DNA of 64,000 nt from Streptomyces sp. RPA4-2 (GTDB lineage: Bacteria > Actinomycetota > Actinomycetes > Streptomycetales > Streptomycetaceae): positions 9,796,001-9,860,000 of the forward strand of contig NZ_CP050975.2 in the NCBI RefSeq assembly GCF_012273515.2, written 5' to 3'. How positions within the stretch are numbered: position 1 is the stretch's first letter; every line of letters begins with the position of its first letter. Shown in pieces: positions 1 to 64,000 of the stretch. The notes below the pieces were generated by a model that searched no databases, was not told where the DNA came from, and was given only the letters and a program-made list of their open reading frames with translations. The position numbers were made by a program, and so were the translations under genes.

Positions 1-939
1 GACCGCCGCAACAAGGCGCTCGCCCAGCTCCAGCAGGAGTACGCCGCCGCGGGGCGCAAGCTCGACGTCCAGTACACCCTGCCGGCCATGCCGAACGGGC
101 TGGACGGCAACGGGACGAAGCTGCTGTCCAACGCCAAGAGCAACGGCCTCAACGTCAACCTCGTCAACATCATGACGATGGACTACTACGACGGAACCCG
201 GGACATGGGCAAGGCGGCCACCGACGCCGCCACCGCTCTGCGCGGCCAGCTCGGCGCCATCTGGCCGGAGAAGTCCGACGCCCAGCTGTGGGCGATGGAG
301 GGCAACACCCCGATGATCGGGGTCAACGACGACGTCAGCGAGATCTTCACCACCGGCAACGCCACCACGCTCACCAACTTCGCCAAGTCCAAGGGCATCC
401 AGGAACTCGCCTTCTGGGCGCTCGGCCGTGACAAGGCCTGCGCCACCAACGGCCAGCTCTCCGACACCTGCAGTGGCACCCCGCAGAGCGCCTGGCAGTT
501 CTCCAGTACCTTCAACTCCGTGACCGGCGGTACCACCCCGCCGCCGCCCACCGGTTCCACCGGCCAGATCACGGGCCTCGGCGGCAAGTGCGTGGACGTC
601 GCCTCGGCGAGCAGCGCCAACGGCACCGCCGTCCAGCTGTACGACTGCAACGGCACCACCGCCCAGCAGTGGACCGTGGGTTCCGACAACACCGTCCGCA
701 GCCTCGGTAAGTGCATGGACCTCACCTCGGCGGGCACCGCCAACGGCACCAAGGTCCAGCTGTACGACTGCAACGGCACCGGCGCCCAGGTCTGGCAGCC
801 CGGCAGCGGCGACACCCTGGTGAACCCCGTGTCCGGCAAGTGCCTCGACGTCACCGACAAGTCGACGGCCAATGGAGCCCGGCTGCAGATCTGGACCTGC
901 GCGGGTGGCACCAACCAGCAGTTCCACCTCCCGGCCTGA
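1..939 (+). CDS. Secreted GH18 chitinase, C-terminal part, with ricin-B-type lectin domain (5' end outside window)
   Basis: The reading frame is open from the first base, so the gene starts before the window. Residues about 25-65 of the visible part carry the end of a GH18 barrel (YTLPAMPNG, then NIMTMDYYDG); the catalytic DxxDxDxE strand must lie upstream. A Pro/Thr/Gly linker at about residues 175-190 leads to a C-terminal beta-trefoil with three repeats, each with a K-C-(V/M/L)-D motif and the QxW or QxF signature (QQW, QVW, QQF), i.e. a CBM13/ricin-B lectin. GH18 enzymes hydrolyse chitin outside the cell and the lectin domain would anchor the enzyme to polysaccharide. The lectin call is very secure. 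The GH18 call rests on the short visible barrel segment. The next gene is convergent. Confidence 0.9.
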   Translation, partial: DRRNKALAQLQQEYAAAGRKLDVQYTLPAMPNGLDGNGTKLLSNAKSNGLNVNLVNIMTMDYYDGTRDMGKAATDAATALRGQLGAIWPEKSDAQLWAMEGNTPMIGVNDDVSEIFTTGNATTLTNFAKSKGIQELAFWALGRDKACATNGQLSDTCSGTPQSAWQFSSTFNSVTGGTTPPPPTGSTGQITGLGGKCVDVASASSANGTAVQLYDCNGTTAQQWTVGSDNTVRSLGKCMDLTSAGTANGTKVQLYDCNGTGAQVWQPGSGDTLVNPVSGKCLDVTDKSTANGARLQIWTCAGGTNQQFHLPA

Positions 940-958
940 CAGGGGGACAGGCCCGCTA

Positions 959-989
959 CCGCCCGGCGCACCGTGTGTGTGCCGGGCGG
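959..989. terminator. Hairpin between convergent chitinase and enoyl-CoA hydratase genes
   Basis: A 13-bp stem with one mismatch (959-971 paired with 977-989, 5-nt loop) lies 20 bp after the chitinase stop and between two convergent genes. There is no T-run, as is common in Streptomyces. It probably terminates the chitinase transcript. Confidence 0.5.
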
Positions 990-1055
990 CAGCGTGTGCG
1001 GCTTGGGGAGGGGCGCTGGGCGATGGGTGTTCGGCCGGTCCGGGGCTGAGCGCCG

Positions 1056-1889
1056 TCAGAGCTCACCGATGACCGTGCCGAGTTCGAGCTCGGTGTGGGA
1101 GCGCTCCTGGAGCCCGCGCTGCATCAGGGCGCCGACCCGGGCGACGACGGCGCTGTCGCCCGCCAGGACCTGGAACATACTGCCGTCGACGTGGACATCC
1201 TCCTTGGGCGCGAGGGCGGCCGCGTTGATGCGCCGCTTGGCGAGTCGCACGGCCGCTTCCGGGAATCCGGCGATGCGCTCGGCGAGCCGCTCCACGTGTG
1301 AGGGCAGTTCCTCGTCCGGCAGGGCCTTGTTGACCACACCGATGCGTTCGGCCTCCCGTGCGTCGACGTCCTCCGAGCTCAGGATCATCTGCATGGCCTG
1401 GCCGCGGCCGGCGAGCCGCACGAGATGCTGGACGGCGCCCGCACCGGTGAAGACCCCGGTGCCCACCTCGATCTGACCGATGACGGCGCGTTCGAGGGAC
1501 GCGAACCGCATGTCGCACGCGTACAGGAACTCGGCGCCGGCGCCGCGAGCCCGGCCTTCGAGGAGCGCGATCGTGACGGGACGCGCCTCGCTCAGGCGCC
1601 GGAAAAGGGCGCCGAGACTCACGTCGTCCGGGCCGCCGGACGTGGCGGCGGCCGCCGTGTACTGGGCGATCCGCTTGAGGTCGACGTGGGAGATGAAGAA
1701 GTCCGGGTCCGCGCTGCGGAACACCACGACGCGCACGTCACCGTCGGTGTCGGTGGCGTCGAGCAGGGCCACGAGATCCGTGACCAGTCGTTCGTCGATG
1801 AGGTTGACCGGAGGGTTGTCGAAGGTGGCCCACAGGACCCCGTTGCGCAGTTCCGTCCGGATTGTCTCGTACGAGTATGTTGCGGGCAC
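1056..1889 (-). CDS. Enoyl-CoA hydratase/isomerase (crotonase) family protein
   Basis: The 277-residue product has the crotonase fold signature: NPPVNLID near the N-terminus and the oxyanion-hole segment RGAGAEFLYACDMRF in the middle, followed by the expected GVVNKALP turn. Crotonases hydrate, isomerise or cleave CoA thioesters; the substrate here is unknown. The frame stays open further upstream, but I place the start at GTG 1889 because an AGGAAGGGGG ribosome site lies just before it and family similarity begins at that point. The gene is divergent from an alpha/beta hydrolase. The shared intergenic region carries two palindromes also echoed upstream of the nearby HxlR gene, so the three genes may form one regulated unit. 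The central GAGAE is less usual than GGGxE, so the exact reaction is uncertain. Confidence 0.85.
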   Translation of the reverse strand: MPATYSYETIRTELRNGVLWATFDNPPVNLIDERLVTDLVALLDATDTDGDVRVVVFRSADPDFFISHVDLKRIAQYTAAAATSGGPDDVSLGALFRRLSEARPVTIALLEGRARGAGAEFLYACDMRFASLERAVIGQIEVGTGVFTGAGAVQHLVRLAGRGQAMQMILSSEDVDAREAERIGVVNKALPDEELPSHVERLAERIAGFPEAAVRLAKRRINAAALAPKEDVHVDGSMFQVLAGDSAVVARVGALMQRGLQERSHTELELGTVIGEL

Positions 1890-1915
1890 TTGATGCGCCC
1901 CCTTCCTCAATATCA

Positions 1916-1971
1916 CTTGCTTTCTGCAAGCTACGTGGGTCATCCTGGCATCGGGACTTGCATTTTGCAAG
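1916..1971. promoter_or_regulatory. Two palindromic operator candidates (CTTGC-N5-GCAAG)
   Basis: Two 15-bp palindromes, 1916-1930 (CTTGCTTTCTGCAAG) and 1957-1971 (CTTGCATTTTGCAAG), lie 41 bp apart centre to centre, close to four helical turns, between the divergent hydratase and hydrolase genes. Their half-site recurs at 3171-3179 before the HxlR gene. HxlR proteins commonly bind such palindromes as dimers. That this HxlR protein binds here is inference. Confidence 0.6.
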
Positions 1972-2163
1972 CAACACGGCGGCCGGGGGAGAAAGGCAGG
2001 GGCTCCGCGTCCCGCCCCCCGGCCGGAGCGGCGCCTTCGCTCCGACGCCCGGCGAAGCGGTCGGTCGTGCCGCCGCCGAAGGGCCGCCGCGTCCGCGGTG
2101 CCGTCTCGGGGAGACGAGTCCGACGCAAGGCCCCACCGCACCGATCACCTCAGGAGAGATCTC

Positions 2164-3069
2164 ATGGTCCAGCGCACAGACGAGCTGATTCGCCTGCCCG
2201 ACGGGACGGTGCTTGACGCATGGCTGTTCCTGCCGGAGGGTCCAGGGCCCCACCCGGCCGTCACGATGACCCACGGCTTCGGCGGCACCAAGTACCACCA
2301 GGGCATCGAGGCGATCGCGCGCCGTATCGCGGAGGCGGGATTCGCGGTGTCGCTGCATGATCACCGGGGCTTCGGCGACAGCACCGGAGAGCCTCGCCAG
2401 GACATCGACCCCTACCGGCAGATCGAGGACTGGCGGCGGGTGATCTCACACCTGCAGACTCTCGACTCGATCGATGCGGACCGCATCGGCGTCTGGGGCA
2501 CCAGCTACTCGGGCGGACACGCCCTCGTCCTCGGGGCGACGGACCGCCGGATCACGGCCGTGTACTCCCAGGTGCCGACCATCAGCGGCTCCCAGAGCAG
2601 CCGCCGCCGTGTCCCGCCGCATCTCACCCGTCAGCTCGAGCAGGCCATCGCCGCCGACGAACTGAACCAGGCCCGGGGCGGGCAACCGGCGAGTCAGGCG
2701 TTCGTCAGCGACGACCCGACCGTGCCGGCCTCCTACCGTTCCGCCGACGCCATCGACTTCTACCTGCGGCACAACGCGCCGGAGGGCGTGTGGGAGAACC
2801 GCGTCACGGTCCAGTCCAACCGGCGCGCCCGTTCCTACGACCCCGGCCACTGGATCGACCAGATCTCGCCGACACCCCTGATGATGCTGGTCGGCACCCA
2901 CGACACCGTCGCACCCACCGACCTGGCCCTGGGCGCGTACGAGAAGGCCCTGGAGCCCAAGGAACTCGTTCTCCTGCCCGGCGGTCACTTCGACCCCTAC
3001 CTCGACGGCTTCGAGGCGAGCACCAGTGCCGCCGTGCGGTTCTTCCGCACCCACCTCCAGGCCGGGTGA
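2164..3069 (+). CDS. Alpha/beta hydrolase (YcjY/dienelactone-hydrolase-like)
   Basis: The 301-residue product begins at ATG 2164 behind a CAGGAGAG ribosome site. It shows the alpha/beta-hydrolase elements in order: oxyanion segment HGFGG (about residue 37), nucleophile elbow GTSYSG (Ser about 114), acid in THDTVAP (Asp about 248) and the base in GGHFDPY (His about 275). There is no signal peptide, so it should be a cytoplasmic esterase, lactonase or peptidase-like hydrolase. It is divergent from a crotonase-family gene and followed by an HxlR regulator, which suggests a small inducible catabolic or detoxification unit. The substrate cannot be deduced. Confidence 0.88.
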   Translation: MVQRTDELIRLPDGTVLDAWLFLPEGPGPHPAVTMTHGFGGTKYHQGIEAIARRIAEAGFAVSLHDHRGFGDSTGEPRQDIDPYRQIEDWRRVISHLQTLDSIDADRIGVWGTSYSGGHALVLGATDRRITAVYSQVPTISGSQSSRRRVPPHLTRQLEQAIAADELNQARGGQPASQAFVSDDPTVPASYRSADAIDFYLRHNAPEGVWENRVTVQSNRRARSYDPGHWIDQISPTPLMMLVGTHDTVAPTDLALGAYEKALEPKELVLLPGGHFDPYLDGFEASTSAAVRFFRTHLQAG

Positions 3070-3075
3070 CCGACC

Positions 3076-3110
3076 GGGTGTCCCGCCGAGGGAGGATCGG
3101 CGGGACACCC
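3076..3110 (+). terminator. Perfect 14-bp hairpin terminator after the hydrolase
   Basis: Arms 3076-3089 and 3097-3110 pair perfectly around a 7-nt loop, 6 bp after the hydrolase stop. No U-tract follows. This separates the hydrolase transcript from the HxlR gene downstream. Confidence 0.75.
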
Positions 3111-3170
3111 CAGTGGCGCCGCCGGACACCGGAACAGCCTCGAACGGACAGGACACCCACCTGCTCTACA

Positions 3171-3179
3171 ATTGCAAGT
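3171..3179. promoter_or_regulatory. Half-site of the TTGCAAG operator upstream of the HxlR gene
   Basis: ATTGCAAGT lies 22 bp before the HxlR start and matches the arm of the two palindromes at 1916-1971. It fits autoregulation by the HxlR protein, but only one arm is well conserved. Confidence 0.4.
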
Positions 3180-3200
3180 GACATCGAGAGGGGAGTCGCG

Positions 3201-3704
3201 GTGAAGCGTCGGGAACTGGGCGGGTCCGCCTGCCCCATCGACCGGTCTCTGCACGAGGTCGGCGACACCTGGACTCTGCAGATCCTGCGGGACGCGATGC
3301 ACGGTGTCACGCGCTTCACGGACTTCAGCAACCACATCGGCCTCGCGACCAACGTCCTGAGCGCGCGCCTGCAGAAGCTCGTGGCCGTCGGCATCTTCGA
3401 GATCCAGGAGTCGGCACTCGGCAACTCGCACGAGTACGTCCTGACTGAGAAGGGCCGTGACTTCCACACCGTTCTGGCCGCACTGCGCCAGTGGGGCCAA
3501 AAACACCTCTTCGACGACGACGAGCTCGTCAACCGTGTCGTCGACGCCCGCACCGGCCGGCAACCCCTGCCGGTCACCCTCACCGCGGACGACGGCCGGG
3601 AACTGTCCGCCGACGACATCCTCATAGTCCAGTCACGGGCGTCGGATCCCATCGAATCCGCCACGCCGGTCGACACACCACGCCGTCGCCACTCAGGGGC
3701 CTAG
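3201..3704 (+). CDS. HxlR-family winged-helix transcriptional regulator
   Basis: The product is 167 residues from GTG 3201, with a GAGAGGGG ribosome site 8 bp upstream. It has the HxlR signature: a Cys near the N-terminus (CPIDRSLHEVGDTWTLQILRD), the FTDFSNHIGLATNVLSARLQ recognition helix region and the YVLTEKG wing. Residues from about 110 on are an extension longer than the usual 110-130-residue family members. HxlR proteins are dimeric repressors or activators of detoxification and catabolic genes, often sensing electrophiles or redox state through cysteine. The TTGCAAG motif shared with the divergent hydratase/hydrolase promoters makes those genes its likely targets. Confidence 0.9.
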   Translation: MKRRELGGSACPIDRSLHEVGDTWTLQILRDAMHGVTRFTDFSNHIGLATNVLSARLQKLVAVGIFEIQESALGNSHEYVLTEKGRDFHTVLAALRQWGQKHLFDDDELVNRVVDARTGRQPLPVTLTADDGRELSADDILIVQSRASDPIESATPVDTPRRRHSGA

Positions 3705-3755
3705 GTGTATTGATCACGAGCGTTGTCAACACCTGGTGTTCGGGTTGCTGAAAGG

Positions 3756-3809
3756 CGAAGACCTCCGGTGTGTGGAGCTGTCTAGGACTGCACCACTCGG
3801 AGGTCTTCG
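3756..3809. repeat. 12-bp perfect inverted repeat overlapping the IS481 transposase ribosome site
   Basis: The arm CGAAGACCTCCG (3756-3767) pairs perfectly with CGGAGGTCTTCG (3798-3809) across 30 bp. The right arm contains the GGAGG ribosome site and touches the GTG start at 3809. RNA reading in from outside the element could fold and hide the ribosome site. Confidence 0.7.
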
Positions 3810-4069
3810 TGTCCCACCGTAATGCCCGGCTGACCGTTCATGGCAGGCGGCTGCTGGTCGACCGTGTCCGTTCCGGGCGGCCGGTGGCGCATGTCGCCGC
3901 CGAGCTGGGCGTTTCACGGCCCACCGCTCACATGTGGGTGCGCCGATGGCGGGCCGAGGGTGAGGCGGGCCTGGCAGACCGCTCCAGCCGCCCGACGGCC
4001 ACGGCAGCACTGTCCTGGGCCCGCCGTGACGCCCTCAATGCGGGTACCACGGCGTCCGGGCAACCGTAG
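3809..4069 (+). pseudogene. IS481-family transposase, N-terminal fragment
   Basis: The 86-residue frame starting at GTG 3809 matches the beginning of IS481-type transposases: a helix-turn-helix with HVAAELGVSRPTAHMWVRRW followed by GEAGLADRSSRP. Full transposases of this family are about 300-400 residues with a DDE catalytic core, which is absent here; similarity stops near 4010 and the frame ends at 4069. It is therefore a dead fragment. The sequence immediately after it, to 4219, shows no recognisable IS sequence, so the element was truncated on its right side before or during formation of the present junction with the NB-ARC gene. Confidence 0.8.
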
Positions 4070-4219
4070 GCAGAGGTGGATCCGTCGGGCACCGCCGGCC
4101 CATGAGATCACGCGGACTGTCTCACCGCGTCGGCCACAGAAACCGTCCGATCGAATAGTTGTCAAGGTCGATCGTTTCTGACCGCTTGTTGTAAGAGGGT
4201 GTAGGTCCGTGCGCGAGGC

Positions 4220-6274
4220 ATGCAGGATGGAGCCGTGGTAGGCAACCTCCCGGTCACGACGACCAGCTTCGTCGGCCGCGACAGCGAACTCGACACAGTC
4301 AAGACGGCGTTGACCCAGCACCGGGCGGTCACCCTCACCGGTGGCGGCGGTGTCGGTAAGAGCCGCCTGGCGCTGCGCGTCGCGGAGCAGACACGGGGTC
4401 GGTACGCCGACGGGGTCTGGTGGATCGACCTGTCCAACCTCTACGACGACAGGTTGTTCACGGCCACGGTCTGCGATGCGGTCGATCTCCTGGACCACAA
4501 CCCGCGCGCCCCGGTCGAGGCACTGCACGAGTGGCTGACCGGCCAACAAGTCCTGCTCGTCTTCGACTGCTGCGAACGGGTGTTGACTTCCTGCCAGTCC
4601 CTGGTGGGCGAACTCCTGCTGGCCGCACCTCAGTTGACCGTCCTCGCCACCAGCAGAAAACCCCTCGGTGTCCAGGGCGAGCACCGCATCGAGGTCGCTC
4701 CGCTCTCCATGGACGACGGCGGCAGCGGAGACGCGGTGCGTCTGTTCCGCGAGCGCTGTGCCACGGCCGCCCCTGAGGTGTCCCTCGATTCCCCCGGCTC
4801 CGCCGAGGCCGTCTCCGCCATCTGCCGCCGCCTGGAGGGAATTCCGCTCGCCGTCGAACTCGCCTGCGCACGCCTGCGGGAGAGCACCCTCACGGAGATC
4901 GCCGAACGCCTGGGCTCACGGCTCGACACTCTCGTGGACGAGACGGCATGGCCCAAGCGCCACCGAGCCCTTCGCACGGCGATCGGCTGGAGCCACGAAC
5001 TGTGTTCCCCGCTCGAGCGCCTGCTGTGGGCCAGACTTTCCGTCTTCCGCGGCCCCGTCGAAGCGGCGGACGCGCAGGCCGTCTGCGCGGGCGGCCCCCT
5101 CGGTGCCCACGACATCCCCCGGCTTCTCGAGCGGCTGGTCGACCAGTCCGTCCTCCAACAGGTGGGCACCCGCTACCGCATGCTCGACACACTGTGCGAG
5201 TACGGAGCCATGTGGCTCGCGGAGCTCGGTGAGGAACACGCCCTCGCCCGGCTCCATGCCACGCACTTCGCCACCGTGCTGGCGGAGGCCGAAGCGGGCT
5301 GGCTCAGCGGCCAGCAGGTCGCCTGGTACGCGCGGATCTCCGCGAGCCACACCGACGTACGCGCCGCACTCGACCACCTCATCGAGGCAGACCCCGACGC
5401 CGCCCTCGAAATGGCCGGCAGGACAGGCCTGTTCTGGCCCTGCTGCGGACACCTGCACGAATCCCGCGACTATCTCGAACGCGCCCTGGCGCTCGACACA
5501 CCCAAGGGGCCGTCCCGCACCCGCGCACTCTGGGCCCTGGGTATCACGCTCACCCTCCAGGGCGACCACCGGACCGCGCTGCGCGTCGGGGAGGAATGCG
5601 CCGACGCGGCGCGGCAGGACGGCACTCCGCAGTCCGCGCTGTTCGCCGCCCACACCCTCGGCCTCACCCACCTCATGGCCGGCCGTCCCCAGGCCGCGTA
5701 CGACGTGAGCGACCACGCCTTGATCACCCGCGGCACGTCGCCGCCCTCGGGGGCGCCGCAGCTCTGCTGCATGGTGATCCGTACGTTCGCCCACTCCGCG
5801 CTGGGCCGACTGGCGGAGGCCTACGAAGCGGCCATCGGCCTGCGCCGTCTCAGCCTCCGCTACGGCGAGCACTGGGCGCGGTCGTACGCGTTCCACCAAC
5901 TCGCCTTCATAGACCTCCTCCAGGGGCGCGCGCACGACGCGGAACGCCACGCCCGAGCCATGCTCGCCAGCAAGCACAACCTCAACGACAACCTCGGAAT
6001 CGCCCTGGCTCTCGACCTCCTCACCGGAGCGAACGCGGTTCAGGGCAACGGCATCGGGGCCGCTCGTACCTCGGGCACCGGGAACTCCTTCTGGCGCATG
6101 CTCGGTCACCCGAATCACGGCACGCCCGAGCTCTCCGAGGTGCGTGACCAATGGGAACTGCAAGCCCGTAAGGCGGCCGGGGACGACGCCTACGACAGGG
6201 CCTTCCACGACGCGCTGAACGGCGACGCCGAACTGGGCCTCGCCCTCGTACTGCAGGGCCCTCCACCCTCCTGA
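4220..6274 (+). CDS. NB-ARC ATPase with TPR-like C-terminal half (LuxR/AfsR-type regulator lacking its HTH)
   Basis: The 684-residue product has a P-loop GGGGVGKS at residues 41-48, a Walker B-like QVLLVFDCCERV about 65 residues later, the TSRKPLG sensor and a winged-helix/TPR-like helical half. This architecture is that of the large Streptomyces ATP-binding regulators, which normally end in a LuxR HTH or begin with a SARP domain. Here the protein stops at the point where the LuxR HTH would be expected and the N-terminus goes straight into the NB-ARC domain, so no DNA-binding domain is visible. It may be a regulator fragment, or a signalling ATPase that works through a partner. Start ATG 4220 is likely; an in-frame GTG at 4235 is possible. 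An IS481 remnant lies directly upstream. Confidence 0.85.
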   Translation: MQDGAVVGNLPVTTTSFVGRDSELDTVKTALTQHRAVTLTGGGGVGKSRLALRVAEQTRGRYADGVWWIDLSNLYDDRLFTATVCDAVDLLDHNPRAPVEALHEWLTGQQVLLVFDCCERVLTSCQSLVGELLLAAPQLTVLATSRKPLGVQGEHRIEVAPLSMDDGGSGDAVRLFRERCATAAPEVSLDSPGSAEAVSAICRRLEGIPLAVELACARLRESTLTEIAERLGSRLDTLVDETAWPKRHRALRTAIGWSHELCSPLERLLWARLSVFRGPVEAADAQAVCAGGPLGAHDIPRLLERLVDQSVLQQVGTRYRMLDTLCEYGAMWLAELGEEHALARLHATHFATVLAEAEAGWLSGQQVAWYARISASHTDVRAALDHLIEADPDAALEMAGRTGLFWPCCGHLHESRDYLERALALDTPKGPSRTRALWALGITLTLQGDHRTALRVGEECADAARQDGTPQSALFAAHTLGLTHLMAGRPQAAYDVSDHALITRGTSPPSGAPQLCCMVIRTFAHSALGRLAEAYEAAIGLRRLSLRYGEHWARSYAFHQLAFIDLLQGRAHDAERHARAMLASKHNLNDNLGIALALDLLTGANAVQGNGIGAARTSGTGNSFWRMLGHPNHGTPELSEVRDQWELQARKAAGDDAYDRAFHDALNGDAELGLALVLQGPPPS

Positions 6275-6457
6275 CCGTCGTCACAAACCGTCGAGTCCGG
6301 GGCCGGGGAAGGGTGCCGCGCGCCGATGAATCCGACCCGATCGCGCCGAGGGGGCCGGTGCACGGCGGGCCACGCGGTGACGGGGCGGGCCTCTTGACCT
6401 TGGCGTGAGCATGCCTGAGTGTGTGATGGCCGGGACGCCACTGCACAGGAGTCGCAT

Positions 6458-9400
6458 GTGAGACGCATCAGTAGGCAAGTCGCAGTCGTAGCAGCTGTCA
6501 TGGCAGCACTGGTCGGGGGCTCGGGAGGAGCGGCTTCCGCCGCTCGGACAACGTTGTCCAAACCCGGAGGCGCCGAACTCGTCGAAGATCCCACCGAGTT
6601 CGTCGACCCGCTCATCGGGACCGGCAACGGCGGCGCGTCCGTCGGAGAGATCAACAACTTCCCCGGCCCGTCGACCCCGTTCGGCATGATGCAATTCTCG
6701 CCCGACACCGAGGGCTCGTACGCCGGTTACCAGTTCCACAGCAGCAAGATCAAGGGCTTCAGCCTCAACCACGCCTCGGTCGGCTGCACCGCGTTCGGCG
6801 ACGTGCCGCTGCTGCCGGTCGCGGGCGACGTCGGCAGCGCACCGTGGGACCGCACCGAGGCGTTCACGCACACGGACGAGAAGGCCGAAGCCGGCTACTA
6901 CGCCGTGACCACGGGCGACGGCGCGAAGGTACGCACCGAACTCACCGCCACCACCCGCACCGGACTGGCCTCGTTCACCTTTCCCGCCGACACCGGGAAG
7001 AAGGCGCAGGTCCTGGTCAAGGGCGGTGGCAGCCTCTCCGGCGACAAGAAGGCCGACCTGACGATCTCCGGCGATCGCGCGATCACCGGATCCGCGACCA
7101 CGGGCAACTTCTGCGGCAAGGGCAACGAGTACACCGTGCACTACGCGATCACCTTCGATCGCCCCTTCGTCGCGCACGGCACCTGGGACGGCAAGGCGGT
7201 GACCGACGGCGGCGGCTCGGTGGACGCCCCCAGGGCGGGCGCCTATCTGACGTTCGACGCGACCGACCAACGTACGGTGCGCGCGAAGGTCTCCATGTCG
7301 TACGTATCGGTCGACGGCGCCCGGGCCAACATGGCCGCGGAGATGCCCGGTTGGAACCTCGACGACGTACGCGAGCAGACCCGGGGCCAGTGGAAGCAGG
7401 CACTGCGCAAGATCCGCGTCGGGGGCGGTGAGACCGGTGAGAGGAAGATGTTCTACACCTTCCTCTACCACTCGCTGATGCACCCGAACACCTTCAACGA
7501 CGCCGACGGCCGCTACATCGGCTTCGACGACAAGGTCCGCACGCTCCCCGAGGGCCGCGCGCAGTACGCCAACTTCTCCGACTGGGACACCTATCGCTCA
7601 CTCGCCCCGCTGCAGGCGATGCTGTTCCCGAAGCAGGCGAGTGACATGGCGCAGTCTCTCGTCCACGACGCGGAGCAGGGCGGCTGGTGGCCGCGCTGGC
7701 CACTCGCGAACGACTACACGGGCCAGATGACCGGCGACAACTCCGTCCCGCTGATCGCGAATCTGTACGCCTACGGCGCACGCGACTTCGACCTCAAGAC
7801 CGCACTCAAGTACCTGGTCAAGGGCGCTACCTCGGTGGACCACACGCCAGGCGCGTACCAGGAGCGGCCGGGCGTCGAGGACTACGTGGAACGCGGCTAC
7901 GCGAACAACAGCGCCGTCCGCGGGGACCACGCCCGCGTCGGCGCCTCCGTCACCCTCGAGTGGGCGATCGACGACTTCGCCATCGCACAACTGGCACGGG
8001 CCGCCGGTGACCGGGACACGGCGCGCACCTTCACCCGCCGCGGCCAGAACTGGCAGAACATCCTCAACCCGGCGACCGGCTACCTCTCCCCGCGCGGCGA
8101 GGACGGTCTCTTCCCGGACGGCCCCGGCTACCAGCCGCCGCCGGCCGGCAAGTTCGGCCAGGACGGCTTCGACGAGGGCAACGCGGCACAGTACAACTGG
8201 CTCGTCCCACAGAACACCGCCGGCCTGATCCGGGCGATGGGCGGCCGCGAGGCCACGGCGAAGCGGCTCGACACCTTCTTCGGCAAACTCAACGCCGGGC
8301 CCAACGAGCCTTACATGTGGGCCGGGAACGAGGTCGACTTCGGAGTTCCGTGGGTCTACAACCACCTCGGCCGGCCCTGGGAGACGCAGGAGAAGGTCCG
8401 GTCGATCGCGACCGGCCTCTTCAGCCCGACCCCGGACGGTGAGCCGGGCAACGACGACCTGGGCGCCCAGTCCTCCTGGTACGTCTGGGCCGCCGTCGGG
8501 CTCTACCCGGCCACACCGGGCACCGCCGACCTGTCGGTGCACAGCCCGCTCTTCCCGCGCGTGGTCGTGGATCTGCCGGGCCACGGCCGGGACCTGGACA
8601 TCCGCGCCCCACGAGCGGCTGCGGGCACACCCTACGTCCACGGGCTGCGACTGGACGGCCGCGACCGTGAGCGCACGTATCTGCCGAAGTCGGCGGTGAC
8701 CAAGGGCGGCCGACTGGACTTCGACCTGTCCGGTACACCGGACAAGTCCTGGGCCACGTCCCCCAAGGCGGCGCCGCCGTCGTACCACGACGGCGAGCAG
8801 GACTTCCTGGCGTACGCCGCCCGGAACCAGGTGATCGCGTCCCCGGGCGGCGTCGGCACGAAACTCGTGGTGCACGGACAGGCGCTGGCCGGACACGACC
8901 GCACGCTGACGGTCGCCGCGGACGCTCCGCCCGGACTGTCCGTGTCGTCGGACAGGATGAACCTCGCCGCGGACACGGGCTCCGGCACCGCCGAGTTGAC
9001 GGTGAAGGCGGCGGCCGGGACGGAACCGGGGTACTACGAGGTGCCGTTCACCATCCGCGATCGCCAGGGTGACGCCGTGCACCGCACCGTGATCGTCCTG
9101 GTGGCCGAGGAGGGCGGCGTCACCGCGGCTCTCGGTGACGCGTACGCGGCTGTGGGCGTGTCGAGCGACGGCACACCGGTCGAGGCCGACTTCGACGGCG
9201 CGGGCAACAGCTACTCGCGTCAGGCGCTGGCCGCGGCCGGGCTCAAGGGCGGTGCGACGACGGAGATCTCCGGCACGCGCTTCACCTGGCCCGGCACGCC
9301 CGCGGGCCGCCCGGACAGCGTCACGGCGAACGGCCGGCGGCTCGACCTCGCAGCCGACACCAAGGACGCCAAGCGGCTGGTCTTCGTCGGCTCGGCCACG

Positions 9401-9685
9401 AACGGCGACCGCAGGGGGAGTGCGACGGTCACCTTCACCGACGGCACCACCGCGCAGACGGATCTGTCCTTCGGCGACTGGACCCGGCCGGGCGGCGGTA
9501 CCGATCCGGTGTACGGCAACTCCGTGGTGGCGAAGGCGGAATACCGCAACACCCCGAACGGCAAGGGCGAGGCGGCGTTCGTCTTCGCCACCAAGCCGTA
9601 TGAAGTGCCGGAGGGCGAGCAGATCAAGTCCGTCACCCTGCCCACGGACGGCGACCTGCACATCTTCGCGCTGGGACTCGGCTGA
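6458..9685 (+). CDS. Secreted GH92 alpha-1,2-mannosidase with NEW3-like and C-terminal beta domains
   Basis: GTG 6458 follows a CACAGGAG ribosome site and gives a 1075-residue protein. A signal peptide with a cleavage site after GGAASA (about residue 30) is followed by the GH92 opening motif (FVDPLIGTGNGG) and NFPGPSTPFGMMQFSPDT. The catalytic region has GNEVDFGVPW and PGNDDLGAQSSWYVW; GH92 enzymes use acidic residues in this segment with calcium to remove alpha-mannose by inversion. Residues about 800-880 resemble a NEW3 beta-sandwich (PGYYEVPFTIRDRQGD). A final module of about 180 residues looks like a carbohydrate-binding or beta-sandwich domain. The enzyme probably trims fungal or glycoprotein mannan outside the cell. 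A perfect LacI-type palindrome lies inside the first codons. Confidence 0.93.
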   Translation: MRRISRQVAVVAAVMAALVGGSGGAASAARTTLSKPGGAELVEDPTEFVDPLIGTGNGGASVGEINNFPGPSTPFGMMQFSPDTEGSYAGYQFHSSKIKGFSLNHASVGCTAFGDVPLLPVAGDVGSAPWDRTEAFTHTDEKAEAGYYAVTTGDGAKVRTELTATTRTGLASFTFPADTGKKAQVLVKGGGSLSGDKKADLTISGDRAITGSATTGNFCGKGNEYTVHYAITFDRPFVAHGTWDGKAVTDGGGSVDAPRAGAYLTFDATDQRTVRAKVSMSYVSVDGARANMAAEMPGWNLDDVREQTRGQWKQALRKIRVGGGETGERKMFYTFLYHSLMHPNTFNDADGRYIGFDDKVRTLPEGRAQYANFSDWDTYRSLAPLQAMLFPKQASDMAQSLVHDAEQGGWWPRWPLANDYTGQMTGDNSVPLIANLYAYGARDFDLKTALKYLVKGATSVDHTPGAYQERPGVEDYVERGYANNSAVRGDHARVGASVTLEWAIDDFAIAQLARAAGDRDTARTFTRRGQNWQNILNPATGYLSPRGEDGLFPDGPGYQPPPAGKFGQDGFDEGNAAQYNWLVPQNTAGLIRAMGGREATAKRLDTFFGKLNAGPNEPYMWAGNEVDFGVPWVYNHLGRPWETQEKVRSIATGLFSPTPDGEPGNDDLGAQSSWYVWAAVGLYPATPGTADLSVHSPLFPRVVVDLPGHGRDLDIRAPRAAAGTPYVHGLRLDGRDRERTYLPKSAVTKGGRLDFDLSGTPDKSWATSPKAAPPSYHDGEQDFLAYAARNQVIASPGGVGTKLVVHGQALAGHDRTLTVAADAPPGLSVSSDRMNLAADTGSGTAELTVKAAAGTEPGYYEVPFTIRDRQGDAVHRTVIVLVAEEGGVTAALGDAYAAVGVSSDGTPVEADFDGAGNSYSRQALAAAGLKGGATTEISGTRFTWPGTPAGRPDSVTANGRRLDLAADTKDAKRLVFVGSATNGDRRGSATVTFTDGTTAQTDLSFGDWTRPGGGTDPVYGNSVVAKAEYRNTPNGKGEAAFVFATKPYEVPEGEQIKSVTLPTDGDLHIFALGLG
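6546..6559. promoter_or_regulatory. LacI-type palindrome inside the GH92 signal-sequence region
   Basis: GGACAACGTTGTCC is a perfect 14-bp palindrome about 90 bp into the GH92 coding sequence, just after the signal-peptide codons. Its core CAACGTTG is shared with sites upstream of the GH2 gene (24061) and the discoidin gene (44294). It could be an intragenic roadblock operator. Confidence 0.45.
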
Positions 9686-9691
9686 GGTCCG

Positions 9692-9730
9692 CCGCGGGCT
9701 GGAGGACGAACCCCGCCCTCCAGCCCGCGG
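9692..9730 (+). terminator. Strong hairpin terminator after the GH92 gene
   Basis: Arms 9692-9705 and 9717-9730 form a perfect 14-bp GC-rich stem with an 11-nt loop, 6 bp after the stop codon. Confidence 0.8.
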
Positions 9731-10176
9731 GCATTGCCCGGCGGCGCGCTCGGACGAGGTCGGCCCCGGGTCGGTGCCCGCTCGTGGGCGGCCTCCGCAC
9801 GCAGGGTGAGATCCGGGAACCGTCCGCGATCAGACCTGCCCGGTCGTCGGGGGCGGGCCGGCATCAGAACTCCCGTGGCCGTCGCCGCCCGGCCGGGGTC
9901 GCGGCCGACGGGACGGACGCGCGTCGACGAGCAGATGGCGGTTGCTGTCACTTTTTACCGTCATTCCTTTGACTTCGTCGAGCTGGACTCCTAGGTTTGT
10001 ACATACAGGTTTTTGTCCCTTTTGTAGGCAAAAGATACGACCTGGCAGTCCGTGGCCCGGAGGCAAGACATCCGGCGACGGACCCCGCACCCGGGCTGTA
10101 GGCGGGCTCGGATGTGCATGGGCGCTCGCTCTCCTGCGCCCGGCAGCGACATCAACCCTCTGGAGAGGGGATCATC
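9731..10176. other. Intergenic region with an AT-rich presumed promoter segment
   Basis: No convincing gene is present. Bases about 9948-10040 are clearly richer in A and T than their surroundings and contain an imperfect repeat (AGGTTTGTACATACAGGTTTTTG). This is the likely promoter zone for the small secreted protein downstream. I did not recognise a c-di-AMP (ydaO) riboswitch, although many secreted Streptomyces wall proteins have one. Confidence 0.4.
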
Positions 10177-10512
10177 ATGCGAGCGAACACTTCACGCATC
10201 AGGCGAGTGGCCATTGCCGTCTGCACGGCGCCCATCATCGCCATCGCAGCCGGAGTCGGGGCGGCCAGCGCGGCCAGCGCTCCTGCATCTACTCCTGCGG
10301 CAACCTCGTCCGTGCACGAAGACGGTTGGGGTTGGGGCGGCGGTCACGGCGGCGGCTGGGGCTGGGGCAACGACAGCGGCTGGGGTTGGGGCGGTCACGG
10401 CGGCGGCTGGGGCGGCGGCTGGGGTGGCGGCTGGGGTGGCGGCGGCTGGGGCGGGGGCGGCTGGGGCGGCGGCGGTTGGGGTGGCGGCGGTTGGGGCGGA
10501 GGTGGCTGGTGA
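10177..10512 (+). CDS. Small secreted Trp/Gly-rich repeat protein
   Basis: ATG 10177 follows GAGAGGGG and encodes 111 residues. The first 35 form a classical signal peptide ending AASAASA. After a short linker the mature part, about 65 residues, is almost entirely Gly and Trp with a few His, Asp, Asn and Ser: WGWGGGHGGG-type units pass into at least five consecutive GGGGW units up to the C-terminal Trp. Nothing catalytic is visible and there is no cysteine. The gene sits between its own strong terminator and an AT-rich promoter region, so it is a single transcription unit. A surface-adhesive, matrix-forming or metal-binding structural role is possible through the His and Trp residues, but the function is unknown. 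Confidence 0.8.
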   Translation: MRANTSRIRRVAIAVCTAPIIAIAAGVGAASAASAPASTPAATSSVHEDGWGWGGGHGGGWGWGNDSGWGWGGHGGGWGGGWGGGWGGGGWGGGGWGGGGWGGGGWGGGGW

Positions 10513-10554
10513 CCAGTCATTCGCCACGGCCATCCGTATGACCGGCATGAACTG

Positions 10555-10595
10555 ATGGATCCGGGCGTCCGAGCCCGTGGGACGCCCGGATCCAT
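10555..10595 (+). terminator. Perfect 16-bp hairpin terminator
   Basis: Arms 10555-10570 and 10580-10595 pair perfectly around a 9-nt loop, 42 bp after the Trp/Gly-rich gene. Confidence 0.85.
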
Positions 10596-10649
10596 GCCGT
10601 GATCCGGGCGGCATCCGCGTACACGAGGGCGTCGAGGCTGTGAGGCGGA

Positions 10650-11921
10650 ATGAAGATCGTCTGCGTGGGTGGCGGTCCGGCCGGACTGTATTTCGCGATC
10701 TCGGCGAAGCTTCGCGACGCCGGACACGAAATCACCGTTCTGGAACGGGATCCGCCCGCGGCCACGTACGGCTGGGGCGTCGTCTACTGGAACGACCTGC
10801 TCGACATCCTGCACCGCAACGACCCTGAGAGCGCCCGGCAGATCGGAGCCAAGTCCGTGCTCTGGCAGGGCCAGGAGGTGGCCCTGCACGGTGCCCACCA
10901 CGACGGGTCGGCGTACTTCGGCGGCTACGGGTACAGCATGGGCCGCGCGGCCCTGCTGGACGTACTGACGCGGCGTGCTGCGAGCCTCGGCGTCGACGTC
11001 CGGTACGGGCACCAGGCCACGGATCCGACGCATCTGCCGGAAGCCGACCTGGTCGTCGCGGCCGACGGTGCCAACAGCCGGATCCGGGAGTCCCGCTCCG
11101 AGCACTTCGCCCCCCGTGTGGAGGTCGGCCGCAACCCGTACATCTGGCTCGGCACGGACAAGGAGTTCGACACTTTCGTCTTCTGTTTCGAGCAGACCTC
11201 CGCAGGCTGGATCTGGTTCCACGCCTACCCGTCGGTCAAAGGGATCAGCACCTGCATCGTGGAGTGCTCCCCGCAGACCTGGCGAGGCCTGGGGCTCGAC
11301 ACCCTCGGCGCCGAGGAGAGCATGCCACTGCTGGAGGGGATCTTCCGGCGGGCACTCGACGGCCACTCACTGATCAGCAAGTCACGCGGCGAGCCGGCGA
11401 GTTGGCAGCGCTTCGCCCACGTCAGCAACCGGACATGGTTCCAGGACGACACGGTCCTGATGGGCGACGCCGCGCATACCACCCATTTCACGCTGGGGTC
11501 GGGGACCCGGCTGGCGATGATCGACGCGATCGTTCTCGCCCACAGCCTCTCGCAATACCCGGACAAGGCGGTCGCGCTACGGGAGTACGACCAGCACCGC
11601 CGTACCGAACTGCACCCCGTGCAGGCGGGCGCCCGCTCGAGCATGGCCTGGTTCGAACAGCTCGACGACTACCTCGACCGCGACCCGGTGTCCTTCGCGT
11701 ACGCCATGGCGGTGCGTCAGGGCAACCAGACACCCTGGCGCTACCAAGTGCACCTCGCCACGCAGATCGCCGCGATCCGTAGGGCGCGACGGGCCTACGA
11801 CACCGGCCGACGCTGGTATCTCACCTGCCGACGAGGCGAGACCCCGCTGCCCGCGCTGGGAGGAAGCCGGTCCGCCGGGCGGCAGCAGGCCGATGTGAAG
11901 GCGCCGCTGCACACCCCCTGA
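10650..11921 (+). CDS. FAD-dependent monooxygenase related to salicylyl-CoA 5-hydroxylase / anthraniloyl-CoA monooxygenase
   Basis: The 423-residue protein opens with the FAD Rossmann motif GGGPAGLYFA (residues 7-16) and carries the second FAD motif GDAAHTTHF near residue 271. Segments such as TYGWGVVYWNDLLD, GGYGYSMGR and ADLVVAADGANSRIR are typical of the group that hydroxylates salicylyl-CoA or anthraniloyl-CoA. The reaction would need NAD(P)H and O2 and act in the cytoplasm on an aryl-CoA. In known pathways an aryl-CoA ligase and a thioesterase or reductase are encoded beside it; none is visible here, so the gene is an orphan in this window. Start ATG 10650 lacks a strong ribosome site. 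The substrate is inferred only from family resemblance. Confidence 0.85.
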   Translation: MKIVCVGGGPAGLYFAISAKLRDAGHEITVLERDPPAATYGWGVVYWNDLLDILHRNDPESARQIGAKSVLWQGQEVALHGAHHDGSAYFGGYGYSMGRAALLDVLTRRAASLGVDVRYGHQATDPTHLPEADLVVAADGANSRIRESRSEHFAPRVEVGRNPYIWLGTDKEFDTFVFCFEQTSAGWIWFHAYPSVKGISTCIVECSPQTWRGLGLDTLGAEESMPLLEGIFRRALDGHSLISKSRGEPASWQRFAHVSNRTWFQDDTVLMGDAAHTTHFTLGSGTRLAMIDAIVLAHSLSQYPDKAVALREYDQHRRTELHPVQAGARSSMAWFEQLDDYLDRDPVSFAYAMAVRQGNQTPWRYQVHLATQIAAIRRARRAYDTGRRWYLTCRRGETPLPALGGSRSAGRQQADVKAPLHTP

Positions 11922-12097
11922 CCCACGAAGTTCGGGACATACGGGATACGCCGCGGGTTGTACGCGCGGCACGCGGGGTGACCTTTGAACACGCGGAGGG
12001 CGCGTGTCGGTCGGGAGTCCACCGGTAAGCAGGTCCGGAACGACGCCACGGGCTACGTCCGGATGCGCGGGATGGGGCCGCGGGCGATGCTTGCCGC

Positions 12098-12316
12098 ATG
12101 ACCGAGCGTGTCGTAGTCGTCAGTGCACTCGTCAAGGGGGAGGGACGCCAGGTGTGCGTGGACGGGGAGAGCATGGGGGCGGCCTTCAGCCTGCGCGGCC
12201 TGGCCGAGATCATGCGGCGGGCGGGGTGGACAGACGTGGATGAGATCGATGTGGCGGACTCGCCGGTCATCGAGTGGCACGGCGGTGGGCCCGAGGTGTG
12301 GTCACGGCAGGCATGA
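12098..12316 (+). CDS. Hypothetical small protein (72 residues)
   Basis: ATG 12098 opens a 72-residue frame with good Streptomyces codon bias and balanced composition. Its N-terminus (VVVVSALVKGEGRQVCVDGE) looks like a beta-hairpin and the rest is amphipathic with one Cys. I do not recognise the family. No strong ribosome site precedes it and there is no obvious operon partner. The 176 bp upstream to the monooxygenase stop hold nothing else. Confidence 0.55.
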   Translation: MTERVVVVSALVKGEGRQVCVDGESMGAAFSLRGLAEIMRRAGWTDVDEIDVADSPVIEWHGGGPEVWSRQA

Positions 12317-12965
12317 ACGGTCGGACGCGTGGGGCGTGGTGGAGGAGGGCGTGCGGTCCGAGGGGACGCAGCGCGGCGTGGGCGGCGTTCGCTCCGGGCG
12401 CCCCGTGGACGCCACCCCCGGGCTGGGCTTCCGCCGAGGCCACATAGGGCGCGCCTCCGGGCCCGTCCTGGGCTGCCAGGACCTGCCCCGCGAACGTGCT
12501 GGTGGACGCGGTGCGGGGCGCCCCGGCGCCCCGCACTGAAGCCGTCGGCCGCAGGAACACGACGTGCGCGTCGGGCCGACCTGGCGGATGATGATCCCAT
12601 TGCCGGTTCTGTCCTCGGATTCCGAGAGCTACGCCGCATCGGCGTTTCTCCCGGTCGAGGACGGGCACTCGGTTCAGGTATCCGAGAGATGTACGGGTAT
12701 CCAGAAGACGACGGAAGAGCCGGGCTTCGAACGGGCTGGGCGCAGGAAGAAGATGAAGTGTCGTGAGCACTGAGGTCAGCAGGAAGATCGCCACGCGTCG
12801 GCCGGAGACAGGCTGGGCGGAAGCGCGTCGTCGGCACGGGAGCGGAGTACGTACCTGCGTCCCTGCGACAGCCGCCCTTGCTGCGCGGCGTGACCAGGCG
12901 GACAGTCCCGAGGGAAACATCGTCAGAGGCGACGACTGAACCCTAGTTCCGGGAACGGGTGCGAC
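12317..12965. other. Poorly explained stretch, partly lower in GC than its surroundings
   Basis: No recognisable gene covers this region. Bases about 12590-12780 are visibly less GC-rich and use codons unlike the neighbours in every frame, which suggests transferred or decayed DNA. Several overlapping frames exist on both strands, none with a recognisable domain. A short frame at 12763-12939 followed by a textbook terminator is listed separately. Confidence 0.4.
12763..12939 (+). CDS. Possible 58-residue basic protein of unknown function
   Basis: GTG 12763 opens a 58-codon frame (first residues MSTEVSRKIATRRPETGWAE, final residues GNIVRGDD) that ends 26 bp before an excellent intrinsic terminator. 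Its GTGA overlaps the stop of another frame ending at 12766, whose last residues are WAQEEDEVS. The overlap and terminator are consistent with a real 3' end of a transcription unit, but the codon use is not decisive and I do not recognise the product. It could be the remnant of a larger gene. Confidence 0.25.
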   Translation: MSTEVSRKIATRRPETGWAEARRRHGSGVRTCVPATAALAARRDQADSPEGNIVRGDD

Positions 12966-13008
12966 GGGCCGGTGAGGAAGGCGACTTCCTCACCGGCCCT
13001 GTTCTTTT
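12966..13008 (+). terminator. Textbook intrinsic terminator
   Basis: A perfect 15-bp stem (12966-12980 with 12985-12999) closes on a GCGA tetraloop and is followed by TGTTCTTTT. The U-tract follows the plus-strand direction, so it ends a rightward transcript from the unexplained region at 12.3-12.9 kb. Confidence 0.85.
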
Positions 13009-13224
13009 CGCGCTGTGACGGCGTTCCGGACGCGAGGAATATCTCTGGTTCAGGTGCGGTATTCCGGTCATCGGCGCCCCTCGTCCAGGCTTCCCAAAAC
13101 GGTGTTCGCATGGCCACATAGGCGACCACTCGGCTCACCCTGATGGCCCAAGGTTCCGGCCCGACTGCACCCACTCGAACTGCCTTGATCATCGGCTGGG
13201 TTCTCCCCGCTCGGACCCGGCGTG

Positions 13225-14511
13225 TCAGGAGTCGTCGTGCGTCAGGTCCGCGGACTGCCCCGGCCCGTCGCCGCCGAGGGCCGGTACGGCCGTCGTCCCC
13301 CGCTCCTCCTCACCCGCGTGGGCATGGAGGTGACCGACCACCGTGTTCACGACGGCGACCAGCGGTACGGCGACCACGGCACCGCCGATGCCCGCGACCA
13401 GACCACCGGTGGCAACGGCCAGGACCACGGCCAGGGGGTGGACCCGGACGGCCTGTCCCAGGATGAAGGGCTGGAGGACGTGTCCCTCGATCTGCTGTAC
13501 CAGGAGCACCACGACGAGGACCATGAGTGCGGTGAACACGCCTTGCGTGACCAGGGCGACCACGACCGCGATGGCGCCGGAGGCGACGGCACCGACCAAC
13601 GGCACGAACGAGCTCAGGAAGATCACCACGCCGATGGGGACGGCGAGCGGTACGCCCAGGAAGTAGATGCCCACTCCGATGAAGAGGGCGTCGATGAACG
13701 CGACGATCATCGTCCCGCGTGCGTACGCGGTGAGTGTCCGCCAGGCGCGCGGACCTGCTGAGGCCACCCCCGGCCGGGCCTCGGCAGGGACCAGCTTGAG
13801 CGTCCATTCCCAGATGCGCCTGCCGTCGTACAGCAGGAACAGCGTGGAGAACATCGTCAGCAGCATGCCGGTGAGGACCTCGGCCAGCACGGTGACCCCT
13901 TGGAGGCCTGTCGAGGTGATCTGACTCGTGCTGCCGATCGCGTCGCTCAGGTTCTTCGCGACGTCGTTGATCTGCTTCTCGGTCACGTGGAACGGGCTCT
14001 GGAGCAGCCACTGTTTCAACTGCTCGACTCCGTCCTGGAGACGGCCGGACAACGAGTCGACGTTGTCGAGCACCTGCCATACGACGAACCAGCCGACCAG
14101 CCCCAGCACGAGGAACCCGCAGATCGCCGTGACCGCCGTGGCCGGCCCCCGGGGCAGCCCGCTGCGCTGCAGCCGGGAGACCGTCGGCTCGAGCAGCGCG
14201 GTGATCAGCAACGCGACGACGAAGGCGAGGACGACCAGCCGTACGGAGCCGATCACCCGCATCAGCACCCAGACCGCGGCGGCCAGGACCAGGAACCGCC
14301 AGCCTGCCTCGGCGGCCACCCGCATGCCCCAGGGCACCGCGCCGGCCGGGTCCGGGGTGCGGGGGCGAGCCCGCTGGACCTCCACCGGCCGCTCCCGGCC
14401 GGCCATCGCCTCGTGGTCCGCGTCATGGCCCGCCCTGGCCTGCGCACGGCGTTCACCGAGCGTGGCCGCGCCGTTCTTCACGCGATCGAGCCATCCGTGG
14501 ATCCGGGACAT
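13225..14511 (-). CDS. AI-2E family transporter (PF01594-type membrane protein)
   Basis: The 428-residue protein starts at ATG 14511, 6 bp after GGGAGG. An about 70-residue charged N-terminal tail precedes two close membrane helices (VLAAAVWVLMRVIGSV, LVVLAFVVALLITALLEP), a third helix, a long extracytoplasmic or coiled segment and a C-terminal bundle of about five helices with GIYFLGVPLAVPIGVVIFL and FVPLVGAVASG, typical of the family. Members export small molecules (AI-2/TqsA type) or act as Na+/H+ antiporters in some bacteria; the cargo cannot be predicted. It appears monocistronic. Confidence 0.9.
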   Translation of the reverse strand: MSRIHGWLDRVKNGAATLGERRAQARAGHDADHEAMAGRERPVEVQRARPRTPDPAGAVPWGMRVAAEAGWRFLVLAAAVWVLMRVIGSVRLVVLAFVVALLITALLEPTVSRLQRSGLPRGPATAVTAICGFLVLGLVGWFVVWQVLDNVDSLSGRLQDGVEQLKQWLLQSPFHVTEKQINDVAKNLSDAIGSTSQITSTGLQGVTVLAEVLTGMLLTMFSTLFLLYDGRRIWEWTLKLVPAEARPGVASAGPRAWRTLTAYARGTMIVAFIDALFIGVGIYFLGVPLAVPIGVVIFLSSFVPLVGAVASGAIAVVVALVTQGVFTALMVLVVVLLVQQIEGHVLQPFILGQAVRVHPLAVVLAVATGGLVAGIGGAVVAVPLVAVVNTVVGHLHAHAGEEERGTTAVPALGGDGPGQSADLTHDDS

Positions 14512-14981
14512 CCGGAACCTCCCTTTGCATCGCTGGCCTTCTGCCCCCGTTCCGATCGATCAGCCACGCGCGGGACTCCCGCGCTGCGGGTCAGCGTCGC
14601 GTCTGGCACGGCTGGGCTTCCGGGCATCCTGAGCGGAGTGTTCGCCGCCGTGGGTCAGGACCGATGAGGCGGAGGAGATCGGCCTCGGACGACGTGTCGA
14701 GCTGCCGCTCGGTTGGTCCGCCGCGGAACCGACAGTCGGACCAGGGCCTCGGCTGCCGACTCGACGACCCCTGGAAGGCGTGACAGGAACGGACTTCCAA
14801 GACCACGGAGTCCTCTACGCCCCGTGACCTGCGGCAAAGGGACACGCAGCGCGCGTTCTCGGCATCCAGGTGGTCGCGCCTGCGTGAGAGCCAGTGAGAG
14901 AGGCGAGACCAGCTCGCGGGCAAGTCACGGGTGAGTGCGGCCCGGACGTGTCTCTCGCCCGGATCTCCCTTCCGGTAGGGA
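14512..14981. other. Intergenic region without recognised features
   Basis: About 470 bp between two leftward genes. No frame on either strand shows convincing codon bias or a known domain, and no strong hairpin was found. It presumably contains the promoter of the AI-2E transporter next to 14512. Confidence 0.4.
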
Positions 14982-15920
14982 TCAGAGGCCGGCCGCTGCC
15001 CACAGCGCCATGTCGGTGCGGTTCAGGCGTCCGGGCATCTGCTTGGTGCTGTCGGGGACGACAGCCCGCACCAGCGCCAGGTCCCCGCTTTTGTCCACCG
15101 TCACCTTCGTACCGTCGTACGTCGGCGCATCTTTCGCGACGATCGCTCTCAACCGGCCTGCGATCTTTGCCGCGGTCGCGGCGTCCTTGACCACGAAGCA
15201 CATCGCCTCGGTGTTCTTCGCCGCGGTGGCGGCCCGTTGGCCGAGGACCAAGAGTCGCACCGGTCCGGAGGAGCGCAGTGCGGAGAAGTCGACGCGGTAG
15301 GCGTCGCCCACGCAGTCGGCGGCCTGCCGGTACTCCTTGATGTCGGCCAGTGTCTTGCCGTCCTCGGGATGGAGGGCCGACAGGTCGATGCCGCTTCTTG
15401 TGGAGTAGGAGACCGAGTTCTTCGCGATCTCGTATGCCTGGTGGGGGTGTTGGGAGTTCGTCCAGACGTCCCTGTCGTCCTTCTTGCTCTTCGTGTATCC
15501 GTTGGACTTCAGGGACGCGGTGACGGCCGACTGGTCGAACTTGCCCTCCCAGTGCCCCGCTCCCTGGAAGTCGATGGCGGTGTCGATCTGTTGCGCCGCC
15601 AGACTGTGGCCCCACGGGGGCGGACCGTACGAGGAGAGCAGCGAGCTGGCCGGTCTCCGTACGAACGCGAAACGATCGGAGGCGCCCCGCGAGAGGCGGC
15701 GTGCCTCGGCGGCGTCTACGTAATTGACCATGTCCGTACGCGCGCTCCTGGCCACACTGCCCAGTTCCCGCAGGACTCCGGAGTCGCCGTCCGCCTCGTC
15801 CGTACTGGACGAGCAGCCGGTGAGGGCGAGCAGGAGGACGGTGCTGAGCGCGAGGGCGACTGGCGCGGATCCGCGTCCGGTTGTGTACATGACGAAGAAG
15901 CCTATAGGTCGCCATGGCAT
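14982..15920 (-). CDS. Predicted lipoprotein of unknown function
   Basis: Up to 312 residues from ATG 15920, or 302 from ATG 15890; the second start gives a more typical signal peptide. A hydrophobic stretch ends in the lipobox LTGC, so the mature protein should be lipid-anchored at Cys36 (long form) outside the membrane, followed by a Ser/Asp-rich spacer. The rest is soluble with a conserved-looking WGHSLAAQQIDTAIDFQG region and a paired domain ending in NRTDMALWAAAGL. No catalytic motif is recognised. An upstream GAGGTGAT lies 15 nt before the long start, so the start remains uncertain. It is divergent from the kinase-like gene. Confidence 0.75.
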   Translation of the reverse strand: MPWRPIGFFVMYTTGRGSAPVALALSTVLLLALTGCSSSTDEADGDSGVLRELGSVARSARTDMVNYVDAAEARRLSRGASDRFAFVRRPASSLLSSYGPPPWGHSLAAQQIDTAIDFQGAGHWEGKFDQSAVTASLKSNGYTKSKKDDRDVWTNSQHPHQAYEIAKNSVSYSTRSGIDLSALHPEDGKTLADIKEYRQAADCVGDAYRVDFSALRSSGPVRLLVLGQRAATAAKNTEAMCFVVKDAATAAKIAGRLRAIVAKDAPTYDGTKVTVDKSGDLALVRAVVPDSTKQMPGRLNRTDMALWAAAGL

Positions 15921-16314
15921 GGTTCAGTGTGATCACCTCTTCGATCACCGTTCTGGAAGTGCCCCCGCGGCGGGTGCGACGCCCGCGGCACTGTGCCGGT
16001 GACGGGCGCGTCCAGGAGGCAGGGGCGGTGGTGATCAGGTCCTCCGCCATCGGCCACGTCTCACCACGAGACCGGACCAATGCCCGGGCGCGCTCGCAGA
16101 GGTGGTCGCGTTCGACGTCGAGCCGTGCCGCTGTGAGATGGCGGTGAGACGGGGGCGAGCTGCTGGGGGCGGCCGATGTCGATCCGCTCGGTGGACCGCA
16201 TGACCGGGCGGTGTCCGCCGTCGCCGGACAGCAGGAACAGCCGGCGCACGCGGTACAGCGCCCACGGCATGAGACGACGTGTGAGTTGTCGAGAGTCGTG
16301 TTCGGTCGCCTGGC
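15921..16314. other. Divergent intergenic region, no gene recognised
   Basis: About 390 bp between the lipoprotein and the kinase-like gene. It should carry both promoters. No hairpin, repeat or convincing small gene was found. Confidence 0.35.
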
Positions 16315-17463
16315 ATGATCAGCAGTGTGAGTGCTGACGCTCCGCTGGAGCCGCCGATGGAGGGGACCGCGTCAGGGCATGCGGCGCGAGTCTCCGCGTA
16401 CGCGACCGTGGGAGCACGGCTGTCCCTGTTCAGCGATCGGCAACTCGCGGATGCCGTGGCTGCCGCGCCGGGTCTGGGCTCCGGTATCGGCGGTAGGTCG
16501 TCGGAGATGGAAGTCGAGGGGAGACACGTCTTCGTCAAGCGGGTGCCGCTGACGCACATCGAGTTGCAATCGGAGCACCTGCGGTCGACGGCCAACCTGT
16601 TCGAGCTTCCCCTCTTCTACCAGTACGGGGCGGGGTCGACGGGGTTCGGCGCCTGGCGTGAGCTGGCCGCTCACCTCATGACCACAGGCTGGGTCCTGAA
16701 GAACGAGTACGCTGGTTTCCCTCTCCTGTATCACTGGCGGGTCTTGCCCGACTGTCCTCCTGCCGGCTTCGCCGACATGTTCGGGGGCGTTGACGGGGCT
16801 GTCGCGCATTGGGATGGGTCACCGGCTGTGCGCCGTCGGCTGGAGGCCATCGGCCGGTCCGTCTTCAGCCTGGTGCTCTTCTTGGAGTATGTGCCTCAGA
16901 CACTCGCCTGCTGGCTCGGCGAAAGGAATGATGCGGCCCAGCGGGTCACATCAGGCGCGTCGGCCTATCGGTGGGTCGAGGATCAGCTGCTGCGAGGGAC
17001 GGAGTTCATGAGCGGGCACGGCCTCGTCCACTTCGACGCGCACTTCGCCAACCTGCTCACCGACGGCCAGCAGGTCTACTTCGCCGACTTTGGCCTTGCG
17101 CTGAGCCGCGAGTTCGAACTCTCCACCGAGGAGGCCGACTTCCTCGCTGATCATCTTGTGTACGACCGCTGCTACGCACCGGGCCACCTGCTTCGCCACC
17201 ATCTGCCAGACGGCGTCCGGGGCGGTAGTGAACACGGGGCCTTTCTGCGTGACTGGGTGAAGGGGCGACGACCCGACGGTGTTCCGTCCGACATCAGCGC
17301 GATCATCGACCGACACGCTCAGCACTCCATCGTCCTGGACAACTTCCACCACCGATTTCTCACCCAGAGCAAGCGCACTCCATTTCCGGCCGGTGAGGCT
17401 CGGCGGGCCCTGGGGTGCCAGGGCTGGGTGTCTGCTCCTGGAGGTGGTCAGACACCTACCTGA
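16315..17463 (+). CDS. Protein-kinase-fold protein (Ser/Thr kinase-like)
   Basis: The 382-residue product lacks a glycine-rich loop of textbook form but has a candidate ATP lysine in HVFVKRV (about residue 75), a catalytic loop HFDAHFANLL (about 239-248, corresponding to HxDxxxxN) and a following DFG (FADFGLALS, about 257). These identify the protein kinase/aminoglycoside phosphotransferase fold. The large insert between the lysine and the catalytic loop is unusual. It could phosphorylate a protein or a small molecule. No transmembrane or sensor domain is visible. Start ATG 16315 is tentative; GTG 16327 is also in frame. Confidence 0.8.
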   Translation: MISSVSADAPLEPPMEGTASGHAARVSAYATVGARLSLFSDRQLADAVAAAPGLGSGIGGRSSEMEVEGRHVFVKRVPLTHIELQSEHLRSTANLFELPLFYQYGAGSTGFGAWRELAAHLMTTGWVLKNEYAGFPLLYHWRVLPDCPPAGFADMFGGVDGAVAHWDGSPAVRRRLEAIGRSVFSLVLFLEYVPQTLACWLGERNDAAQRVTSGASAYRWVEDQLLRGTEFMSGHGLVHFDAHFANLLTDGQQVYFADFGLALSREFELSTEEADFLADHLVYDRCYAPGHLLRHHLPDGVRGGSEHGAFLRDWVKGRRPDGVPSDISAIIDRHAQHSIVLDNFHHRFLTQSKRTPFPAGEARRALGCQGWVSAPGGGQTPT

Positions 17464-17705
17464 TCGTCCGAGGACAGGTTTGGCCGGTGTACTTGGGCCA
17501 GGTCGTCGGCCAAGGCCGCACTCGACCGCACGGCGGCCCTTCGGCTGAGGCACACTGGCAAGTGGGCGTGGCGGCCGGGCCTCGTCGTCACGTCATGTTG
17601 CAGGTGGGGGAGGAGCAGGCCCGTCCGCCCATGGGCGAGGCGCGGGTGTCCTGTGCCCGTTCCGGACCGGCGGACGAAGCACCACACCGCTGAAAGAAGC
17701 ACGAA

Positions 17706-18383
17706 ATGACCGACGATCCCGCGGCGGCTGCGGCCTTCCCGGGTGCGGCGGAAGGCCGGCCCGCCGGAGTGGTGCACAGCGCGTTCGCACTGGTCCGTGC
17801 GCTCCGCGAGGCGCCGGGGCCCCTCGGCGCCACTGATCTCGCTTCGGCGGTGGGCATTCCGAAGACGACCGCGCACAGAGTTCTGGAACAGATGGCCCAA
17901 GAGGGCATCGTCACGCGTCGTGATCACAAGTGGGCCATCGCGCCCGGTTTCGGAGAGCTGATGCGGGCGGGAGAGCGGCCTTCGCCGCTGAAGGTCGTCG
18001 CGCGTCCTAGATTGAACGCTTTGGCGCAGGCCACGGGCGCGAGCGTGGTCCTTCACAACGTGTCGGACGGGGTTGTGGACACCGTGTACTGCGCGTACGG
18101 GCCGCTGCTGGCTCCCCTCGTGCCCGCAACGGAACAGCGACTGGCCGCGGTGCACCCGGCCGCCTCCATCTGGCGCGCCCTTGCTTCCGGGCAGGTGGCA
18201 GCCGAGTACCAGGAGGTGCACCCGGGATGCATCTGCATCGCCGCTCCCGCGGCTCTGCCGTCGGGCGGGACCGTCGTAGCGTCTCTCGCGCGGCCGGAGA
18301 ACCGCGAGGTGGAGTCCCTCAAGCGTCCCTTGGAGAAGGTCGTGCACCTGATCCTGTCCGACGAGCGCCGCTTCGAGCGCTGA
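17706..18383 (+). CDS. IclR-family transcriptional regulator
   Basis: ATG 17706 follows GAAAGAAG and encodes 225 residues. The N-terminal winged helix (LGATDLASAVGIPKTTAHRVLEQM) is followed by a GAF-like effector domain (ARPRLNALAQATGASVVLHN, CAYGPLLAPLVP). At 225 residues it is slightly shorter than typical IclR proteins (about 250). IclR regulators sense small carbon metabolites and usually control adjacent catabolic genes. The convergent class III aminotransferase is the nearest candidate target, but its promoter is at the far end, so this link is weak. Confidence 0.88.
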   Translation: MTDDPAAAAAFPGAAEGRPAGVVHSAFALVRALREAPGPLGATDLASAVGIPKTTAHRVLEQMAQEGIVTRRDHKWAIAPGFGELMRAGERPSPLKVVARPRLNALAQATGASVVLHNVSDGVVDTVYCAYGPLLAPLVPATEQRLAAVHPAASIWRALASGQVAAEYQEVHPGCICIAAPAALPSGGTVVASLARPENREVESLKRPLEKVVHLILSDERRFER

Positions 18384-18454
18384 ATCCGATCGTCCGCGTG
18401 TGTCCCCGGAAACGGGTCGAACTGGAACAGGTCGAGCCGGTGCCGGGGGCCTTG

Positions 18455-19792
18455 TCACCGTGCCGAGTCCGTCTCGGCGAGCGCCGAGCGGTACGCGTTC
18501 TCCAGCAGAGCGACCATCGTCTCGATCTGCTCGGCGGTGCTGATCAGCGCCGGTGCGACGATGATGGTGTCGCCGACGGCTCGCACCAGAAGCCCCTGCG
18601 CGACCGCCTTGGCCATGACCTGCGAGCCCCATTCCCCCTCCTGCCGGCCACCGCTGCCCGTGAGGAAGGTGACCGCGGCCAGGAAACCGTGGCCCCTGAC
18701 GTCTCTCACGAAATCCTTGCCGTGGAACGCGTCGGCGAGGGCCTTCATGAGGGCGGGAGCCGTCTCGCGCACGTGACCGGGAATGTCCTCCTCCACGACG
18801 ATGGCGAGTGCCTCACGTGCGACAGCCGCGGCCACCGGATGTCCTGAGTAGGTGAAGCCGTGACCGAACGCGCCGATAGCCCTCGACCCGTCGGCGATGG
18901 TGTTCATGATCCGCCGTCCGACCAGTACGGCGGAGATCGGCGCATAGGCCGAGGACAGTCCCTTCGCCACGGTGATCAGGTCCGGACTCAGGTCGAACTC
19001 GGTGGTGGCGAACATCGCTCCGGTGCGGCCGAAGCCGGTCACGACCTCGTCGAGGATGAAGAGGATGTCGTGACGGGCGAGGACTTCCTGTACACGGGGG
19101 TAATAGGTCGACGGCGGGATGATCACGCCACCCGCACCGAGGATCGGCTCCGCGATGAACGCGGCGATCGTGTCCGGGCCCTCCGCCGCGATGAGCCGCT
19201 CCAGATGGTCGACCAGCCGGTCGACGAAGTCGTCCTCCGTCAATCCCTGCCGTAGGGCGCTGTGGGGATCGGGGCAGGGGACTTGGATGTAGGACGGCAG
19301 CGGGAGGCCGAATCCCCGGTGGATGAAGTCCAGTCCGGTCGCCGAACCGGCAGCCACGGTCGTGCCGTGGTAACCCCTCTCCTGGGAGAGGATCTTGAAC
19401 CGGTCGTGACGGCCGAGGCACTGGTGGTAGTACCACGCCAGTTTGAAGGCACTGTCATTGGCCTCGGCACCGGAATTCGCGAAGAAGGTACGGCCCATGG
19501 GTAGGGGCGCCAGCCGGGCCAGGTCATCGGCCAGGGCCAGCGCGACGTCGCTGGTGCGGTGAGCGAAGGAGGCGAAGAACGGGAGCTCCGCCATCTGCCG
19601 GGCTGCCGCACGCACCAGCCGGGGCTGGCTGTATCCGAGGTTGGTGCACAGCATTCCCGAGGTGGCGTCGAGGTAGGAACGTCCCTCGCGGTCCCACACC
19701 GTGAGTCCCTCACCTCGGACGATCACATGAGGTTCCGTGGTCACGGCGGGCGGTGTGTGCGGTTCCAGCAGGGTTGAAGGGTGAGGAGCCAT
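18455..19792 (-). CDS. Class III (omega) aminotransferase, PLP-dependent
   Basis: ATG 19792 has an AAGGAGA ribosome site at good distance and gives 445 residues, the family's usual length. Diagnostic segments are [33 protein letters not shown] (the Asp that contacts the PLP pyridine N) and [18 protein letters not shown] (Schiff-base Lys). Members move amino groups from omega-amines, beta-alanine, GABA, putrescine or similar donors to pyruvate or 2-oxoglutarate. The donor here is unknown. It ends facing the IclR gene with only about 70 bp between them, and the neighbouring upstream gene is divergent, so it is probably transcribed alone. Confidence 0.9.
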
Positions 19793-20110
19793 GACGATTC
19801 TCCTTGGGGGCAGGAAACGCGGCTCATGTGCGCCTGGACGGACCGGAGTTCCGGGCAGCGGCCCGAGGGGGTGATGTCGCTCGGTCCGCCCCGCCAGGCT
19901 CTGGTGTCTTCCTTGAAGTCCTGGAAGTGACCTGAAGGAAGTCGAACCGAGAGCCGTCTTCTCGATGAGAGCCCCTGGGCCGGCGCGACTCAACACGTGT
20001 TCCGGTCAGTGGAACGAGAATCCGTGCCGCCCTCCCGAGCTGCTCGGCAGGGACGCTCCGCCCTCACCCATGACGGCAGGGCAGCCGTTGTGGGTAGGGC
20101 GGCCGGGAAG

Positions 20111-20851
20111 ATGAGTACGGCAGCTCAGGCTCCGGCCGCGACCGGCACCGACGATGTAGGTGTCCATCGCCGAGCCGGGAGCCCGTTCATGCTCAGTCGT
20201 ACCGCCAGCATCTTGATACCCGTCGTCGGGCGGCTGTCCGTGACCTGCGACCCCGGCGCGGTGTTCGCGCCGGGCAGTATCGTCGCCGCGAACCACACAT
20301 CCCTCGCCGACCCCGCCGTCGTGATCGCCGCGCTCCGCCGCCTCGGTGTCACGCCGGTCATCATGGCCACGGCCGGGCTGTGGCGCATCCCGGTGCTCGG
20401 CCGAGCCCTCACCCGCGAGGGGCACATCCCCGTCCACCGACGTGACCGGCGAGCCGCTGGTGCACTCGATCTCGCGGCACAGGCACTGCGGCAGGAACGA
20501 CTGGTCCTCATCTACGCCGAAGGCGGCCTGCCCCGACGCAAGGACGGCGCGGAGGCGGCCCCCGGCGACTTCCGCACGGGACTGGCCCGCCTCGCCGAGC
20601 GCACCGGTGCCCCCGTGGTGCCCGTCGGCCAGGTCGGCGCCCGCCGTGTCACCTCGGGCGGCACGCTCAAGCAGATCGCCGGCCTCGCCACAGCGCCGCT
20701 GCGCCGACCGGCCATGCACGTCCATGTGGGCGCGCCCATCCTCCTGACCGGTGACAGCACCGTACGCACGGCGCAGGCCCGTACTGCGGTGACCGCCGCG
20801 TGGAGGACAGCGGCCACGCACCTCGGTGAGGATGCCGCGCCGGCCGCATGA
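20111..20851 (+). CDS. 1-acyl-sn-glycerol-3-phosphate acyltransferase (PlsC-type)
   Basis: I choose ATG 20111, where family-like sequence begins; it gives 246 residues. The acyltransferase block I motif NHTSLAD (H-x4-D) is at about residues 60-66. Block III appears as YAEGGLPRRKDG in place of the common EGTRS, followed by RTGLARLAERTGAPVVPVGQ. These enzymes place the second acyl chain on lysophosphatidic acid at the membrane face. Many Streptomyces carry several paralogues, some in specialised lipid metabolism. It is divergent from the aminotransferase gene, with no lipid gene beside it. Confidence 0.85.
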   Translation: MSTAAQAPAATGTDDVGVHRRAGSPFMLSRTASILIPVVGRLSVTCDPGAVFAPGSIVAANHTSLADPAVVIAALRRLGVTPVIMATAGLWRIPVLGRALTREGHIPVHRRDRRAAGALDLAAQALRQERLVLIYAEGGLPRRKDGAEAAPGDFRTGLARLAERTGAPVVPVGQVGARRVTSGGTLKQIAGLATAPLRRPAMHVHVGAPILLTGDSTVRTAQARTAVTAAWRTAATHLGEDAAPAA

Positions 20852-20874
20852 CCCTGGTGACGGCCCCGCACCCG

Positions 20875-21110
20875 GGGTTTTGCCATTGCTGAGCGTCCAT
20901 CCGGTGACGTGGGCGACCCATGCGGCGGCGCAGAGTGTCGAGCCGGACGGCGGTGCGACGTGGGGCCGCGGCGGAGTGCCGTCGGCGAGCCCGCACCAGT
21001 CGATCACGCTGAAGGTGCCGGGATGGACCTCGCCGACGTCGAGGACGGCTCCGGCGACGTCTGCCGGCGTCCCGGGGGCGGTCGTCAGAGGACTGCGGGG
21101 CGGCGACGAG
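20875..21110 (-). pseudogene. Decayed fragment of a hypothetical Streptomyces gene
   Basis: One minus-strand frame reads as protein-like sequence: a helical stretch (PADVAGAVLDVGEVHPGTFS) then IDWCGLADG and GSTLCAAAWVAHVTGWTLS. The Cys/Gly/His pattern resembles a family of small actinobacterial and phage hypothetical proteins with a C-G-T-x-x-C-A-A-G-W-A/V-x-H motif. Similarity starts without a start codon and ends abruptly near 20880, and the part further upstream appears to continue in another frame. I judge it a truncated, frameshifted remnant. The rest of the 20852-21411 interval shows nothing but the terminator of the GH2 gene. Confidence 0.4.
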
Positions 21111-21297
21111 TTCGTGGGCGGGGTCGGGGACTACCAGGACACCGGATCTCCATCCCAGCGGGCCGCCTGGCCGGGGCGATCCGCCGCGTGGGCCCTTCCG
21201 AGCCGGCTCGCGCGTGCCGCCGTGCACGGACCGAACCGTCATGGCACCGCCCCGGTTCTTCCGGTCCACAGTTACCGGATCTCGGTGCGACGGACGA

Positions 21298-21338
21298 GGC
21301 ACGGTCCGCCCCCCATCCCGCGGGGAGCGGACCGTGCC
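21298..21338 (-). terminator. Hairpin terminator of the GH2 gene
   Basis: Perfect 12-bp arms 21298-21309 and 21327-21338 with a 17-nt loop lie about 75 bp after the GH2 stop on the minus strand. Confidence 0.65.
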
Positions 21339-21411
21339 GACGACCCGTCAGCGGGTCAGAACGGAGTGTGCACGGAGACGCGGGGAGGCGTCGGCCGCGG
21401 ACGCCCCGCTG

Positions 21412-24015
21412 TCAGGAGCAGCCCGCCGGCGTCGGTTGCGACGCGTCGTGGATCAGCGCGTCCTGGGCCGCCTTCAGCCGCTTCACGTCGGGCTTGACCA
21501 CCTTGCGGTCGTACGTCATCAGCCCGTTCAGCTCGCCCTCCACATCCGAGATCTGGGTGTAGACGGCGCCGTTGCCGCCCCTGCAGGCGAGCTTGTGCAC
21601 CTCGTCCAGGCGGGCCAGATAGTCGTCGGTGTACGCGGCCGGGTCCACGTCCACGTAGGACTGCTGCACCGACCAGGCATGACCGGGCACCGCGAGGCCG
21701 AGACCGCCGTACTCACCGCTGACCAGGGCCCGTTTCCCGTCGGGATTCGGTGGCAGCGCGGGGCTCGGGTAGCCGTGCTCGTCGATGATGTCGCCGGTGC
21801 CGCCGTCCACGCCGAGGTTGATGCCCGACATGGAGTTGACGAGGCGTGTCGGGTCCCAGGACTTGGCCTGGTCGGCGATACGGGCCTCGTCGTACTGGCC
21901 CCAGCCCTCGTTGAAGGTCACCCACATGACGACCGAGGGGCTGCTGATGTGCTCGTCGATCATCTGCTTCATCTCGCGCTCGTACTCGGCGCGGGACGCG
22001 GCGTCCGGATTGACCCCGGCGGTCATGGCGGGCATGTCCTGCCAGACCATCAGACCGAGCCGGTCCGCCCAGTAGAACCAGCGGTCGGGTTCCACCTTGA
22101 TGTGTTTGCGGACCGCGTTGAAGCCCATCTGTTTGTGCATCCTCAGGTCGTACGCCAGTGCCTCGTCGGTCGGCGCGGTGTACAGGCCGTCGGGCCAGAA
22201 GCCCTGGTCGAGGGTGGCCATCATGAAGACGGGCTTGCCGTTGAGGACGGTGCGCGGGGTTCCGTTCACCTGCTCCACGGCGATGGACCGCATCCCGAAG
22301 TAGCTGCCGACGCGGTCGGCGCCGACGGTCACCTTCAGGTCGTAGAGGAAGGGGTCGTCCGGCGACCAGAGGTGCGGGTTGCCGATCCTCAGGGTGAGCG
22401 GCTGTCCGGTGCGGCCGGTCACCGTGGCGACCTCGCGGTGTCCGGCGTACGCGGTGGCGGTGACCGGTACTCCGTTCCGAACGCCCTGCGGCTCGACGGT
22501 GAGCCGGCTGTTCTTGACGTCCGGCGTCAGCTTGAGCGAGTCGACGTGATCGGTGGCCACCGGCTCCATCCACACCGTCTGCCAGATGCCGGAGGACGGG
22601 GTGTACCAGATGCCGCTGGGGTCGAGACGCTGCTTGCCCACCGGCGGATTCTCGCCGCCCTGTGCGTCGGTCGGGTCGTAGACGCCGACGATCAGTTCCT
22701 GGGTGCGGCCCGGCTTCAGCGCGGCGGTGACGTCGGCGCTGAACTTGTCGTAGCCGCCCTGGTGTTCGGTGACCTTGGTGCCGTTGACGTAGACCTCGGC
22801 CTTCCAGTCGACGGCGCCGAAGTTGAGCCGCAGGCGCTTGCCGGAGCCGATCCGCCAGTCCTTCGGGACGGTGAAGGTGCGGCGGTACCACATGCGGTCC
22901 TCGTGCCGTTCGATGCCGGAGAGCTGGGACTCCACGGGGTAGGGCACGAGGATCTTCTCGGCGAGGTTCCTGCCGACCGGCGGCTGGTCACCGGCTTTGG
23001 CCGCGGCGAACTGCCACGAGCCGTTCAGGTCGCGCCAGTTGTCCCGGGTGAGCTGGGGCCGGGGGTACTCGGGGTGAGCGTTGCGCGGGCCGACGTCGTC
23101 CGCCCACTTCGTCCGCAGCTGGTAGGTGGAGTGGTTGGAGCCGCTGCTCCAGAAGGCGTTGACAACGTTGCCGTTCGTGCCGGAGAGGCCGCCCTTGCCG
23201 TCGTAGCGCAGGTCGGCCGTGCCTCGGGCCGTGCCGGTCTTGTTGCCGACGACGGGTTCCTTCAGACGGACGAGCAGGGACTTCGGGTCGGCGGGGTCCA
23301 GTTTCGCCGTGGACAGGGGCCACTTGGCGCCGCCGATGACCGCCTCGACATGGTCGGTGAGACCTGCCGGGGGTGCGGTCAGGGCCTGGGCGAAGTCGAG
23401 GCGCAGGGTACGGCCGTCCCCCTGGACCGTGGTGGCGATGGCACCGTCGTAGGCATATCCGTCGGGCAGCCGGAGCGCCGACTGCGGGACGGCCGTCTTG
23501 GTGCCGCCCGGCGGGGTCCAGCGCAGGTGGAGGTTGGAGCCGCCGAAGTGCTCGAAGTACTCGACCTTGATGTCGTAGGCCTGTCCGGCGGTCAGGTCGA
23601 GGGGCTGGGAGGTCTGTTCCCGGTCCCAGTCGTCGACCCAGTGGTCGATGGCGAGGTGCCCGTCGACCCACAGCCGGAAGCCGTTGTCGCCGATGATCGA
23701 GAAGGTGTGGGCGCCGGTCTTCTCCGGGACGATCCGGCCGGTCCAGCGGACGTTGACGTCGTCCGACTGTCCGGTGGCGAAGGCGAGTCGCGGCTCCAGG
23801 TTGTCGAAGTCGAGGTTGGTGTCGAATCCGGTGGCCTTCAGCTCGTGGAAGTCGAAGGCGCCGGGGGCGGACTGGGTGTAGTACTCGCCTTTCAGGCCGT
23901 GGACCTCCACGGGGTCGCCGGCGGCTGTGGCGGCCGGGGCGGCGGTGAGTCCCGCGAAGCCGAGCACGGCGACGAGCAGGAGTGCCATTTGGGTTCGGAG
24001 TCTTCTGATGCGCAC
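21412..24015 (-). CDS. Secreted PA14-GH2 glycoside hydrolase, possible beta-galactofuranosidase
   Basis: GTG 24015 follows AAGGAGG and encodes 867 residues. A signal peptide (about residues 1-32, ending ATAA) leads to a PA14 domain (EYYTQSAPGAFDFHELKATG; NGFRLWVDGHLAIDHW). The GH2 part has the jelly-roll domain (MWYRRTFTVPKDW), an immunoglobulin-like domain and a TIM barrel with acid/base Glu in FNEGWGQ (about residue 701) and nucleophile Glu in SGEYGG (about 766). Retaining GH2 enzymes remove beta-linked sugars; characterised Streptomyces GH2 members include beta-galactofuranosidases. That specificity is inferred from the neighbouring YtfQ-like importer. It is divergent from the LacI gene and has a LacI-type operator upstream. 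Confidence 0.9.
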   Translation of the reverse strand: MRIRRLRTQMALLLVAVLGFAGLTAAPAATAAGDPVEVHGLKGEYYTQSAPGAFDFHELKATGFDTNLDFDNLEPRLAFATGQSDDVNVRWTGRIVPEKTGAHTFSIIGDNGFRLWVDGHLAIDHWVDDWDREQTSQPLDLTAGQAYDIKVEYFEHFGGSNLHLRWTPPGGTKTAVPQSALRLPDGYAYDGAIATTVQGDGRTLRLDFAQALTAPPAGLTDHVEAVIGGAKWPLSTAKLDPADPKSLLVRLKEPVVGNKTGTARGTADLRYDGKGGLSGTNGNVVNAFWSSGSNHSTYQLRTKWADDVGPRNAHPEYPRPQLTRDNWRDLNGSWQFAAAKAGDQPPVGRNLAEKILVPYPVESQLSGIERHEDRMWYRRTFTVPKDWRIGSGKRLRLNFGAVDWKAEVYVNGTKVTEHQGGYDKFSADVTAALKPGRTQELIVGVYDPTDAQGGENPPVGKQRLDPSGIWYTPSSGIWQTVWMEPVATDHVDSLKLTPDVKNSRLTVEPQGVRNGVPVTATAYAGHREVATVTGRTGQPLTLRIGNPHLWSPDDPFLYDLKVTVGADRVGSYFGMRSIAVEQVNGTPRTVLNGKPVFMMATLDQGFWPDGLYTAPTDEALAYDLRMHKQMGFNAVRKHIKVEPDRWFYWADRLGLMVWQDMPAMTAGVNPDAASRAEYEREMKQMIDEHISSPSVVMWVTFNEGWGQYDEARIADQAKSWDPTRLVNSMSGINLGVDGGTGDIIDEHGYPSPALPPNPDGKRALVSGEYGGLGLAVPGHAWSVQQSYVDVDPAAYTDDYLARLDEVHKLACRGGNGAVYTQISDVEGELNGLMTYDRKVVKPDVKRLKAAQDALIHDASQPTPAGCS

Positions 24016-24060
24016 GGATCCTCCTTGGCTGAGGAAGGGTGGCGGCTCGTTGCTTCAGTC

Positions 24061-24077
24061 TGTACAACGTTGGAAGG
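24061..24077. promoter_or_regulatory. LacI operator upstream of the GH2 gene
   Basis: TGTACAACGTTGGAAGG lies 45 bp upstream of the GH2 start. Its reverse complement, CCTTCCAACGTTGTACA, matches the site before the ABC operon (25219-25235) at 14 of 17 positions, including CCTTCCAACG and TGTA. The central CG is typical of LacI-family operators. Confidence 0.7.
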
Positions 24078-24174
24078 AACGGGAGTTGGCATCACAGCAC
24101 GGGTCCCGGCCTCTGTCCAGGGTCATGACAAACGGCCTGGTGGCAGAGGCGCACATCGATGGAGAGGAGATCCC

Positions 24175-25188
24175 TTGCGGGTCAGCCTGAAGGACGTCGC
24201 GGAGCGCGCCGGCGTCTCGATCAAGACGGTTTCGAACGTCGTGAACAACTATCCGCACGTCACCCCGGCCATGCGGGCCCGGGTCCAGGAGGCCATCGAC
24301 GAGCTGGGCTACCGGCCGAACCTCACGGCGCGCCATCTGCGCAAGGGCCGCACGGGCATCATCGCGCTCGCCATCCCCGAGCTGGGCAACCCCTACTTCG
24401 CCGAGCTGGCCGGAGCCGTCGTCGACGCCGCCGCCGAGCACGAGTTCACCGTGCTTCTCGACCACACGCGGGGCGACCGGGAGCAGGAGGTACTGGTCAG
24501 CCAGGGGTTCCGGGCGAATGTGATCGACGGTCTGATCCTCAGCCCGCTGGAGCTGGAGGCCGAGGATCTGCGCTCCCGCGCCGACGACGTGCCGCTCGTG
24601 CTGCTCGGCGAGCGCGAGTACGAACTGCCCTACGACCACATCGCGATCGACAACGTGGCGGCCGCGCGCAGCGCGGTACGCCATCTGCTGAGCCGCGGAC
24701 GCTCACGGATCGCCTATCTGGGGGCCCGTACGGATTCGGCCAACCGGCCGGCTCATCTGCGACTGGCGGGCTGGCGCGAGGAGCTGACGGAGGCCGGGGT
24801 GCCCGCGCCCGACGACCTGGTGGTGCCGGTCGGCGGCTGGGACCGGGACGAGGGCGCGCGGGGGATGGCCCGGCTGCTGGATTCCGGGGTGCGTCCGGAC
24901 GCCGTTTTCGCGTACAACGACCTGGTCGCGATCGGTGCGATGCGGGTGCTGCACGAGCGCGGTCTGCGGGTGCCGTGGGACGTGGCGGTGGTCGGTTTCG
25001 ACGACATCGAGGAGGGGCGGTTCGGTGCCGTCACACTGACGACGATCTCGCCGGACAAGCAGGCCATCGCCCGGATGGCGGTGGCCTCCCTGCTGCGCAG
25101 CCTGTCGGGCCGTACCGAGCCCGGGGGACGTGAACTGACCGCGGATTTCCGGCTCGTGGAGCGCGAGAGCACCCTGGGGCGGCGCTGA
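24175..25188 (+). CDS. LacI-family sugar-responsive repressor
   Basis: I place the start at TTG 24175, 4 bp after GGAGAGGAGA, giving 337 residues with the HTH at the very N-terminus (SLKDVAERAGVSIKTVSNVV). It has the hinge (LTARHLRKGRTGIIA) and the two-lobed periplasmic-binding-like effector domain (ELGNPYFAELAGAVVDAA, ending VVGFDDIEEGRFGAVTLTTI). The gene sits between the GH2 enzyme and the YtfQ-like importer, and both flanking promoters contain the same 17-bp operator. It should repress scavenging and uptake until the sugar, perhaps galactofuranose or an oligosaccharide of it, binds. Confidence 0.92.
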   Translation: MRVSLKDVAERAGVSIKTVSNVVNNYPHVTPAMRARVQEAIDELGYRPNLTARHLRKGRTGIIALAIPELGNPYFAELAGAVVDAAAEHEFTVLLDHTRGDREQEVLVSQGFRANVIDGLILSPLELEAEDLRSRADDVPLVLLGEREYELPYDHIAIDNVAAARSAVRHLLSRGRSRIAYLGARTDSANRPAHLRLAGWREELTEAGVPAPDDLVVPVGGWDRDEGARGMARLLDSGVRPDAVFAYNDLVAIGAMRVLHERGLRVPWDVAVVGFDDIEEGRFGAVTLTTISPDKQAIARMAVASLLRSLSGRTEPGGRELTADFRLVERESTLGRR

Positions 25189-25218
25189 CGGGATTTCGGA
25201 CCGAAGGCTTTACAGCCT

Positions 25219-25235
25219 CCTTCCAACGATGTAAA
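25219..25235. promoter_or_regulatory. LacI operator upstream of the ABC importer operon
   Basis: CCTTCCAACGATGTAAA lies about 97 bp upstream of the substrate-binding protein gene and is nearly identical to the reverse complement of the site at 24061-24077. Confidence 0.7.
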
Positions 25236-25288
25236 AACCTCCCCGGAACGACGTGTACACCGAGTTGACCGCAAGAGCCGATCATCCC

Positions 25289-25302
25289 CGGGAGCGCTCT
25301 CA
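25289..25302. promoter_or_regulatory. CebR-like palindrome in the ABC operon promoter
   Basis: CGGGAGCGCTCTCA matches 12 of 14 bases of TGGGAGCGCTCCCA, the binding site of the cellobiose repressor CebR in Streptomyces. It lies 29 bp before the start of the substrate-binding protein. A second level of control by cellobiose status is possible but unproven. Confidence 0.35.
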
Positions 25303-25331
25303 GCGCCGGGGCCGCGCCGTTTGGGGACTCC

Positions 25332-26432
25332 ATGAAGCCGATCGCACCTCGTCACCGCACCTCCGCCAGGACCCTCCTCGCCACCGGCCTCGTCACGAGC
25401 CTCGCGCTCGTCTCCGGATGCGCGAAGTCGGAGGACGACTCCGCAGGCAAGGACAAGAGCTCCACCAGCCAGGGCGACTCGGGCCAGGTCGTCGCCTCGC
25501 CGTCCACCGGTTCCGGCCCGACCTGCGCCATAGACGCCTACGGCGCACCGAAGACCGACCTGAAGACGGCCACCGTGGGCTTCTCCCAGTCCGAGAAGGA
25601 GGCCAACCCCTTCCGGATCGCCGAGACGGCGTCGATCAAGGCCGAGGCGAAGCAGCGGGGCGTGAAGCTGCTGACGGCCAACGCCCAGTCGCAGTTCTCC
25701 AAGCAGATCAGCGACGTCCAGGACCTCATCGCCAAGGGCGCCGACCTCCTGGTGATCGCACCGCTCAACTCGGACGGCTGGGAGCCGGTCCTGCGCTCGG
25801 CCTCCGCCAAGCACATCCCGATCATCACCATCGACCGAAAGATCAACGCCGCCGCCTGCAAGGATTACGTGAGCTTCATCGGCTCCGACTTCGTGGAGCA
25901 GGGCAAACGGGCCGCGGACCGGATGATCGAGGCGACCGGCGGCAAGGGTGAGATCGCCATCCTGCTGGGCGCCGCGGGCAACAACGTGACGACCGAGCGC
26001 ACCAAGGGCTTCGAGGAGCGCGTCAAGGAGAAGGCGCCCGGCCTCAAGATCGTCTTCAAGCAGACCGGCGAATTCGCCCGGGAGAAGGGCCAGTCGGTCA
26101 CCGAGAACCTCATCCAGTCCAAGCCCGGCATCACCGGGATCTACGCCGAGAACGACGAGATGGGACTCGGGGCGGTCAACGCCCTCAAGGGGGCCGGCAA
26201 GCAGCCGGGCGCGGTGAAGATCGTGACGATCGACGGCACCCGCAACGCTGTCCAGGGCATCGTCGACGGCTGGATCGACGGCGTCGTCGAGTCCAACCCC
26301 CGCTTCGGACCGCTCGCCTTCCAGACCCTGGACACCTTCACCAAGGGGGAGAAGGTCGCCCAGGACATCGTCATCCAGGACAGCGAGTACACCACGGCCA
26401 ACGCCAAGTCGGACCTGGGCAAGGCCTACTGA
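25332..26432 (+). CDS. Sugar ABC transporter substrate-binding lipoprotein, YtfQ-like
   Basis: The 366-residue protein has a signal peptide ending in the lipobox VSGC (Cys30), then a Ser/Asp/Lys spacer and a periplasmic-binding fold. It closely follows E. coli YtfQ: TVGFSQSEKEANPFRIAET, VIAPLNSDGWEPVLRSA, IYAENDEMGLGAV and IDGTRNAVQGIVDG. YtfQ binds galactofuranose. The gene opens a four-gene operon with 1 bp before the ATPase gene, and its promoter contains a LacI-type operator. Extracellular, membrane-tethered location follows from the lipobox. Confidence 0.93.
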   Translation: MKPIAPRHRTSARTLLATGLVTSLALVSGCAKSEDDSAGKDKSSTSQGDSGQVVASPSTGSGPTCAIDAYGAPKTDLKTATVGFSQSEKEANPFRIAETASIKAEAKQRGVKLLTANAQSQFSKQISDVQDLIAKGADLLVIAPLNSDGWEPVLRSASAKHIPIITIDRKINAAACKDYVSFIGSDFVEQGKRAADRMIEATGGKGEIAILLGAAGNNVTTERTKGFEERVKEKAPGLKIVFKQTGEFAREKGQSVTENLIQSKPGITGIYAENDEMGLGAVNALKGAGKQPGAVKIVTIDGTRNAVQGIVDGWIDGVVESNPRFGPLAFQTLDTFTKGEKVAQDIVIQDSEYTTANAKSDLGKAY

Positions 26433-26433
26433 C

Positions 26434-27975
26434 ATGTTGTCGGTCACCGGTCTGTCGAAGACCTTCCCCGGCGTGAAGGCCCTCTCCCAGGTGGACTTCA
26501 GGGCCCGCGCCGGGGAGGTGCACGCACTCATCGGCGAGAACGGCGCGGGCAAGTCGACCCTCATCAAGGTCCTCACCGGGGTCTACCAGCCCGACGAGGG
26601 AGAAGTGACGTACAACGGCGCCCCGGTCCGCTTCGCCACCCCGCTGCACGCGCAGCACGCGGGAATCTCCACCATCTACCAGGAGGTCAACCTCGTCCCG
26701 CTGATGACCGTGGCCCGCAACCTCTTCCTCGGCCGCGAGCCCCGCAACCGGCTGGGCCTGATCGACTTCCGGCGCATGCACCGGGACGCGGACGAGGCAC
26801 TGCGCGAGCTCGGGCTGCGTGTCGACGTACGCCGTCCCTTGCGTGAACTGGGCGTCGGCGCACAGCAGATGGTGGCCCTCGCCCGCGCCGTCTCCGTCGA
26901 CGCCCGCGTGGTCGTCATGGACGAACCGACCTCCTCACTCGAACCGCGCGAGGTCCGGACCCTGTTCGGGGTGATCCGGATGCTGCGCGAGCGGGGCATC
27001 GCGGTGATCTACGTCAGTCACCGGCTCGACGAGCTGTACGAGATCTGCGACGCGGTCACCGTGCTGCGCGACGGCGAGGTCGTGCACACCGGCCGCATCG
27101 CCGAGCTCGACCGGCTGAGGCTCGTGGCGCTGATGCTGGGACGGGAGATCACGGACGTACGCGAGGACGGCCTCACCAAGTTCGCGGGCAGCCATGAAAC
27201 CGCGACCGAACCCGTCCTGGAGGCAACACAACTGACTGTGCGTCACAAACTGGACGGGGTGTCGGTCTCGGTACGTCCCGGCGAGGTGGTGGGGCTCGGC
27301 GGCCTGCTCGGGTCGGGCCGTACCGAGACCGCCAAGGCCATCGCGGGCGCACTGCCCACCGACTCCGGGCGGGTCGTGGTGGCGGGCGTGCGCGTACGCA
27401 CCGGCTCGACCCCCGCCGCGATCCGCGCGGGCATCAGCCTGCTCCCCGAGGACCGCAAGGCCGAAGGCATCGTGTCGGGCCTCTCGGTCCGCGAGAACAT
27501 CGCGCTCGCCGCGCTGCCGGGCCTCTCACGCTTCGGCCTGGTCGACGAGGCACGCATCGACCGGATCGTCGAGACCTTCATGAAGCGGCTGCGCATCAAG
27601 GCGGCCGGCCCCCACCAGAAGGTGGGCGAACTGTCCGGCGGCAACCAGCAGAAGGTCCTGCTGGCCCGCTGGCTGGCCATGCAGCCCAAGGTCCTGCTCC
27701 TCGACGAGCCGACCCGGGGCATCGACGTCGGAGCCAAGGCGGAGGTGCAGAAACTGATCGACGAACTGGCCGACGACGGACTCGGCGTCCTCCTCATCTC
27801 CTCGGACCCGGAGGAACTGATCGAAGGCAGCGACCGGGTGATCGTCCTCAAGGACGGCGCGGTCGTCGAGGAACTGACCGGCGACGCCGTCACCGAGGAC
27901 CGGCTGATGCGCGCCATAGCCGCCGCACCCGCGGACACGGGTACCGGCACCGGCCCGGGAGGCCACGATGACTGA
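26434..27975 (+). CDS. Sugar ABC transporter ATPase with two nucleotide-binding domains, YtfR-like
   Basis: The 513-residue protein contains two fused ABC domains as in RbsA/AraG/YtfR. The first has Walker A GENGAGKST, Walker B VVVMDEPTSSLEP and a non-standard signature (LGVGAQQMVALARA). The second has a degenerate Walker A (GLLGSGRTET) but a good signature LSGGNQQKV and Walker B VLLLDEPTRGID, the usual asymmetry of this group. It follows the binding-protein gene by 1 bp and overlaps the first permease gene by 8 bp, so the operon is translationally coupled. Confidence 0.94.
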   Translation: MLSVTGLSKTFPGVKALSQVDFRARAGEVHALIGENGAGKSTLIKVLTGVYQPDEGEVTYNGAPVRFATPLHAQHAGISTIYQEVNLVPLMTVARNLFLGREPRNRLGLIDFRRMHRDADEALRELGLRVDVRRPLRELGVGAQQMVALARAVSVDARVVVMDEPTSSLEPREVRTLFGVIRMLRERGIAVIYVSHRLDELYEICDAVTVLRDGEVVHTGRIAELDRLRLVALMLGREITDVREDGLTKFAGSHETATEPVLEATQLTVRHKLDGVSVSVRPGEVVGLGGLLGSGRTETAKAIAGALPTDSGRVVVAGVRVRTGSTPAAIRAGISLLPEDRKAEGIVSGLSVRENIALAALPGLSRFGLVDEARIDRIVETFMKRLRIKAAGPHQKVGELSGGNQQKVLLARWLAMQPKVLLLDEPTRGIDVGAKAEVQKLIDELADDGLGVLLISSDPEELIEGSDRVIVLKDGAVVEELTGDAVTEDRLMRAIAAAPADTGTGTGPGGHDD

Positions 27976-28930
27976 CCTGACCCTGGGCCGGGTGACCGCG
28001 GACCGCGACCGACTGCTGCGCCTGCTCCAGGAGTACGGCGTCTACCTCGGCGTCGTGGTCCTCTTCCTGGCCAACACCGTCCTCACCCCCCACTTCCTGT
28101 CCACCGAGAACTTCCGCACCCAGGCCGTCCAGGTCGCCCCCGTCCTGATCGTGGCGCTCGGCATGGCGCTGGCGATCGGCAGTGAGGGCGTGGACCTGGC
28201 GGTCGGCTCGGTCATGGCCCTGTCCACCTCGCTCCTGTCCCTCTACCTCGGCTACGGGCCCTGGATCGCCATCCTGATCGCCCTCGTGGGCGGTGCCGTG
28301 ATCGGTGTCGCGAACGGCTCGCTCATCGCCTTCGTCGGCGTCCAGCCGATCGTCGCGACGCTCGCTCTGATGGTCGCCGGGCGCGGCCTTGCCCTGGTAC
28401 TCCTTCCTCAGCTAAAGGACGTCCACGACCCGGCGATGGCGTCACTCGGCTCGGGCGATGTCCTGGGCGTCCCGTATCTCGTGCTGATCGCCGCCGCCCT
28501 GGCGCTGCTCGTCGCCTTCGTCGTGCGCCGCACCACCTTCGGCCGGCAACTCCTCGCCATCGGGGACAGCCGCGCGGCCGCGCGGCTCGCCGGACTGCCG
28601 GTGCGCCGCGTGCTGATCCTGGTGTACGTCTGCTCCGGCGTCCTCGCCGCGATCGCGGGCGTGCTGGCCACCGCCCGCCTGACCGCGAGCGACCCGACCT
28701 CGCTCGGCAACCTGATGGAACTCTCCGCGATCACCGCGGTCGTGGTCGGCGGCACCCCGTTGAGCGGAGGCCGCGTCCGCATCGGCGGCACGGTCGCGGG
28801 CGCCGTCCTGATCCAGTTGCTCACCACCACGCTGATCAAGCACGATCTGCCGCCGTCGTGGACCCAGATCGCCCAGGCCGTGGTGATCGTCCTCGCCGTC
28901 TACGCGGCACGGGAACGAGGAAAGCGATGA
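27968..28930 (+). CDS. Sugar ABC transporter permease, YtfT-like
   Basis: The 320-residue membrane protein has about eight to ten hydrophobic segments and the family motif GMALAIGSEGVDLAVGSVMALS, followed by the cytoplasmic loop EAA-like region RRTTFGRQLLAIGDSRAAARLAG. It belongs to the RbsC/YtfT class and should pair with the next gene to form a heteromeric channel. The start overlaps the ATPase gene; the stop overlaps the next ATG as ATGA. Confidence 0.92.
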   Translation: MTDLTLGRVTADRDRLLRLLQEYGVYLGVVVLFLANTVLTPHFLSTENFRTQAVQVAPVLIVALGMALAIGSEGVDLAVGSVMALSTSLLSLYLGYGPWIAILIALVGGAVIGVANGSLIAFVGVQPIVATLALMVAGRGLALVLLPQLKDVHDPAMASLGSGDVLGVPYLVLIAAALALLVAFVVRRTTFGRQLLAIGDSRAAARLAGLPVRRVLILVYVCSGVLAAIAGVLATARLTASDPTSLGNLMELSAITAVVVGGTPLSGGRVRIGGTVAGAVLIQLLTTTLIKHDLPPSWTQIAQAVVIVLAVYAARERGKR

Positions 28931-29949
28931 CGACCGACGTGGACACTCCGGTGAGCGCCAAGAGCACGGCCGAGGACGATCCGCCCGGCGCCACCCGCTC
29001 CGAGCGGCTCAGCGCGCTGGCCCAGCAGCACGGCGCCCTGGTCACCCTCGTCGTCGCGATGATCGCGGCGTCGCTCAGCTTCGACACCTTCCTGACCGGC
29101 GACAACCTGGAGAACATGGCGCTCTCCTCGGCGTTCCTCGCGGTGGTCGCGCTCGGTATGACCTTCGTCATCGTCACCGGCGGCATCGACCTGTCGGTGG
29201 GCTCGCTCTTCGCCCTCGGCGGGGTGCTGGCAGCCTGGGGATCGCAGTACGGAACGGCGGTGGCGCTGTTGCTCCCGCTCGCCGTGTGCGGACTGATCGG
29301 GCTGGTCAACGGCCTGCTGATAGCCCGCTCGCGACTGGCTCCGTTCATCGTCACGCTGGCGGCGATGCTGGGGGCCAGGGGCATCCTGCTCTCCGTCACC
29401 GACGAGGGCTCGACGACGTATCTCGTGGACAAGGACTCGTTCTTCGCGAAGCTCGGCCAGGACACGTTGCTCGGTATCGGCATCCCCGTGTGGATCACCG
29501 TCGCACTGTTCGTGCTCGGCGCGGTCGTGCTCCGGCGTACCCGCTTCGGCCAGTACGTCTACGCGGTCGGAGGTAACGAGGACGCGGCGGCGCTGATGGG
29601 CGCCCCCGTGGCCCGTACGAAGATCTCCGTCTACACGCTCTCCGGGCTCTGCGCGGGGCTCGCCGGGGCACTCAACGCGGCCTGGCTGGTGTCGGGCGTG
29701 ACGATCCTCGGCTCCGGCATGGAACTGGAGGCGATCTCCGCGGTGGTGATCGGCGGCACGCTGCTCACCGGAGGGTTCGGCTTCATCAGCGGTTCGCTGG
29801 TGGGTGTTCTGCTGCTGAAGGTCATCCAGAACGTCATCAACCAGATCGGTTCACTGGACTCGGCGTACCAACAGGTCGTCAGCGGCGCCTTCTTGGCCGT
29901 GGTGGTCATCGCGCAGACGTGGCTGGGACGTAGACGACGAGTGTTGTGA
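28927..29949 (+). CDS. Sugar ABC transporter permease, YjfF-like
   Basis: ATG 28927 overlaps the stop of the first permease (ATGA) and gives 340 residues. After a short hydrophilic N-terminus come eight to ten membrane segments with ALGMTFVIVTGGIDLSVGSL and the loop RRTRFGQYVYAVGGNEDAA, characteristic of the second permease in YtfQRT-YjfF systems. It is the last gene of the operon. The 350 bp downstream carry only remnants of an MFS transporter on the other strand. Confidence 0.92.
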   Translation: MTTDVDTPVSAKSTAEDDPPGATRSERLSALAQQHGALVTLVVAMIAASLSFDTFLTGDNLENMALSSAFLAVVALGMTFVIVTGGIDLSVGSLFALGGVLAAWGSQYGTAVALLLPLAVCGLIGLVNGLLIARSRLAPFIVTLAAMLGARGILLSVTDEGSTTYLVDKDSFFAKLGQDTLLGIGIPVWITVALFVLGAVVLRRTRFGQYVYAVGGNEDAAALMGAPVARTKISVYTLSGLCAGLAGALNAAWLVSGVTILGSGMELEAISAVVIGGTLLTGGFGFISGSLVGVLLLKVIQNVINQIGSLDSAYQQVVSGAFLAVVVIAQTWLGRRRRVL

Positions 29950-29959
29950 GGGCCCCGGT

Positions 29960-30302
29960 TCGGGTGCCGGTTCTCGCGGACCGGATGGGAGTGTGAGGTT
30001 CCGTCGTGGTGGCTCGCGCTGGGCCAGCGGCTCGGCGCGTTGTGGGCCAGCGGGGTTCGAGGCGTGGCGACGCCGGTCTTCGACAGGGGACCCGGGAGGT
30101 TGTTCCTGCCGTGACGTCCGGTGCGTGTCCGGCCGACGGCGAGCGCGGCCGCCGCGACGCAGACGACTCCGAGGACGGTGAACACCGTGTGGTAACCGGC
30201 CAGTGTGGGCTGTCCGGTGCGGTGGTCGAGGCGGGTGGAGAGGACCAATGAGGTGACGGCCCCCGAGAGGCTGCCGCCCACGGTGCGCATCAGCCCGTTG
30301 AT
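29960..30302 (-). pseudogene. C-terminal remnant of an MFS transporter
   Basis: The minus-strand frame beginning near 30302 reads INGLMRTVGGSLSGAVTSLV and GYHTVFTVLGVVCVAAAALA, the last two or three helices of a 14-TM drug-efflux MFS protein. No start codon or earlier helices exist; instead the sequence joins directly to the 3' end of a truncated MarR gene. The frame also lacks its own stop and runs open into the permease gene on the other strand. This is half of a deletion scar. Confidence 0.75.
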
Positions 30303-30682
30303 GGGGTGAGCGTCACGAGGACGGCACGACGATTGTCCGGGTCGGGCTCCTTGACGACGTAGCCGGCCTTGACGAGTGCGGTGACAAGCTGAGTGGCGCC
30401 GGCGCTGGTCGTTTCCGTCCTGTCGGCGAGTCGGCGAACCGAGAGCGGGCCCTGTTCCGCGAGGACGCGCAGAGCGCGGGCGTGCGTGAGCGACAGGGCT
30501 CCCTGATGACGCGTGGCGCGTCCGCGAAGTCGCGCGTCGGCGGCGCTGGGGCTGTAGGCGGCCCTGGCGAGTTCCGTCAGCGCCGCGCCGCGCTCGGTGC
30601 CCGGGGCGGGCGGACGCTCTGCGCCGACTGCGGGAGTCGTCGTCGTGAATGCTTTCTCTCCGCTTCGGGGCGGGGTCGACAA
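30290..30682 (-). pseudogene. MarR-family regulator, 3'-truncated
   Basis: From TTG 30682 the frame gives 130 residues with a MarR winged helix: LTHARALRVLAEQGPLSVRR, LADRTETTSAGATQLVTALV and the wing DPDNRRAVLVTLTP. MarR proteins continue for another 30-50 residues of dimerisation helix after VTLT(P/A)xG. Here the frame ends three residues later (STG) where MFS sequence begins in another frame. The protein has lost its C-terminal dimer helix and is unlikely to work. MarR-MFS pairs are common efflux modules; this one appears fused by an internal deletion. Confidence 0.7.
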
Positions 30683-30809
30683 GCTATCGCAAAGTACTTA
30701 CAGCCCGGGATGAGTACATGCGGTCGTGTACGTGGGCCCTGGACGCAACCAGTCCGTTCTGGTGGGGACTTCGTGCGAGGTCCACGGCTCGCTCGCGGAG
30801 ATCGACAGG

Positions 30810-31565
30810 TCACACCATCCGTACGGCGACACCGGCCGCGGCCAGCGCCTCGGTCTCGTCGTCGGGGGCGGACCGGTCCGTCACGACGGCGTGCAGGGCG
30901 GAGGCCGGGGTGACGAAAGCGAGAGCGGTGCGGGAGAGTTTGGCGGCCTCGGTGACGGCGATGACACGACGGGCCGAGGCGATCGCGGCGCGCTTGATCG
31001 CGGCGTCGGCGAGGTCGTAGGCGGTGAGGCCGTCCGCGACGGTCAGGCCGCAGCACCCGATGACCGCGGTGTCGAAACGCAGGGCGGCCAGCGACGCCTC
31101 GGTCAGCGGGCCGGTCAGTGCCAGTTCACCGACACGTGGTTCCCCGCCGGGCAGCAGGAGTTTCAACTGGGGGGCGCCGGTCAGCGCGTTGGCCGCGTGC
31201 AGCGACAGCGGCACGACGGTCAGCCGGCGTTGATGGAGGGCGCGGGCGACTTCCAGACAGGTGGTGCCGCTGTCGACGACGACCGACTCGCCGTCCGCGA
31301 TCAGCGCGGCGACCTCGACGGCGAGCCGCCGCTTGACCTCCAGGCCGTCCTGGGCCCGGAGGGCGAACGGCGGCTCCTCGCCGCGCAGGAGCAGGCTTCG
31401 GGCCCCGCCGCGGTATCGCTCCAGGACCCCCTGATCGGCCAGGACCTCCAGGTCGCGGCGGATGGTCATCTCCGAGGCGCCCGTGAGCTCGGCCAGTTCC
31501 GCGACGCTCAGGCGACCGGTCTCCCTCACGGCATCGGCGATCTTCTTCAGCCGCTCTGCGCTCAT
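30810..31565 (-). CDS. DeoR-family transcriptional regulator
   Basis: ATG 31565 has GGAGG 4 bp upstream and gives 251 residues. The N-terminal HTH (RLSVAELAELTGASEMTIRR, DLEVLADQGVLERYRGGA) is the DeoR signature, and the C-terminal half is the DeoR-C sugar-phosphate sensor (VVDSGTTCLEVARAL, GCCGLTVADGLTAYDLADAA). These repressors respond to phosphorylated sugars or related metabolites. The gene is divergent from an MFS transporter across about 65 bp that carry four GAACA/TGTTC half-sites, so control of that transporter and of itself is likely. Confidence 0.9.
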   Translation of the reverse strand: MSAERLKKIADAVRETGRLSVAELAELTGASEMTIRRDLEVLADQGVLERYRGGARSLLLRGEEPPFALRAQDGLEVKRRLAVEVAALIADGESVVVDSGTTCLEVARALHQRRLTVVPLSLHAANALTGAPQLKLLLPGGEPRVGELALTGPLTEASLAALRFDTAVIGCCGLTVADGLTAYDLADAAIKRAAIASARRVIAVTEAAKLSRTALAFVTPASALHAVVTDRSAPDDETEALAAAGVAVRMV

Positions 31566-31610
31566 CATGCCTCCATAAGACCACCTCCGGCGATCGCAAC
31601 GCAACCTTTC

Positions 31611-31649
31611 GAACATCGAGGTTGTTCGTTATGTTCGTTCGCATGAACA
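31611..31649. promoter_or_regulatory. Array of GAACA/TGTTC half-sites (DeoR operator candidate)
   Basis: Half-sites GAACA 31611-31615, TGTTC 31623-31627, TGTTC 31632-31636 and GAACA 31645-31649 form two facing pairs across the start of the MFS gene. Such repeated sites suit a multimeric DeoR repressor. Binding is inferred. Confidence 0.5.
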
Positions 31650-32857
31650 AAACCCTGAAGGCCGGCCGACTGGCCACGTTCGCCTTCTTCGCCATCGTCG
31701 GCTTCGACATGGGGATGTGGATCGTCCACATCCCCGCCATCGAGCAGCGCGTCGGCATCAGCCACGCGGTGCTCGGCTGGCTCCTGCTGCTGCTCGGCGC
31801 CGGCGCCTTCACGGGCATGCAGCTCATCGGCCCGCTCACCGACCGCTTCGGTGCCCGCACGGTCGTCCCTGCGAGCGCCGTGCTGTGCAGCGCGGCCCTG
31901 GTTCTGCCGGGCTTGGCCACCGACGTCTGGACACTGGGCGCGGCACTCGCGGTGTTCGGCTTCTCCAGCGGCTGTCTGGACGTGAGCATCAACACCCACG
32001 CCGTGCAGGTCGAGCGCGGCTACCAGCGACCCGTCATGTCCGCCTTCCACGCCCTCTTCTCCATCGGCGGTGTGGCTGCCTCGCTGGTCGGCGCCCTCAC
32101 CCTGACCCGAGGCTGGAGCCCGGCCACCACCCTGGGTGCCATGGCACTGCTCAGCCTGGGCGCCACCGCCCTCGCCGCGCCCGCCCTGCTTCGCCAGGAC
32201 CATGCCCGTGACCTCGCCGCCGCCGTCGCCGCGCCCCAGGCCGTCAAAGCCCGGCGCAGGACGCCCCCACGCATCTGGATACTCGCCGCGCTCGCCTTCG
32301 CACTCATGCTCTGTGAGGGCGTCGCCAACGACTGGAGCGCGCTGCACCTCAAGGACGTGCTCGACGCGCCCGCCTCGACCGCCGCCCTGGCCTACGGCGC
32401 CTACGCCACCGCCATGACCACCGGCCGACTCCTCGCCGACCGGGTGGCCGCACGCCTGGGCACGGTCGCCGTACTGCGCTACGGATCGGCCCTCGCCGCA
32501 CTCGGCATGACCCTGGCGGCACTCGCGCCCAACGTCCCCATGGCCCTGGCCGGCTGGACCGTCTTCGGCGCCGGTCTGTCCGGCTGCATCCCCCAGCTCT
32601 TCAGCGCCGCCGGCCATACCGACCCTGCCGCAGCCGGAGCCAACGTCTCCCGGGTGTCCGGCCTCGGATACCTCGGCATGCTCGCCGGACCCGCGGTGAT
32701 CGGGCCGCTGACCGAGGTCGTCCCGCTCAATCTCACCTTCTTCCTGCCGGTGGCCTTCTGTGTCACGGCCAGTGTCACCGCCCGCATCCTCAAGACCGCG
32801 CCTGTGACAATTGCGGAGGGCGGGACCAGGGAGGCTGACCGGGCGACCGCACGCTAG
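31631..32857 (+). CDS. MFS transporter
   Basis: About 408 residues with roughly twelve hydrophobic segments, the loop 2-3 motif GPLTDRFGARTVV (MFS motif A) and a cytoplasmic middle loop rich in Ala/Arg (about residues 190-215). It lacks the long C-terminus of sugar symporters. The start is uncertain: ATG 31631 lies 10 bp after GAGG; ATG 31643 is also in frame and TTG 31622 is conceivable. It is divergent from the DeoR regulator, which suggests sugar, polyol or metabolite transport under DeoR control. Specificity cannot be read from the sequence. Confidence 0.88.
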   Translation: MFVRMNKTLKAGRLATFAFFAIVGFDMGMWIVHIPAIEQRVGISHAVLGWLLLLLGAGAFTGMQLIGPLTDRFGARTVVPASAVLCSAALVLPGLATDVWTLGAALAVFGFSSGCLDVSINTHAVQVERGYQRPVMSAFHALFSIGGVAASLVGALTLTRGWSPATTLGAMALLSLGATALAAPALLRQDHARDLAAAVAAPQAVKARRRTPPRIWILAALAFALMLCEGVANDWSALHLKDVLDAPASTAALAYGAYATAMTTGRLLADRVAARLGTVAVLRYGSALAALGMTLAALAPNVPMALAGWTVFGAGLSGCIPQLFSAAGHTDPAAAGANVSRVSGLGYLGMLAGPAVIGPLTEVVPLNLTFFLPVAFCVTASVTARILKTAPVTIAEGGTREADRATAR

Positions 32858-33200
32858 CGGGTTCGGCGGCGATCCTCCTTGCTCCTCCGGGGCGGTTGTA
32901 CGTGCTCCGCCGAGCAGGAGAGAAGGTGAGTAGGCCAACTCCGCCAGCTGGGAAGGCGGGTAGAGGCGGCCGGAGCCGAGCCCGGCCAAGTGCACCCTCG
33001 TGATCGATACTGTTGGTCAGGTCGACCAGGACCGGTGGCCAAGGCCGCCAAGGACGTCTTCGAGTCCGGAGCCTTCGAGCCCAGAGCCAAGGCCATGAAA
33101 GAGGGCCGCAACCCGCGGTGGCGCTTCGGCCATGACCGGCCGGCGGAACCGCGGGCTCTGATCGAGGGCGGTCGCTCCGCTCTTCCGGTTGAATGCTTCT
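32858..33200. other. Intergenic region with a possible short coding remnant
   Basis: About 340 bp between the MFS and SWIM genes. Bases 33035-33180 read in the plus direction as a peptide with good codon bias (VAKAAKDVFESGAFEPRAKA, then RNPRWRFGHDRP) but without a start site or recognised domain. It may be a scrap of a lost gene. No terminator is obvious. Confidence 0.3.
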
Positions 33201-34883
33201 GTGGCACAGGACTTGGACTTCGACGAGGACGACCTGCGGACGCTGGCCGGGCCACGTTCCTTCGAGCGGGGCCGAGCCTATCTGGCCGCGGTGACCGCCG
33301 TGGAGGTCGGCGACGGCTGGATCACGGCCACCGTCCAGGGGACGGACGCCTACCAGGTGGAGCTGACCCTGGACGAGCCCGATGGCCTTGCCGGGGAGTG
33401 CGCATGCCCGTACGGCATGGAGGGCAACTTCTGTAAGCACCTGGTCGCCCTGGGCCTGGCCGTACTCGCCGAGCCGGAGGCGGTGCCGAGGAAGCGCGGA
33501 CAGGCAAGGACTCGTGCCCAGGAGTTGGACGCGTGGCTGGGTGCGCTCCCCAAGAACGTGCTGCTCGCCCTGGTGAGGGAACAGGTCGCGCAGGACCGGA
33601 AGTTGGCGCGTCGACTGGAGCTGCGGGCGGCGAGCGCCAGCGGAGACCTGGTCGAGGTCCGCGCCTGGATCCGTGAACTCCTCGACACCGCCCCCTTCGC
33701 ACGGTACGGCTACGTGGAGTACACCGATGCCCGTGCCTACGGCGAACAGGCCTCTCAGGCGGCGTCCGCGATCGCCGCGCTGACCGCCGCCGGGCGGCCC
33801 GCGGACGCGATCTCCCTGTCCCGGGAGGCGATGCGCCTGCTGAGCGAGGCGCAGGAGACCATCGACGACTCCGACGGTCACCTGGGCCGAATCGGGGCCG
33901 CGCTCGCCGAGGCCCACCACGACGCTTGCCGCGCGGCAAGCCCCGACTCGGACGAGACCGCGCGGTGGCTGGTCGGCCATCTGCTCAGTGACCTGGACGA
34001 TCTCACCGGCATCGGTCCCCTCGACTACGAGGAAGTCCTCGGCGCACAAGGGATGCACCGGGTAGGGGAGTTGGCCGCTGCGGCATGGCGCCGCAACCGC
34101 ACCGGCCGGGCTGAGAAGTACCTCATGGAACGGCTGGCCAGGGCGGAAGGAGACGTGGACGGCTGGGTAGCGGTGCACGCGGCCGACCCCGCCCCGGACG
34201 GCAGTACCCACCTGACCGTCGCCCGCGAACTGGACACCGCCGGCCGTCCGGAGGAGGCCCTGCGGTGGGCGGAACGCGGCATTGCGGAAACGCACGAGGA
34301 CGTCACCCCCGACGTCGCCCTGATCGACTACCTTTGCGACCGCTACACCCGCGCCGACCGGCTGCTCGACGCCGTCGCCCTGCGCCGCGTCCAGTTCGCC
34401 ACCAGCCGCTCCCTGGTCACGTACCAGCAGTTGCGCACGGCGGCACAGGCGACGGGCTGCTGGCAAGCAGAGCGGGAAGGGGCGCTCGTGCTGCTGCGCG
34501 CCGACGCCGGGCAGCGACAGCCGTCCTGGTACGGCGGACCGGTCCTGGTCGATGCCCTGCTCGACGACGGGGACATCGACGCTGCCTGGCAGGCCGCGGC
34601 CGAAACGCGTGCGCACGACCGTCAGTGGCGCGCCCTCGCCGACCAGGCCCGTTCCGTCCGTTCTGCCGACGCGCTCGAGGTCTACCTACGGTTGATCGAA
34701 CCGCTCATGAACCAGACGGGCAACGCCGTCTACGAGCGACTGGCCGGCCTGTTGCTGAGCGTGCGCGACTGCCATCACCACCTGGGCACCGAAGACGAGT
34801 TCACCGCGTACCTCGCCGCTCTGCGTGCCGACCAGAAACGCAAGCGGAACCTGATGCGCCTCCTCGACCAGAACGGTCTGTGA
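33201..34883 (+). CDS. SWIM zinc-finger protein with helical repeat region
   Basis: I use GTG 33201 (TTG 33189 is also possible; neither has a clear ribosome site), giving about 560 residues. The SWIM motif ECACPYGMEGNFCKHL (CxC-x7-CxH) is at about residues 66-80, after the family's short N-terminal domain (LAGPRSFERGRAYLAAV). The remaining 480 residues are helical repeats reminiscent of TPR. SWIM domains bind zinc and mediate nucleic-acid or protein interactions; in bacteria they often occur near helicases, but none is adjacent here. The function is therefore only broadly assigned. Confidence 0.85.
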   Translation: MAQDLDFDEDDLRTLAGPRSFERGRAYLAAVTAVEVGDGWITATVQGTDAYQVELTLDEPDGLAGECACPYGMEGNFCKHLVALGLAVLAEPEAVPRKRGQARTRAQELDAWLGALPKNVLLALVREQVAQDRKLARRLELRAASASGDLVEVRAWIRELLDTAPFARYGYVEYTDARAYGEQASQAASAIAALTAAGRPADAISLSREAMRLLSEAQETIDDSDGHLGRIGAALAEAHHDACRAASPDSDETARWLVGHLLSDLDDLTGIGPLDYEEVLGAQGMHRVGELAAAAWRRNRTGRAEKYLMERLARAEGDVDGWVAVHAADPAPDGSTHLTVARELDTAGRPEEALRWAERGIAETHEDVTPDVALIDYLCDRYTRADRLLDAVALRRVQFATSRSLVTYQQLRTAAQATGCWQAEREGALVLLRADAGQRQPSWYGGPVLVDALLDDGDIDAAWQAAAETRAHDRQWRALADQARSVRSADALEVYLRLIEPLMNQTGNAVYERLAGLLLSVRDCHHHLGTEDEFTAYLAALRADQKRKRNLMRLLDQNGL

Positions 34884-35054
34884 CAAGTCCTCGCCGACCT
34901 CGCCAGTTTGACCGGAACGTGGATCACGTTCTCATCGGAGCGCGTCGGAGCAGGGCCCGTTGCGAGAGTCGATCGAGGTCACGCGCTGGTCGCGGCCGTC
35001 AACGAGTGGATATGACTGGCCCCGCGACGCATCCGGTCGCTAGCCTCGGCCCCC

Positions 35055-35486
35055 ATGAACCAGCGGCGGCACAAGAAGCTCTCCCGACGTCTCTTCGAAG
35101 CCATTCCGAGGGATGACACTGCCGTCGTGAAGGCGCTTCTGCGGGCTGGACTCGACCCGGACCGAGCGGACAGTGAGGGCACCACCCCTCTGTATGAGGC
35201 ATCCGTGAACGGGAAGACCGAGATCGTCCGTCTGCTTCTGGCGGCTGGGGCTTCTCCGAACGCCGAGAGCAGCGGACTCGGCGCGGAGGGGACGCCCTTG
35301 TGCGCGGCCGCCTGCTGGGGGCACACCGAAACAGTGCGCGAACTGTTGGCGCACGGCGCTGATGCGAACCTTCACGAGGATCACGGCACGGGCTGGTCCC
35401 CCCTGAAGTGGGCGATCCGCGGCCCCCATCCCGAAACTGCCGATCTCCTCATCGCAGCGGGAGCTACCCCTGGGGGAACTCCGTAG
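35055..35486 (+). CDS. Ankyrin-repeat protein
   Basis: The 143-residue product consists of about three to four ankyrin repeats, e.g. DSEGTTPLYEASVNGKTEIV then RLLLAAGASPNAE, GTPLCAAACWGHTETVRELL then AHGADANL, and WSPLKWAIRGPHPETADLLI. There is no signal peptide. Bacterial ankyrin proteins act as protein-binding modules, sometimes as immunity or inhibitor partners. Nothing next to it suggests a partner. The 170 bp upstream, after the SWIM gene, hold no gene. Confidence 0.88.
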   Translation: MNQRRHKKLSRRLFEAIPRDDTAVVKALLRAGLDPDRADSEGTTPLYEASVNGKTEIVRLLLAAGASPNAESSGLGAEGTPLCAAACWGHTETVRELLAHGADANLHEDHGTGWSPLKWAIRGPHPETADLLIAAGATPGGTP

Positions 35487-35886
35487 CATCGCCGTTCGCC
35501 ATCCGGGCTCCCACCGCCGCGATGGATCTCCCCACGAGTCACTTTCACAACAGGCCCCAGGAGGACTCCCTTACGTCGAGTGATCTCGTCTGGTGGGCAT
35601 CCGCGTGAGGCCGGAGGGAAGTGGAGCGGCTCCGGGGTGAGCTGACGGAGTTCGTTGCCCATGCGTTCGGGTCGTTGCCGAGGCGGGACCAGCGCCGGCG
35701 TGGCCACGCCGCTGGCTGGCTGACGCACCGTTCGTCGGCTTGTCCGGCAGCAATGGCCCGAACGGGTGGTGCTGCGTGGACGCGCCGCGGGGGACGGCCG
35801 CGGCGGATCGATTCGCCTCGGGGCGGTGCTCCTAGGGTCGGGCCCGCAGCATCCTTTGATCATCTTCGGAAGGGACCCACCCCACC
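35487..35886. other. Intergenic region without recognised genes
   Basis: Four hundred bp with no convincing frame on either strand and no strong hairpin. A GGAAGGGA ribosome site just before 35887 belongs to the next gene. Confidence 0.4.
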
Positions 35887-36243
35887 ATGAAAATCCGCAA
35901 CACCGTCGCCGCCGCCTTCGGTGCCTTCGCCCTGGTCCTCGCGCTGCCGGGCTCCGCCCTGTCGGCCACGGGAGACTTCACCTACAAGTACGTCACCGGC
36001 CTCGGGCACGAGGAGCGCGTGACCCTGCACGACCCGCACAGCGGCAAGTGCATCAATCTCTACGCGGTCGGCGAGGACGACGTGCCCGCGGGCTACGGTC
36101 CGCACAACCAGACCGACACCCCCGTGACCGTCTACCGCGGTTCGAGCTGCACGGGTGACCAGTGGCGGCTCCGCGCGCACGGCAACCCGGCCACCGACCA
36201 GCTCGAAGTGCGCTCGGTGCGCTTCGACGCCCCGAACAGCTAG
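35887..36243 (+). CDS. Small secreted protein of unknown function
   Basis: ATG 35887 encodes 118 residues with a signal peptide ending LPGSALSA (about residue 27). The mature part of about 90 residues contains two cysteines (GKCINLYAV and SSCTGDQWRLR), probably one disulfide, with aromatic and charged residues resembling small extracellular beta proteins. No known domain is recognised. An AAGGGA ribosome site precedes it. It appears to be a single gene. Confidence 0.8.
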   Translation: MKIRNTVAAAFGAFALVLALPGSALSATGDFTYKYVTGLGHEERVTLHDPHSGKCINLYAVGEDDVPAGYGPHNQTDTPVTVYRGSSCTGDQWRLRAHGNPATDQLEVRSVRFDAPNS

Positions 36244-36603
36244 CCAATCCGGCCGGAGGCCGCCTGGTCCGCCGCCGGCAATTTCGTCGAGGCGGCGCAT
36301 CCGGCCGGCGACTTGGTTGCGCGGGCGGAGCGTGGTGGCCAGGACTCTGTCGGGAGTGGTCGTCTTGTCCGGGCCCCCTGCTTCGCGAGCACGGATGCGC
36401 TCACCTCTGCGTTGCTGAAGCCCTGCTTGCTCAAGGTGCTCCGCGCCCGAACCTGGTCCTGGGTGTGAGGAAGAGACTTGCCCTCAACTCGACGGCCGTG
36501 ACGGCGCTGTGCGCATACCGGTGAAGGAATCCAGCACGTCGTTCATGCCGGTTCCCTCCGTAACTCCTTCGGCCTGAGCAGTTGGCGGCGCCCGCGGCCG
36601 GTC
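36244..36603. other. Intergenic region between convergent genes, with a candidate micro-ORF
   Basis: Apart from the 20-codon frame described separately at 36484-36546, no gene is seen. A protein-like stretch in a neighbouring frame (HSAVTAVELRASLFL at about 36440-36500, minus strand) suggests a decayed gene downstream of the GNAT gene. Confidence 0.3.
36484..36546 (-). CDS. Candidate micro-ORF (20 residues) behind a perfect ribosome site
   Basis: ATG 36546 lies 57 bp after the GNAT stop on the same strand, with GGAGGG 7 bp before it. It encodes MNDVLDSFTGMRTAPSRPSS. The excellent ribosome site and position at the end of the ligase-ACP-GNAT run favour a translated product, but the following sequence looks coding in a shifted frame, so it may be the start of a broken gene. 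No family is recognised. Confidence 0.25.
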   Translation of the reverse strand: MNDVLDSFTGMRTAPSRPSS

Positions 36604-37650
36604 TCAACGCCAGCCGCGTCCCGAGACACCGCGCATGTCCCATACCGACGGGGAGCTCAGGGTGGTGAGCGGTGACGCGTGGCCGTCCAGCACACCGGTG
36701 GAGCGCATCACGAGCTTGGGCAGGTGGATGTCCTGGCTCAACCGCCCGGTCGGTTCTGTCAGCGAGAGGCCGAGTGACTCGATCCCGTGTATGCGGGACG
36801 GGGGCAGATCGCGCACCCACATGGTCACCACCTTCCCCGGCACCGTGGCCAGAGCCGCCTCGATCAGGTCGCACCAGATGTCGTCGTCCACAGCCTCGCA
36901 CTCCACGATCGTGGTCGGGGTGGGGCCGTCATCGGTGTCCACTGAAGTGCGATGCGCGATCAGGTATCCGACCGTCCCGTTCGAATCCGCCACGAGGTGG
37001 AAGTACCGAGCCAGCGGGTTCGCGGCTCGACAGCCGAAGTACTCCTCGTCACGGACCACCCGAACACTGCCGCGGGTGGCAAGCTTGGAGGCCAGCTTCG
37101 GCAACTCGGGCGAGCTGGTCGCGAGGGGCCTGATGACCGCTCCCGACCGGGAACCTCGAACGGCCTCCAGGTCTTCCCACGCAACCTGGGGCTTCGCAGG
37201 CGCCCCGCGCTCGGCGCCGGCGACCGGCCAGGGTCCGACCGCCGTCCAGCCGTTCATCAGCATGGCCGGTCCGGCCGGCTGGTCGCCGAAGTCGAGCAGC
37301 CACGGCACCCCGTCGGCGTGCAGTCGGTCGATGAGCCACTCCAGCATGAGCCCGAACAGCGGTCCACCCCGGTGGGCGGGGGCCACCACCGTGTCGGCAA
37401 GACACGGCAACATCACCTTGCCGTGGCCGTCGACCTCCCAGGACGATCCGAAGACTCCGAGCATGCCTACGAGTTCGCTCTCTTCCCATGCCAAGGTGAC
37501 GTAACGGTCACCCAGGTACGGGTTGTGGGCGAACTTCCAGTCGAGATACGAGGAGTTTCCCTGGGGGCCGCCCTGCCAGAGCATCTCCTGGAACTGGACA
37601 ACGGCTTGCCGGTCATGCGGCGTGTATCTCGTGATCCGGTAGTCGCTCAT
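36604..37650 (-). CDS. GNAT-fold acetyltransferase-like protein
   Basis: The 348-residue product begins YRITRYTPHDRQAVVQFQEM and contains a GNAT-like core (RYVTLAWEESELVGMLGVFG; LPCLADTVVAPAHRGGPLFG) followed by a second half that may be another acyltransferase-like domain, as in double-GNAT or FemX-like proteins. Its ATG overlaps the stop of the acyl-carrier-protein gene (ATGA), so the two are translationally coupled. It could move an aminoacyl or acyl group from the neighbouring carrier protein to an acceptor. That role is inferred from the coupling. Confidence 0.75.
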   Translation of the reverse strand: MSDYRITRYTPHDRQAVVQFQEMLWQGGPQGNSSYLDWKFAHNPYLGDRYVTLAWEESELVGMLGVFGSSWEVDGHGKVMLPCLADTVVAPAHRGGPLFGLMLEWLIDRLHADGVPWLLDFGDQPAGPAMLMNGWTAVGPWPVAGAERGAPAKPQVAWEDLEAVRGSRSGAVIRPLATSSPELPKLASKLATRGSVRVVRDEEYFGCRAANPLARYFHLVADSNGTVGYLIAHRTSVDTDDGPTPTTIVECEAVDDDIWCDLIEAALATVPGKVVTMWVRDLPPSRIHGIESLGLSLTEPTGRLSQDIHLPKLVMRSTGVLDGHASPLTTLSSPSVWDMRGVSGRGWR

Positions 37651-37943
37651 GCCCGATCCGCCTCCATGGAGATTCCGCTCCCGCTGTTCTGGCGCCGCTT
37701 CTCGATCACGAATTCGCTGATGCTGCGGACTGACTGGAAACGGTCCAAGGACAGGTCGTGTGCAGTGACCTCGATCTCGAACTCTTCCTCCAGGACAACG
37801 AACAGTCGAATGAATCCGGCGGAATCGATTTTACCGGACTCAACGAGGTTCGTATCGGCTGTCACTCCCTCCAGGAACAGTTTGTCCCGCAGGTTTTCCA
37901 GTATGATGCGGCTGACCTCTTCCTGCTCGGAATATCTGTTCAT
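37647..37943 (-). CDS. Acyl/peptidyl carrier protein
   Basis: The 98-residue protein is a stand-alone phosphopantetheine carrier. The attachment serine is Ser41 in ESGKIDSAGF, which has Asp-Ser-Ala where most carriers have Asp-Ser-Leu. Helices before (SRIILENLRDKLFLEG) and after (IRLFVVLEEEFEIEV) are as expected, resembling DltC-type and amino-acid-loading carriers. It lies 3 bp after the adenylation gene and overlaps the GNAT gene by 4 bp. With its ligase broken it may no longer be charged in this strain unless another ligase substitutes. Confidence 0.85.
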   Translation of the reverse strand: MNRYSEQEEVSRIILENLRDKLFLEGVTADTNLVESGKIDSAGFIRLFVVLEEEFEIEVTAHDLSLDRFQSVRSISEFVIEKRRQNSGSGISMEADRA

Positions 37944-37946
37944 TTC

Positions 37947-39018
37947 TCACCCAATCCTCTCGTTGAGAAAAGCCTGCCGGACTGCGAGATGGTCGATCTT
38001 TCCGTTGGCGTTCAACGGCAGGGATTCATAGGCACGCCATTGCGAGGGAAGCATGTACTGCGGCAGTTTCGCCGCCAGGGCGGTTCGTAGCTGTGCGGGG
38101 GTGGGCCCGGAGCCGGGCAGTGGGACATAGGCCGCACAGATCCGGTTTCCCTCGGCGCCGGGGGCCGGGACGCTGACTACGGCGATGTCCTTCAGCCCGG
38201 GCAGGTCCCGCAGCGCGGCCGCGACCTCGTCCAACTCGATACGGTGACCGCTCGACTTGATCTGACGGTCCGCACGCCCGTGGAAGTGGAACACTCCCTG
38301 GCCGTCCTCCCTGGCCAGGTCGCCGGTCCGGTACCAGCGCGTGCCTGACCCGGGCGGCCACTCGACGAAGGACTTTTCCGTCAGCGCCGGGTCACGCCAG
38401 TAGCCGGGTGTGAGTCCGGCGCCGGAAATATGGAGATCGCCGACTGTGCCCGGCCGAGCAGGACGCATGTCGCCGTCCAGCACCTGGAAATACTTGCCGG
38501 GTACCGGTCGGCCGATCGGTACGGCCGCTGCGTCCCCGTCGGGAATCGTCGCCAGGGTGTGGCAACTGGACACGATGGTCGTCTCCGTCGGGCCGTACAT
38601 GTTCGTGAACCGCACGTGGGGCAGGCGCGCCATCCAGTACCTCAGAGCGGGGAGCGAGAGGACGTCCCCGCCCCAGAACACCCTTCGCAGCTCCGGAAAG
38701 TCTCCTTGGGCCACCACGTCCAGACCGGCCATCGACGTCATCACCGAAGGCACGGTGAGCCACTGGGTCAACCGCGATTCCCTGATGAACTCCGCGACCG
38801 TGCTCGGAAGCAGGTTCCTCCGCCTGGAGAGCAGATGCAGTTCCGCTCCGGCGGACAGCGCTCCGAACACGTCCCAGAGGGAACCGTCGAAGTGCAGTGG
38901 CAACTGGCACGAGATCCGGTCGCCGGGCCGCAGTCCGAAATGGCGGTTGGCCCATGCGACGAAGTGACCCACGTTGCTGTGGGTGATGGCTACGCCCTTT
39001 GGCCGGCCCGCGGAGCAT
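37947..39018 (-). pseudogene. AMP-dependent adenylation enzyme (amino-acid/acyl ligase), 5'-truncated
   Basis: The frame contains adenylation motifs from A3 onward: GRPKGVAITHSN (39.0 kb), NMYGPTETT (A5), WYRTGD (A7), GRADRQIKSSGHRIELDE (A8) and LPLNANGKIDHLAV (A10). About 345 residues remain of the usual 500; the roughly 150 residues before A3 are missing, and an in-frame stop lies 13 codons upstream of SAGRPKG. The break coincides with IS5 transposase sequence on the other strand. A8 and the tail resemble DltA/NRPS A-domains that load amino acids on a carrier protein, and the carrier gene follows directly. An internal start such as GTG 38972 could express only the truncated part. Confidence 0.8.
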
Positions 39019-39040
39019 TGCGACGGCTGCGGCCGGAAGA

Positions 39041-39171
39041 ACGGTCAGTGTGGTCTACGCGAACAGTTCGACGGCGTCGTCCGGCGGTTCCGCACGGCCA
39101 GCCAACGGCGGTGGATGCCCGAGGAGTTCGGGGCCTGGCGGACCTTCTGCGACTGCTTTGGGTCGCCGTGA
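39041..39171 (+). pseudogene. IS5-family transposase fragment
   Basis: The plus-strand frame up to the stop at 39171 reads NGQCGLREQFDGVVRRFRTA, SQRRWMPEEFGAWRTFCDCF, corresponding to the N-terminal domain of IS5-group transposases (…DGIVHRVRTG…WRDLPERFG…). Only about 40 of more than 250 residues remain and the catalytic domain is missing. Its left end abuts the truncated adenylation gene. Confidence 0.65.
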
Positions 39172-39442
39172 CCGGGCGCGTCGATGACCGCGACATCGAA
39201 GCCGCAGCCGGTGTTGTCGGGGCGCTCCCGGCGACACGTATGTCAGGCCTCGGTCGTGACGGGAAGGGGGAGTACCCACATCGATACAGCGTGCATGGGT
39301 CTCACCGCCTCGGGCGGCGGCACGGTTGACCGTGCAGCCGCGGCGCCGGGTACCGGTGTCGCCGGCGTAGCGGACGGTGCGGCCCTCCCGGTCCTGGCGG
39401 GCCGTCGGAGCGCGGCCGGGATCGGTGAGACAGGCCAATAGA
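39172..39442. other. Non-coding stretch after the IS5 fragment
   Basis: About 270 bp with no convincing coding frame. It may be the remainder of the insertion or flanking DNA; I see no inverted repeat that would mark an intact IS end. Confidence 0.3.
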
Positions 39443-39484
39443 CCTTCCCCGCCGACCAACAGTCTCAGCGTCGGCGGGGTAAGG
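39443..39484 (-). terminator. Hairpin terminator of the amidohydrolase gene
   Basis: Arms 39443-39456 and 39470-39484 form a 14-bp stem with one bulged base, 18 bp after the amidohydrolase stop on the minus strand. Confidence 0.65.
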
Positions 39485-39502
39485 CCACAGCCGCTCACGA
39501 GT

Positions 39503-40810
39503 TCAGTGCGTGTCCTTCGATTCCGGCCGTGGGCGCCATGTGCCGTCGAGCGGGATGCCGGCGGCCGCCGCGATCCGGTCGCGTGATTCGAGCAGTCGAG
39601 TCCTCAGCGCCGCAAGGTCCACGCCCACCAGGGTGCCGTCGCGTTTGACCACGCGGCCGGCGACGAGGACGGTGTCCACCAGGCCGGGGTGGCCGGCGCT
39701 GACGACGGTCGCGGCGGGGTCGGTGACCGGGAACACGGTCAGGTCGTCGGCGCGCAGCAGGATGATGTCGGCGTCCTTGCCGGGCGTGATGCTGCCCGTT
39801 CGGGCGTCGAGCCCGCACGACCGGGCGGCGTCGACGGTGGCGAACTCCAGCAGGTCCCGGGAGCGCAGGCCCCCGTCCAGGCCGCGCTGCACGGCGAAGG
39901 CGGTTCGCATGGTGGAGAACAGGTCGCCGCCGACCGACGGGACGTCGTCGACGGACAGCGTCGGGCGCAGGCCGGCGGCCAACGCCCGCCCTGTGATCGG
40001 CGATCCGAACCCCATCTTCAGCTCGACGTCCGGGCTGATCGACACCGAACTGCCCGCGTCGGCGAGCATCCGCAGCTCTTCGTCGCTGATCCCGTTGGCG
40101 TGCACGAACGTGGTGGTGTCCCGCAGCAGACCGTGCGCGCGCAACTCGGCGACCGGGCGCCGCGTCCCGCCGCCGTCGATGTGCAGGCTGGTGCGCAGGC
40201 CGAGTTCGGCCGCCAGCTTCAGCTCCCGGGCGACGGTGTCCATGCTGGTGTCCTCGGGCCCGCGCAACCCCAGCGCCATGGTGACAGGACCGTCCCCGGC
40301 CAGGTCGGAGCGGACGCGGCGGATCTCGGCGTCGACGGGGTCGGGGGTGCCCCATCCAGCACCGAGGCAGAAGATCGACCGTCCCGGCGCGTCCCGCAGC
40401 GCCGCGATGGCGGCGTCCTCGTGGTCGTGGCTCTGAGCGACGTGGTACCAGTCCAGCATCGTGGTCACGCCGGAGTGGAGGGCTTCCAGGCGGCCGAGCA
40501 GGGTGCCCGTATGGACGTCCTCGGGCCGGTAATGGGGTTTGACCGTGCCGTGCATGGCCACCGCCCACTCGGGGAACGTCCAGTCCGCGCCGACCCCTCG
40601 GAACGCGGTCTGCCAGGTGTGGCGGTGGTTGTCGACGAAGCCGGGCATGACGATCCGGTCGGTCGCGTCGATCACCTCGGCGTCCGGCGCGTCGACGCGC
40701 TCGGCCACCTCGACGATCACACCGTCTTCGATCAGCACGTCACCGCGGTGGAGATCGCCGACGGCCGGATCCATGCTGACCACGATGCCGCCAGTGAGCA
40801 GGGTCTTCAT
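39503..40810 (-). CDS. Metal-dependent amidohydrolase (TRZ/ATZ, chlorohydrolase-like)
   Basis: I place the start at ATG 40810, 6 bp after GAAGGAG, giving 435 residues. Metal ligands of the amidohydrolase superfamily are seen as DNHRHTW (HxH), SLHIDGG (His), FVHANGIS (His) and SVDDVPS (Asp). The N- and C-terminal beta-sandwich parts (GGIVVSMDP; GKDADIILLRADDL) are also present. This subgroup removes amino, chloro or alkylamino groups from heterocycles (guanine, triazines, S-adenosylhomocysteine-like compounds). The natural substrate is unclear. Upstream lies a doubtful 72-codon frame, then a trans-sulfuration enzyme on the same strand. Confidence 0.9.
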   Translation of the reverse strand: MKTLLTGGIVVSMDPAVGDLHRGDVLIEDGVIVEVAERVDAPDAEVIDATDRIVMPGFVDNHRHTWQTAFRGVGADWTFPEWAVAMHGTVKPHYRPEDVHTGTLLGRLEALHSGVTTMLDWYHVAQSHDHEDAAIAALRDAPGRSIFCLGAGWGTPDPVDAEIRRVRSDLAGDGPVTMALGLRGPEDTSMDTVARELKLAAELGLRTSLHIDGGGTRRPVAELRAHGLLRDTTTFVHANGISDEELRMLADAGSSVSISPDVELKMGFGSPITGRALAAGLRPTLSVDDVPSVGGDLFSTMRTAFAVQRGLDGGLRSRDLLEFATVDAARSCGLDARTGSITPGKDADIILLRADDLTVFPVTDPAATVVSAGHPGLVDTVLVAGRVVKRDGTLVGVDLAALRTRLLESRDRIAAAAGIPLDGTWRPRPESKDTH

Positions 40811-40821
40811 CGGAAACTCCT

Positions 40822-41040
40822 TCACAGATGTTTGTTCGGATTGCTCAAGGTCATGTCCGGGCGACCGCTGCGGCTCCGCTCACGGCCGCGGATCAGCCGC
40901 GGGCGGTCAGGGCTTTCTGCCGTCGGCAGCCGAGGAGGGGAGAACGCCACCGGCAGGCCGTCCGAGCGTTGTTGGTGCACCGGGCGCGCCGAAGTGTGGT
41001 TGGTGTCCGGGGTGCGGTGCACGGTCTCGAGGGTGCTCAC
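40822..41040 (-). CDS. Doubtful small ORF between two enzyme genes
   Basis: GTG 41040 opens a 72-residue frame (first residues MSTLETVHRTPDTNHTSARP) that ends 11 bp before the amidohydrolase start on the same strand. Third positions are GC-rich in the first half only. The product is Pro/Arg/Ser-rich and disordered-looking, with no known domain. If it is not a gene, the 330-bp interval 40811-41143 is otherwise empty. Confidence 0.3.
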   Translation of the reverse strand: MSTLETVHRTPDTNHTSARPVHQQRSDGLPVAFSPPRLPTAESPDRPRLIRGRERSRSGRPDMTLSNPNKHL

Positions 41041-41143
41041 GCCTTTCTGACGCAGCCGTGGCATCGGCCGGTGATGAGGGCGGGGAGTCTGTCGTCTCGG
41101 CAGGAGTACGACGGTCGGGGCCGCCGCCGCAGCGCGAACGGTC

Positions 41144-42328
41144 TCACGCGGTCGAAGCTTCGGCGAGCGCCGCGTCCGCCGCGGCGAGCGCGTCGGCGAC
41201 CAGGTCGGCGGTGTCCTCCGTGCCCGCGGCCAGCCGGACCAGGCCCAACGGAACGGATTCCGCGATCTGTTCCTCGCTGAGCATCCCGCGCCACATGGAC
41301 GCCGGGTGCACGGCCAGCGATTCCACGCCGCCGAGGCTGGCCGACCTGCGGGGGTAGCGCAGCCGGCCCAGGAAGGTGTCGGCCATGTCGAATCCACCGG
41401 CGAACTCGATGCCGAGCACACCGCCGAATCCGTTCATCTGGTCGGCGGCCAGTCTGTGCTGCGGGTGGGCCACCAGACCGGGATAGTGCACCTTCGACAC
41501 CGCGGGATGCTCGTTCAGCGCCTCCGCGAGCGCCAGGCCGTTGGTGTTGTGCCTCGGCACTCGCAGCGGCAGGGTGCGCATGCCGCGCAGCAGCAGCCAC
41601 GCGTCGATCGGGCCGAGCGTGGCACCGGTGAGCAGGCCGACGTCCCAGATTCGGTCCAGGATCCTCGCCGGCCCGGCCAGCACTCCCGCGGAGACGTCCG
41701 AATGGCCGTTGAGGTACTTGGTCGCGCTGTGCCAGACCAGATCGACGCCGAAGTCCGCCGGTCGCTGGTTCAGCGGGGTGGCGAAGGTGTTGTCCGCCAT
41801 GGTGAGCACGTTGTGCGCGCGGGCCAGGTCCGCGACGGCGCGCAGGTCGGTGATCCGGAGCAGCGGATTGCTCGGGGATTCCACCAGGATCAGACGGGTC
41901 CGCGGGGTCAGTGCCTTCGCGAAGGACTCCGGGTCGGTCTGGTCCACCAGGGTGGTCGACACGCCGAGGCGCGGCAGCAGCTTCAGCAGCACCGATGCCG
42001 TACCCCCGTACGTGGACTTCTGCCCGATGACGTGGTCACCAGCGGACACCAGGGCCAGCACGGCCGTGGTGAGCGCGGCCATCCCGGACGCGGTGACCAT
42101 GGCCGCCTCGGTGCCCTCCAGTTCGGCGACGACGGCCGCGACCTGTGCGTGGTTCGGGTTGCCGAAGCGGGTGTAGAAGTCCTTGCCCCGAGGGTCGACG
42201 GCGACCTGCGCGAACGCCTCGCCGTCCTCGGCCCAGAACGTCGCCGTCTGGTAGATGGGTGGCGCCACGGCGCGGCTGGGATGGACTTCGCGATCGGCGT
42301 GAACGGTGATGGTGCTCTTGCCCGGCAT
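41144..42328 (-). CDS. Cys/Met-metabolism PLP enzyme (cystathionine gamma-synthase / methionine gamma-lyase type)
   Basis: ATG 42328 follows GGAGGG and gives 394 residues. Signatures include YTRFGNPNHAQVAAVVAELE, ESPSNPLLRITDL, MADNTFATPLNQRP and the PLP lysine in HSATKYLNGHSDVSAG. The family makes or breaks C-S bonds of cystathionine, methionine or related thiols. Residues alone do not separate synthase from lyase. The divergent Lrp-family regulator is typical for inducible amino-acid catabolism, so a methionine gamma-lyase or similar degradative role is slightly favoured. Confidence 0.9.
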   Translation of the reverse strand: MPGKSTITVHADREVHPSRAVAPPIYQTATFWAEDGEAFAQVAVDPRGKDFYTRFGNPNHAQVAAVVAELEGTEAAMVTASGMAALTTAVLALVSAGDHVIGQKSTYGGTASVLLKLLPRLGVSTTLVDQTDPESFAKALTPRTRLILVESPSNPLLRITDLRAVADLARAHNVLTMADNTFATPLNQRPADFGVDLVWHSATKYLNGHSDVSAGVLAGPARILDRIWDVGLLTGATLGPIDAWLLLRGMRTLPLRVPRHNTNGLALAEALNEHPAVSKVHYPGLVAHPQHRLAADQMNGFGGVLGIEFAGGFDMADTFLGRLRYPRRSASLGGVESLAVHPASMWRGMLSEEQIAESVPLGLVRLAAGTEDTADLVADALAAADAALAEASTA

Positions 42329-42420
42329 GGCTGCCCTCCGTGGACCGTCGGGTGCGACTCCGAGAAGCGTGGCCGAGCGATGCCCCGATGAGGCCGGATC
42401 TCGGCAACTTTGGCAGTAAA

Positions 42421-42432
42421 TTGCGCTCGCAA
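42421..42432. promoter_or_regulatory. Lrp-type operator candidate
   Basis: TTGCGCTCGCAA (5-bp arms, 2-bp centre) lies in the 150-bp gap between the divergent trans-sulfuration gene and the Lrp gene, about 50 bp upstream of the regulator. It fits autoregulation and divergent control but is short. Confidence 0.35.
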
Positions 42433-42481
42433 CAGGCGCGCGATTGTGGTACACGAGCCGCGAGAGCAATAATCTGCCGCC

Positions 42482-42925
42482 ATGGACGAAGTGGACCGGT
42501 CGATTCTGTCCGTGCTCGAACAGCACGGTCGCATCAGCAACAGCGAGCTCGCCGCCCGGGTGGGGCTGTCCCCGTCACCCTGCCTGCGGCGCGTGCGCCA
42601 ACTGGAGGAAGCCGGGGTCATCCGCGGTTACCGGGCGCTGATCGATCCCGCCGCGATCGGCCGCGGTCTGCGGGTGTTCGCGGGCGTCCGGCTGATGCGG
42701 CACACCCGCGCGGACGTGGTCGCGTTCGAGCGTGAGGTCACCCGGCTGCCCGAGGTGGTCGCCTGCCACCACATCACCGGCAACTTCGACTATCTGCTCC
42801 AGGTCGAGGTGGCCGACCTGCCCGCCTACGAGGACTTCCACGCCAACCAGTTGGCCGCGCTGCCCGGCGTTGCGACGGTGACGAGCTACGTCAGCATGAA
42901 GACTCTCTCCGCCGACACCACATGA
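42482..42925 (+). CDS. Lrp/AsnC-family transcriptional regulator
   Basis: The 147-residue protein has the N-terminal HTH (RISNSELAARVGLSPSPCLR, RVRQLEEAGVIRGYRALIDP) and the RAM ligand-binding domain (VVACHHITGNFDYLLQVEVA). Such regulators form octamers that respond to amino acids. The gene is divergent from the trans-sulfuration enzyme, which is the likely target, with a sulfur amino acid as effector. Confidence 0.92.
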   Translation: MDEVDRSILSVLEQHGRISNSELAARVGLSPSPCLRRVRQLEEAGVIRGYRALIDPAAIGRGLRVFAGVRLMRHTRADVVAFEREVTRLPEVVACHHITGNFDYLLQVEVADLPAYEDFHANQLAALPGVATVTSYVSMKTLSADTT

Positions 42926-42950
42926 CGATCCCGCCCTGACCCGGTGGTCC

Positions 42951-42984
42951 TGCGCACGGATTGCCGCTTGCGCACGGACTGCCG
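42951..42984. repeat. Short tandem repeat between convergent genes
   Basis: TGCGCACGGATTGCCG (42951-42966) is followed at an 18-bp period by TGCGCACGGACTGCCG (42969-42984), 15 of 16 bases identical. It lies between convergent Lrp and PhzF-like genes. Confidence 0.6.
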
Positions 42985-43036
42985 TGTGGCCGCCCGCGCT
43001 CCGGCGACCGTCGCGGGAGCGAGGGCGGTGGGGCGG

Positions 43037-43885
43037 TCAGAGAGTGATGGTGCCGCGGATGCGGACGGTGGCGGTGCCGCTGACCCAGACGGTGCCGTCC
43101 ATGTCGGCGGTGATCTCGATGCTCGCGGCCCGTCCCAGTCTCGTGCCCTGGGAGACCTGGTACGAGGAGGGCGCGGCGCCGGTGGAGGTGAGCCACTGGC
43201 CGACCGCGGCGTTCATGCTGCCGCACGCGGGATCCTCGGGCACCCCGGCCCCGGGGGCGAAGGTGCGCATCTCGAAGTGGTGTCGGGACCCGTGGGGATA
43301 GGCCCCGATCGCGCCGACCATCGCGGTCGGGATGAGGGAGAAGTCGGGTTCGAGGGCGAGGACCTCCTCGGCCGTGGGCAGTTGGAGCACGGCCCAGCCG
43401 GGACCGTTGTCGACCCACTGGTGGGCCACGACTCGGTCGCGGGTGATGCCGAATGCGGCCACGATCCGGTGCAGACAGTCGTCGTCGAGGGCCCCCTCCC
43501 GCACACGGGGCGGGGCGGCAAAGGACAGGTTGTTCTCGCCATGGCGCACGGTGACCAGGCCGGCGGTGCACTCCTGCACGATGTGGTCGGTGTGCCGCGG
43601 TGTGCCGCCGCCCTCCAGCCAGGCGCGCGCGGAGCCGAGGGTGGGGTGCCCGGCGAACGGCAACTCACCCTGGGGAGTGAAGATCCGCAGCCGGTAGTCC
43701 GCCCCCGGGGCGGTGGGGGGCAGCACGAACGTGGTCTCGGACAGGTTCGTCCAACGCGCCAGACGCTGCATCTCCTCATCGGCCAGGTCCGTCCCGTCCA
43801 GGACGACCGCGACCGGGTTGCCGGAATAGGGGCTCGTGGAAAACACGTCGACCTGCACGAACGAGCGTGTGCGTGGCATGGTCAT
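43037..43885 (-). CDS. PhzF-family isomerase-like protein
   Basis: ATG 43885 follows AAAGG and gives 282 residues. PhzF family marks are the N-terminal QVDVFSTSPYSGNPVAVVLD, the catalytic Glu in NLSETTFVLPP (about residue 46), TPQGELPFAGHPTLGSARA and the late GVPEDPACGSMNAAVGQWL. PhzF isomerises 2,3-dihydro-3-hydroxyanthranilate in phenazine synthesis, but most family members are of unknown substrate and no other phenazine gene is here. It is convergent with the Lrp gene. A cytoplasmic isomerase or epimerase role is the safe statement. Confidence 0.88.
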   Translation of the reverse strand: MTMPRTRSFVQVDVFSTSPYSGNPVAVVLDGTDLADEEMQRLARWTNLSETTFVLPPTAPGADYRLRIFTPQGELPFAGHPTLGSARAWLEGGGTPRHTDHIVQECTAGLVTVRHGENNLSFAAPPRVREGALDDDCLHRIVAAFGITRDRVVAHQWVDNGPGWAVLQLPTAEEVLALEPDFSLIPTAMVGAIGAYPHGSRHHFEMRTFAPGAGVPEDPACGSMNAAVGQWLTSTGAAPSSYQVSQGTRLGRAASIEITADMDGTVWVSGTATVRIRGTITL

Positions 43886-44293
43886 CAAGGGCCTTTCGAG
43901 CGACTGCGGCGGATTCCGCGGGTCCCACCCTTCGGGGCGGAAGCAGGTCCATCTCAACGGACGCCGTGCGGCCAGGACAGGGCCGGCTGCGACAAAGTGG
44001 ATTGATCGACCGGGACTTGAGGAAGGGTCGGAGCACCGTAGCGGGTCAGGGAACGGAACGAGACCTCGACCTCGTTCACCGGGACCAGGACAGCCGAAGA
44101 GATCCTCGAATCATTCGCCCGCTTCTGTCGACGGATCTCCGGCGCACGACACTCGACGGGGCACGCTTGCGGGCCCCGACCTGGTCGTACGGCGCCGAAG
44201 GCTCCCATCGCGCACCGCATCGGGCAACGATCACTCCTGGCAGACCTCTTGACGCAGGGACGATTCCGGACGAACAATTTCGGTCATCCGTTT
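43886..44293. other. Divergent intergenic region with an inverted repeat
   Basis: About 410 bp upstream of both the PhzF-like and discoidin genes. An inverted repeat GAACGAG (44056-44062) / CTCGTTC (44071-44077) lies in the middle. No gene is convincing on either strand. Confidence 0.35.
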
Positions 44294-44305
44294 GACAACG
44301 TTGTC
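44294..44305. promoter_or_regulatory. LacI-type operator upstream of the discoidin protein gene
   Basis: GACAACGTTGTC is a perfect 12-bp palindrome with a central CG, 20 bp before the chosen start. The core CAACGTTG equals that in the GH92 gene (6546) and the GH2 promoter (24061), which suggests a LacI-family regulator. Confidence 0.6.
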
Positions 44306-44324
44306 TTATCGAAAGGCGCCCAGC

Positions 44325-47300
44325 GTGCCCGATGCATCCCTGCATGTCGATCGCCGCCGTTTCGTCCAACTCCTCGGCGCCGCCGCGCTCGTGGCGACCG
44401 TCCCCGTCACCCTCGGGAGCGGCATCGCGAGCGCCCAAGGACGCCCGGGCACGGCACCCGACACCGTTGCGGAGACCTACTACCGTGTCCTGCTGAACCA
44501 CACCCACTGGTCCGAGACGCAGTGGGACGAGGCCCGCGGCTACTACACGGACAAGGACTTCGGCTTCGCCGTGGTGCTCGGCAACGCGGTTCTGCTCACG
44601 CACGGCAGTTACGACAGCGACCGCGCCGGAATCGACGAGAAGACGCTGAAGGCCCGGACGACAGCCACGATCCAGCACTTCGCCGCGTCCAACCGGCTCA
44701 CCGGCGGCACCCAGTGGGGCCGAACGCTGTTCTTCGACACCACCTTCCAGCTTTACTTCGTGCTCGCCGCACGGCTGTTGTGGGACGAGCTCGATGAGGC
44801 CACCCGGACGAACGTCGACACGATCGCCCGCGAACAGGCCGCCTACACCACGGGCTTGGGCACGGGCGACGACCCGAACTCGGGCGGCTGGACCCCGCAC
44901 GGCCTGCTCGGTGGCCACGAGGGCGACACCAAACTCGAGGAGATGGGCGTCTACGCGCAGTCCCTGGCCCCCGGGCTGGCCTGGGCCACGGACGACGCGC
45001 GGCACGCCGACTGGGACAAGGCCTTCGGCGCCTGGGCACGCAACGAAACCGGTCTGCCCCAGGCTGACCTGGTCAACCCGGCCCGTGTCGACGGCGTCCC
45101 CGTGTCCGACAACACCGCCCGCAACCTGTACGACACCTTCATCGTCGAGAACCACGGATCCTTCGGCCCGCACTACCAGGAAGAGCTGTGGCGCACGTCC
45201 GGCCGAAACGCCGCCCACTTCATCACTGCCGGGCGCCCGTTGCCCGAAGCGCTCACCAATCAGCCCAACGCGGACGAGCTGTGGCGCACCCTCCTCGGGG
45301 TGATGAGCGACGCGGGCGAGCCGCTGATGCCGATGGTCAACGACCGGGAGCACCTCTACGGCCGTGACGTCATCCCGCTCGCCTTCCTCGCCCAGGTGGT
45401 CGGCGACCGCGCGGCGGCCCGGGCGGAAGTGGCGCTCGCGGAGCGGCTGGAGGCGTACCAGAAGTACCCGCCGGAGTACCGTCTGGCCAAGTTCTCCGGC
45501 GAGCCGAAGTACGAGCCGGAGGCACGTGCGGAGGTGGCCATCAGCTACCTCTTGCACCTGTGGGCGGCGGGACAGGGCCGAAGGGTGCGCCCCCTGACCG
45601 CGGAGGAACTGTTCGAACACGCCTCGGGCGTCACCGACTTCGGCACCGTCCCCGGTCTGGTGTCCCACCAGTCGACCGGCGCCTGGGCGGGCGTCGTGAC
45701 CAAGCCGGGCTTCGTGAAGTTCGCCTGGCAACCCGCCCACGACGACTGGCTGTTCAAGCTCAGCGGCGCCAACCCCATGTTCCTGCCCAGCACGGCGGCA
45801 CCGGTGACCGGCCGCCAGGTGCGGACGTACAGCAAGCTCCGCGACGGGTTCGACGGCAGTGCAACCGTGGTGCGCCTGAACACGGGCCGGGCGGGCCTGA
45901 CCACCTTGCCCTCGGGTGCGGTCGTCTACGCGACGACCGGCGTCGCAGCGGGGGAGGGGCACCTGGAGGTCCACAACCTCACCATGCCGGGCATGGCGGG
46001 ACTGACGGGTTCGCGCACCTACCGCTTCGCGGAGGGCAGCGCCACCGTGGCCGCACAGGACGCCCGCCCGGCCGCCGCCACCCCGCGCGTGGACGAGGTC
46101 ACCTTCGCGAGGACGGAGGTCAGGCAGTTGCGCATGGCCGGCGTCCTGCCCGACCCGATGTACGGCTACTCCCTCTACGCCTTCGAGGCCCGCGACGGTG
46201 CGGAGGGCGCCGACCTCGCCCGGAGCGGGACGGCGACCGCGTCCTCGTACGACCTCGGCAAGGAGCCGGCACTCGCCGTGGACGGCAACGCCACGAGCCG
46301 ATGGGCGGTTTCGAAGGCGGACCGGCCCCGGGCGGACAGCTGGATCGCCGTCGACCTCGGAGCGGCGCACGCGGTGGACCGCGTCACCCTCCGCTGGGAG
46401 GCCGCCGCCGGACGCGCGTACACCGTGCAGGGTTCGACCGACGGCCGGCAATGGAGCGACCTCGTCTCCTGGCCCGAACCCGACGTTTCCAGCAAGGGCG
46501 GCTGGCTCGACGTCGACGGCCGAGCCGGCCTCGTCGTGAGGGGAACCAAGCAGCCGCTCGCGGTGTACGGCGACACGGTCGTCCTGGCCGACGGTCCGGC
46601 GTCGCCCCTGCTGGCCGAGGGTTATCCCGGCATATCCACCGACCAACTCCGCGACCTCGCCCGCGGTGCCGCTCCGCAGGCCCAGGACGACAGAGTCCGC
46701 GCGGCCCTCACCGAGGATCACCTCAGCCTGTTCAACCTGTCCGACCAGCAGGTGACGACGCGCATCGACATCCCTCAATCCGGCGCGCGCACGGCCCTGT
46801 TCGAAGGACGCCAGACCCTCACAGCCCAAGGCAGCGCCTACGAGGCCCGCCTCGATGCCGCCACGGCCGAACTGCTGCCTCCGCGCATGGTGGTGAGTCC
46901 ACTGTTCGGAGGAAGGCTGCCCGCCGGACTCCGGGCGGAGGTCGTCGACGCCGCCACCGTGCGGCTCACCGGCCCGTCCTGCCGCCTGCGGGTGACCGGC
47001 CAGGGCCGCAGCGAGATGACCGAGGTCCACGCGGGCCGCACCACCACGGTCACCCTGCGGGGCGCCGCGGCCTACCTACTGGACGACCTCGCCCTGGGCC
47101 GCACGGTCTTCCCGACCAACCCGCTCCCTCCCGGCATGTCGGACCCCTCGGCCGCCGTCGACGGTGACCCGCACACGGCCTGGACACCCGGCCCCGACGG
47201 CCGCATGGTCGTCGACCTCGGTGCCGAGCACCCCGTCCGGGAGATCCGCACGGAGTGGACCGGCGGTCACGTCCCCCGCCTCGAGGTGGAACTCAGCAGC

Positions 47301-47450
47301 GACGGCCTGGCCTACACACAGGCCGGCCGACTCACGGGACGCGGCAGGAGCCGCCGGCTCACCACCAACGGCACCGCCCGTTACGTGGCACTGGCGACCG
47401 ACGCGGGACGGCGGGACGACGCCCGGCTGACCAGCCTCTCCGTGCGCTGA
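44325..47450 (+). CDS. Large Tat-exported discoidin-domain protein, putative carbohydrate-active
   Basis: I prefer GTG 44325, preceded by GAAAGGCG, over the TTG at 44292 that lies on the operator; the product is then 1041 residues. Residues about 9-40 form a twin-arginine signal (DRRRFVQLLG then a hydrophobic stretch ending IASAQG). Residues 50-400 are mostly helical (YYRVLLNHTHWSETQWDEAR, SGGWTPHGLLGGHEGDTKLE), resembling an alpha/alpha toroid as in polysaccharide lyases or GH88/105-like enzymes, then beta-rich segments. Two F5/8 type C (discoidin/CBM32) domains are seen: around residue 630-730 (DSWIAVDLGAAHAVDRVTLR) and at the C-terminus (RMVVDLGAEHPVREIRTEW). Family assignment of the catalytic part is unknown. 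The LacI-type operator supports a sugar-related role. Confidence 0.8.
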   Translation: MPDASLHVDRRRFVQLLGAAALVATVPVTLGSGIASAQGRPGTAPDTVAETYYRVLLNHTHWSETQWDEARGYYTDKDFGFAVVLGNAVLLTHGSYDSDRAGIDEKTLKARTTATIQHFAASNRLTGGTQWGRTLFFDTTFQLYFVLAARLLWDELDEATRTNVDTIAREQAAYTTGLGTGDDPNSGGWTPHGLLGGHEGDTKLEEMGVYAQSLAPGLAWATDDARHADWDKAFGAWARNETGLPQADLVNPARVDGVPVSDNTARNLYDTFIVENHGSFGPHYQEELWRTSGRNAAHFITAGRPLPEALTNQPNADELWRTLLGVMSDAGEPLMPMVNDREHLYGRDVIPLAFLAQVVGDRAAARAEVALAERLEAYQKYPPEYRLAKFSGEPKYEPEARAEVAISYLLHLWAAGQGRRVRPLTAEELFEHASGVTDFGTVPGLVSHQSTGAWAGVVTKPGFVKFAWQPAHDDWLFKLSGANPMFLPSTAAPVTGRQVRTYSKLRDGFDGSATVVRLNTGRAGLTTLPSGAVVYATTGVAAGEGHLEVHNLTMPGMAGLTGSRTYRFAEGSATVAAQDARPAAATPRVDEVTFARTEVRQLRMAGVLPDPMYGYSLYAFEARDGAEGADLARSGTATASSYDLGKEPALAVDGNATSRWAVSKADRPRADSWIAVDLGAAHAVDRVTLRWEAAAGRAYTVQGSTDGRQWSDLVSWPEPDVSSKGGWLDVDGRAGLVVRGTKQPLAVYGDTVVLADGPASPLLAEGYPGISTDQLRDLARGAAPQAQDDRVRAALTEDHLSLFNLSDQQVTTRIDIPQSGARTALFEGRQTLTAQGSAYEARLDAATAELLPPRMVVSPLFGGRLPAGLRAEVVDAATVRLTGPSCRLRVTGQGRSEMTEVHAGRTTTVTLRGAAAYLLDDLALGRTVFPTNPLPPGMSDPSAAVDGDPHTAWTPGPDGRMVVDLGAEHPVREIRTEWTGGHVPRLEVELSSDGLAYTQAGRLTGRGRSRRLTTNGTARYVALATDAGRRDDARLTSLSVR

Positions 47451-47478
47451 CCGGCCTTCCACCCGCCGTCTGCCTCCT

Positions 47479-47519
47479 GGCAGCGGAACGCCCGCCACCG
47501 CGTGGGGAGTTCCGCTGCC
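47479..47519 (+). terminator. Hairpin terminator after the discoidin gene
   Basis: Perfect 11-bp arms 47479-47489 and 47509-47519 with a 19-nt loop, 28 bp after the stop. Confidence 0.65.
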
Positions 47520-48181
47520 GGACGTCCAGGTCTCCACGACCCGGAGAAAGGCGAACCACAAATCCGTGACCGCGGGCCGGGGCAGGACGAAGGCAGCTCT
47601 GCTCCGGACCTCGCTCGTCGGCGACGGACCGGACGACCGAGGTCCACACACCGCGAAGGGCCGGGTTGTCCGGGTGTGGATCATGAGCCACCCGGCCACT
47701 GCCTGAGGGCGGGGTCGTGGGCGGCCCGCGGTCGGCGGTCGGTGGTGTCGCAGCGCAGCCGCCGAGGGACACCGAGCCACCTGTGGCTGCCTGCCGCCCA
47801 CCCAGCCACAGCCCAGGTCACACGCCGTCGACGTGCCCCCAGTGCTTGATCAGCACCACCGGTTGCGTGCCCTGCGGGATGCGGACAGCATGTTGCAGGA
47901 GCAGAAGAGCCCTTTTGCTCCTTTTGTGCGACACATCGGCTACTCTCCGTGACACCTGGTGTGCCGACAGAGACCGGACGGTGTGACGGCGGAGGAGGCC
48001 ACGGGAGCGCTCTCCAAGGTTCGCGGACGAGAAGTCTTCGCACGGCTGCACAGCGCCTTGAGGGCCTCCTCGCACGGTCCGCCCCCACCGATCACTCGCA
48101 GAGGGAACGGTCGGCACCGACTCCGTCGGGCACGTCAGCACCCTGGAGCGGTGGTGCCACCACAAGGAAAGGACCTTCCTG
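47520..48181. other. Long intergenic region upstream of the decarboxylase gene
   Basis: About 660 bp without a convincing gene. It contains a 7-bp-arm hairpin followed by TTTTG (47897-47926), a palindrome ACACCTGGTGT (47952-47962) and a CebR-like palindrome CGGGAGCGCTCTCC (48002-48015, 11 of 14 matches). The A/T-rich part around 47890-47945 is a likely promoter zone for the decarboxylase. Confidence 0.35.
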
Positions 48182-49834
48182 ATGTCCACCACCGTGATCC
48201 AACACGTGCTGAACAGGCTGCGGGACATCGGCGTGCGTCACGTCTTCGGTGTTCCCGGCGACTACGCCTTCCCCGTCGACGACGCCATCGCCGAACACCC
48301 GGACATAGATTGGATAGGCAGCTGCAACGAGCTGAACGCGGCCTACAGCGCCGACGGTTACGCCCGTGTGCACGGCATCGGCGCAGTGTGCACCACCTAC
48401 GGGGTCGGGGAACTCAGCGCGATCAACGGCATCGCCGGCGCCTACACCGAACACCTCCCGGTGTTCCACCTGGTCGGCATGCCCAAGATGCCCGTCCAGG
48501 CCCACCACTCGCTCGTCCACCACACCCTGGGCAACGGCGAGTTCGACCTCTTCCAGAAGATGTCCGACGCCGTGGTGTGCGCGAGCGCCATCATGACACC
48601 GCAGAACGCCGCGGCCGAGACCGAGCGCCTCATCGCGGCGGCGCTCTATCACCGCCGCCCGGTCTACATGGCCTTTCCCGCCGACCTCGCGGAGATGCCG
48701 GTGATCGGCAAGGCCCAGCCGCTCTCGCCGCCCGCCAGCGACCCCGCGCAGGTGGAGGCGGCCGTTCAGGCCATCACCGACATGCTCGGCCGGGCGAACA
48801 GCGCCTGCGTCCTGCCCGGAATCCTCACCACACGCGTCGGCCTCGGCGCGGACCTCCAGCAATTCCTCGACGCCACCGGCCTGCCCTTCGCCACGATGAT
48901 GGCCGACAAGAGTGTCCTGGAGGAGGCCCAGCCCGCGTACATCGGCATGTACGACGGCAAGCTCATGAACGAGAGCGTCCGTCGCTTCGTCGAGGACGGT
49001 GACGTCGTCGTCCTGGTCGGCGCGATGATGCACGACTTCAACACCGGTGCGTTCACCGCCAACCTCGACCCCGGCCGTACGATCGACATCCGCCATCACC
49101 ATGTCAGCGTCGACGGCATGACCTACCAGAGCGTGGAGATGAAGGACCTCCTCGACGCTCTCGCCCAGAAGCTCCCGCGCAAGCAGTGGCCGCGCCCGTC
49201 GGCAGAGGTGAACCGGATGTCCCAGGCCGCCGGCAGCGGCGACGACTCCATCACCGCCGAGAACCTCTACCCCCGCTGGGAGAGCTTCCTCAAGCCCGAC
49301 GACATCCTGGTCGCGGAGACCGGAACCGTCTCCATGGGCCTGGCCTTTGCCCGGCTGCCCCACGGTGCCACCTTCCAGAACCAGTCCCTGTGGGGATCGA
49401 TCGGCTGGGCGACCCCCGCCGCGGTCGGCGCGGCCGTCGCCGCCGCGGACGAGCAGCGGGTCGTCCTGGTCACCGGCGATGGCTCCCACCAGCTCACCGC
49501 TCAGGAGATCAGCCAGTTCGGGCGGTTCGGCCTGCGCCCGGTGGTGTTCGTCCTGAACAACCACGGCTACCTGATCGAGCGCCTGCTCTGCAAGGACCCG
49601 GACATCGCGTACAACGACCTCGCCAACTGGCACTACTCGGAGCTGCCGAAGGCCTTGGGCTGCGACGACTGGTTCACCGCCCGCGTGTCGACCCTCGCCG
49701 AACTCGACCAGGCCATGGAGACCGCGGCGAAGGGCGGCACCGGCTGCTACATCGAGGTCATGACGGACACCTACGCGGCACCGCCCCTGGCCAACCAACT
49801 GCACGAGAACATCGACACGCTCTACTCTGCGTAG
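48182..49834 (+). CDS. Thiamine-diphosphate-dependent 2-oxo acid decarboxylase (pyruvate/indolepyruvate decarboxylase type)
   Basis: The 550-residue product, start ATG 48182 after AAAGGA, is full length for the family. Glu50 (CNELNAAYSADGYARV) matches the cofactor-activating Glu, and His113-His114 (HHSLVHHTLGNGEF) match the catalytic pair of Zymomonas pyruvate decarboxylase. The ThDP/Mg motif runs from GDGSHQLTAQEISQF (about residue 432) to FVLNN. It should convert pyruvate, indolepyruvate or a branched 2-oxo acid to the aldehyde and CO2 in the cytoplasm. No alcohol or aldehyde dehydrogenase gene lies next to it, so the aldehyde's fate is not shown. A palindrome-rich 5' region suggests regulated expression. 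Confidence 0.9.
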   Translation: MSTTVIQHVLNRLRDIGVRHVFGVPGDYAFPVDDAIAEHPDIDWIGSCNELNAAYSADGYARVHGIGAVCTTYGVGELSAINGIAGAYTEHLPVFHLVGMPKMPVQAHHSLVHHTLGNGEFDLFQKMSDAVVCASAIMTPQNAAAETERLIAAALYHRRPVYMAFPADLAEMPVIGKAQPLSPPASDPAQVEAAVQAITDMLGRANSACVLPGILTTRVGLGADLQQFLDATGLPFATMMADKSVLEEAQPAYIGMYDGKLMNESVRRFVEDGDVVVLVGAMMHDFNTGAFTANLDPGRTIDIRHHHVSVDGMTYQSVEMKDLLDALAQKLPRKQWPRPSAEVNRMSQAAGSGDDSITAENLYPRWESFLKPDDILVAETGTVSMGLAFARLPHGATFQNQSLWGSIGWATPAAVGAAVAAADEQRVVLVTGDGSHQLTAQEISQFGRFGLRPVVFVLNNHGYLIERLLCKDPDIAYNDLANWHYSELPKALGCDDWFTARVSTLAELDQAMETAAKGGTGCYIEVMTDTYAAPPLANQLHENIDTLYSA

Positions 49835-49868
49835 ACCCACCGGCGCGTACACGCGGGTACGGCACTTC

Positions 49869-49896
49869 GCGCGGCCCCCGCCGTCGGGGGCTGCGC
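49869..49896. terminator. Hairpin between convergent decarboxylase and DUF1684 genes
   Basis: A 12-bp stem with one mismatch (49869-49880 with 49885-49896) and a CCGT loop lies in the 66-bp gap between convergent genes and probably serves both. Confidence 0.7.
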
Positions 49897-49900
49897 GTGC

Positions 49901-50725
49901 TCAGGCCCCGCCCCGCTCGCGGGGGATCTTCTGGCCGGCCTCGACAGCCACCGGCAACCGGTTCTCCACCGGTGGCAGCGGGCAGGTGGCCAGGTCCGTG
50001 TACGCGCACGGCAGGTTCGTCGCACGGTTGAAGTCCAGGACGACCGTGCCGTCCGCGGCGGGCGCTTCCACGGTGAGGGCGCGGTTCGCGGCGTAGGTGG
50101 TGACTCCCGAGGTCGCGTCGGTGAACAGCACCGTCAGCCGGCCCGCGCCATGTCCGGGGAACGCGGTCAGGGACAAGTGGCGTCCCTCCAGGTCGAACTC
50201 GATCCGGCCCGGCGCGTCGTACACATGCTCCAGGCCCTCGACCGCCGCACCCACCGTGGTCGGCCGCGGCTCATCGAAGGCGACATAGCGGCCCGTCAAC
50301 GCCCAGCGCGGATGCGGTGCGTAGGCGGGCGTTCCGGTGAAGGCGGTGCGCAGCGGCGCGTCCGGATGCCGGGGACGCACGATGTCGTTTCCACCGCGCT
50401 TGGCCACCTCGATCACGGCGTCACCCCAGACCGCGTCGACGCCACCGCGTTCGGGGAGCACGCCGAAGTGGTGCTCCCCGCGCACCGGGGCTCCGTCGAC
50501 CAGCAGTTCCTCACCGTCGTCGAGGGCCACGGTGACCCCGTCGGTGCCGGTCCACCACGCGCCCGGGGCGTCCGGGAAGCGCTGGGGCCGGTCGTCCAGC
50601 CAGTGCAGGCCGGTGATCGCGAGGAAACCGTGCGGGTCGGCGAGCCGTTCCTCCTGCGCGCGGTACCAGTCCAGCCAGTTCTGGGTGAAGGCCTGCAGAT
50701 CCGTCGTCGTGACCTGAGTGGTCAT
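49901..50725 (-). CDS. DUF1684-family protein
   Basis: The 274-residue product, ATG 50725 behind AAGGAG, is recognised by LQAFTQNWLDWYRAQEERLA, GFLAITGLHWL and the C-terminal motif DFNRATNLPCAYTDLATCPL followed by PPVENRLPVAVEAGQK. The family is widespread in actinobacteria and Bacteroidetes without a known reaction; the two conserved Cys and the final Pro-Glu-Asn-Arg-Leu are its hallmark. There is no signal peptide. It is transcribed toward the decarboxylase gene. Confidence 0.88.
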   Translation of the reverse strand: MTTQVTTTDLQAFTQNWLDWYRAQEERLADPHGFLAITGLHWLDDRPQRFPDAPGAWWTGTDGVTVALDDGEELLVDGAPVRGEHHFGVLPERGGVDAVWGDAVIEVAKRGGNDIVRPRHPDAPLRTAFTGTPAYAPHPRWALTGRYVAFDEPRPTTVGAAVEGLEHVYDAPGRIEFDLEGRHLSLTAFPGHGAGRLTVLFTDATSGVTTYAANRALTVEAPAADGTVVLDFNRATNLPCAYTDLATCPLPPVENRLPVAVEAGQKIPRERGGA

Positions 50726-51298
50726 CAGTACTCCTTCGTCTTCGTCGCGCGAGTGGCTGTGTCCAACTGCTGGTTGCCGCGAAGAGGCCGTAAGCCCCGC
50801 GTGTCAGCGGCGAGTTGACGGACGCAGCCCTCCTCCGTCCGGCAGGTCCACACACCCTGGCCGTGGAGCGCTCCTCCTGCGGTCATGCCAGTGAGAACCA
50901 CCCACGCCCGATCCGGCATTCCGCTCCGTGTGTGACAGCTTCTTGTCAGTCGTGTGTACGGGGACGGCCTCACGCCGGGCACACGGGGCGGGGCCCGCGC
51001 CTCCGGGGCGCCCGGGCCGAGGGAGGCGGTCAAGCAGCATGGTGGGCCGGACCCCGCCTGTCGCGACGTGTGCCGCTCAGCGGACCGGAGCACCGACGTG
51101 CCGTTCCGCGCGGATGTCCTGGCGGCCCGGAGCGGGTCGGTTCGGCTGGGATCCGTCCGGCCCGGCGCGGGTCGGGAGCCCGGAACCGCGCGGCGACGTG
51201 CATGATCGTGGGTCTCACGAGGAACGGTCGGCCTTCATCTCTCGTGGGAGGGCAGACGATCAGCGTCGTGTCGGACCCAGTGCGAAAGGACATCGCCC
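50726..51298. other. Divergent intergenic region
   Basis: About 570 bp between the DUF1684 gene and the next membrane protein gene. Minus-strand codons just upstream of 50725 stay open (ending TRATKTKEY at the stop that overlaps the next ATG), so a short leader ORF is conceivable but has no clear start. Nothing else is recognised. Confidence 0.3.
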
Positions 51299-52015
51299 AT
51301 GGTGAAGAGCCGCGTCGAGGCCCGGGTGAGGCACCCCAGGCACGAGCGCCGTGGTGAGGCCCGACTGCCTGGGGTGGTCGCCACGCTCATCGCGATCACC
51401 CTGTACGTGGCCCTGCCGCAGCAACTGTTGGTCGCTCCGCGCTATGTGCTGCCCGCTCTGGAACTGCTCCTTCTGGTGCCGCTCATCGCGGTCAATCCCA
51501 AGAGGCTCACCCGGCAGACCAAGGCCATCAGGTTCTTCTCGCTGGCTCTCGTCCTCGTCATCGCGGCCAGCAACCTCACCGCGCTCGGCATCCTCATTCA
51601 CGAACTGATCCACGCCGATGTCAAGGACGGCCGTTCCTTGCTGGTCGCGGCACTACAGGTGTGGCTCACCAACATCATCGCCTTCGGGCTCGCGTACTGG
51701 GAACTGGACCGTGGCGGCCCCGTGGCACGCACCCAGGCACCGCGTGGCGAGCTCCCCCTGGCGGACTTCCGCTTCTCGCAGGACGAGAACGACGACGCGG
51801 TGGAGGAGGTCGCGGACGGCGCCAGCGGCACCTCGGACTGGGTTCCGACCCTCGTGGACTACCTGTACATCTCCGTGACCAACTCGACGGCCTTCAGCCC
51901 CACCGACACGATGCCCCTCTCCACCCGCGCGAAGCTGTTGATGAGCGTCGAGAGCGTCGCCGCCCTCCTGACCTCCCTCCTGGTCATCGCCCGCGCGGTC
52001 AGTGTCCTGCACTGA
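51299..52015 (+). CDS. Integral membrane protein (DUF1345-like)
   Basis: The 238-residue protein, ATG 51299 after GAAAGG, has about five membrane segments (LPGVVATLIAITLYVAL, YVLPALELLLLVPLIAV, RFFSLALVLVIAASNLTALG, a fourth near LQVWLTNIIAFGLAYW and a C-terminal helix LLTSLLVIARAVSVL). The segment LVDYLYISVTNSTAFSPTDT before the last helix is characteristic of this group and resembles an ion-channel pore helix. Function is unknown. It is alone on its strand. Confidence 0.75.
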   Translation: MVKSRVEARVRHPRHERRGEARLPGVVATLIAITLYVALPQQLLVAPRYVLPALELLLLVPLIAVNPKRLTRQTKAIRFFSLALVLVIAASNLTALGILIHELIHADVKDGRSLLVAALQVWLTNIIAFGLAYWELDRGGPVARTQAPRGELPLADFRFSQDENDDAVEEVADGASGTSDWVPTLVDYLYISVTNSTAFSPTDTMPLSTRAKLLMSVESVAALLTSLLVIARAVSVLH

Positions 52016-52179
52016 CCGGCCGGCTGAGGACGGCTGCCCTGTGCCCTTGTAAGGGGGCGGGGGAGTGATGTGGTCCCCGTGTCCCCTGTGTGTCCGCTCC
52101 ACGCGTCCGTACATCCGCGTTCCGCGAGTCGTCCCAGGGGGACACACCACCGATGATCCGGGGGCGTCGCAGAAACCGC

Positions 52180-52215
52180 CGGAAGTCCCCGCGCCACCGC
52201 GGCCGGGGACTTCCG
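52180..52215. terminator. Bidirectional hairpin
   Basis: Perfect 12-bp arms 52180-52191 and 52204-52215 with a 12-nt loop lie between the convergent membrane-protein and DUF4235 genes. Confidence 0.7.
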
Positions 52216-52292
52216 TGCGCTGGTGCCGACGGTCGGGTCCGGGAAGGCTCCCGGTGTCTGATCGTCGTCGGCACGGGCCGTCATCAGGGGCG

Positions 52293-52559
52293 TCAGCCTG
52301 GCCAGGTACCGGTCACGCGGCGAGTGGTGGTGGCACCGGCGCGGTCGACGGCGGCTTTGACGCCCGCGAAGATCGCACCCTGCAGCGTGGCGGCGAGCAG
52401 GATCTCACGCCAAGTACGGTTCTCGTCCGTGGCGTTGGGGGTGTCCTCGGCATGGGTGAGTATCTTCCAGGCCTGTTTGAAGGCCATCCCGGCGAGCAAG
52501 CCGCCGGCGGCGCCCAGGGCGAGACCGACCGGTTTGTAGGCGGCCTTCGAGGCTTTCAC
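52293..52559 (-). CDS. DUF4235 small membrane protein
   Basis: GTG 52559 overlaps the stop of the DUF3618 gene (GTGA) and follows GGAG; it gives 88 residues. A glycine-rich membrane helix pair (KPVGLALGAAGGLLAGMAFK, QAWKILT; later AATLQGAIFAGVKAAVD) defines DUF4235. It is the last of three coupled genes (holin-like, DUF3618, DUF4235), a conserved actinobacterial envelope cluster whose role is unknown. Confidence 0.85.
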   Translation of the reverse strand: MKASKAAYKPVGLALGAAGGLLAGMAFKQAWKILTHAEDTPNATDENRTWREILLAATLQGAIFAGVKAAVDRAGATTTRRVTGTWPG

Positions 52560-53035
52560 CGGCTCCAGCCCTTCTTGCGGCGGAACATCAGCCACGCGAG
52601 GGCCGTCGCGCCCCCCGCTGCCACCAGCAGCTTGCGGTTGTCCCGTACCGCCCGGGCGCCCTGGGCGGCCCGCAGCTGTACCGGCTCAGGAGCCTTTTCC
52701 TCCCACACACTTCCGGCCTGCGCGGTCTTCTCCCGGACCTGGGCGGCGGTCTGGGCCGCCCGGTCCTTGACCTGGTCGGGCAGCTTGTCCTGGACCGAGT
52801 GCGCGGCCTGGGCCGCCTTGGCCTTCAGCTCCCCGGCCTTGGCCACGGTCTGCTCCTTGACCTCGGCGGTCTTCTCCTTGACCTCGGCGGTCTTCTCCTT
52901 CGCCCGGGCCTTGACGTCGGTCTTGTCGGCCAGCGCCTGGACCGTCTCCCCGAGCTCGACACGGGTCTGCTCGACCTGTTCACGCAGCTCATCGGGGGTG
53001 GAGGCGGTCCGCTCGTGGTCGGATGGGTTGCTCAT
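52556..53035 (-). CDS. DUF3618 protein with coiled-coil repeats and C-terminal membrane anchor
   Basis: The 159-residue protein starts with the DUF3618 motif DELREQVEQTRVELGETVQA, then a Lys/Glu/Ala coiled coil with near-exact heptad-like copies (AKEKTAEVKEKTAEVKEQTV), and ends with a hydrophobic stretch LLVAAGGATALAWLMF before a basic tail. It is likely a membrane-anchored coiled-coil protein at the cytoplasmic face. It overlaps both neighbours by 4 bp. Confidence 0.9.
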   Translation of the reverse strand: MSNPSDHERTASTPDELREQVEQTRVELGETVQALADKTDVKARAKEKTAEVKEKTAEVKEQTVAKAGELKAKAAQAAHSVQDKLPDQVKDRAAQTAAQVREKTAQAGSVWEEKAPEPVQLRAAQGARAVRDNRKLLVAAGGATALAWLMFRRKKGWSR

Positions 53036-53469
53036 CGGTGGGCACTCCTCTTGATCTCGGCCACATCGGCCTTCACGTTTTCGATGGTCTGCTCAGGCAC
53101 GGGGGGCGCCGCCTGGCCGACCTGCTTCTTCCCGGTCAGAGCCAGGACCGCGGCGATCACACCCAACACCGCGGTGACGATCAGCGCCGCGGCCCACACC
53201 GGCAGCGGCACGGCCAGGGCGGCGATCGCGGCGACCACCAGAGCCTCCAGCGTCAGGAAGCCCACGATTCCGGCGCCCCCGAACAGCCCGCCGCTCTTGC
53301 CGTAGTGCCTGCCCTTCTCCTTCATCTCCGCCTGTGCCAGCCGGAGTTCGCCCCGGACCAGCTCGGTCAGCTGCTGCGAAGCCCGGTGCACCAGCTCACC
53401 CACCTGATCCGATCCGGACCCCTGTGCCTGCGTGCCGGACCCATCCGCGTGCGACCGCACACTCGACAC
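53032..53469 (-). CDS. Phage-holin-family (PF07332-type) membrane protein
   Basis: GTG 53469 follows GGGAGGTGAT and gives 145 residues. A hydrophilic N-terminus with VGELVHRASQQLTELVRGEL and RLAQAEMKEKGRHYGKSGGL precedes two strong membrane helices (FLTLEALVVAAIAALAVPLP; WAAALIVTAVLGVIAAVLAL). In this chromosomal context it is a structural membrane protein of the DUF3618 cluster and not a lysis holin. Its stop overlaps the DUF3618 ATG. Confidence 0.88.
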   Translation of the reverse strand: MSSVRSHADGSGTQAQGSGSDQVGELVHRASQQLTELVRGELRLAQAEMKEKGRHYGKSGGLFGGAGIVGFLTLEALVVAAIAALAVPLPVWAAALIVTAVLGVIAAVLALTGKKQVGQAAPPVPEQTIENVKADVAEIKRSAHR

Positions 53470-53664
53470 GGCAATCACCTCCCACCAGTTTCCTCGGTCA
53501 CCGCCGGGGCCCTGCTGAGCCACGACGGTCAGTGAGGAGGCGAGTACCCCCAACCGAGCAGTTCAGGGCAGGGACTGCGAATCAGTGCCGCCAGGGGCGA
53601 CGGACGGTGCGCCGCGTGAACCGCCGGCACCAGCCCCGTAACGGCCGCGAGGTGCGAGGTGCGA

Positions 53665-54714
53665 TCAGAGGTCGCCGAGCCGACGGCGGTCCTCCTCGTC
53701 CCAAGTGCGGGTGTCGCGCGGCTGGGTGTAGGGCTCCGCCTTCGGCGGGTGACCGCCCGCGATGGCCCGCTGACGGATCGTCTCGGCGTCGAACTCCAGA
53801 CCCAGCAGGATCGCCAGGTTGCTGATCCACAGCCACACCAGGAAGACGATGACCCCGGCCATCGTGCCGTAAGTCTTGTTGTAGGACGCGAAATTCGCCA
53901 CGTAGAACGCGAATCCTGCCGAGGCGATCATCCAGATCACGAGGGCGAGGAAGCTGCCCGGCGTGATCCAGCGGAACCCCTTCACCTTGGCGTTCGGGCT
54001 CGCCCAGTACAGGATCGCGATCATGACGGTGACCAGAACGACCAGCACGGGCCATTTCGCGACCGACCACACCGCCAGTGCCGTGTCTCCCACGCCCAGC
54101 GCGCTGCCGGCCTGCCGGGCCACGCCGCCGGAGAAGACCACGATGACGGAGCCGGCGACCGCCAGGATCATCAGTACGACGGTCACACCGACGCGCACCG
54201 GCAGGATCTTCCACACCGGACGGCCCTCCGGCATGTCGTAGACCGCGTTCGCGGCGCGGATGAACGCCGCCACGTACCCGGACGCCGACCACACCGCCAG
54301 TACGATGCCGATGACCGCCACGAGCGATCCCGCGCCGGAGTTGTTCCGCAGTTGTTCCACGGCCCGGGTGATGATGTCGTGGGCCGAGCCGGGGGTGAGC
54401 TGCCTGAGGTTCGTCAGCACCTTGTCCGTGGCCGATCTGCCGATGATGCCCAGCAGGGACACGAGCACCAGCAGCGCCGGGAACAGGGACAGCACCCCGT
54501 AGTACGTCAGCGCCGCCGCCCGGTCGACCAGCTCGTCGTCCTTGAACTCACGCAGGGACCCCTTCAGCGCCGCGCCCCACGCGCGCTTCGGCAGCTTCGC
54601 CGGACTGCCCGGTGCCGCTCGCTCCACCTCCGGCTCCGGGCCGACCTCCTCCGGCGGCAGTACCTCGTCCCTGCCGTGGTGATCTTTTCGCCCTGGAAGA
54701 TGCAGCTTCGCCAT
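53665..54714 (-). CDS. YihY/virulence factor BrkB family membrane protein
   Basis: I place the start at ATG 54714, after CAGGGGG, giving 349 residues. The family opening (DDELVDRAAALTYYGVLSLFP then ALLVLVSLLGIIGR) is followed by about five more membrane helices and YNKTYGTMAGVIVFLVWLWI. The cytoplasmic tail is charged. The family is found near cell-envelope genes; suggested roles include transport, but none is established. It is on the same strand as the holin/DUF3618 cluster but separated by about 195 bp. Confidence 0.9.
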   Translation of the reverse strand: MAKLHLPGRKDHHGRDEVLPPEEVGPEPEVERAAPGSPAKLPKRAWGAALKGSLREFKDDELVDRAAALTYYGVLSLFPALLVLVSLLGIIGRSATDKVLTNLRQLTPGSAHDIITRAVEQLRNNSGAGSLVAVIGIVLAVWSASGYVAAFIRAANAVYDMPEGRPVWKILPVRVGVTVVLMILAVAGSVIVVFSGGVARQAGSALGVGDTALAVWSVAKWPVLVVLVTVMIAILYWASPNAKVKGFRWITPGSFLALVIWMIASAGFAFYVANFASYNKTYGTMAGVIVFLVWLWISNLAILLGLEFDAETIRQRAIAGGHPPKAEPYTQPRDTRTWDEEDRRRLGDL

Positions 54715-54901
54715 AGGGGCCGGGTACCCCCTGAGCTGCCCGCGATGTGTTTGGCTCACCCAGGACACCCAGGACGCCTGGGACACCGAGCACACCCGCC
54801 GGAGGCCCGGCGCGAGCCTCGACGGCCCGGCTGGACGCTGTCGGACCGGACGAGGGCGTACCGAAGTCACCGTGCGTGAGCGAGCCGAAGGAGAACCGAT
54901 C

Positions 54902-55726
54902 ATGATCACGTTCCCCACCGCGCCGGACGTCAGAGCCACCCCCGAAGGCCTCCTGTGGGAGCCGAGCCAACGCTGGGTGCGCGGCCGCAACGGAGACGTC
55001 ACCGTCGTCGACAGCAGGCACCCCGTCCTCGTGTGGGAACCAGGCGTGCCCGTGCCGTTGTACGCCTTCCCGCGCGAGGAGGTCCGCGGGGACCTGCTCC
55101 GCCCCTCGAAGAACCCGCTGACGGGCACGCACACCGGATCGCGGATCTTCTACGACCTGGAAGTCGACGGCGCACTGCTGGAGAACGCGGCCTGGACGTT
55201 CCCGGCCGACGACCTGGCCGGTCATATCGCCTTCGAGTGGTTCCGCCGCGTCGGACGGGGCCTGGACCACTGGTTCGAGGAGGAGGAAGAGATCTTCGTC
55301 CACCCCCGCGACCCGCACAAACGGGTGGACGCCATCCCCAGCGGCCGCCACGTCCGGGTCGAGATCGACGGCACGGTCGTCGCCGACACCCACCACCCGG
55401 TCCTGCTCTTCGAGACCGGCCTGCCGACGCGGTACTACATCCCGCGCGAGGACGTCCGGCTGGAACTGCTCGAACCGACCGACCACAGCACCGGCTGCCC
55501 CTACAAGGGGACCGCCGCGTACTGGTCGTGGCGGGGTGAGGCCGGCGCCCCCGACATCCCGCCGAACGTCGTCTGGAGCTATCCCGAGCCGCTGCCGGCC
55601 GTGGGCGCCGTCAAGGACCTCCTCGCCTTCTACAACGAGGCGGTGGACATCACCGTGGACGGTGTCCGCCTTGAGCGCCCGGTCACTCCGTTCACCCGAA
55701 CGCTCTCGGCGCGGGAACCCGGATGA
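54902..55726 (+). CDS. DUF427 protein with two tandem domains
   Basis: ATG 54902, 8 bp after GAAGGAGA, encodes 274 residues containing two copies of DUF427: first TVVDSRHPVLVWEPGVPVPL, YAFPREEVR; second VVADTHHPVLLFETGLPTRY, YIPREDVRLELLEPT followed by CPYKGTAAYWSW. Tandem DUF427 proteins are common in Streptomyces and form a small beta barrel of unknown function. It is divergent from the YihY-like gene. Confidence 0.9.
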   Translation: MITFPTAPDVRATPEGLLWEPSQRWVRGRNGDVTVVDSRHPVLVWEPGVPVPLYAFPREEVRGDLLRPSKNPLTGTHTGSRIFYDLEVDGALLENAAWTFPADDLAGHIAFEWFRRVGRGLDHWFEEEEEIFVHPRDPHKRVDAIPSGRHVRVEIDGTVVADTHHPVLLFETGLPTRYYIPREDVRLELLEPTDHSTGCPYKGTAAYWSWRGEAGAPDIPPNVVWSYPEPLPAVGAVKDLLAFYNEAVDITVDGVRLERPVTPFTRTLSAREPG

Positions 55727-55727
55727 C

Positions 55728-55764
55728 GGCGCCGGTGGCGGTCATCACGGGCACCACCGGCGCC
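55728..55764. terminator. Hairpin between convergent DUF427 and histidine kinase genes
   Basis: Perfect 11-bp arms GGCGCCGGTGG (55728-55738) and CCACCGGCGCC (55754-55764) fill the 48-bp gap between the two stops. Confidence 0.75.
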
Positions 55765-55774
55765 ACGCCCGTTC

Positions 55775-57382
55775 TCAAGCGGTCGGCTGCGCGCCGGAAC
55801 GGGTCTCTTCCGAAGCGGTGGACGGGAGGCTCGTCTCTGCGGGTTCGCCGGCGAGGGTGAAGGTGATGCGGGTGCCGTCCGTGTACTCCGGGTCGACGAA
55901 GATGGTCCCGCCGTGGAACTCGACGATCTTCCTGCACATCGCCAGCCCGATGCCGCTGCCGTTGTAGGCGTCCTTGGTGTGGAGCCGCTGGAAGATCACG
56001 AACACCTTCTCGGCGTACTCGGGGGCGATGCCGATTCCGTTGTCGGTGACCGTGAACCGCCACAGAGCACCGTCCCGCACGGCGGACACGTGGATGTGCG
56101 GTGTCTCCTGCGGGCGGCGGAACTTGACGGCGTTGCCGATCAGGTTCTGCCACAACATGCCCATCTGGGTGGGCTCGGCGACCAGTGTCGGCAGCTCGTC
56201 CCGGGTGATCACGGCGCCCGCCTCTTCGATACTGACGCTGAGCGCGGAAAGGCTCCGCTTCATCACCGAGTTGAGGTCGACGCTCTGGTGGGCGTGGTGG
56301 ACGCGGCCGACGCGGGAGAAGTCGAGCAGGTCGTTGATGAGGGTCTGCATGCGATTCGCTCCGTCGACCGCGAAATCGATGTACTGGTCGGCCCGGTCGT
56401 CGAGTTGACCTCCGTAACGCCGCTGCAGGAGCTGGGTGAAACTGGAGACCTTGCGCAGTGGTTCCTGGAGGTCGTGGGAGGCCACGTAGGCGAACTGCTC
56501 CAGTTCGGCGTTGGACCGCTGGAGTTCCGTGGACTGCTCGTCCAGGCGCAGCCGTGCCTGCTCACTGAAGTCCAGTTCGCGTACGAGCCGTTGGCGCATG
56601 ACGTCGATCTCGCCGCTCAGCCGCCGCAGGTCCGCGGGACCGGTCGGCGTGATGGGATGACCGAAGTCCCCGTCGGCGACGGCGCGGGCGTCCGCCCCGA
56701 GCCGCTCCAGCGGCGTGGTGATGCCACGGCGCAGCGCCTCGAAGACCACGCCGGCGAGGACGGCGATGAGGACGGCGATCGCGCTGAACACCCAGTTCCG
56801 CAGCCTCATCGTGGTGGCCAGGTCAGCTCGCGCCTGGACTCGGTCGGCACGCAGCCCGTCCTGCTGGGTGGCCATGGATCTGCGGACCTGGTCGAAGGTC
56901 GTCTTGCCCTTCGCGGCACGTTCGGTGGCCAGCGGCGAGGGCACTCCGGCGGGTGAGGCGGCGATCGGCCGGGCGATCCGTTCCTGCCATTCCTGCACGG
57001 CGCTCTGTACGGCCTTCAGATCGCGAAGGCCCGCCCTGTCACCCTGGAGCAGCTCCGAGAGCGTCGCGATGTACGTCTTCTGCTCGGTGAGTCCCTGGTG
57101 ATAGGGCTTGAGGAAGTCCGGTGTTCCGGTGAGCCCATAGCCGCGGATACCGGTCTCCTGGTTGAGCAGGGCCGATTCCAGGCGGATCGAGGTGGTCAGT
57201 GCGGGAGACTTGACGTCCACGAGGCTGTCGCTGATCGACGCCGTCCGTCCCAGGATCCACGCTCCGGTGGCTCCGAGCAGGGCCAGGACGGTCAAGGACA
57301 CGGCCACTCCGACGCGAAGCCATCGCCGGGTCGTCCACGTGGAAAGCTCCCGCGCACGCGGCAGCCTTTCGTCGCCGGTCAT
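55775..57382 (-). CDS. Sensor histidine kinase with CHASE3 and HAMP domains
   Basis: The 535-residue protein has a membrane helix (about residues 25-47), an extracellular CHASE3-type helical domain (ALLNQETGIRGYGLTGTPDF then LKPY), a second membrane helix (NWVFSAIAVLIAVLAGVVFE), HAMP (RRGITTPLERLGADARAVAD), the HisKA phospho-His in FAYVASHDLQEPLRKVSSF (about residue 300) and an HATPase domain (NLIGNAVKFRRPQ, DNGIGIAPEYAEKVF, GSGIGLAMCRKIV). This is the phytochrome/Rcp1-like kinase class. It is divergent from a receiver-domain gene, its probable partner. Confidence 0.93.
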   Translation of the reverse strand: MTGDERLPRARELSTWTTRRWLRVGVAVSLTVLALLGATGAWILGRTASISDSLVDVKSPALTTSIRLESALLNQETGIRGYGLTGTPDFLKPYHQGLTEQKTYIATLSELLQGDRAGLRDLKAVQSAVQEWQERIARPIAASPAGVPSPLATERAAKGKTTFDQVRRSMATQQDGLRADRVQARADLATTMRLRNWVFSAIAVLIAVLAGVVFEALRRGITTPLERLGADARAVADGDFGHPITPTGPADLRRLSGEIDVMRQRLVRELDFSEQARLRLDEQSTELQRSNAELEQFAYVASHDLQEPLRKVSSFTQLLQRRYGGQLDDRADQYIDFAVDGANRMQTLINDLLDFSRVGRVHHAHQSVDLNSVMKRSLSALSVSIEEAGAVITRDELPTLVAEPTQMGMLWQNLIGNAVKFRRPQETPHIHVSAVRDGALWRFTVTDNGIGIAPEYAEKVFVIFQRLHTKDAYNGSGIGLAMCRKIVEFHGGTIFVDPEYTDGTRITFTLAGEPAETSLPSTASEETRSGAQPTA

Positions 57383-57446
57383 TCCCTGACTCCTCCGCTG
57401 TGACGGCCGCCTTCAAAGCGGCGCAGCGCACACTGTAGAGGGCGGT

Positions 57447-57464
57447 CGACAACGTTTGTTGTCG
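57447..57464. promoter_or_regulatory. Palindromic operator between the kinase and HTH-receiver genes
   Basis: CGACAACGTTTGTTGTCG (7-bp arms CGACAAC/GTTGTCG, 4-bp centre) ends 30 bp before the HTH-receiver start and 65 bp from the kinase start. It is a good site for autoregulation by the HTH part of the fusion protein. Confidence 0.55.
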
Positions 57465-57494
57465 TGGGGGCGGTCCGGGGCCTAATGTGCGGGT

Positions 57495-58271
57495 GTGCCT
57501 GGCAAGAACTTCGTCGTGCGGACCACCCCGCGGGAGACGGCCGCAGTCGCGGATGCGGCGGTCGATGATCTCGCGCGGCGCATCGCTCTTCAACTCCTGG
57601 AAGACCCCCCACATCCCCCGTCAGCCGATGATCCGACGCGTGCCCTGACCCTGCTCCACGTACTGACCCACCTCCAGCGGGCCGCCGAACGGCTCCAGCG
57701 GGACGCGGCCCTGGAGGCGGCCGGCGCAGGCGCCGGATACCCGCAGATCGGCGAGGCATGCGACATGACTCGCCAAGGCGCCCGACGCCGCTGGCCGGGA
57801 CTTTTCCAGCACTCCAACGAAGCACCCACGGAGCATCAGATGATGACCACCCCCGCCCGCCCCTTCGACGTCCTGCTCGTCGAGGACGACGTCGCCGACG
57901 CCATGCTCATCGAGGAAGCCCTCTCCGAGCGCGGGGCCCGCAACCTGATCCAGGTCACCGACGGAGTCGCCGCGCTGGAACACCTGCGTACCCCGGGCAG
58001 CGTGCGCCCCGATCTCATCGTGCTCGACCTCAACATGCCGCGGATGAACGGCCGTGATCTGCTCCGGGTCCTGAAGGCCGACGAGGACCTGCAGACCATC
58101 CCGGTGGTCGTCCTCACCACGTCCTCCGCGCCGGACGACGTCGTCGGGGCCTACAACAGCCACGCCAACGCCTACGTGACCAAGCCCGTGAACCTGGCGG
58201 AGTTCGAGCAGGCCGTCCAGAGCATCGACGCGTTCTACCTGGAGACCGCGACGCGACCGCCTCGCGTCTGA
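57495..58271 (+). CDS. HTH-receiver fusion response regulator
   Basis: From GTG 57495 the frame encodes 258 residues without interruption. Residues 1-105 are a small Streptomyces HTH protein (DLARRIALQLLEDPP, then YPQIGEACDMTRQGARRRWP), which usually stands alone. Residues 116-258 are a complete Rcp1-type receiver (FDVLLVEDDVADAMLIEEAL; phospho-Asp in DLIVLDLNMPRMNG, about residue 177; switch Thr in VVLTTSSAP; Lys in AYVTKPVNL). The second part has its own possible start at ATG 57841 or 57844, so two products or one fusion are possible. The divergent CHASE3 kinase is the likely phosphodonor. A fusion would put DNA binding under phospho-control. Confidence 0.85.
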   Translation: MPGKNFVVRTTPRETAAVADAAVDDLARRIALQLLEDPPHPPSADDPTRALTLLHVLTHLQRAAERLQRDAALEAAGAGAGYPQIGEACDMTRQGARRRWPGLFQHSNEAPTEHQMMTTPARPFDVLLVEDDVADAMLIEEALSERGARNLIQVTDGVAALEHLRTPGSVRPDLIVLDLNMPRMNGRDLLRVLKADEDLQTIPVVVLTTSSAPDDVVGAYNSHANAYVTKPVNLAEFEQAVQSIDAFYLETATRPPRV

Positions 58272-58377
58272 ACGCCGCGCGGTCCGCTCTTCGGGGAGGC
58301 AGTGCTGGTGTTCGCGCTCCGGCCTGAGGATGGTGGACCGGTCGGACAAGGCCGCTCGGTCCATCGGCGGTGTCGCG

Positions 58378-58432
58378 GTTCCTGGTCGTGGCGGTGCCAC
58401 AGTTCCTTGTCGTGGGGTGCCACGGTTCCTCG
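58378..58432. repeat. Imperfect tandem repeat in an intergenic region
   Basis: Two to two-and-a-third copies of a 23-24-bp unit (GTTCCTGGTCGTGGCGGTGC then CACA; GTTCCTTGTCGTGGGGTGCC then ACG; GTTCCTCG) lie downstream of the receiver gene. The next 100 bp also contain degenerate GTGTGGCGTGCGG-like repeats. The whole interval 58272-58618 holds no convincing gene. Confidence 0.6.
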
Positions 58433-58618
58433 ACCGGCGGCCATGGATCGCAGGATCGCTGTCCGTGGCGGGGCTTCATCGGATGCGGTGTGGCGTGTGC
58501 GGCGTACGGGGTGTGTGGCGTGCGGGGTAGGCCCGGCCTGACTCCTGGGCCCCCTGTACGACTACGACGCCCGGCCGCCGATCGTCGAAATCGGTGGCCG
58601 GCGAGCCGGGGGTCGGAG

Positions 58619-59842
58619 TTACAGAAAGCGGCGGATGGGTACGACGGCAACCTCGCGTGCCCGCTGCAGCAAGGAGCGCCGCTTCCAGCGCCCCTCCTGA
58701 ATCAGCGTGGCAGCCGCGACGTCCTCGTCGAAATGGCTGTCGAGGATGGCAGTGAACTTCTGCTCGAGCACCGCGAGCATGATCTCCTCGTCGTGGTCGA
58801 GTGATCGGCGGTTGAAGTTGGTGGAGCCGACCAGGGCGGCGACGCCGTCCACGGTGATGACCTTCGCGTGCATCATCGTCGGCTGGTACTGGTAGATCTT
58901 CACGCCGCAGGCGGTGAGATCCTCGTAGTAGTGCTGGCCGGCCAACTGGCAGACGCGCTTGTCCGTGTGCGGGCCGGGCAGCAGGATCTCCACCTCGACG
59001 CCCCGGCGGGCGGTGGCACAGAGCAGTTCGACGAAGTAGGCGTCCGGTGAGAAGTAGGCGGTGGCCAGCCGGAAGCGGTCCTCGGCCGACTCCAGCATCA
59101 CCCGGATCAGGGTCTGCATGTCCTGCCAGCCGAAGCTGGCCGAGCCGCGTACGACCTGCACCACCGCGTCGCCCTGCGGTCGGTGCGGGACGAACCGGTC
59201 ACGGGCGTCGAAGAGTTCGTCGTGACACTCGGCCCAGTTCTGCGCGAACGCGGCGGCGACGCCGTCCACGGCCGGTCCGCGGACCTCGACATGGGTGTCG
59301 CGCCACTCGTGCTCGGTGCGCGCGTTGCCGCACCACTCCTCCGCGATGCCCACCCCGCCGGTGAAGGCCGTCTGCTCGTCCACGACGAGGACCTTGCGAT
59401 GGCAACGGTGATTCTGCTTGAACGGCGAAAGGGCCAACGGCTTGCGGAACCAGGCGACTTGCACCCCGGCCCGCTCCATCTCCCGCAGCAGGTCCTTCTC
59501 GATCAGCCGACTGCCGAACCCGTCCAACAGCAGCCGCACCCGCACGCCCGCGCGTGCCCTCTCCGCCAGTGCCTGCGCGAACTCGCGGGCTATGTCACCC
59601 TTCCAGTACACGAACGTCATCATGTCCACGGTGTGTTCCGCAGAGCGGATGCCGGTCAGCATCGCCGGAAAGATCTCGTCTCCGTTGCGCAGGGCCGTGA
59701 GCGCGTTGCCCTCGGTCGCCGCGATGCCGATCAGGCGCTCCAAACGGCGCCGTATCCGCTCCGTACGATCCTGGACCGTCGCGGGGTTCGACGTTTCGAG
59801 GTCGGGAGAAGTCAACTCCGGCTGGTCCTGGGTACTGGTCAT
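58619..59842 (-). CDS. Phospholipase-D-superfamily cardiolipin synthase-like protein
   Basis: I place the start at ATG 59842, after CAGGTGAC, giving 407 residues. Two HKD motifs are present: HRKVLVVDEQTAFTGG (about residue 145) and HAKVITVDGVAALVGSTNFN (about 324), the hallmark of cardiolipin synthases and phospholipase D. The usual N-terminal membrane helices of Cls are missing, so it is a soluble or peripheral ClsB-like enzyme. It would join two phosphatidylglycerols, or transfer phosphatidyl groups, at the membrane. It is monocistronic. Confidence 0.9.
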   Translation of the reverse strand: MTSTQDQPELTSPDLETSNPATVQDRTERIRRRLERLIGIAATEGNALTALRNGDEIFPAMLTGIRSAEHTVDMMTFVYWKGDIAREFAQALAERARAGVRVRLLLDGFGSRLIEKDLLREMERAGVQVAWFRKPLALSPFKQNHRCHRKVLVVDEQTAFTGGVGIAEEWCGNARTEHEWRDTHVEVRGPAVDGVAAAFAQNWAECHDELFDARDRFVPHRPQGDAVVQVVRGSASFGWQDMQTLIRVMLESAEDRFRLATAYFSPDAYFVELLCATARRGVEVEILLPGPHTDKRVCQLAGQHYYEDLTACGVKIYQYQPTMMHAKVITVDGVAALVGSTNFNRRSLDHDEEIMLAVLEQKFTAILDSHFDEDVAAATLIQEGRWKRRSLLQRAREVAVVPIRRFL

Positions 59843-60476
59843 GTCGTCACCTGGCCGGCAACCACAGGAAGCAAGGGAACCGCGCTGCCCGGTCCGGCGC
59901 GGGACGCAGCGAGCAGACCTTACCCTTCCGCTCCATGGCCCACGGTCCGTGGGCAGGACCGACCGGTCCAAGCTCAGCACGCACTCCGGACGGCTCCGCC
60001 CTCCGACGGGAGGGTGACGCTTGCGAGGCCCGCGTCCCGTACGCCGCACCCTTCCCGATCCCGAGCCGTTCCCGGACAGCCCGGGAGTGGGCCCGCTCCA
60101 GGGGTCCTGTCCGGCCCGACATCTGCATCGCCGAGTGCCTCTCTCGATCGCCTTCGACCGCCTTCGCCCCCATCGATCGCTCTCGATGGTCGATGGTCTC
60201 TGTCGAAGACCGGCTGCCCGTGACACGTGACCGCACGCCGCACGCAACTTTCTACCTCGAGTTGCGTGCTCACGGAGGGATAAATATCGTTACATCCCGT
60301 GACGAAGCCGTCGTATGAGGACGTCGGCAGCTTGTTGCCGTCCGTCTCGGACTCGGCCGGGGTGGAGATCACCAGGGCCGCAGGAATTCCGTTCCGATTT
60401 CTGTTACCGCCGATGAGAGATATGACTCTTTAGGGTGCTCTCTCGGAAACGATGGAATGACCCAAGGAGATCCGCC
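59843..60476. other. Divergent intergenic region with a perfect 9-bp inverted repeat
   Basis: About 630 bp upstream of both the synthase and the epoxide hydrolase. CACGCAACT (60241-60249) is repeated inverted as AGTTGCGTG (60260-60268), about 210 bp before the hydrolase start; it may be an operator or a hairpin. Bases 60280-60430 are richer in A/T than average and likely hold the hydrolase promoter. No gene is convincing. Confidence 0.45.
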
Positions 60477-61805
60477 ATGTCCGAAAGTCTCCGGCAGCAG
60501 TCCCGGCGTATGTTCATATCCACCTCGGCCGCTGCGATGGCCGCGGCGGCAACCGGTGTCTTCGGCGGCCCGTATACCAATAAGTACGCCGGAAAACCCG
60601 TGTCGGCGAGCGAGAGAGCGAGCATCCGCCCCTTCCGTGTGAACATACCGGAGCGGGATCTTGTCGAACTGCGCCGGCGTATCACCGCTACACGGTGGCC
60701 TGACCGGGAGACGGTCCACGATCAGTCCCAGGGCGTCCAGTTGGCGACCATGAAAGAACTCTCCCAATACTGGAGGGCGAGCTACAACTGGCGGAATATC
60801 GAGAACAAGCTGAACTCCCTGCCGCAGTTCAAAACCGAGATCGACGGACTCGATATTCATTTCATCCATGTCCGCTCCCGCCATGCGAACGCCCTGCCGA
60901 TGATCCTTACCCATGGCTGGCCGGGCTCCATCCTTGAATTCCTCAAGGTGATCGACCCCCTCAGCAACCCCACAGCCCACGGGGGACGTGCGGAGGACGC
61001 CTTCCATCTCGTCATACCGTCCATCCCCGGGTATGGCTTCTCCGAAAGGCCGACCAGTACCGGCTGGGGCCCCGACCGGATCGCACGCGCCTGGGCCGTG
61101 CTGATGGAGCGCCTCGGGTACGGGCACTACGTCTCCCAGGGTGGCGACTGGGGCGCCGTCATCTCGGACAAGATGGCGATACAGCAACCCGCGGGACTTC
61201 TGGGAATCCACGTCAATTTCCCGGCCACCGTCCCCGCCGACATCGCGAAGAAGCTCGCCTGCGGTGACCCTGTGCCGGCGGGACTGGACGCCGATGAGAA
61301 GGCCGCGTACAAAAAGCTGGCCACCTTCTACAAGACGGGCTCGGGTTACTCCGCCATGATGGTCACCCGTCCCCAGACCGAGGGGTATGGGCTGACGGAC
61401 TCTCCTGTGGGACTGGCCGCCTGGATGTACGACAAGTTCGCCGCATGGACCTACAGCGACGGCCATCCCGAGCGGGTGCTCACCAAAGACGAGATGCTCG
61501 ACGACATCACGCTCTACTGGGTCACGAACACCGCCGTTTCCTCCTCGCGTCTCTACTGGGAGAACAACGCCAACAACTTCAACGCCGTGTCGGTCTCCAT
61601 CCCGGCCGCTATCACGGTGTTCCCCGGTGAGATCTACCAGGCTCCGCGGAGCTGGGCCGCAAGCAGCTACCACAAGCTCATCTACTTCAACAAAGCGCGC
61701 AAGGGCGGTCACTTCGCTGCTTGGGAAGTTCCCGACATCTTCACCGATGAACTCCGGGCCGCGTTCCGGTCGTTGCGCAACTCGCGGGGAGTCGCGGGAA
61801 AATAG
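60477..61805 (+). CDS. Epoxide-hydrolase-family alpha/beta hydrolase with Tat-like signal
   Basis: ATG 60477 follows AAGGAGA and gives 442 residues. The N-terminus (SRRMFISTSAAAMAAAATGV) is a twin-arginine-like export signal, uncommon for this family. The EHN N-terminal domain (IRPFRVNIPERDLVELRRRI) precedes the alpha/beta-hydrolase core with HGWPGSILEF (oxyanion site, about residue 148), nucleophile Asp in GGDWGAVISD (about 224) and the final His in KGGHFAAWE. These match microsomal-type epoxide hydrolases, which open epoxides to diols; juvenile-hormone and xenobiotic epoxides are known substrates. Codon use includes more A/T-ending codons than most neighbours. Export suggests action on an extracellular epoxide. 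Confidence 0.88.
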   Translation: MSESLRQQSRRMFISTSAAAMAAAATGVFGGPYTNKYAGKPVSASERASIRPFRVNIPERDLVELRRRITATRWPDRETVHDQSQGVQLATMKELSQYWRASYNWRNIENKLNSLPQFKTEIDGLDIHFIHVRSRHANALPMILTHGWPGSILEFLKVIDPLSNPTAHGGRAEDAFHLVIPSIPGYGFSERPTSTGWGPDRIARAWAVLMERLGYGHYVSQGGDWGAVISDKMAIQQPAGLLGIHVNFPATVPADIAKKLACGDPVPAGLDADEKAAYKKLATFYKTGSGYSAMMVTRPQTEGYGLTDSPVGLAAWMYDKFAAWTYSDGHPERVLTKDEMLDDITLYWVTNTAVSSSRLYWENNANNFNAVSVSIPAAITVFPGEIYQAPRSWAASSYHKLIYFNKARKGGHFAAWEVPDIFTDELRAAFRSLRNSRGVAGK

Positions 61806-61979
61806 CCTTGCTGTGATGTTGGGGCCTTCTTGTGGGTGCCACCACCGTGCCCCAATAGGTAGCGGGTGAACCGGTGGTGCTCCTCCTCGGCGGAACGGTC
61901 ATCGGCGCCGTTGAGGCCATTCACGCGACAGTCTCCTCGGGGCGCTCGACCAGGTGGCTGCGTTCGCCAGCGGACCTCA

Positions 61980-62590
61980 ACGTATTCGATCAGCTTCAAC
62001 AGGAGCTAACACAACGGGGTGGATTGGTCCTGGCTGCCTTGTCCGACCCGGGGGTTGAGCGTTGCGCGTCTGGACTGGTCGCGCTGTGTGGTCGACTCCT
62101 CCCATATCAGGGTGCTAAAGAGGGGTAGCGAGGCAGGGTCCTCCCCGGTCGACCAGGGCCGCGCTGGCTCGAAACACCACCTCATCACTGATGGTCGCGG
62201 AAACCCGCTCACGGTGCTGCTGTCCGGCGGCGACCGCAACGACGCCACCCAGCTGCTGCCCTTGCTCGACGCCATCCGGCCGGTCCGTGACCGGGTCGGC
62301 CGTCCCCGCCGCAAGTCGGACGAGCCGTTCGCCGACCGTGGCCACGGGCAGGACATCTACCGTGACCAGGTTCGGGGGCGAGGCATCGTGCCCGCGATTG
62401 CCCGTCGCGGGACCCGACACGGAACCGGACCGGGCATCTACCGATGGGTGGTCGAATGGAGCTTCGCCTGACTTCACGGCTTCCGACGGCTGCGTATTCG
62501 CTGGGAACGGAGAGCCGATATCCACGACGCCTCCTCCAACTGGCCTGCTGCGTCAGCACTTACCGCCAGCTGACGTCATTGCGGCTGTCA
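61980..62590 (+). pseudogene. IS5-family transposase, decayed by nonsense and frameshift changes
   Basis: Fragments of one IS5-type transposase lie in sequence on the plus strand: VFDQLQQELTQR (61.98 kb), then in another frame RLDWSRCVVDSSHIRVLKRG and GSKHHLITDGRGNPLTVLLS, DDE-region RNDATQLLPLLD, PFADRGHGQD and YRWVVEWSFA up to a TGA at 62469. The expected next codon is TGG (FAWLHGFRRLRIRWERR follows in frame), so this is a Trp-to-stop change; near 62540 a missing T in GACGCC-TCCTC shifts the frame away from the expected DAFLQLACCVSTYRQL. No functional transposase can be made. Confidence 0.85.
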
Positions 62591-62630
62591 GGCACCACAA
62601 TGAGGTGAGGCAGTGACGGGGGGAGCAGCC

Positions 62631-63155
62631 GTGACGCAAGAAAGTCGGCAGGTCGACAAGATCATTGGCGTGGGTCGCGGGCGTGTCTACAGACCGCAGG
62701 GAGTGAAGAGAATCCGCAGAGCCGTCGGATACACGCTGGCTCTGACGGTTGGTTTGCTCTTTGTCACAGTCGGTGTCGTCTCAAGCCTGGGGAACGTGGC
62801 TGCACGACTGCACTTCGACGACGCTGACCAGGTTCCGGCTGTAGTGGTCGGCGCCGACTACAACAGGCCGCAGATGAAGCAGAGCCCTAAGTTCGTCAGC
62901 GTCGCCCTGACCGACGGCCACAAGATGCGGGCGTCGATAGACAACGTCGGCCAAGCCCCAGATGGTCTGTCGCCAGGCGATCATGTCACCGTGCTCTACG
63001 ACGCAGCGCGACCCGGACACGCACTGTTGCCCAGCCAGCTCAGGTGGGAGGCGCTGATGTTTCCAGGCGGGCTGTTCCTCGCTTGCGGACTCGTCCCCAC
63101 CATCGTCTATGGGTTAGCGATCAGCCGAGTGATCTCCGCGCACCTCCGAGGCTAA
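62631..63155 (+). CDS. DUF3592-like membrane protein
   Basis: GTG 62631 follows GGGGGGAGC and gives 174 residues. Two membrane helices (VGYTLALTVGLLFVTVGVVS, near residue 40, and FPGGLFLACGLVPTIVYGLA near the C-terminus) enclose a domain of about 90 residues that contains DGHKMRASIDNVG and LSPGDHVTVLYDAARPGHAL. This topology is typical of DUF3592-like proteins. It lies between two IS remnants; function unknown. Confidence 0.75.
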   Translation: MTQESRQVDKIIGVGRGRVYRPQGVKRIRRAVGYTLALTVGLLFVTVGVVSSLGNVAARLHFDDADQVPAVVVGADYNRPQMKQSPKFVSVALTDGHKMRASIDNVGQAPDGLSPGDHVTVLYDAARPGHALLPSQLRWEALMFPGGLFLACGLVPTIVYGLAISRVISAHLRG

Positions 63156-63224
63156 CCCCCTGGAGTCCCGTCACACACATCGGGGATTTGACCGCAAGGA
63201 GTGTGCCATTCATTGTGCTACTAG

Positions 63225-64000
63225 GGCTCCGTTAGGTTGTTCTGGCTCTTGGGCTTGGGGTGGTGGTGGTTGTTCTGGGCAGGGGGCGGTGGCAGGTGGT
63301 GCAGGTGCCGGTCCAGCAGTTCAGCAGGTCTTGGATGGTGTCGAGGATCTGGTGGAGGGTGAGTCCGCTGTATCGGCTTTTGGGGCCAGGCGCTGTTCTG
63401 TGAGGAAGGCGTGGGCGGAGGTGACCAGGGTGATGTGGTGATGCCAGCCGGTCCAGGAGCGTCCCTCGAAGTGGTCAAGGCCGAGGCCGTGCTTGAGTTC
63501 GCGGTAGTCGTGTTCGATGCGCCAGCGGATCTTGGCGAGGCGGACCAGTTCGGCGATCTGGGTGTCGGCGGGCAGGTTGGACAGCCAGTAGTCGGTGGGT
63601 GCTTCGGCGCCTTCGGGCCACTCGACCAGCAGCGTGACCTCGGGCAGGACACCGTCCCAGAAGCCCTCCTGCGTGGCGGCGGCCTGGGCCAGGCGGCGGG
63701 CTCGGATCCCGGCCGGCCGCACCCGCACTGCCAGGAAGTGTGAGCGCATCGGGCCGCGGGAGCCTTCACGCCAGGTCACCTCGGTGAACGCCTGCCGCCC
63801 ACGGCCGGCGGCCAGAACGGATACGGAAGACGGCTTGTGCCGGTAGCGGGGCTGGGGCTTGCGGCCGTTGCCGGACCACGCGGGGGTAGTGGGCTGTGCG
63901 TCGTGCGGGTGGACCGTCACGTCCGAACGGACCGCCACGACATAGCCGATGCCCCGGCCGTCCAGGCCGTCGCGGAAGTCGGCGTTCTGCCCGTAGCCGG
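63225..64000 (-). mobile_element. IS701-family insertion sequence, left terminus and 3' part (continues beyond window)
   Basis: The element's transposase is read leftward and its 3' end lies near 63232. The sequence GGCTCCGTTAGG at 63225 is directly preceded by CTAG (63221-63224). IS701 elements typically insert at and duplicate CTAG-like tetranucleotides, so this is the probable left boundary. The right end is outside the window. Confidence 0.65.
63321..64000 (-). pseudogene. IS701-family transposase, C-terminal part with a 3' frameshift
   Basis: The frame is open to the right edge and begins with GYGQNADFRDGLDGRGIGYV, a DDE-domain segment of IS701 transposases, then VEWPEGAEAPTDYWLSNLPA and IRWRIEHDYRELKHGLGLDH with FEGRSW, the family's C-terminal E motif. 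After about 63390 the frame changes: the visible frame ends in SPSTRSSTPSKTC at 63321, whereas the sequence expected for the family (GLTLHQILDTIQDLLNCWTG) continues in another frame to a TAA at 63232. A one-base indel in or near the AAAA run at 63379 explains this. The catalytic core may be intact, with only the tail changed. Confidence 0.8.

Follow-up and report, generated by a model that had tools for sequence, protein, structure and literature searches.

The locus described here raises the question of whether a streptomycete can cut galactofuranose from external glycans, import the freed sugar and place both steps under a single repressor. Galactofuranose occurs in fungal cell walls. Its occurrence is described as limited to species other than mammals, and a 2015 paper on a galactofuranosidase characterises its degradation and metabolism as little known. 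The window, i.e., the whole stretch of 64,000 nucleotides that was analysed, is the right end of a single-contig genome (positions 9796001–9860000 of 9860181). The locus occupies 21412–29949 of the window and consists of a minus-strand GH2 gene, followed by a plus-strand LacI gene and a four-gene CUT2 importer. It is read here, with a probability of roughly 0.78, as a LacI-controlled galactofuranose scavenging unit.

Organization of the Locus

Every part claimed by the initial annotation, namely a PA14-GH2 enzyme, a LacI gene and a four-gene importer, was present in the computed gene content, with domains above the Pfam cut-offs. The features, with the evidence for each in parentheses, are as follows.

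21298–21338, minus strand: hairpin with a stem of ~18 bp, 3′ of the GH2 stop codon, probable terminator (DNA folding energies)
21412–24015, minus strand: secreted PA14-GH2 enzyme, 867 aa, predicted exo-beta-D-galactofuranosidase (Pfam domains, PDB matches, alignment, tree)
24062–24078, plus strand: putative LacI-type operator 1, GTACAACGTTGGAAGGA, in the GH2-LacI intergenic region (pattern search, conservation)
24175–25188, plus strand: LacI-family regulator, 337 aa, TTG start (LacI HTH and Peripla_BP_3; homologues in related loci)
25218–25234, minus strand: putative LacI-type operator 2, TTACATCGTTGGAAGGA (pattern search, conservation)
25332–26432, plus strand: lipoprotein sugar-binding protein of the CUT2 importer, lipobox LVSGC, in a clade beside GafA/YtfQ (domains, alignment, tree)
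26434–27975, plus strand: CUT2 ABC ATPase with two ABC_tran stretches, YtfR-like (Pfam, NCBIfam)
27968–28930, plus strand: CUT2 permease 1, BPD_transp_2, best NCBIfam model YtfT (Pfam, NCBIfam)
28927–29949, plus strand: CUT2 permease 2, BPD_transp_2, best NCBIfam model YjfF (Pfam, NCBIfam)

The importer genes overlap or almost abut in an operon-like manner, and the two permease genes share an ATGA overlap. The hairpin 3′ of the GH2 gene is strong (z -5.4, with 0 of 200 shuffles folding equally well, by DNA energies); position 21298, where the initial annotation began the locus, is the foot of this hairpin.

The PA14-GH2 Enzyme

The GH2 protein begins with a signal-peptide-like N terminus and contains a PA14 domain (86.8 bits, above the Pfam cut-off) and three GH2 domains, also above their Pfam cut-offs, of the sugar-binding (PF02837), immunoglobulin-like (PF00703) and TIM-barrel (PF02836) kinds. 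Among the best 60 of its 123 PDB matches, the top two were beta-D-galactofuranosidase structures, 9j6n (590 bits) and 9j6m (588 bits), followed by 7sf2 (493 bits, named just “GH2 protein”), 7xyr (288 bits) and then many glucuronidases and galactosidases. Both structures are of the galactofuranosidase of Streptomyces sp. JHA19. Identity to the JHA19 enzyme reaches 51% over 587 columns of the GH2 part, and the acid/base residue E703 (in NEGWG) and D660 (in WQDMP) of the window enzyme align with E464 and D423 of JHA19. By GH2 motif, E768 (in GEYGG) is presumably the nucleophile of the window enzyme. Mutation of E464 and D423 is described as impairing the activity of the JHA19 enzyme, and a 2025 paper on the subdivision of GH2 is described as placing 9j6m in GH2_18, which together with GH2_19 makes up a furanose-active group.

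Phylogeny agreed with these matches. In a GH2 tree of 29 rows, none of them a mannosidase, the window enzyme grouped with JHA19 and homologues, apart from 7xyr (GH2_19), UidA and LacZ; the placement that the initial annotation had named as refuting, in a mannosidase, glucuronidase or galactopyranosidase clade, was not observed. Support at the key forks was 93/97 for the group that takes in 7sf2 and Paenibacillus and 88/95 for the group without them, short of the bootstrap mark of 95, and a program warning flagged the outgroups as long branches. The scores, the aligned residues and the tree make beta-D-galactofuranosidase the most likely predicted activity of the window enzyme. As to other identities, glucuronidase and galactopyranosidase were set aside by the structure-library scores and the tree, and mannosidase by the structure-library scores alone.

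Linkage of the Enzyme and the Importer

The association of enzyme and importer was computed in a sample of 150 genomes of the genus, with match limits of E <= 1e-100 for the GH2 query and E <= 1e-80 for the binding protein. GH2 matches were found in 76 of the 150 genomes and the binding protein in 46, and 44 of these 46 binding proteins lie no more than 12 kb from a GH2 match; the exceptions are one genome with the two genes on separate contigs (G075) and one without a GH2 match (G117). Both genes are present in 45 genomes and neither in 73; of the rest, 31 have just the GH2 gene and one just the binding protein (Fisher 1.7e-16, kinship ignored). These counts, like the site counts below, are non-independent because the genomes are related. 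Gene order differs among the loci. Among 80 named GH2 loci, a binding protein at 60% or more was found in 30, Nonomuraea and Microbispora included, within the DNA available and with some contigs short. This figure and the 31 of 76 GH2-positive genomes that have no binding protein indicate that the enzyme does not need the importer.

Enzymes of the JHA19 type (78–95% identity, with 95% at L172) lie near the same transporter in 17 of 112 loci (16 stretches and L151), and the importer is therefore tied to close relatives of a characterised galactofuranosidase. In Paenibacillus planticolens, a homologous galactofuranosidase lies ~7 kb from a binding protein of the GafA clade.

The Importer and Its Binding Protein

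The initial annotation named the importer YtfQRT-YjfF, and this name was not upheld. YtfQ, YtfR, YtfT and YjfF were indeed the top NCBIfam models for the four proteins, but the equivalog cut-offs were missed throughout. The binding protein scored 197–198 bits against the YtfQ model NF041827, below the cut-off of 510, while still being the best match in the genome (next, 142.6 bits); the ATPase reached 581.5 bits for YtfR (cut-off 850), permease 1 171.5 bits for YtfT (cut-off 535), with AraH nearly equal at 169.2, and permease 2 232.9 bits for YjfF (cut-off 363), with AraH nearly equal at 222.3. The three segments of the binding protein that had been taken as specific to YtfQ fared differently: E. 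coli YtfQ contains VGFSQ and GWEPVL unchanged, whereas AENDEM is not YtfQ-specific, because YtfQ reads AHNDDM and the ribose-type protein 2ioy reads AQNDEM.

PDB matches of the binding protein ranked MSMEG_1712 (6hyh, 6hb0, 6hbd) first, followed by GafA of Shewanella (5ocp), the ribose-type protein 2ioy and YtfQ (2vk2); 6hyh and 6hb0, like 6hbd, we take to be MSMEG_1712. Pairwise, the binding protein shares 38.5% identity with 2ioy and 36–38% with YtfQ, MSMEG_1712 and Shewanella GafA. In a tree of 23 rows, with a midpoint root and several long branches, the actinobacterial binding proteins formed a clade (90/85) beside the GafA clade (100/100) and apart from RbsB, with support of 91/96 at the joint fork. 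YtfQ orthology of the binding protein was ruled out by the NCBIfam cut-offs and the tree.

The residues of the binding site give a divided picture. The paper on Shewanella GafA describes the binding-site residues as the same across three GafA structures, among them a Trp over the sugar ring; the Arg38-Asp111 pair (YtfQ numbering) is described there as giving galactofuranose room in YtfQ, and a bulky Phe40 as possibly excluding it from the Shewanella protein, which takes arabinofuranose only. The Arg and Asp of this pair are retained in the alignment of the window protein, and the position of the Shewanella Phe40 is a Glu, as it is in YtfQ. On the other hand, ESGWR corresponds to EANPFR in the window protein, so that Trp is replaced by Phe: GWR is present in YtfQ, MSMEG_1712 and GafA of Shewanella, and NPFR in the window protein and the 10 actinobacterial relatives aligned. 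In our reading, the aligned Trp of GWR would be the ring-stacking Trp of GafA. With Arg, Asp and Glu retained but Trp changed, the importer plausibly works like a furanose importer, and its binding protein, to judge by sequence, is not a GafA member.

The LacI Regulator and Its Putative Operators

The initial annotation also proposed two near-identical 17-bp operators, and both were recovered, each one base from where it had placed them. The distances to the neighbouring gene starts are 46 bp (GH2) and 96 bp (lacI) for operator 1 and 97 bp (binding protein) for operator 2. The 17-bp pattern matches the site at 25218–25234 (minus strand) with 0 mismatches and that at 24062–24078 (plus strand) with 2; by chance, a mean of 0.02 sites was found in 100 shuffles, none of which had two. 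Genome-wide, a 16-base core with up to 2 mismatches occurs in 4 places vs. 1 for a backward control, the 2 exact matches being the locus sites, and the palindromic core KTNCAWCGWTGNAM, which covers both locus sites, occurs in 5 places vs. 0 for the backward control pattern.

Conservation of the sites follows the LacI gene. The sample comprised 58 Streptomyces loci whose GH2 protein has an identity of 60% or more. Where LacI is part of the locus, 18 of 23 have a site with no more than 1 mismatch upstream of the GH2 gene, vs. 3 of 35 where it is not (3 of 34 when L126, which has no upstream sequence and should be dropped, is left out). With up to 3 mismatches, the figures were 21 of 23 vs. 8 of 35. 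Two of the 35 loci (L090, L105) have <600 bases upstream, where LacI could not show. A matrix trained on 41 sites was scanned over 42 loci (L146–L155 and L171–L202), five of which (L197–L201) share their locus type with the training set, and gave 58 matches in 31 of the 42. Each of the 58 falls within 420 bases before or 60 bases after the inferred start of a gene for a binding protein, galactofuranosidase, LacI or GH127, and base-shuffled sequence of 607 kb contained no match, even with a looser threshold. Eleven of the 42 loci had no match at threshold. Nine of 32 stretches lacked a site at threshold, with weaker ones in L180, L181, L188, L189, L190, L191, and L193, and none in L196 and L202. 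The eight Nonomuraea and Microbispora loci contained no operator site and no LacI match; a DeoR gene is present in seven of them, the exception being L137.

The idea that an operator without an adjacent LacI gene implies a LacI elsewhere in the genome was checked in 18 genomes, with a mixed result. For loci with a 0-mismatch site, a LacI at least 70% identical was found in the genome in 3 of 3 cases (L110, L114, L090), although that of L090 may simply lie past the contig end, because only ~590 bases are available upstream. For weaker sites (2–3 mismatches), a genomic LacI was found in 1 of 5 cases (L100), and genomes without such a site still contained one in 3 of 10 (L099, L103, L107). The arrangement in the window suggests that LacI represses both enzyme and importer through the two putative sites.

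Proposed Mechanism and Competing Explanations

These elements may be joined in a single scheme. The secreted PA14-GH2 enzyme, with its PA14 domain gripping the polymer, would cut terminal beta-D-galactofuranose off glycans outside the cell, of which fungal galactomannan is the most likely. The lipoprotein binding protein would capture the freed sugar, probably in the furanose form and ahead of mutarotation, and the CUT2 ABC transporter would take it in. Once inside, the sugar would open, convert to galactopyranose and enter the Leloir pathway, whose genes lie elsewhere in the genome. When the sugar, the presumed inducer, is absent, LacI would repress the enzyme promoter through the site at 24062 and the importer promoter through that at 25218. 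The galactofuranose-scavenging interpretation offered by the initial annotation is thus supported by the GH2 placement, the enzyme-importer pairing and the co-occurrence of operator and LacI, although its importer name is not.

The explanation that competes best accepts the galactofuranosidase and gives the importer a broader or different furanose choice, either ribose or, as for MSMEG_1712 and Shewanella GafA, L-arabinofuranose. Close solved relatives are described as binding L-arabinofuranose besides or instead of galactofuranose, the NPF of the binding site recalls ribose-type proteins, identity to 2ioy is as high as that to GafA, and the importer proteins miss their equivalog cut-offs, with AraH models scoring close to YtfT and YjfF. 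This explanation is nevertheless unlikely, given that all but two of the 46 binding proteins are linked to galactofuranosidase homologues, that the tree joins the clade to GafA and not to RbsB, and that no arabinose catabolic family was found among the 10 window neighbours tested; the JHA19 enzyme is also reported to be without arabinofuranosidase activity (PMC7278926).

It is improbable that the GH2 enzyme itself has another specificity, e.g., for alpha-L-arabinofuranosides, which would make this a locus for arabinan or arabinogalactan. Group III of GH2 is described as including both galactofuranosidase and arabinofuranosidase activities, and GH127, a beta-L-arabinofuranosidase family, is found in 25 of 112 loci within the stretches available. 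Yet the nearest characterised enzymes are described as galactofuranose-specific (PMC5391426, PMC7278926), JHA19-type enzymes share the cluster in the 17 loci noted above, and no arabinosidase was found among 10 tested neighbours in the window.

The source of the sugar separates the scavenging interpretation from one in which the locus recycles a galactofuranose-containing polymer of its own cell wall. Galactofuranan is made by some actinobacteria, which speaks for recycling. However, a search for UDP-galactopyranose mutase (GLF, PF03275) gave no match in the genome of the window, while 4 of 14 controls, Corynebacterium among them, were positive in the same search. The genome therefore probably makes no galactofuranose, and recycling was set aside as very improbable. 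Both galK and galT are present in the genome, above their cut-offs. With these genes present and no mutase match, the likely food is a foreign glycan. Chance proximity of unrelated neighbours, although the binding protein is absent from 31 of the 76 GH2-positive genomes, is hardly credible in view of the close linkage, the several gene orders and the common operators.

Relation to Known Systems and Significance

The enzyme is of a kind already known. Streptomyces sp. JHA26 is described as having galactofuranosidase activity in its culture supernatant and an 869-aa PA14-GH2 galactofuranosidase, ORF0643, whose PA14 domain matters when A. fumigatus galactomannan is the substrate (PMC5391426, PMC7278926). 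The window enzyme resembles it in origin from Streptomyces, in having an N-terminal PA14 domain and GH2, and in length (867 vs. 869 aa), a likeness drawn from its published description. The JHA19 galactofuranosidase (ORF1110; PDB 9j6m/9j6n; GH2_18) shares the acid/base Glu and the Asp with the window enzyme but has an AbfB domain where the latter has PA14, and its relatives (78–95%), present in the 17 related loci, are absent from the window.

The window importer has in common with the GafABCD and YtfQRT-YjfF importers the CUT2 type, the E. coli gene order and the Arg/Asp pair of the furanose site, and is set apart from GafA by its position outside the clade, its 36–38% identity, the Trp-to-Phe change at the ring and its scores below the NCBIfam cut-offs. 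Known GafA-type importers are described as tied to arabinose genes, GalR/GalS or AraC, whereas the window importer is tied to galactofuranosidases and an adjacent LacI. With the ribose system rbsDACBK-rbsR the locus shares a CUT2 importer, a LacI-family repressor and the NPF motif of the binding protein; it differs in having no kinase gene and in a binding protein that joins GafA, not RbsB, in the tree.

The scavenging design is ordinary, with a well-supported regulon and a binding-protein clade outside GafA. No description of a locus combining the enzyme, importer and LacI was found among the titles and abstract openings listed in searches of open-licence papers. In this locus an enzyme of characterised type comes together with a likely importer and switch, and the new clade gains a ligand that can be tested. 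Its promoter and binding protein are natural candidates for a galactofuranose-responsive pair and could serve as fungal galactomannan sensors.

Further Candidate Members of the Regulon

The palindrome also occurs at 407742 (TTACAACGTTGTAA), a third operator-like site of the genome, ~110 bp ahead of the gene for a secreted MGH1-like glycoside hydrolase. Homologues of this enzyme (55–58%) occur in 2 of 112 loci, the galactofuranosidase loci of Nonomuraea aurantiaca (L132) and of an actinobacterial MAG (L145). Because of the site upstream and these homologues, the MGH1-like enzyme is a likely further member of the regulon. Other recurrent neighbours among the 112 loci, some of which lack the importer, are GH127 (25 loci), aldose 1-epimerase (18) and JHA19-type enzymes (18), and an operator lies near the GH127 start in seven (L178, L179, L182, L183, L185, L186, L195). 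GH47, GH43 and a GxGYxYP enzyme occur once each; the GH47 neighbour, from a mannosidase family, would fit fungal galactomannan, the evidence being thin at one case.

The rings of alpha-D-galactofuranose and beta-L-arabinofuranose share their stereochemistry. As a tentative extension of the scavenging interpretation, a galactofuranose regulon may be spread through the actinobacteria, governed by LacI in Streptomyces, with a binding-protein clade distinct from GafA that has evolved a different furanose pocket. In that case, the operator-linked GH127 proteins of the relatives may be alpha-D-galactofuranosidases, and the linked aldose 1-epimerase may speed the intracellular conversion of furanose to pyranose. 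Two further genomic sites of a TTGCA type, at 617739 and 619260, were assigned to another system; a LacI-like gene and a distant paralogue of the GH2 gene are found nearby.

Related Loci and Gene Content in the Genus

In seven related loci (L178, L179, L182, L183, L185, L186 and L195), a GH127 gene is divergent from the binding-protein gene, and a match to the LacI-type operator lies close to the GH127 start. GH127 is the β-L-arabinofuranosidase family, and the GH127 proteins of these loci are possibly α-D-galactofuranosidases. Another locus, L202 of genome G117, contains relatives of the binding protein (50%) and of LacI (69%), together with the importer and an aldose 1-epimerase. No GH2 match was found in this genome at E ≤ 1e-100, nor an operator match in L202, which perhaps represents the same importer type with a different sugar source. 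Elsewhere in the genus, the GH2 match in G106, G119 and G075 is broken into two parts that share a contig, in G073 it is interrupted by one internal TGA, and in G028 it is spread over two contigs, reflecting either decay or faulty assembly in some of the genomes.

Other Sites in the Same Genome and Downstream Genes

Two further stretches of the genome, L168 and L170, carry palindromes:

L168:7743-7756 (genome 407742-407755), perfect palindrome TTACAACGTTGTAA
Genome 617739 and 619260 (L170), TTGCA-type palindromes

The first lies ~110 bp upstream of a gene for a secreted, MGH1-like glycoside hydrolase that carries lectin-type domains. This enzyme has homologues in two galactofuranosidase loci, L132 in Nonomuraea and L145 in a MAG. 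L170 (genome 612000-622000) has a LacI-like gene close to a distant GH2 paralogue (33%). Downstream of the putative galactofuranose locus are two adjoining genes that are apparently unrelated to it:

Window 30810-31616, DeoR-family regulator
Window 31622-32857, MFS transporter

Catalytic Residue Numbering

GEFGG is a typical GH2 motif, and its glutamate in the Streptomyces JHA19 enzyme would be E530 under the numbering offset that suits the mutated residues D423 and E464; E573 maps into AIREV under the same offset. PMC11084152 gives E573 as the nucleophile of this enzyme (PDB 9j6m/9j6n).
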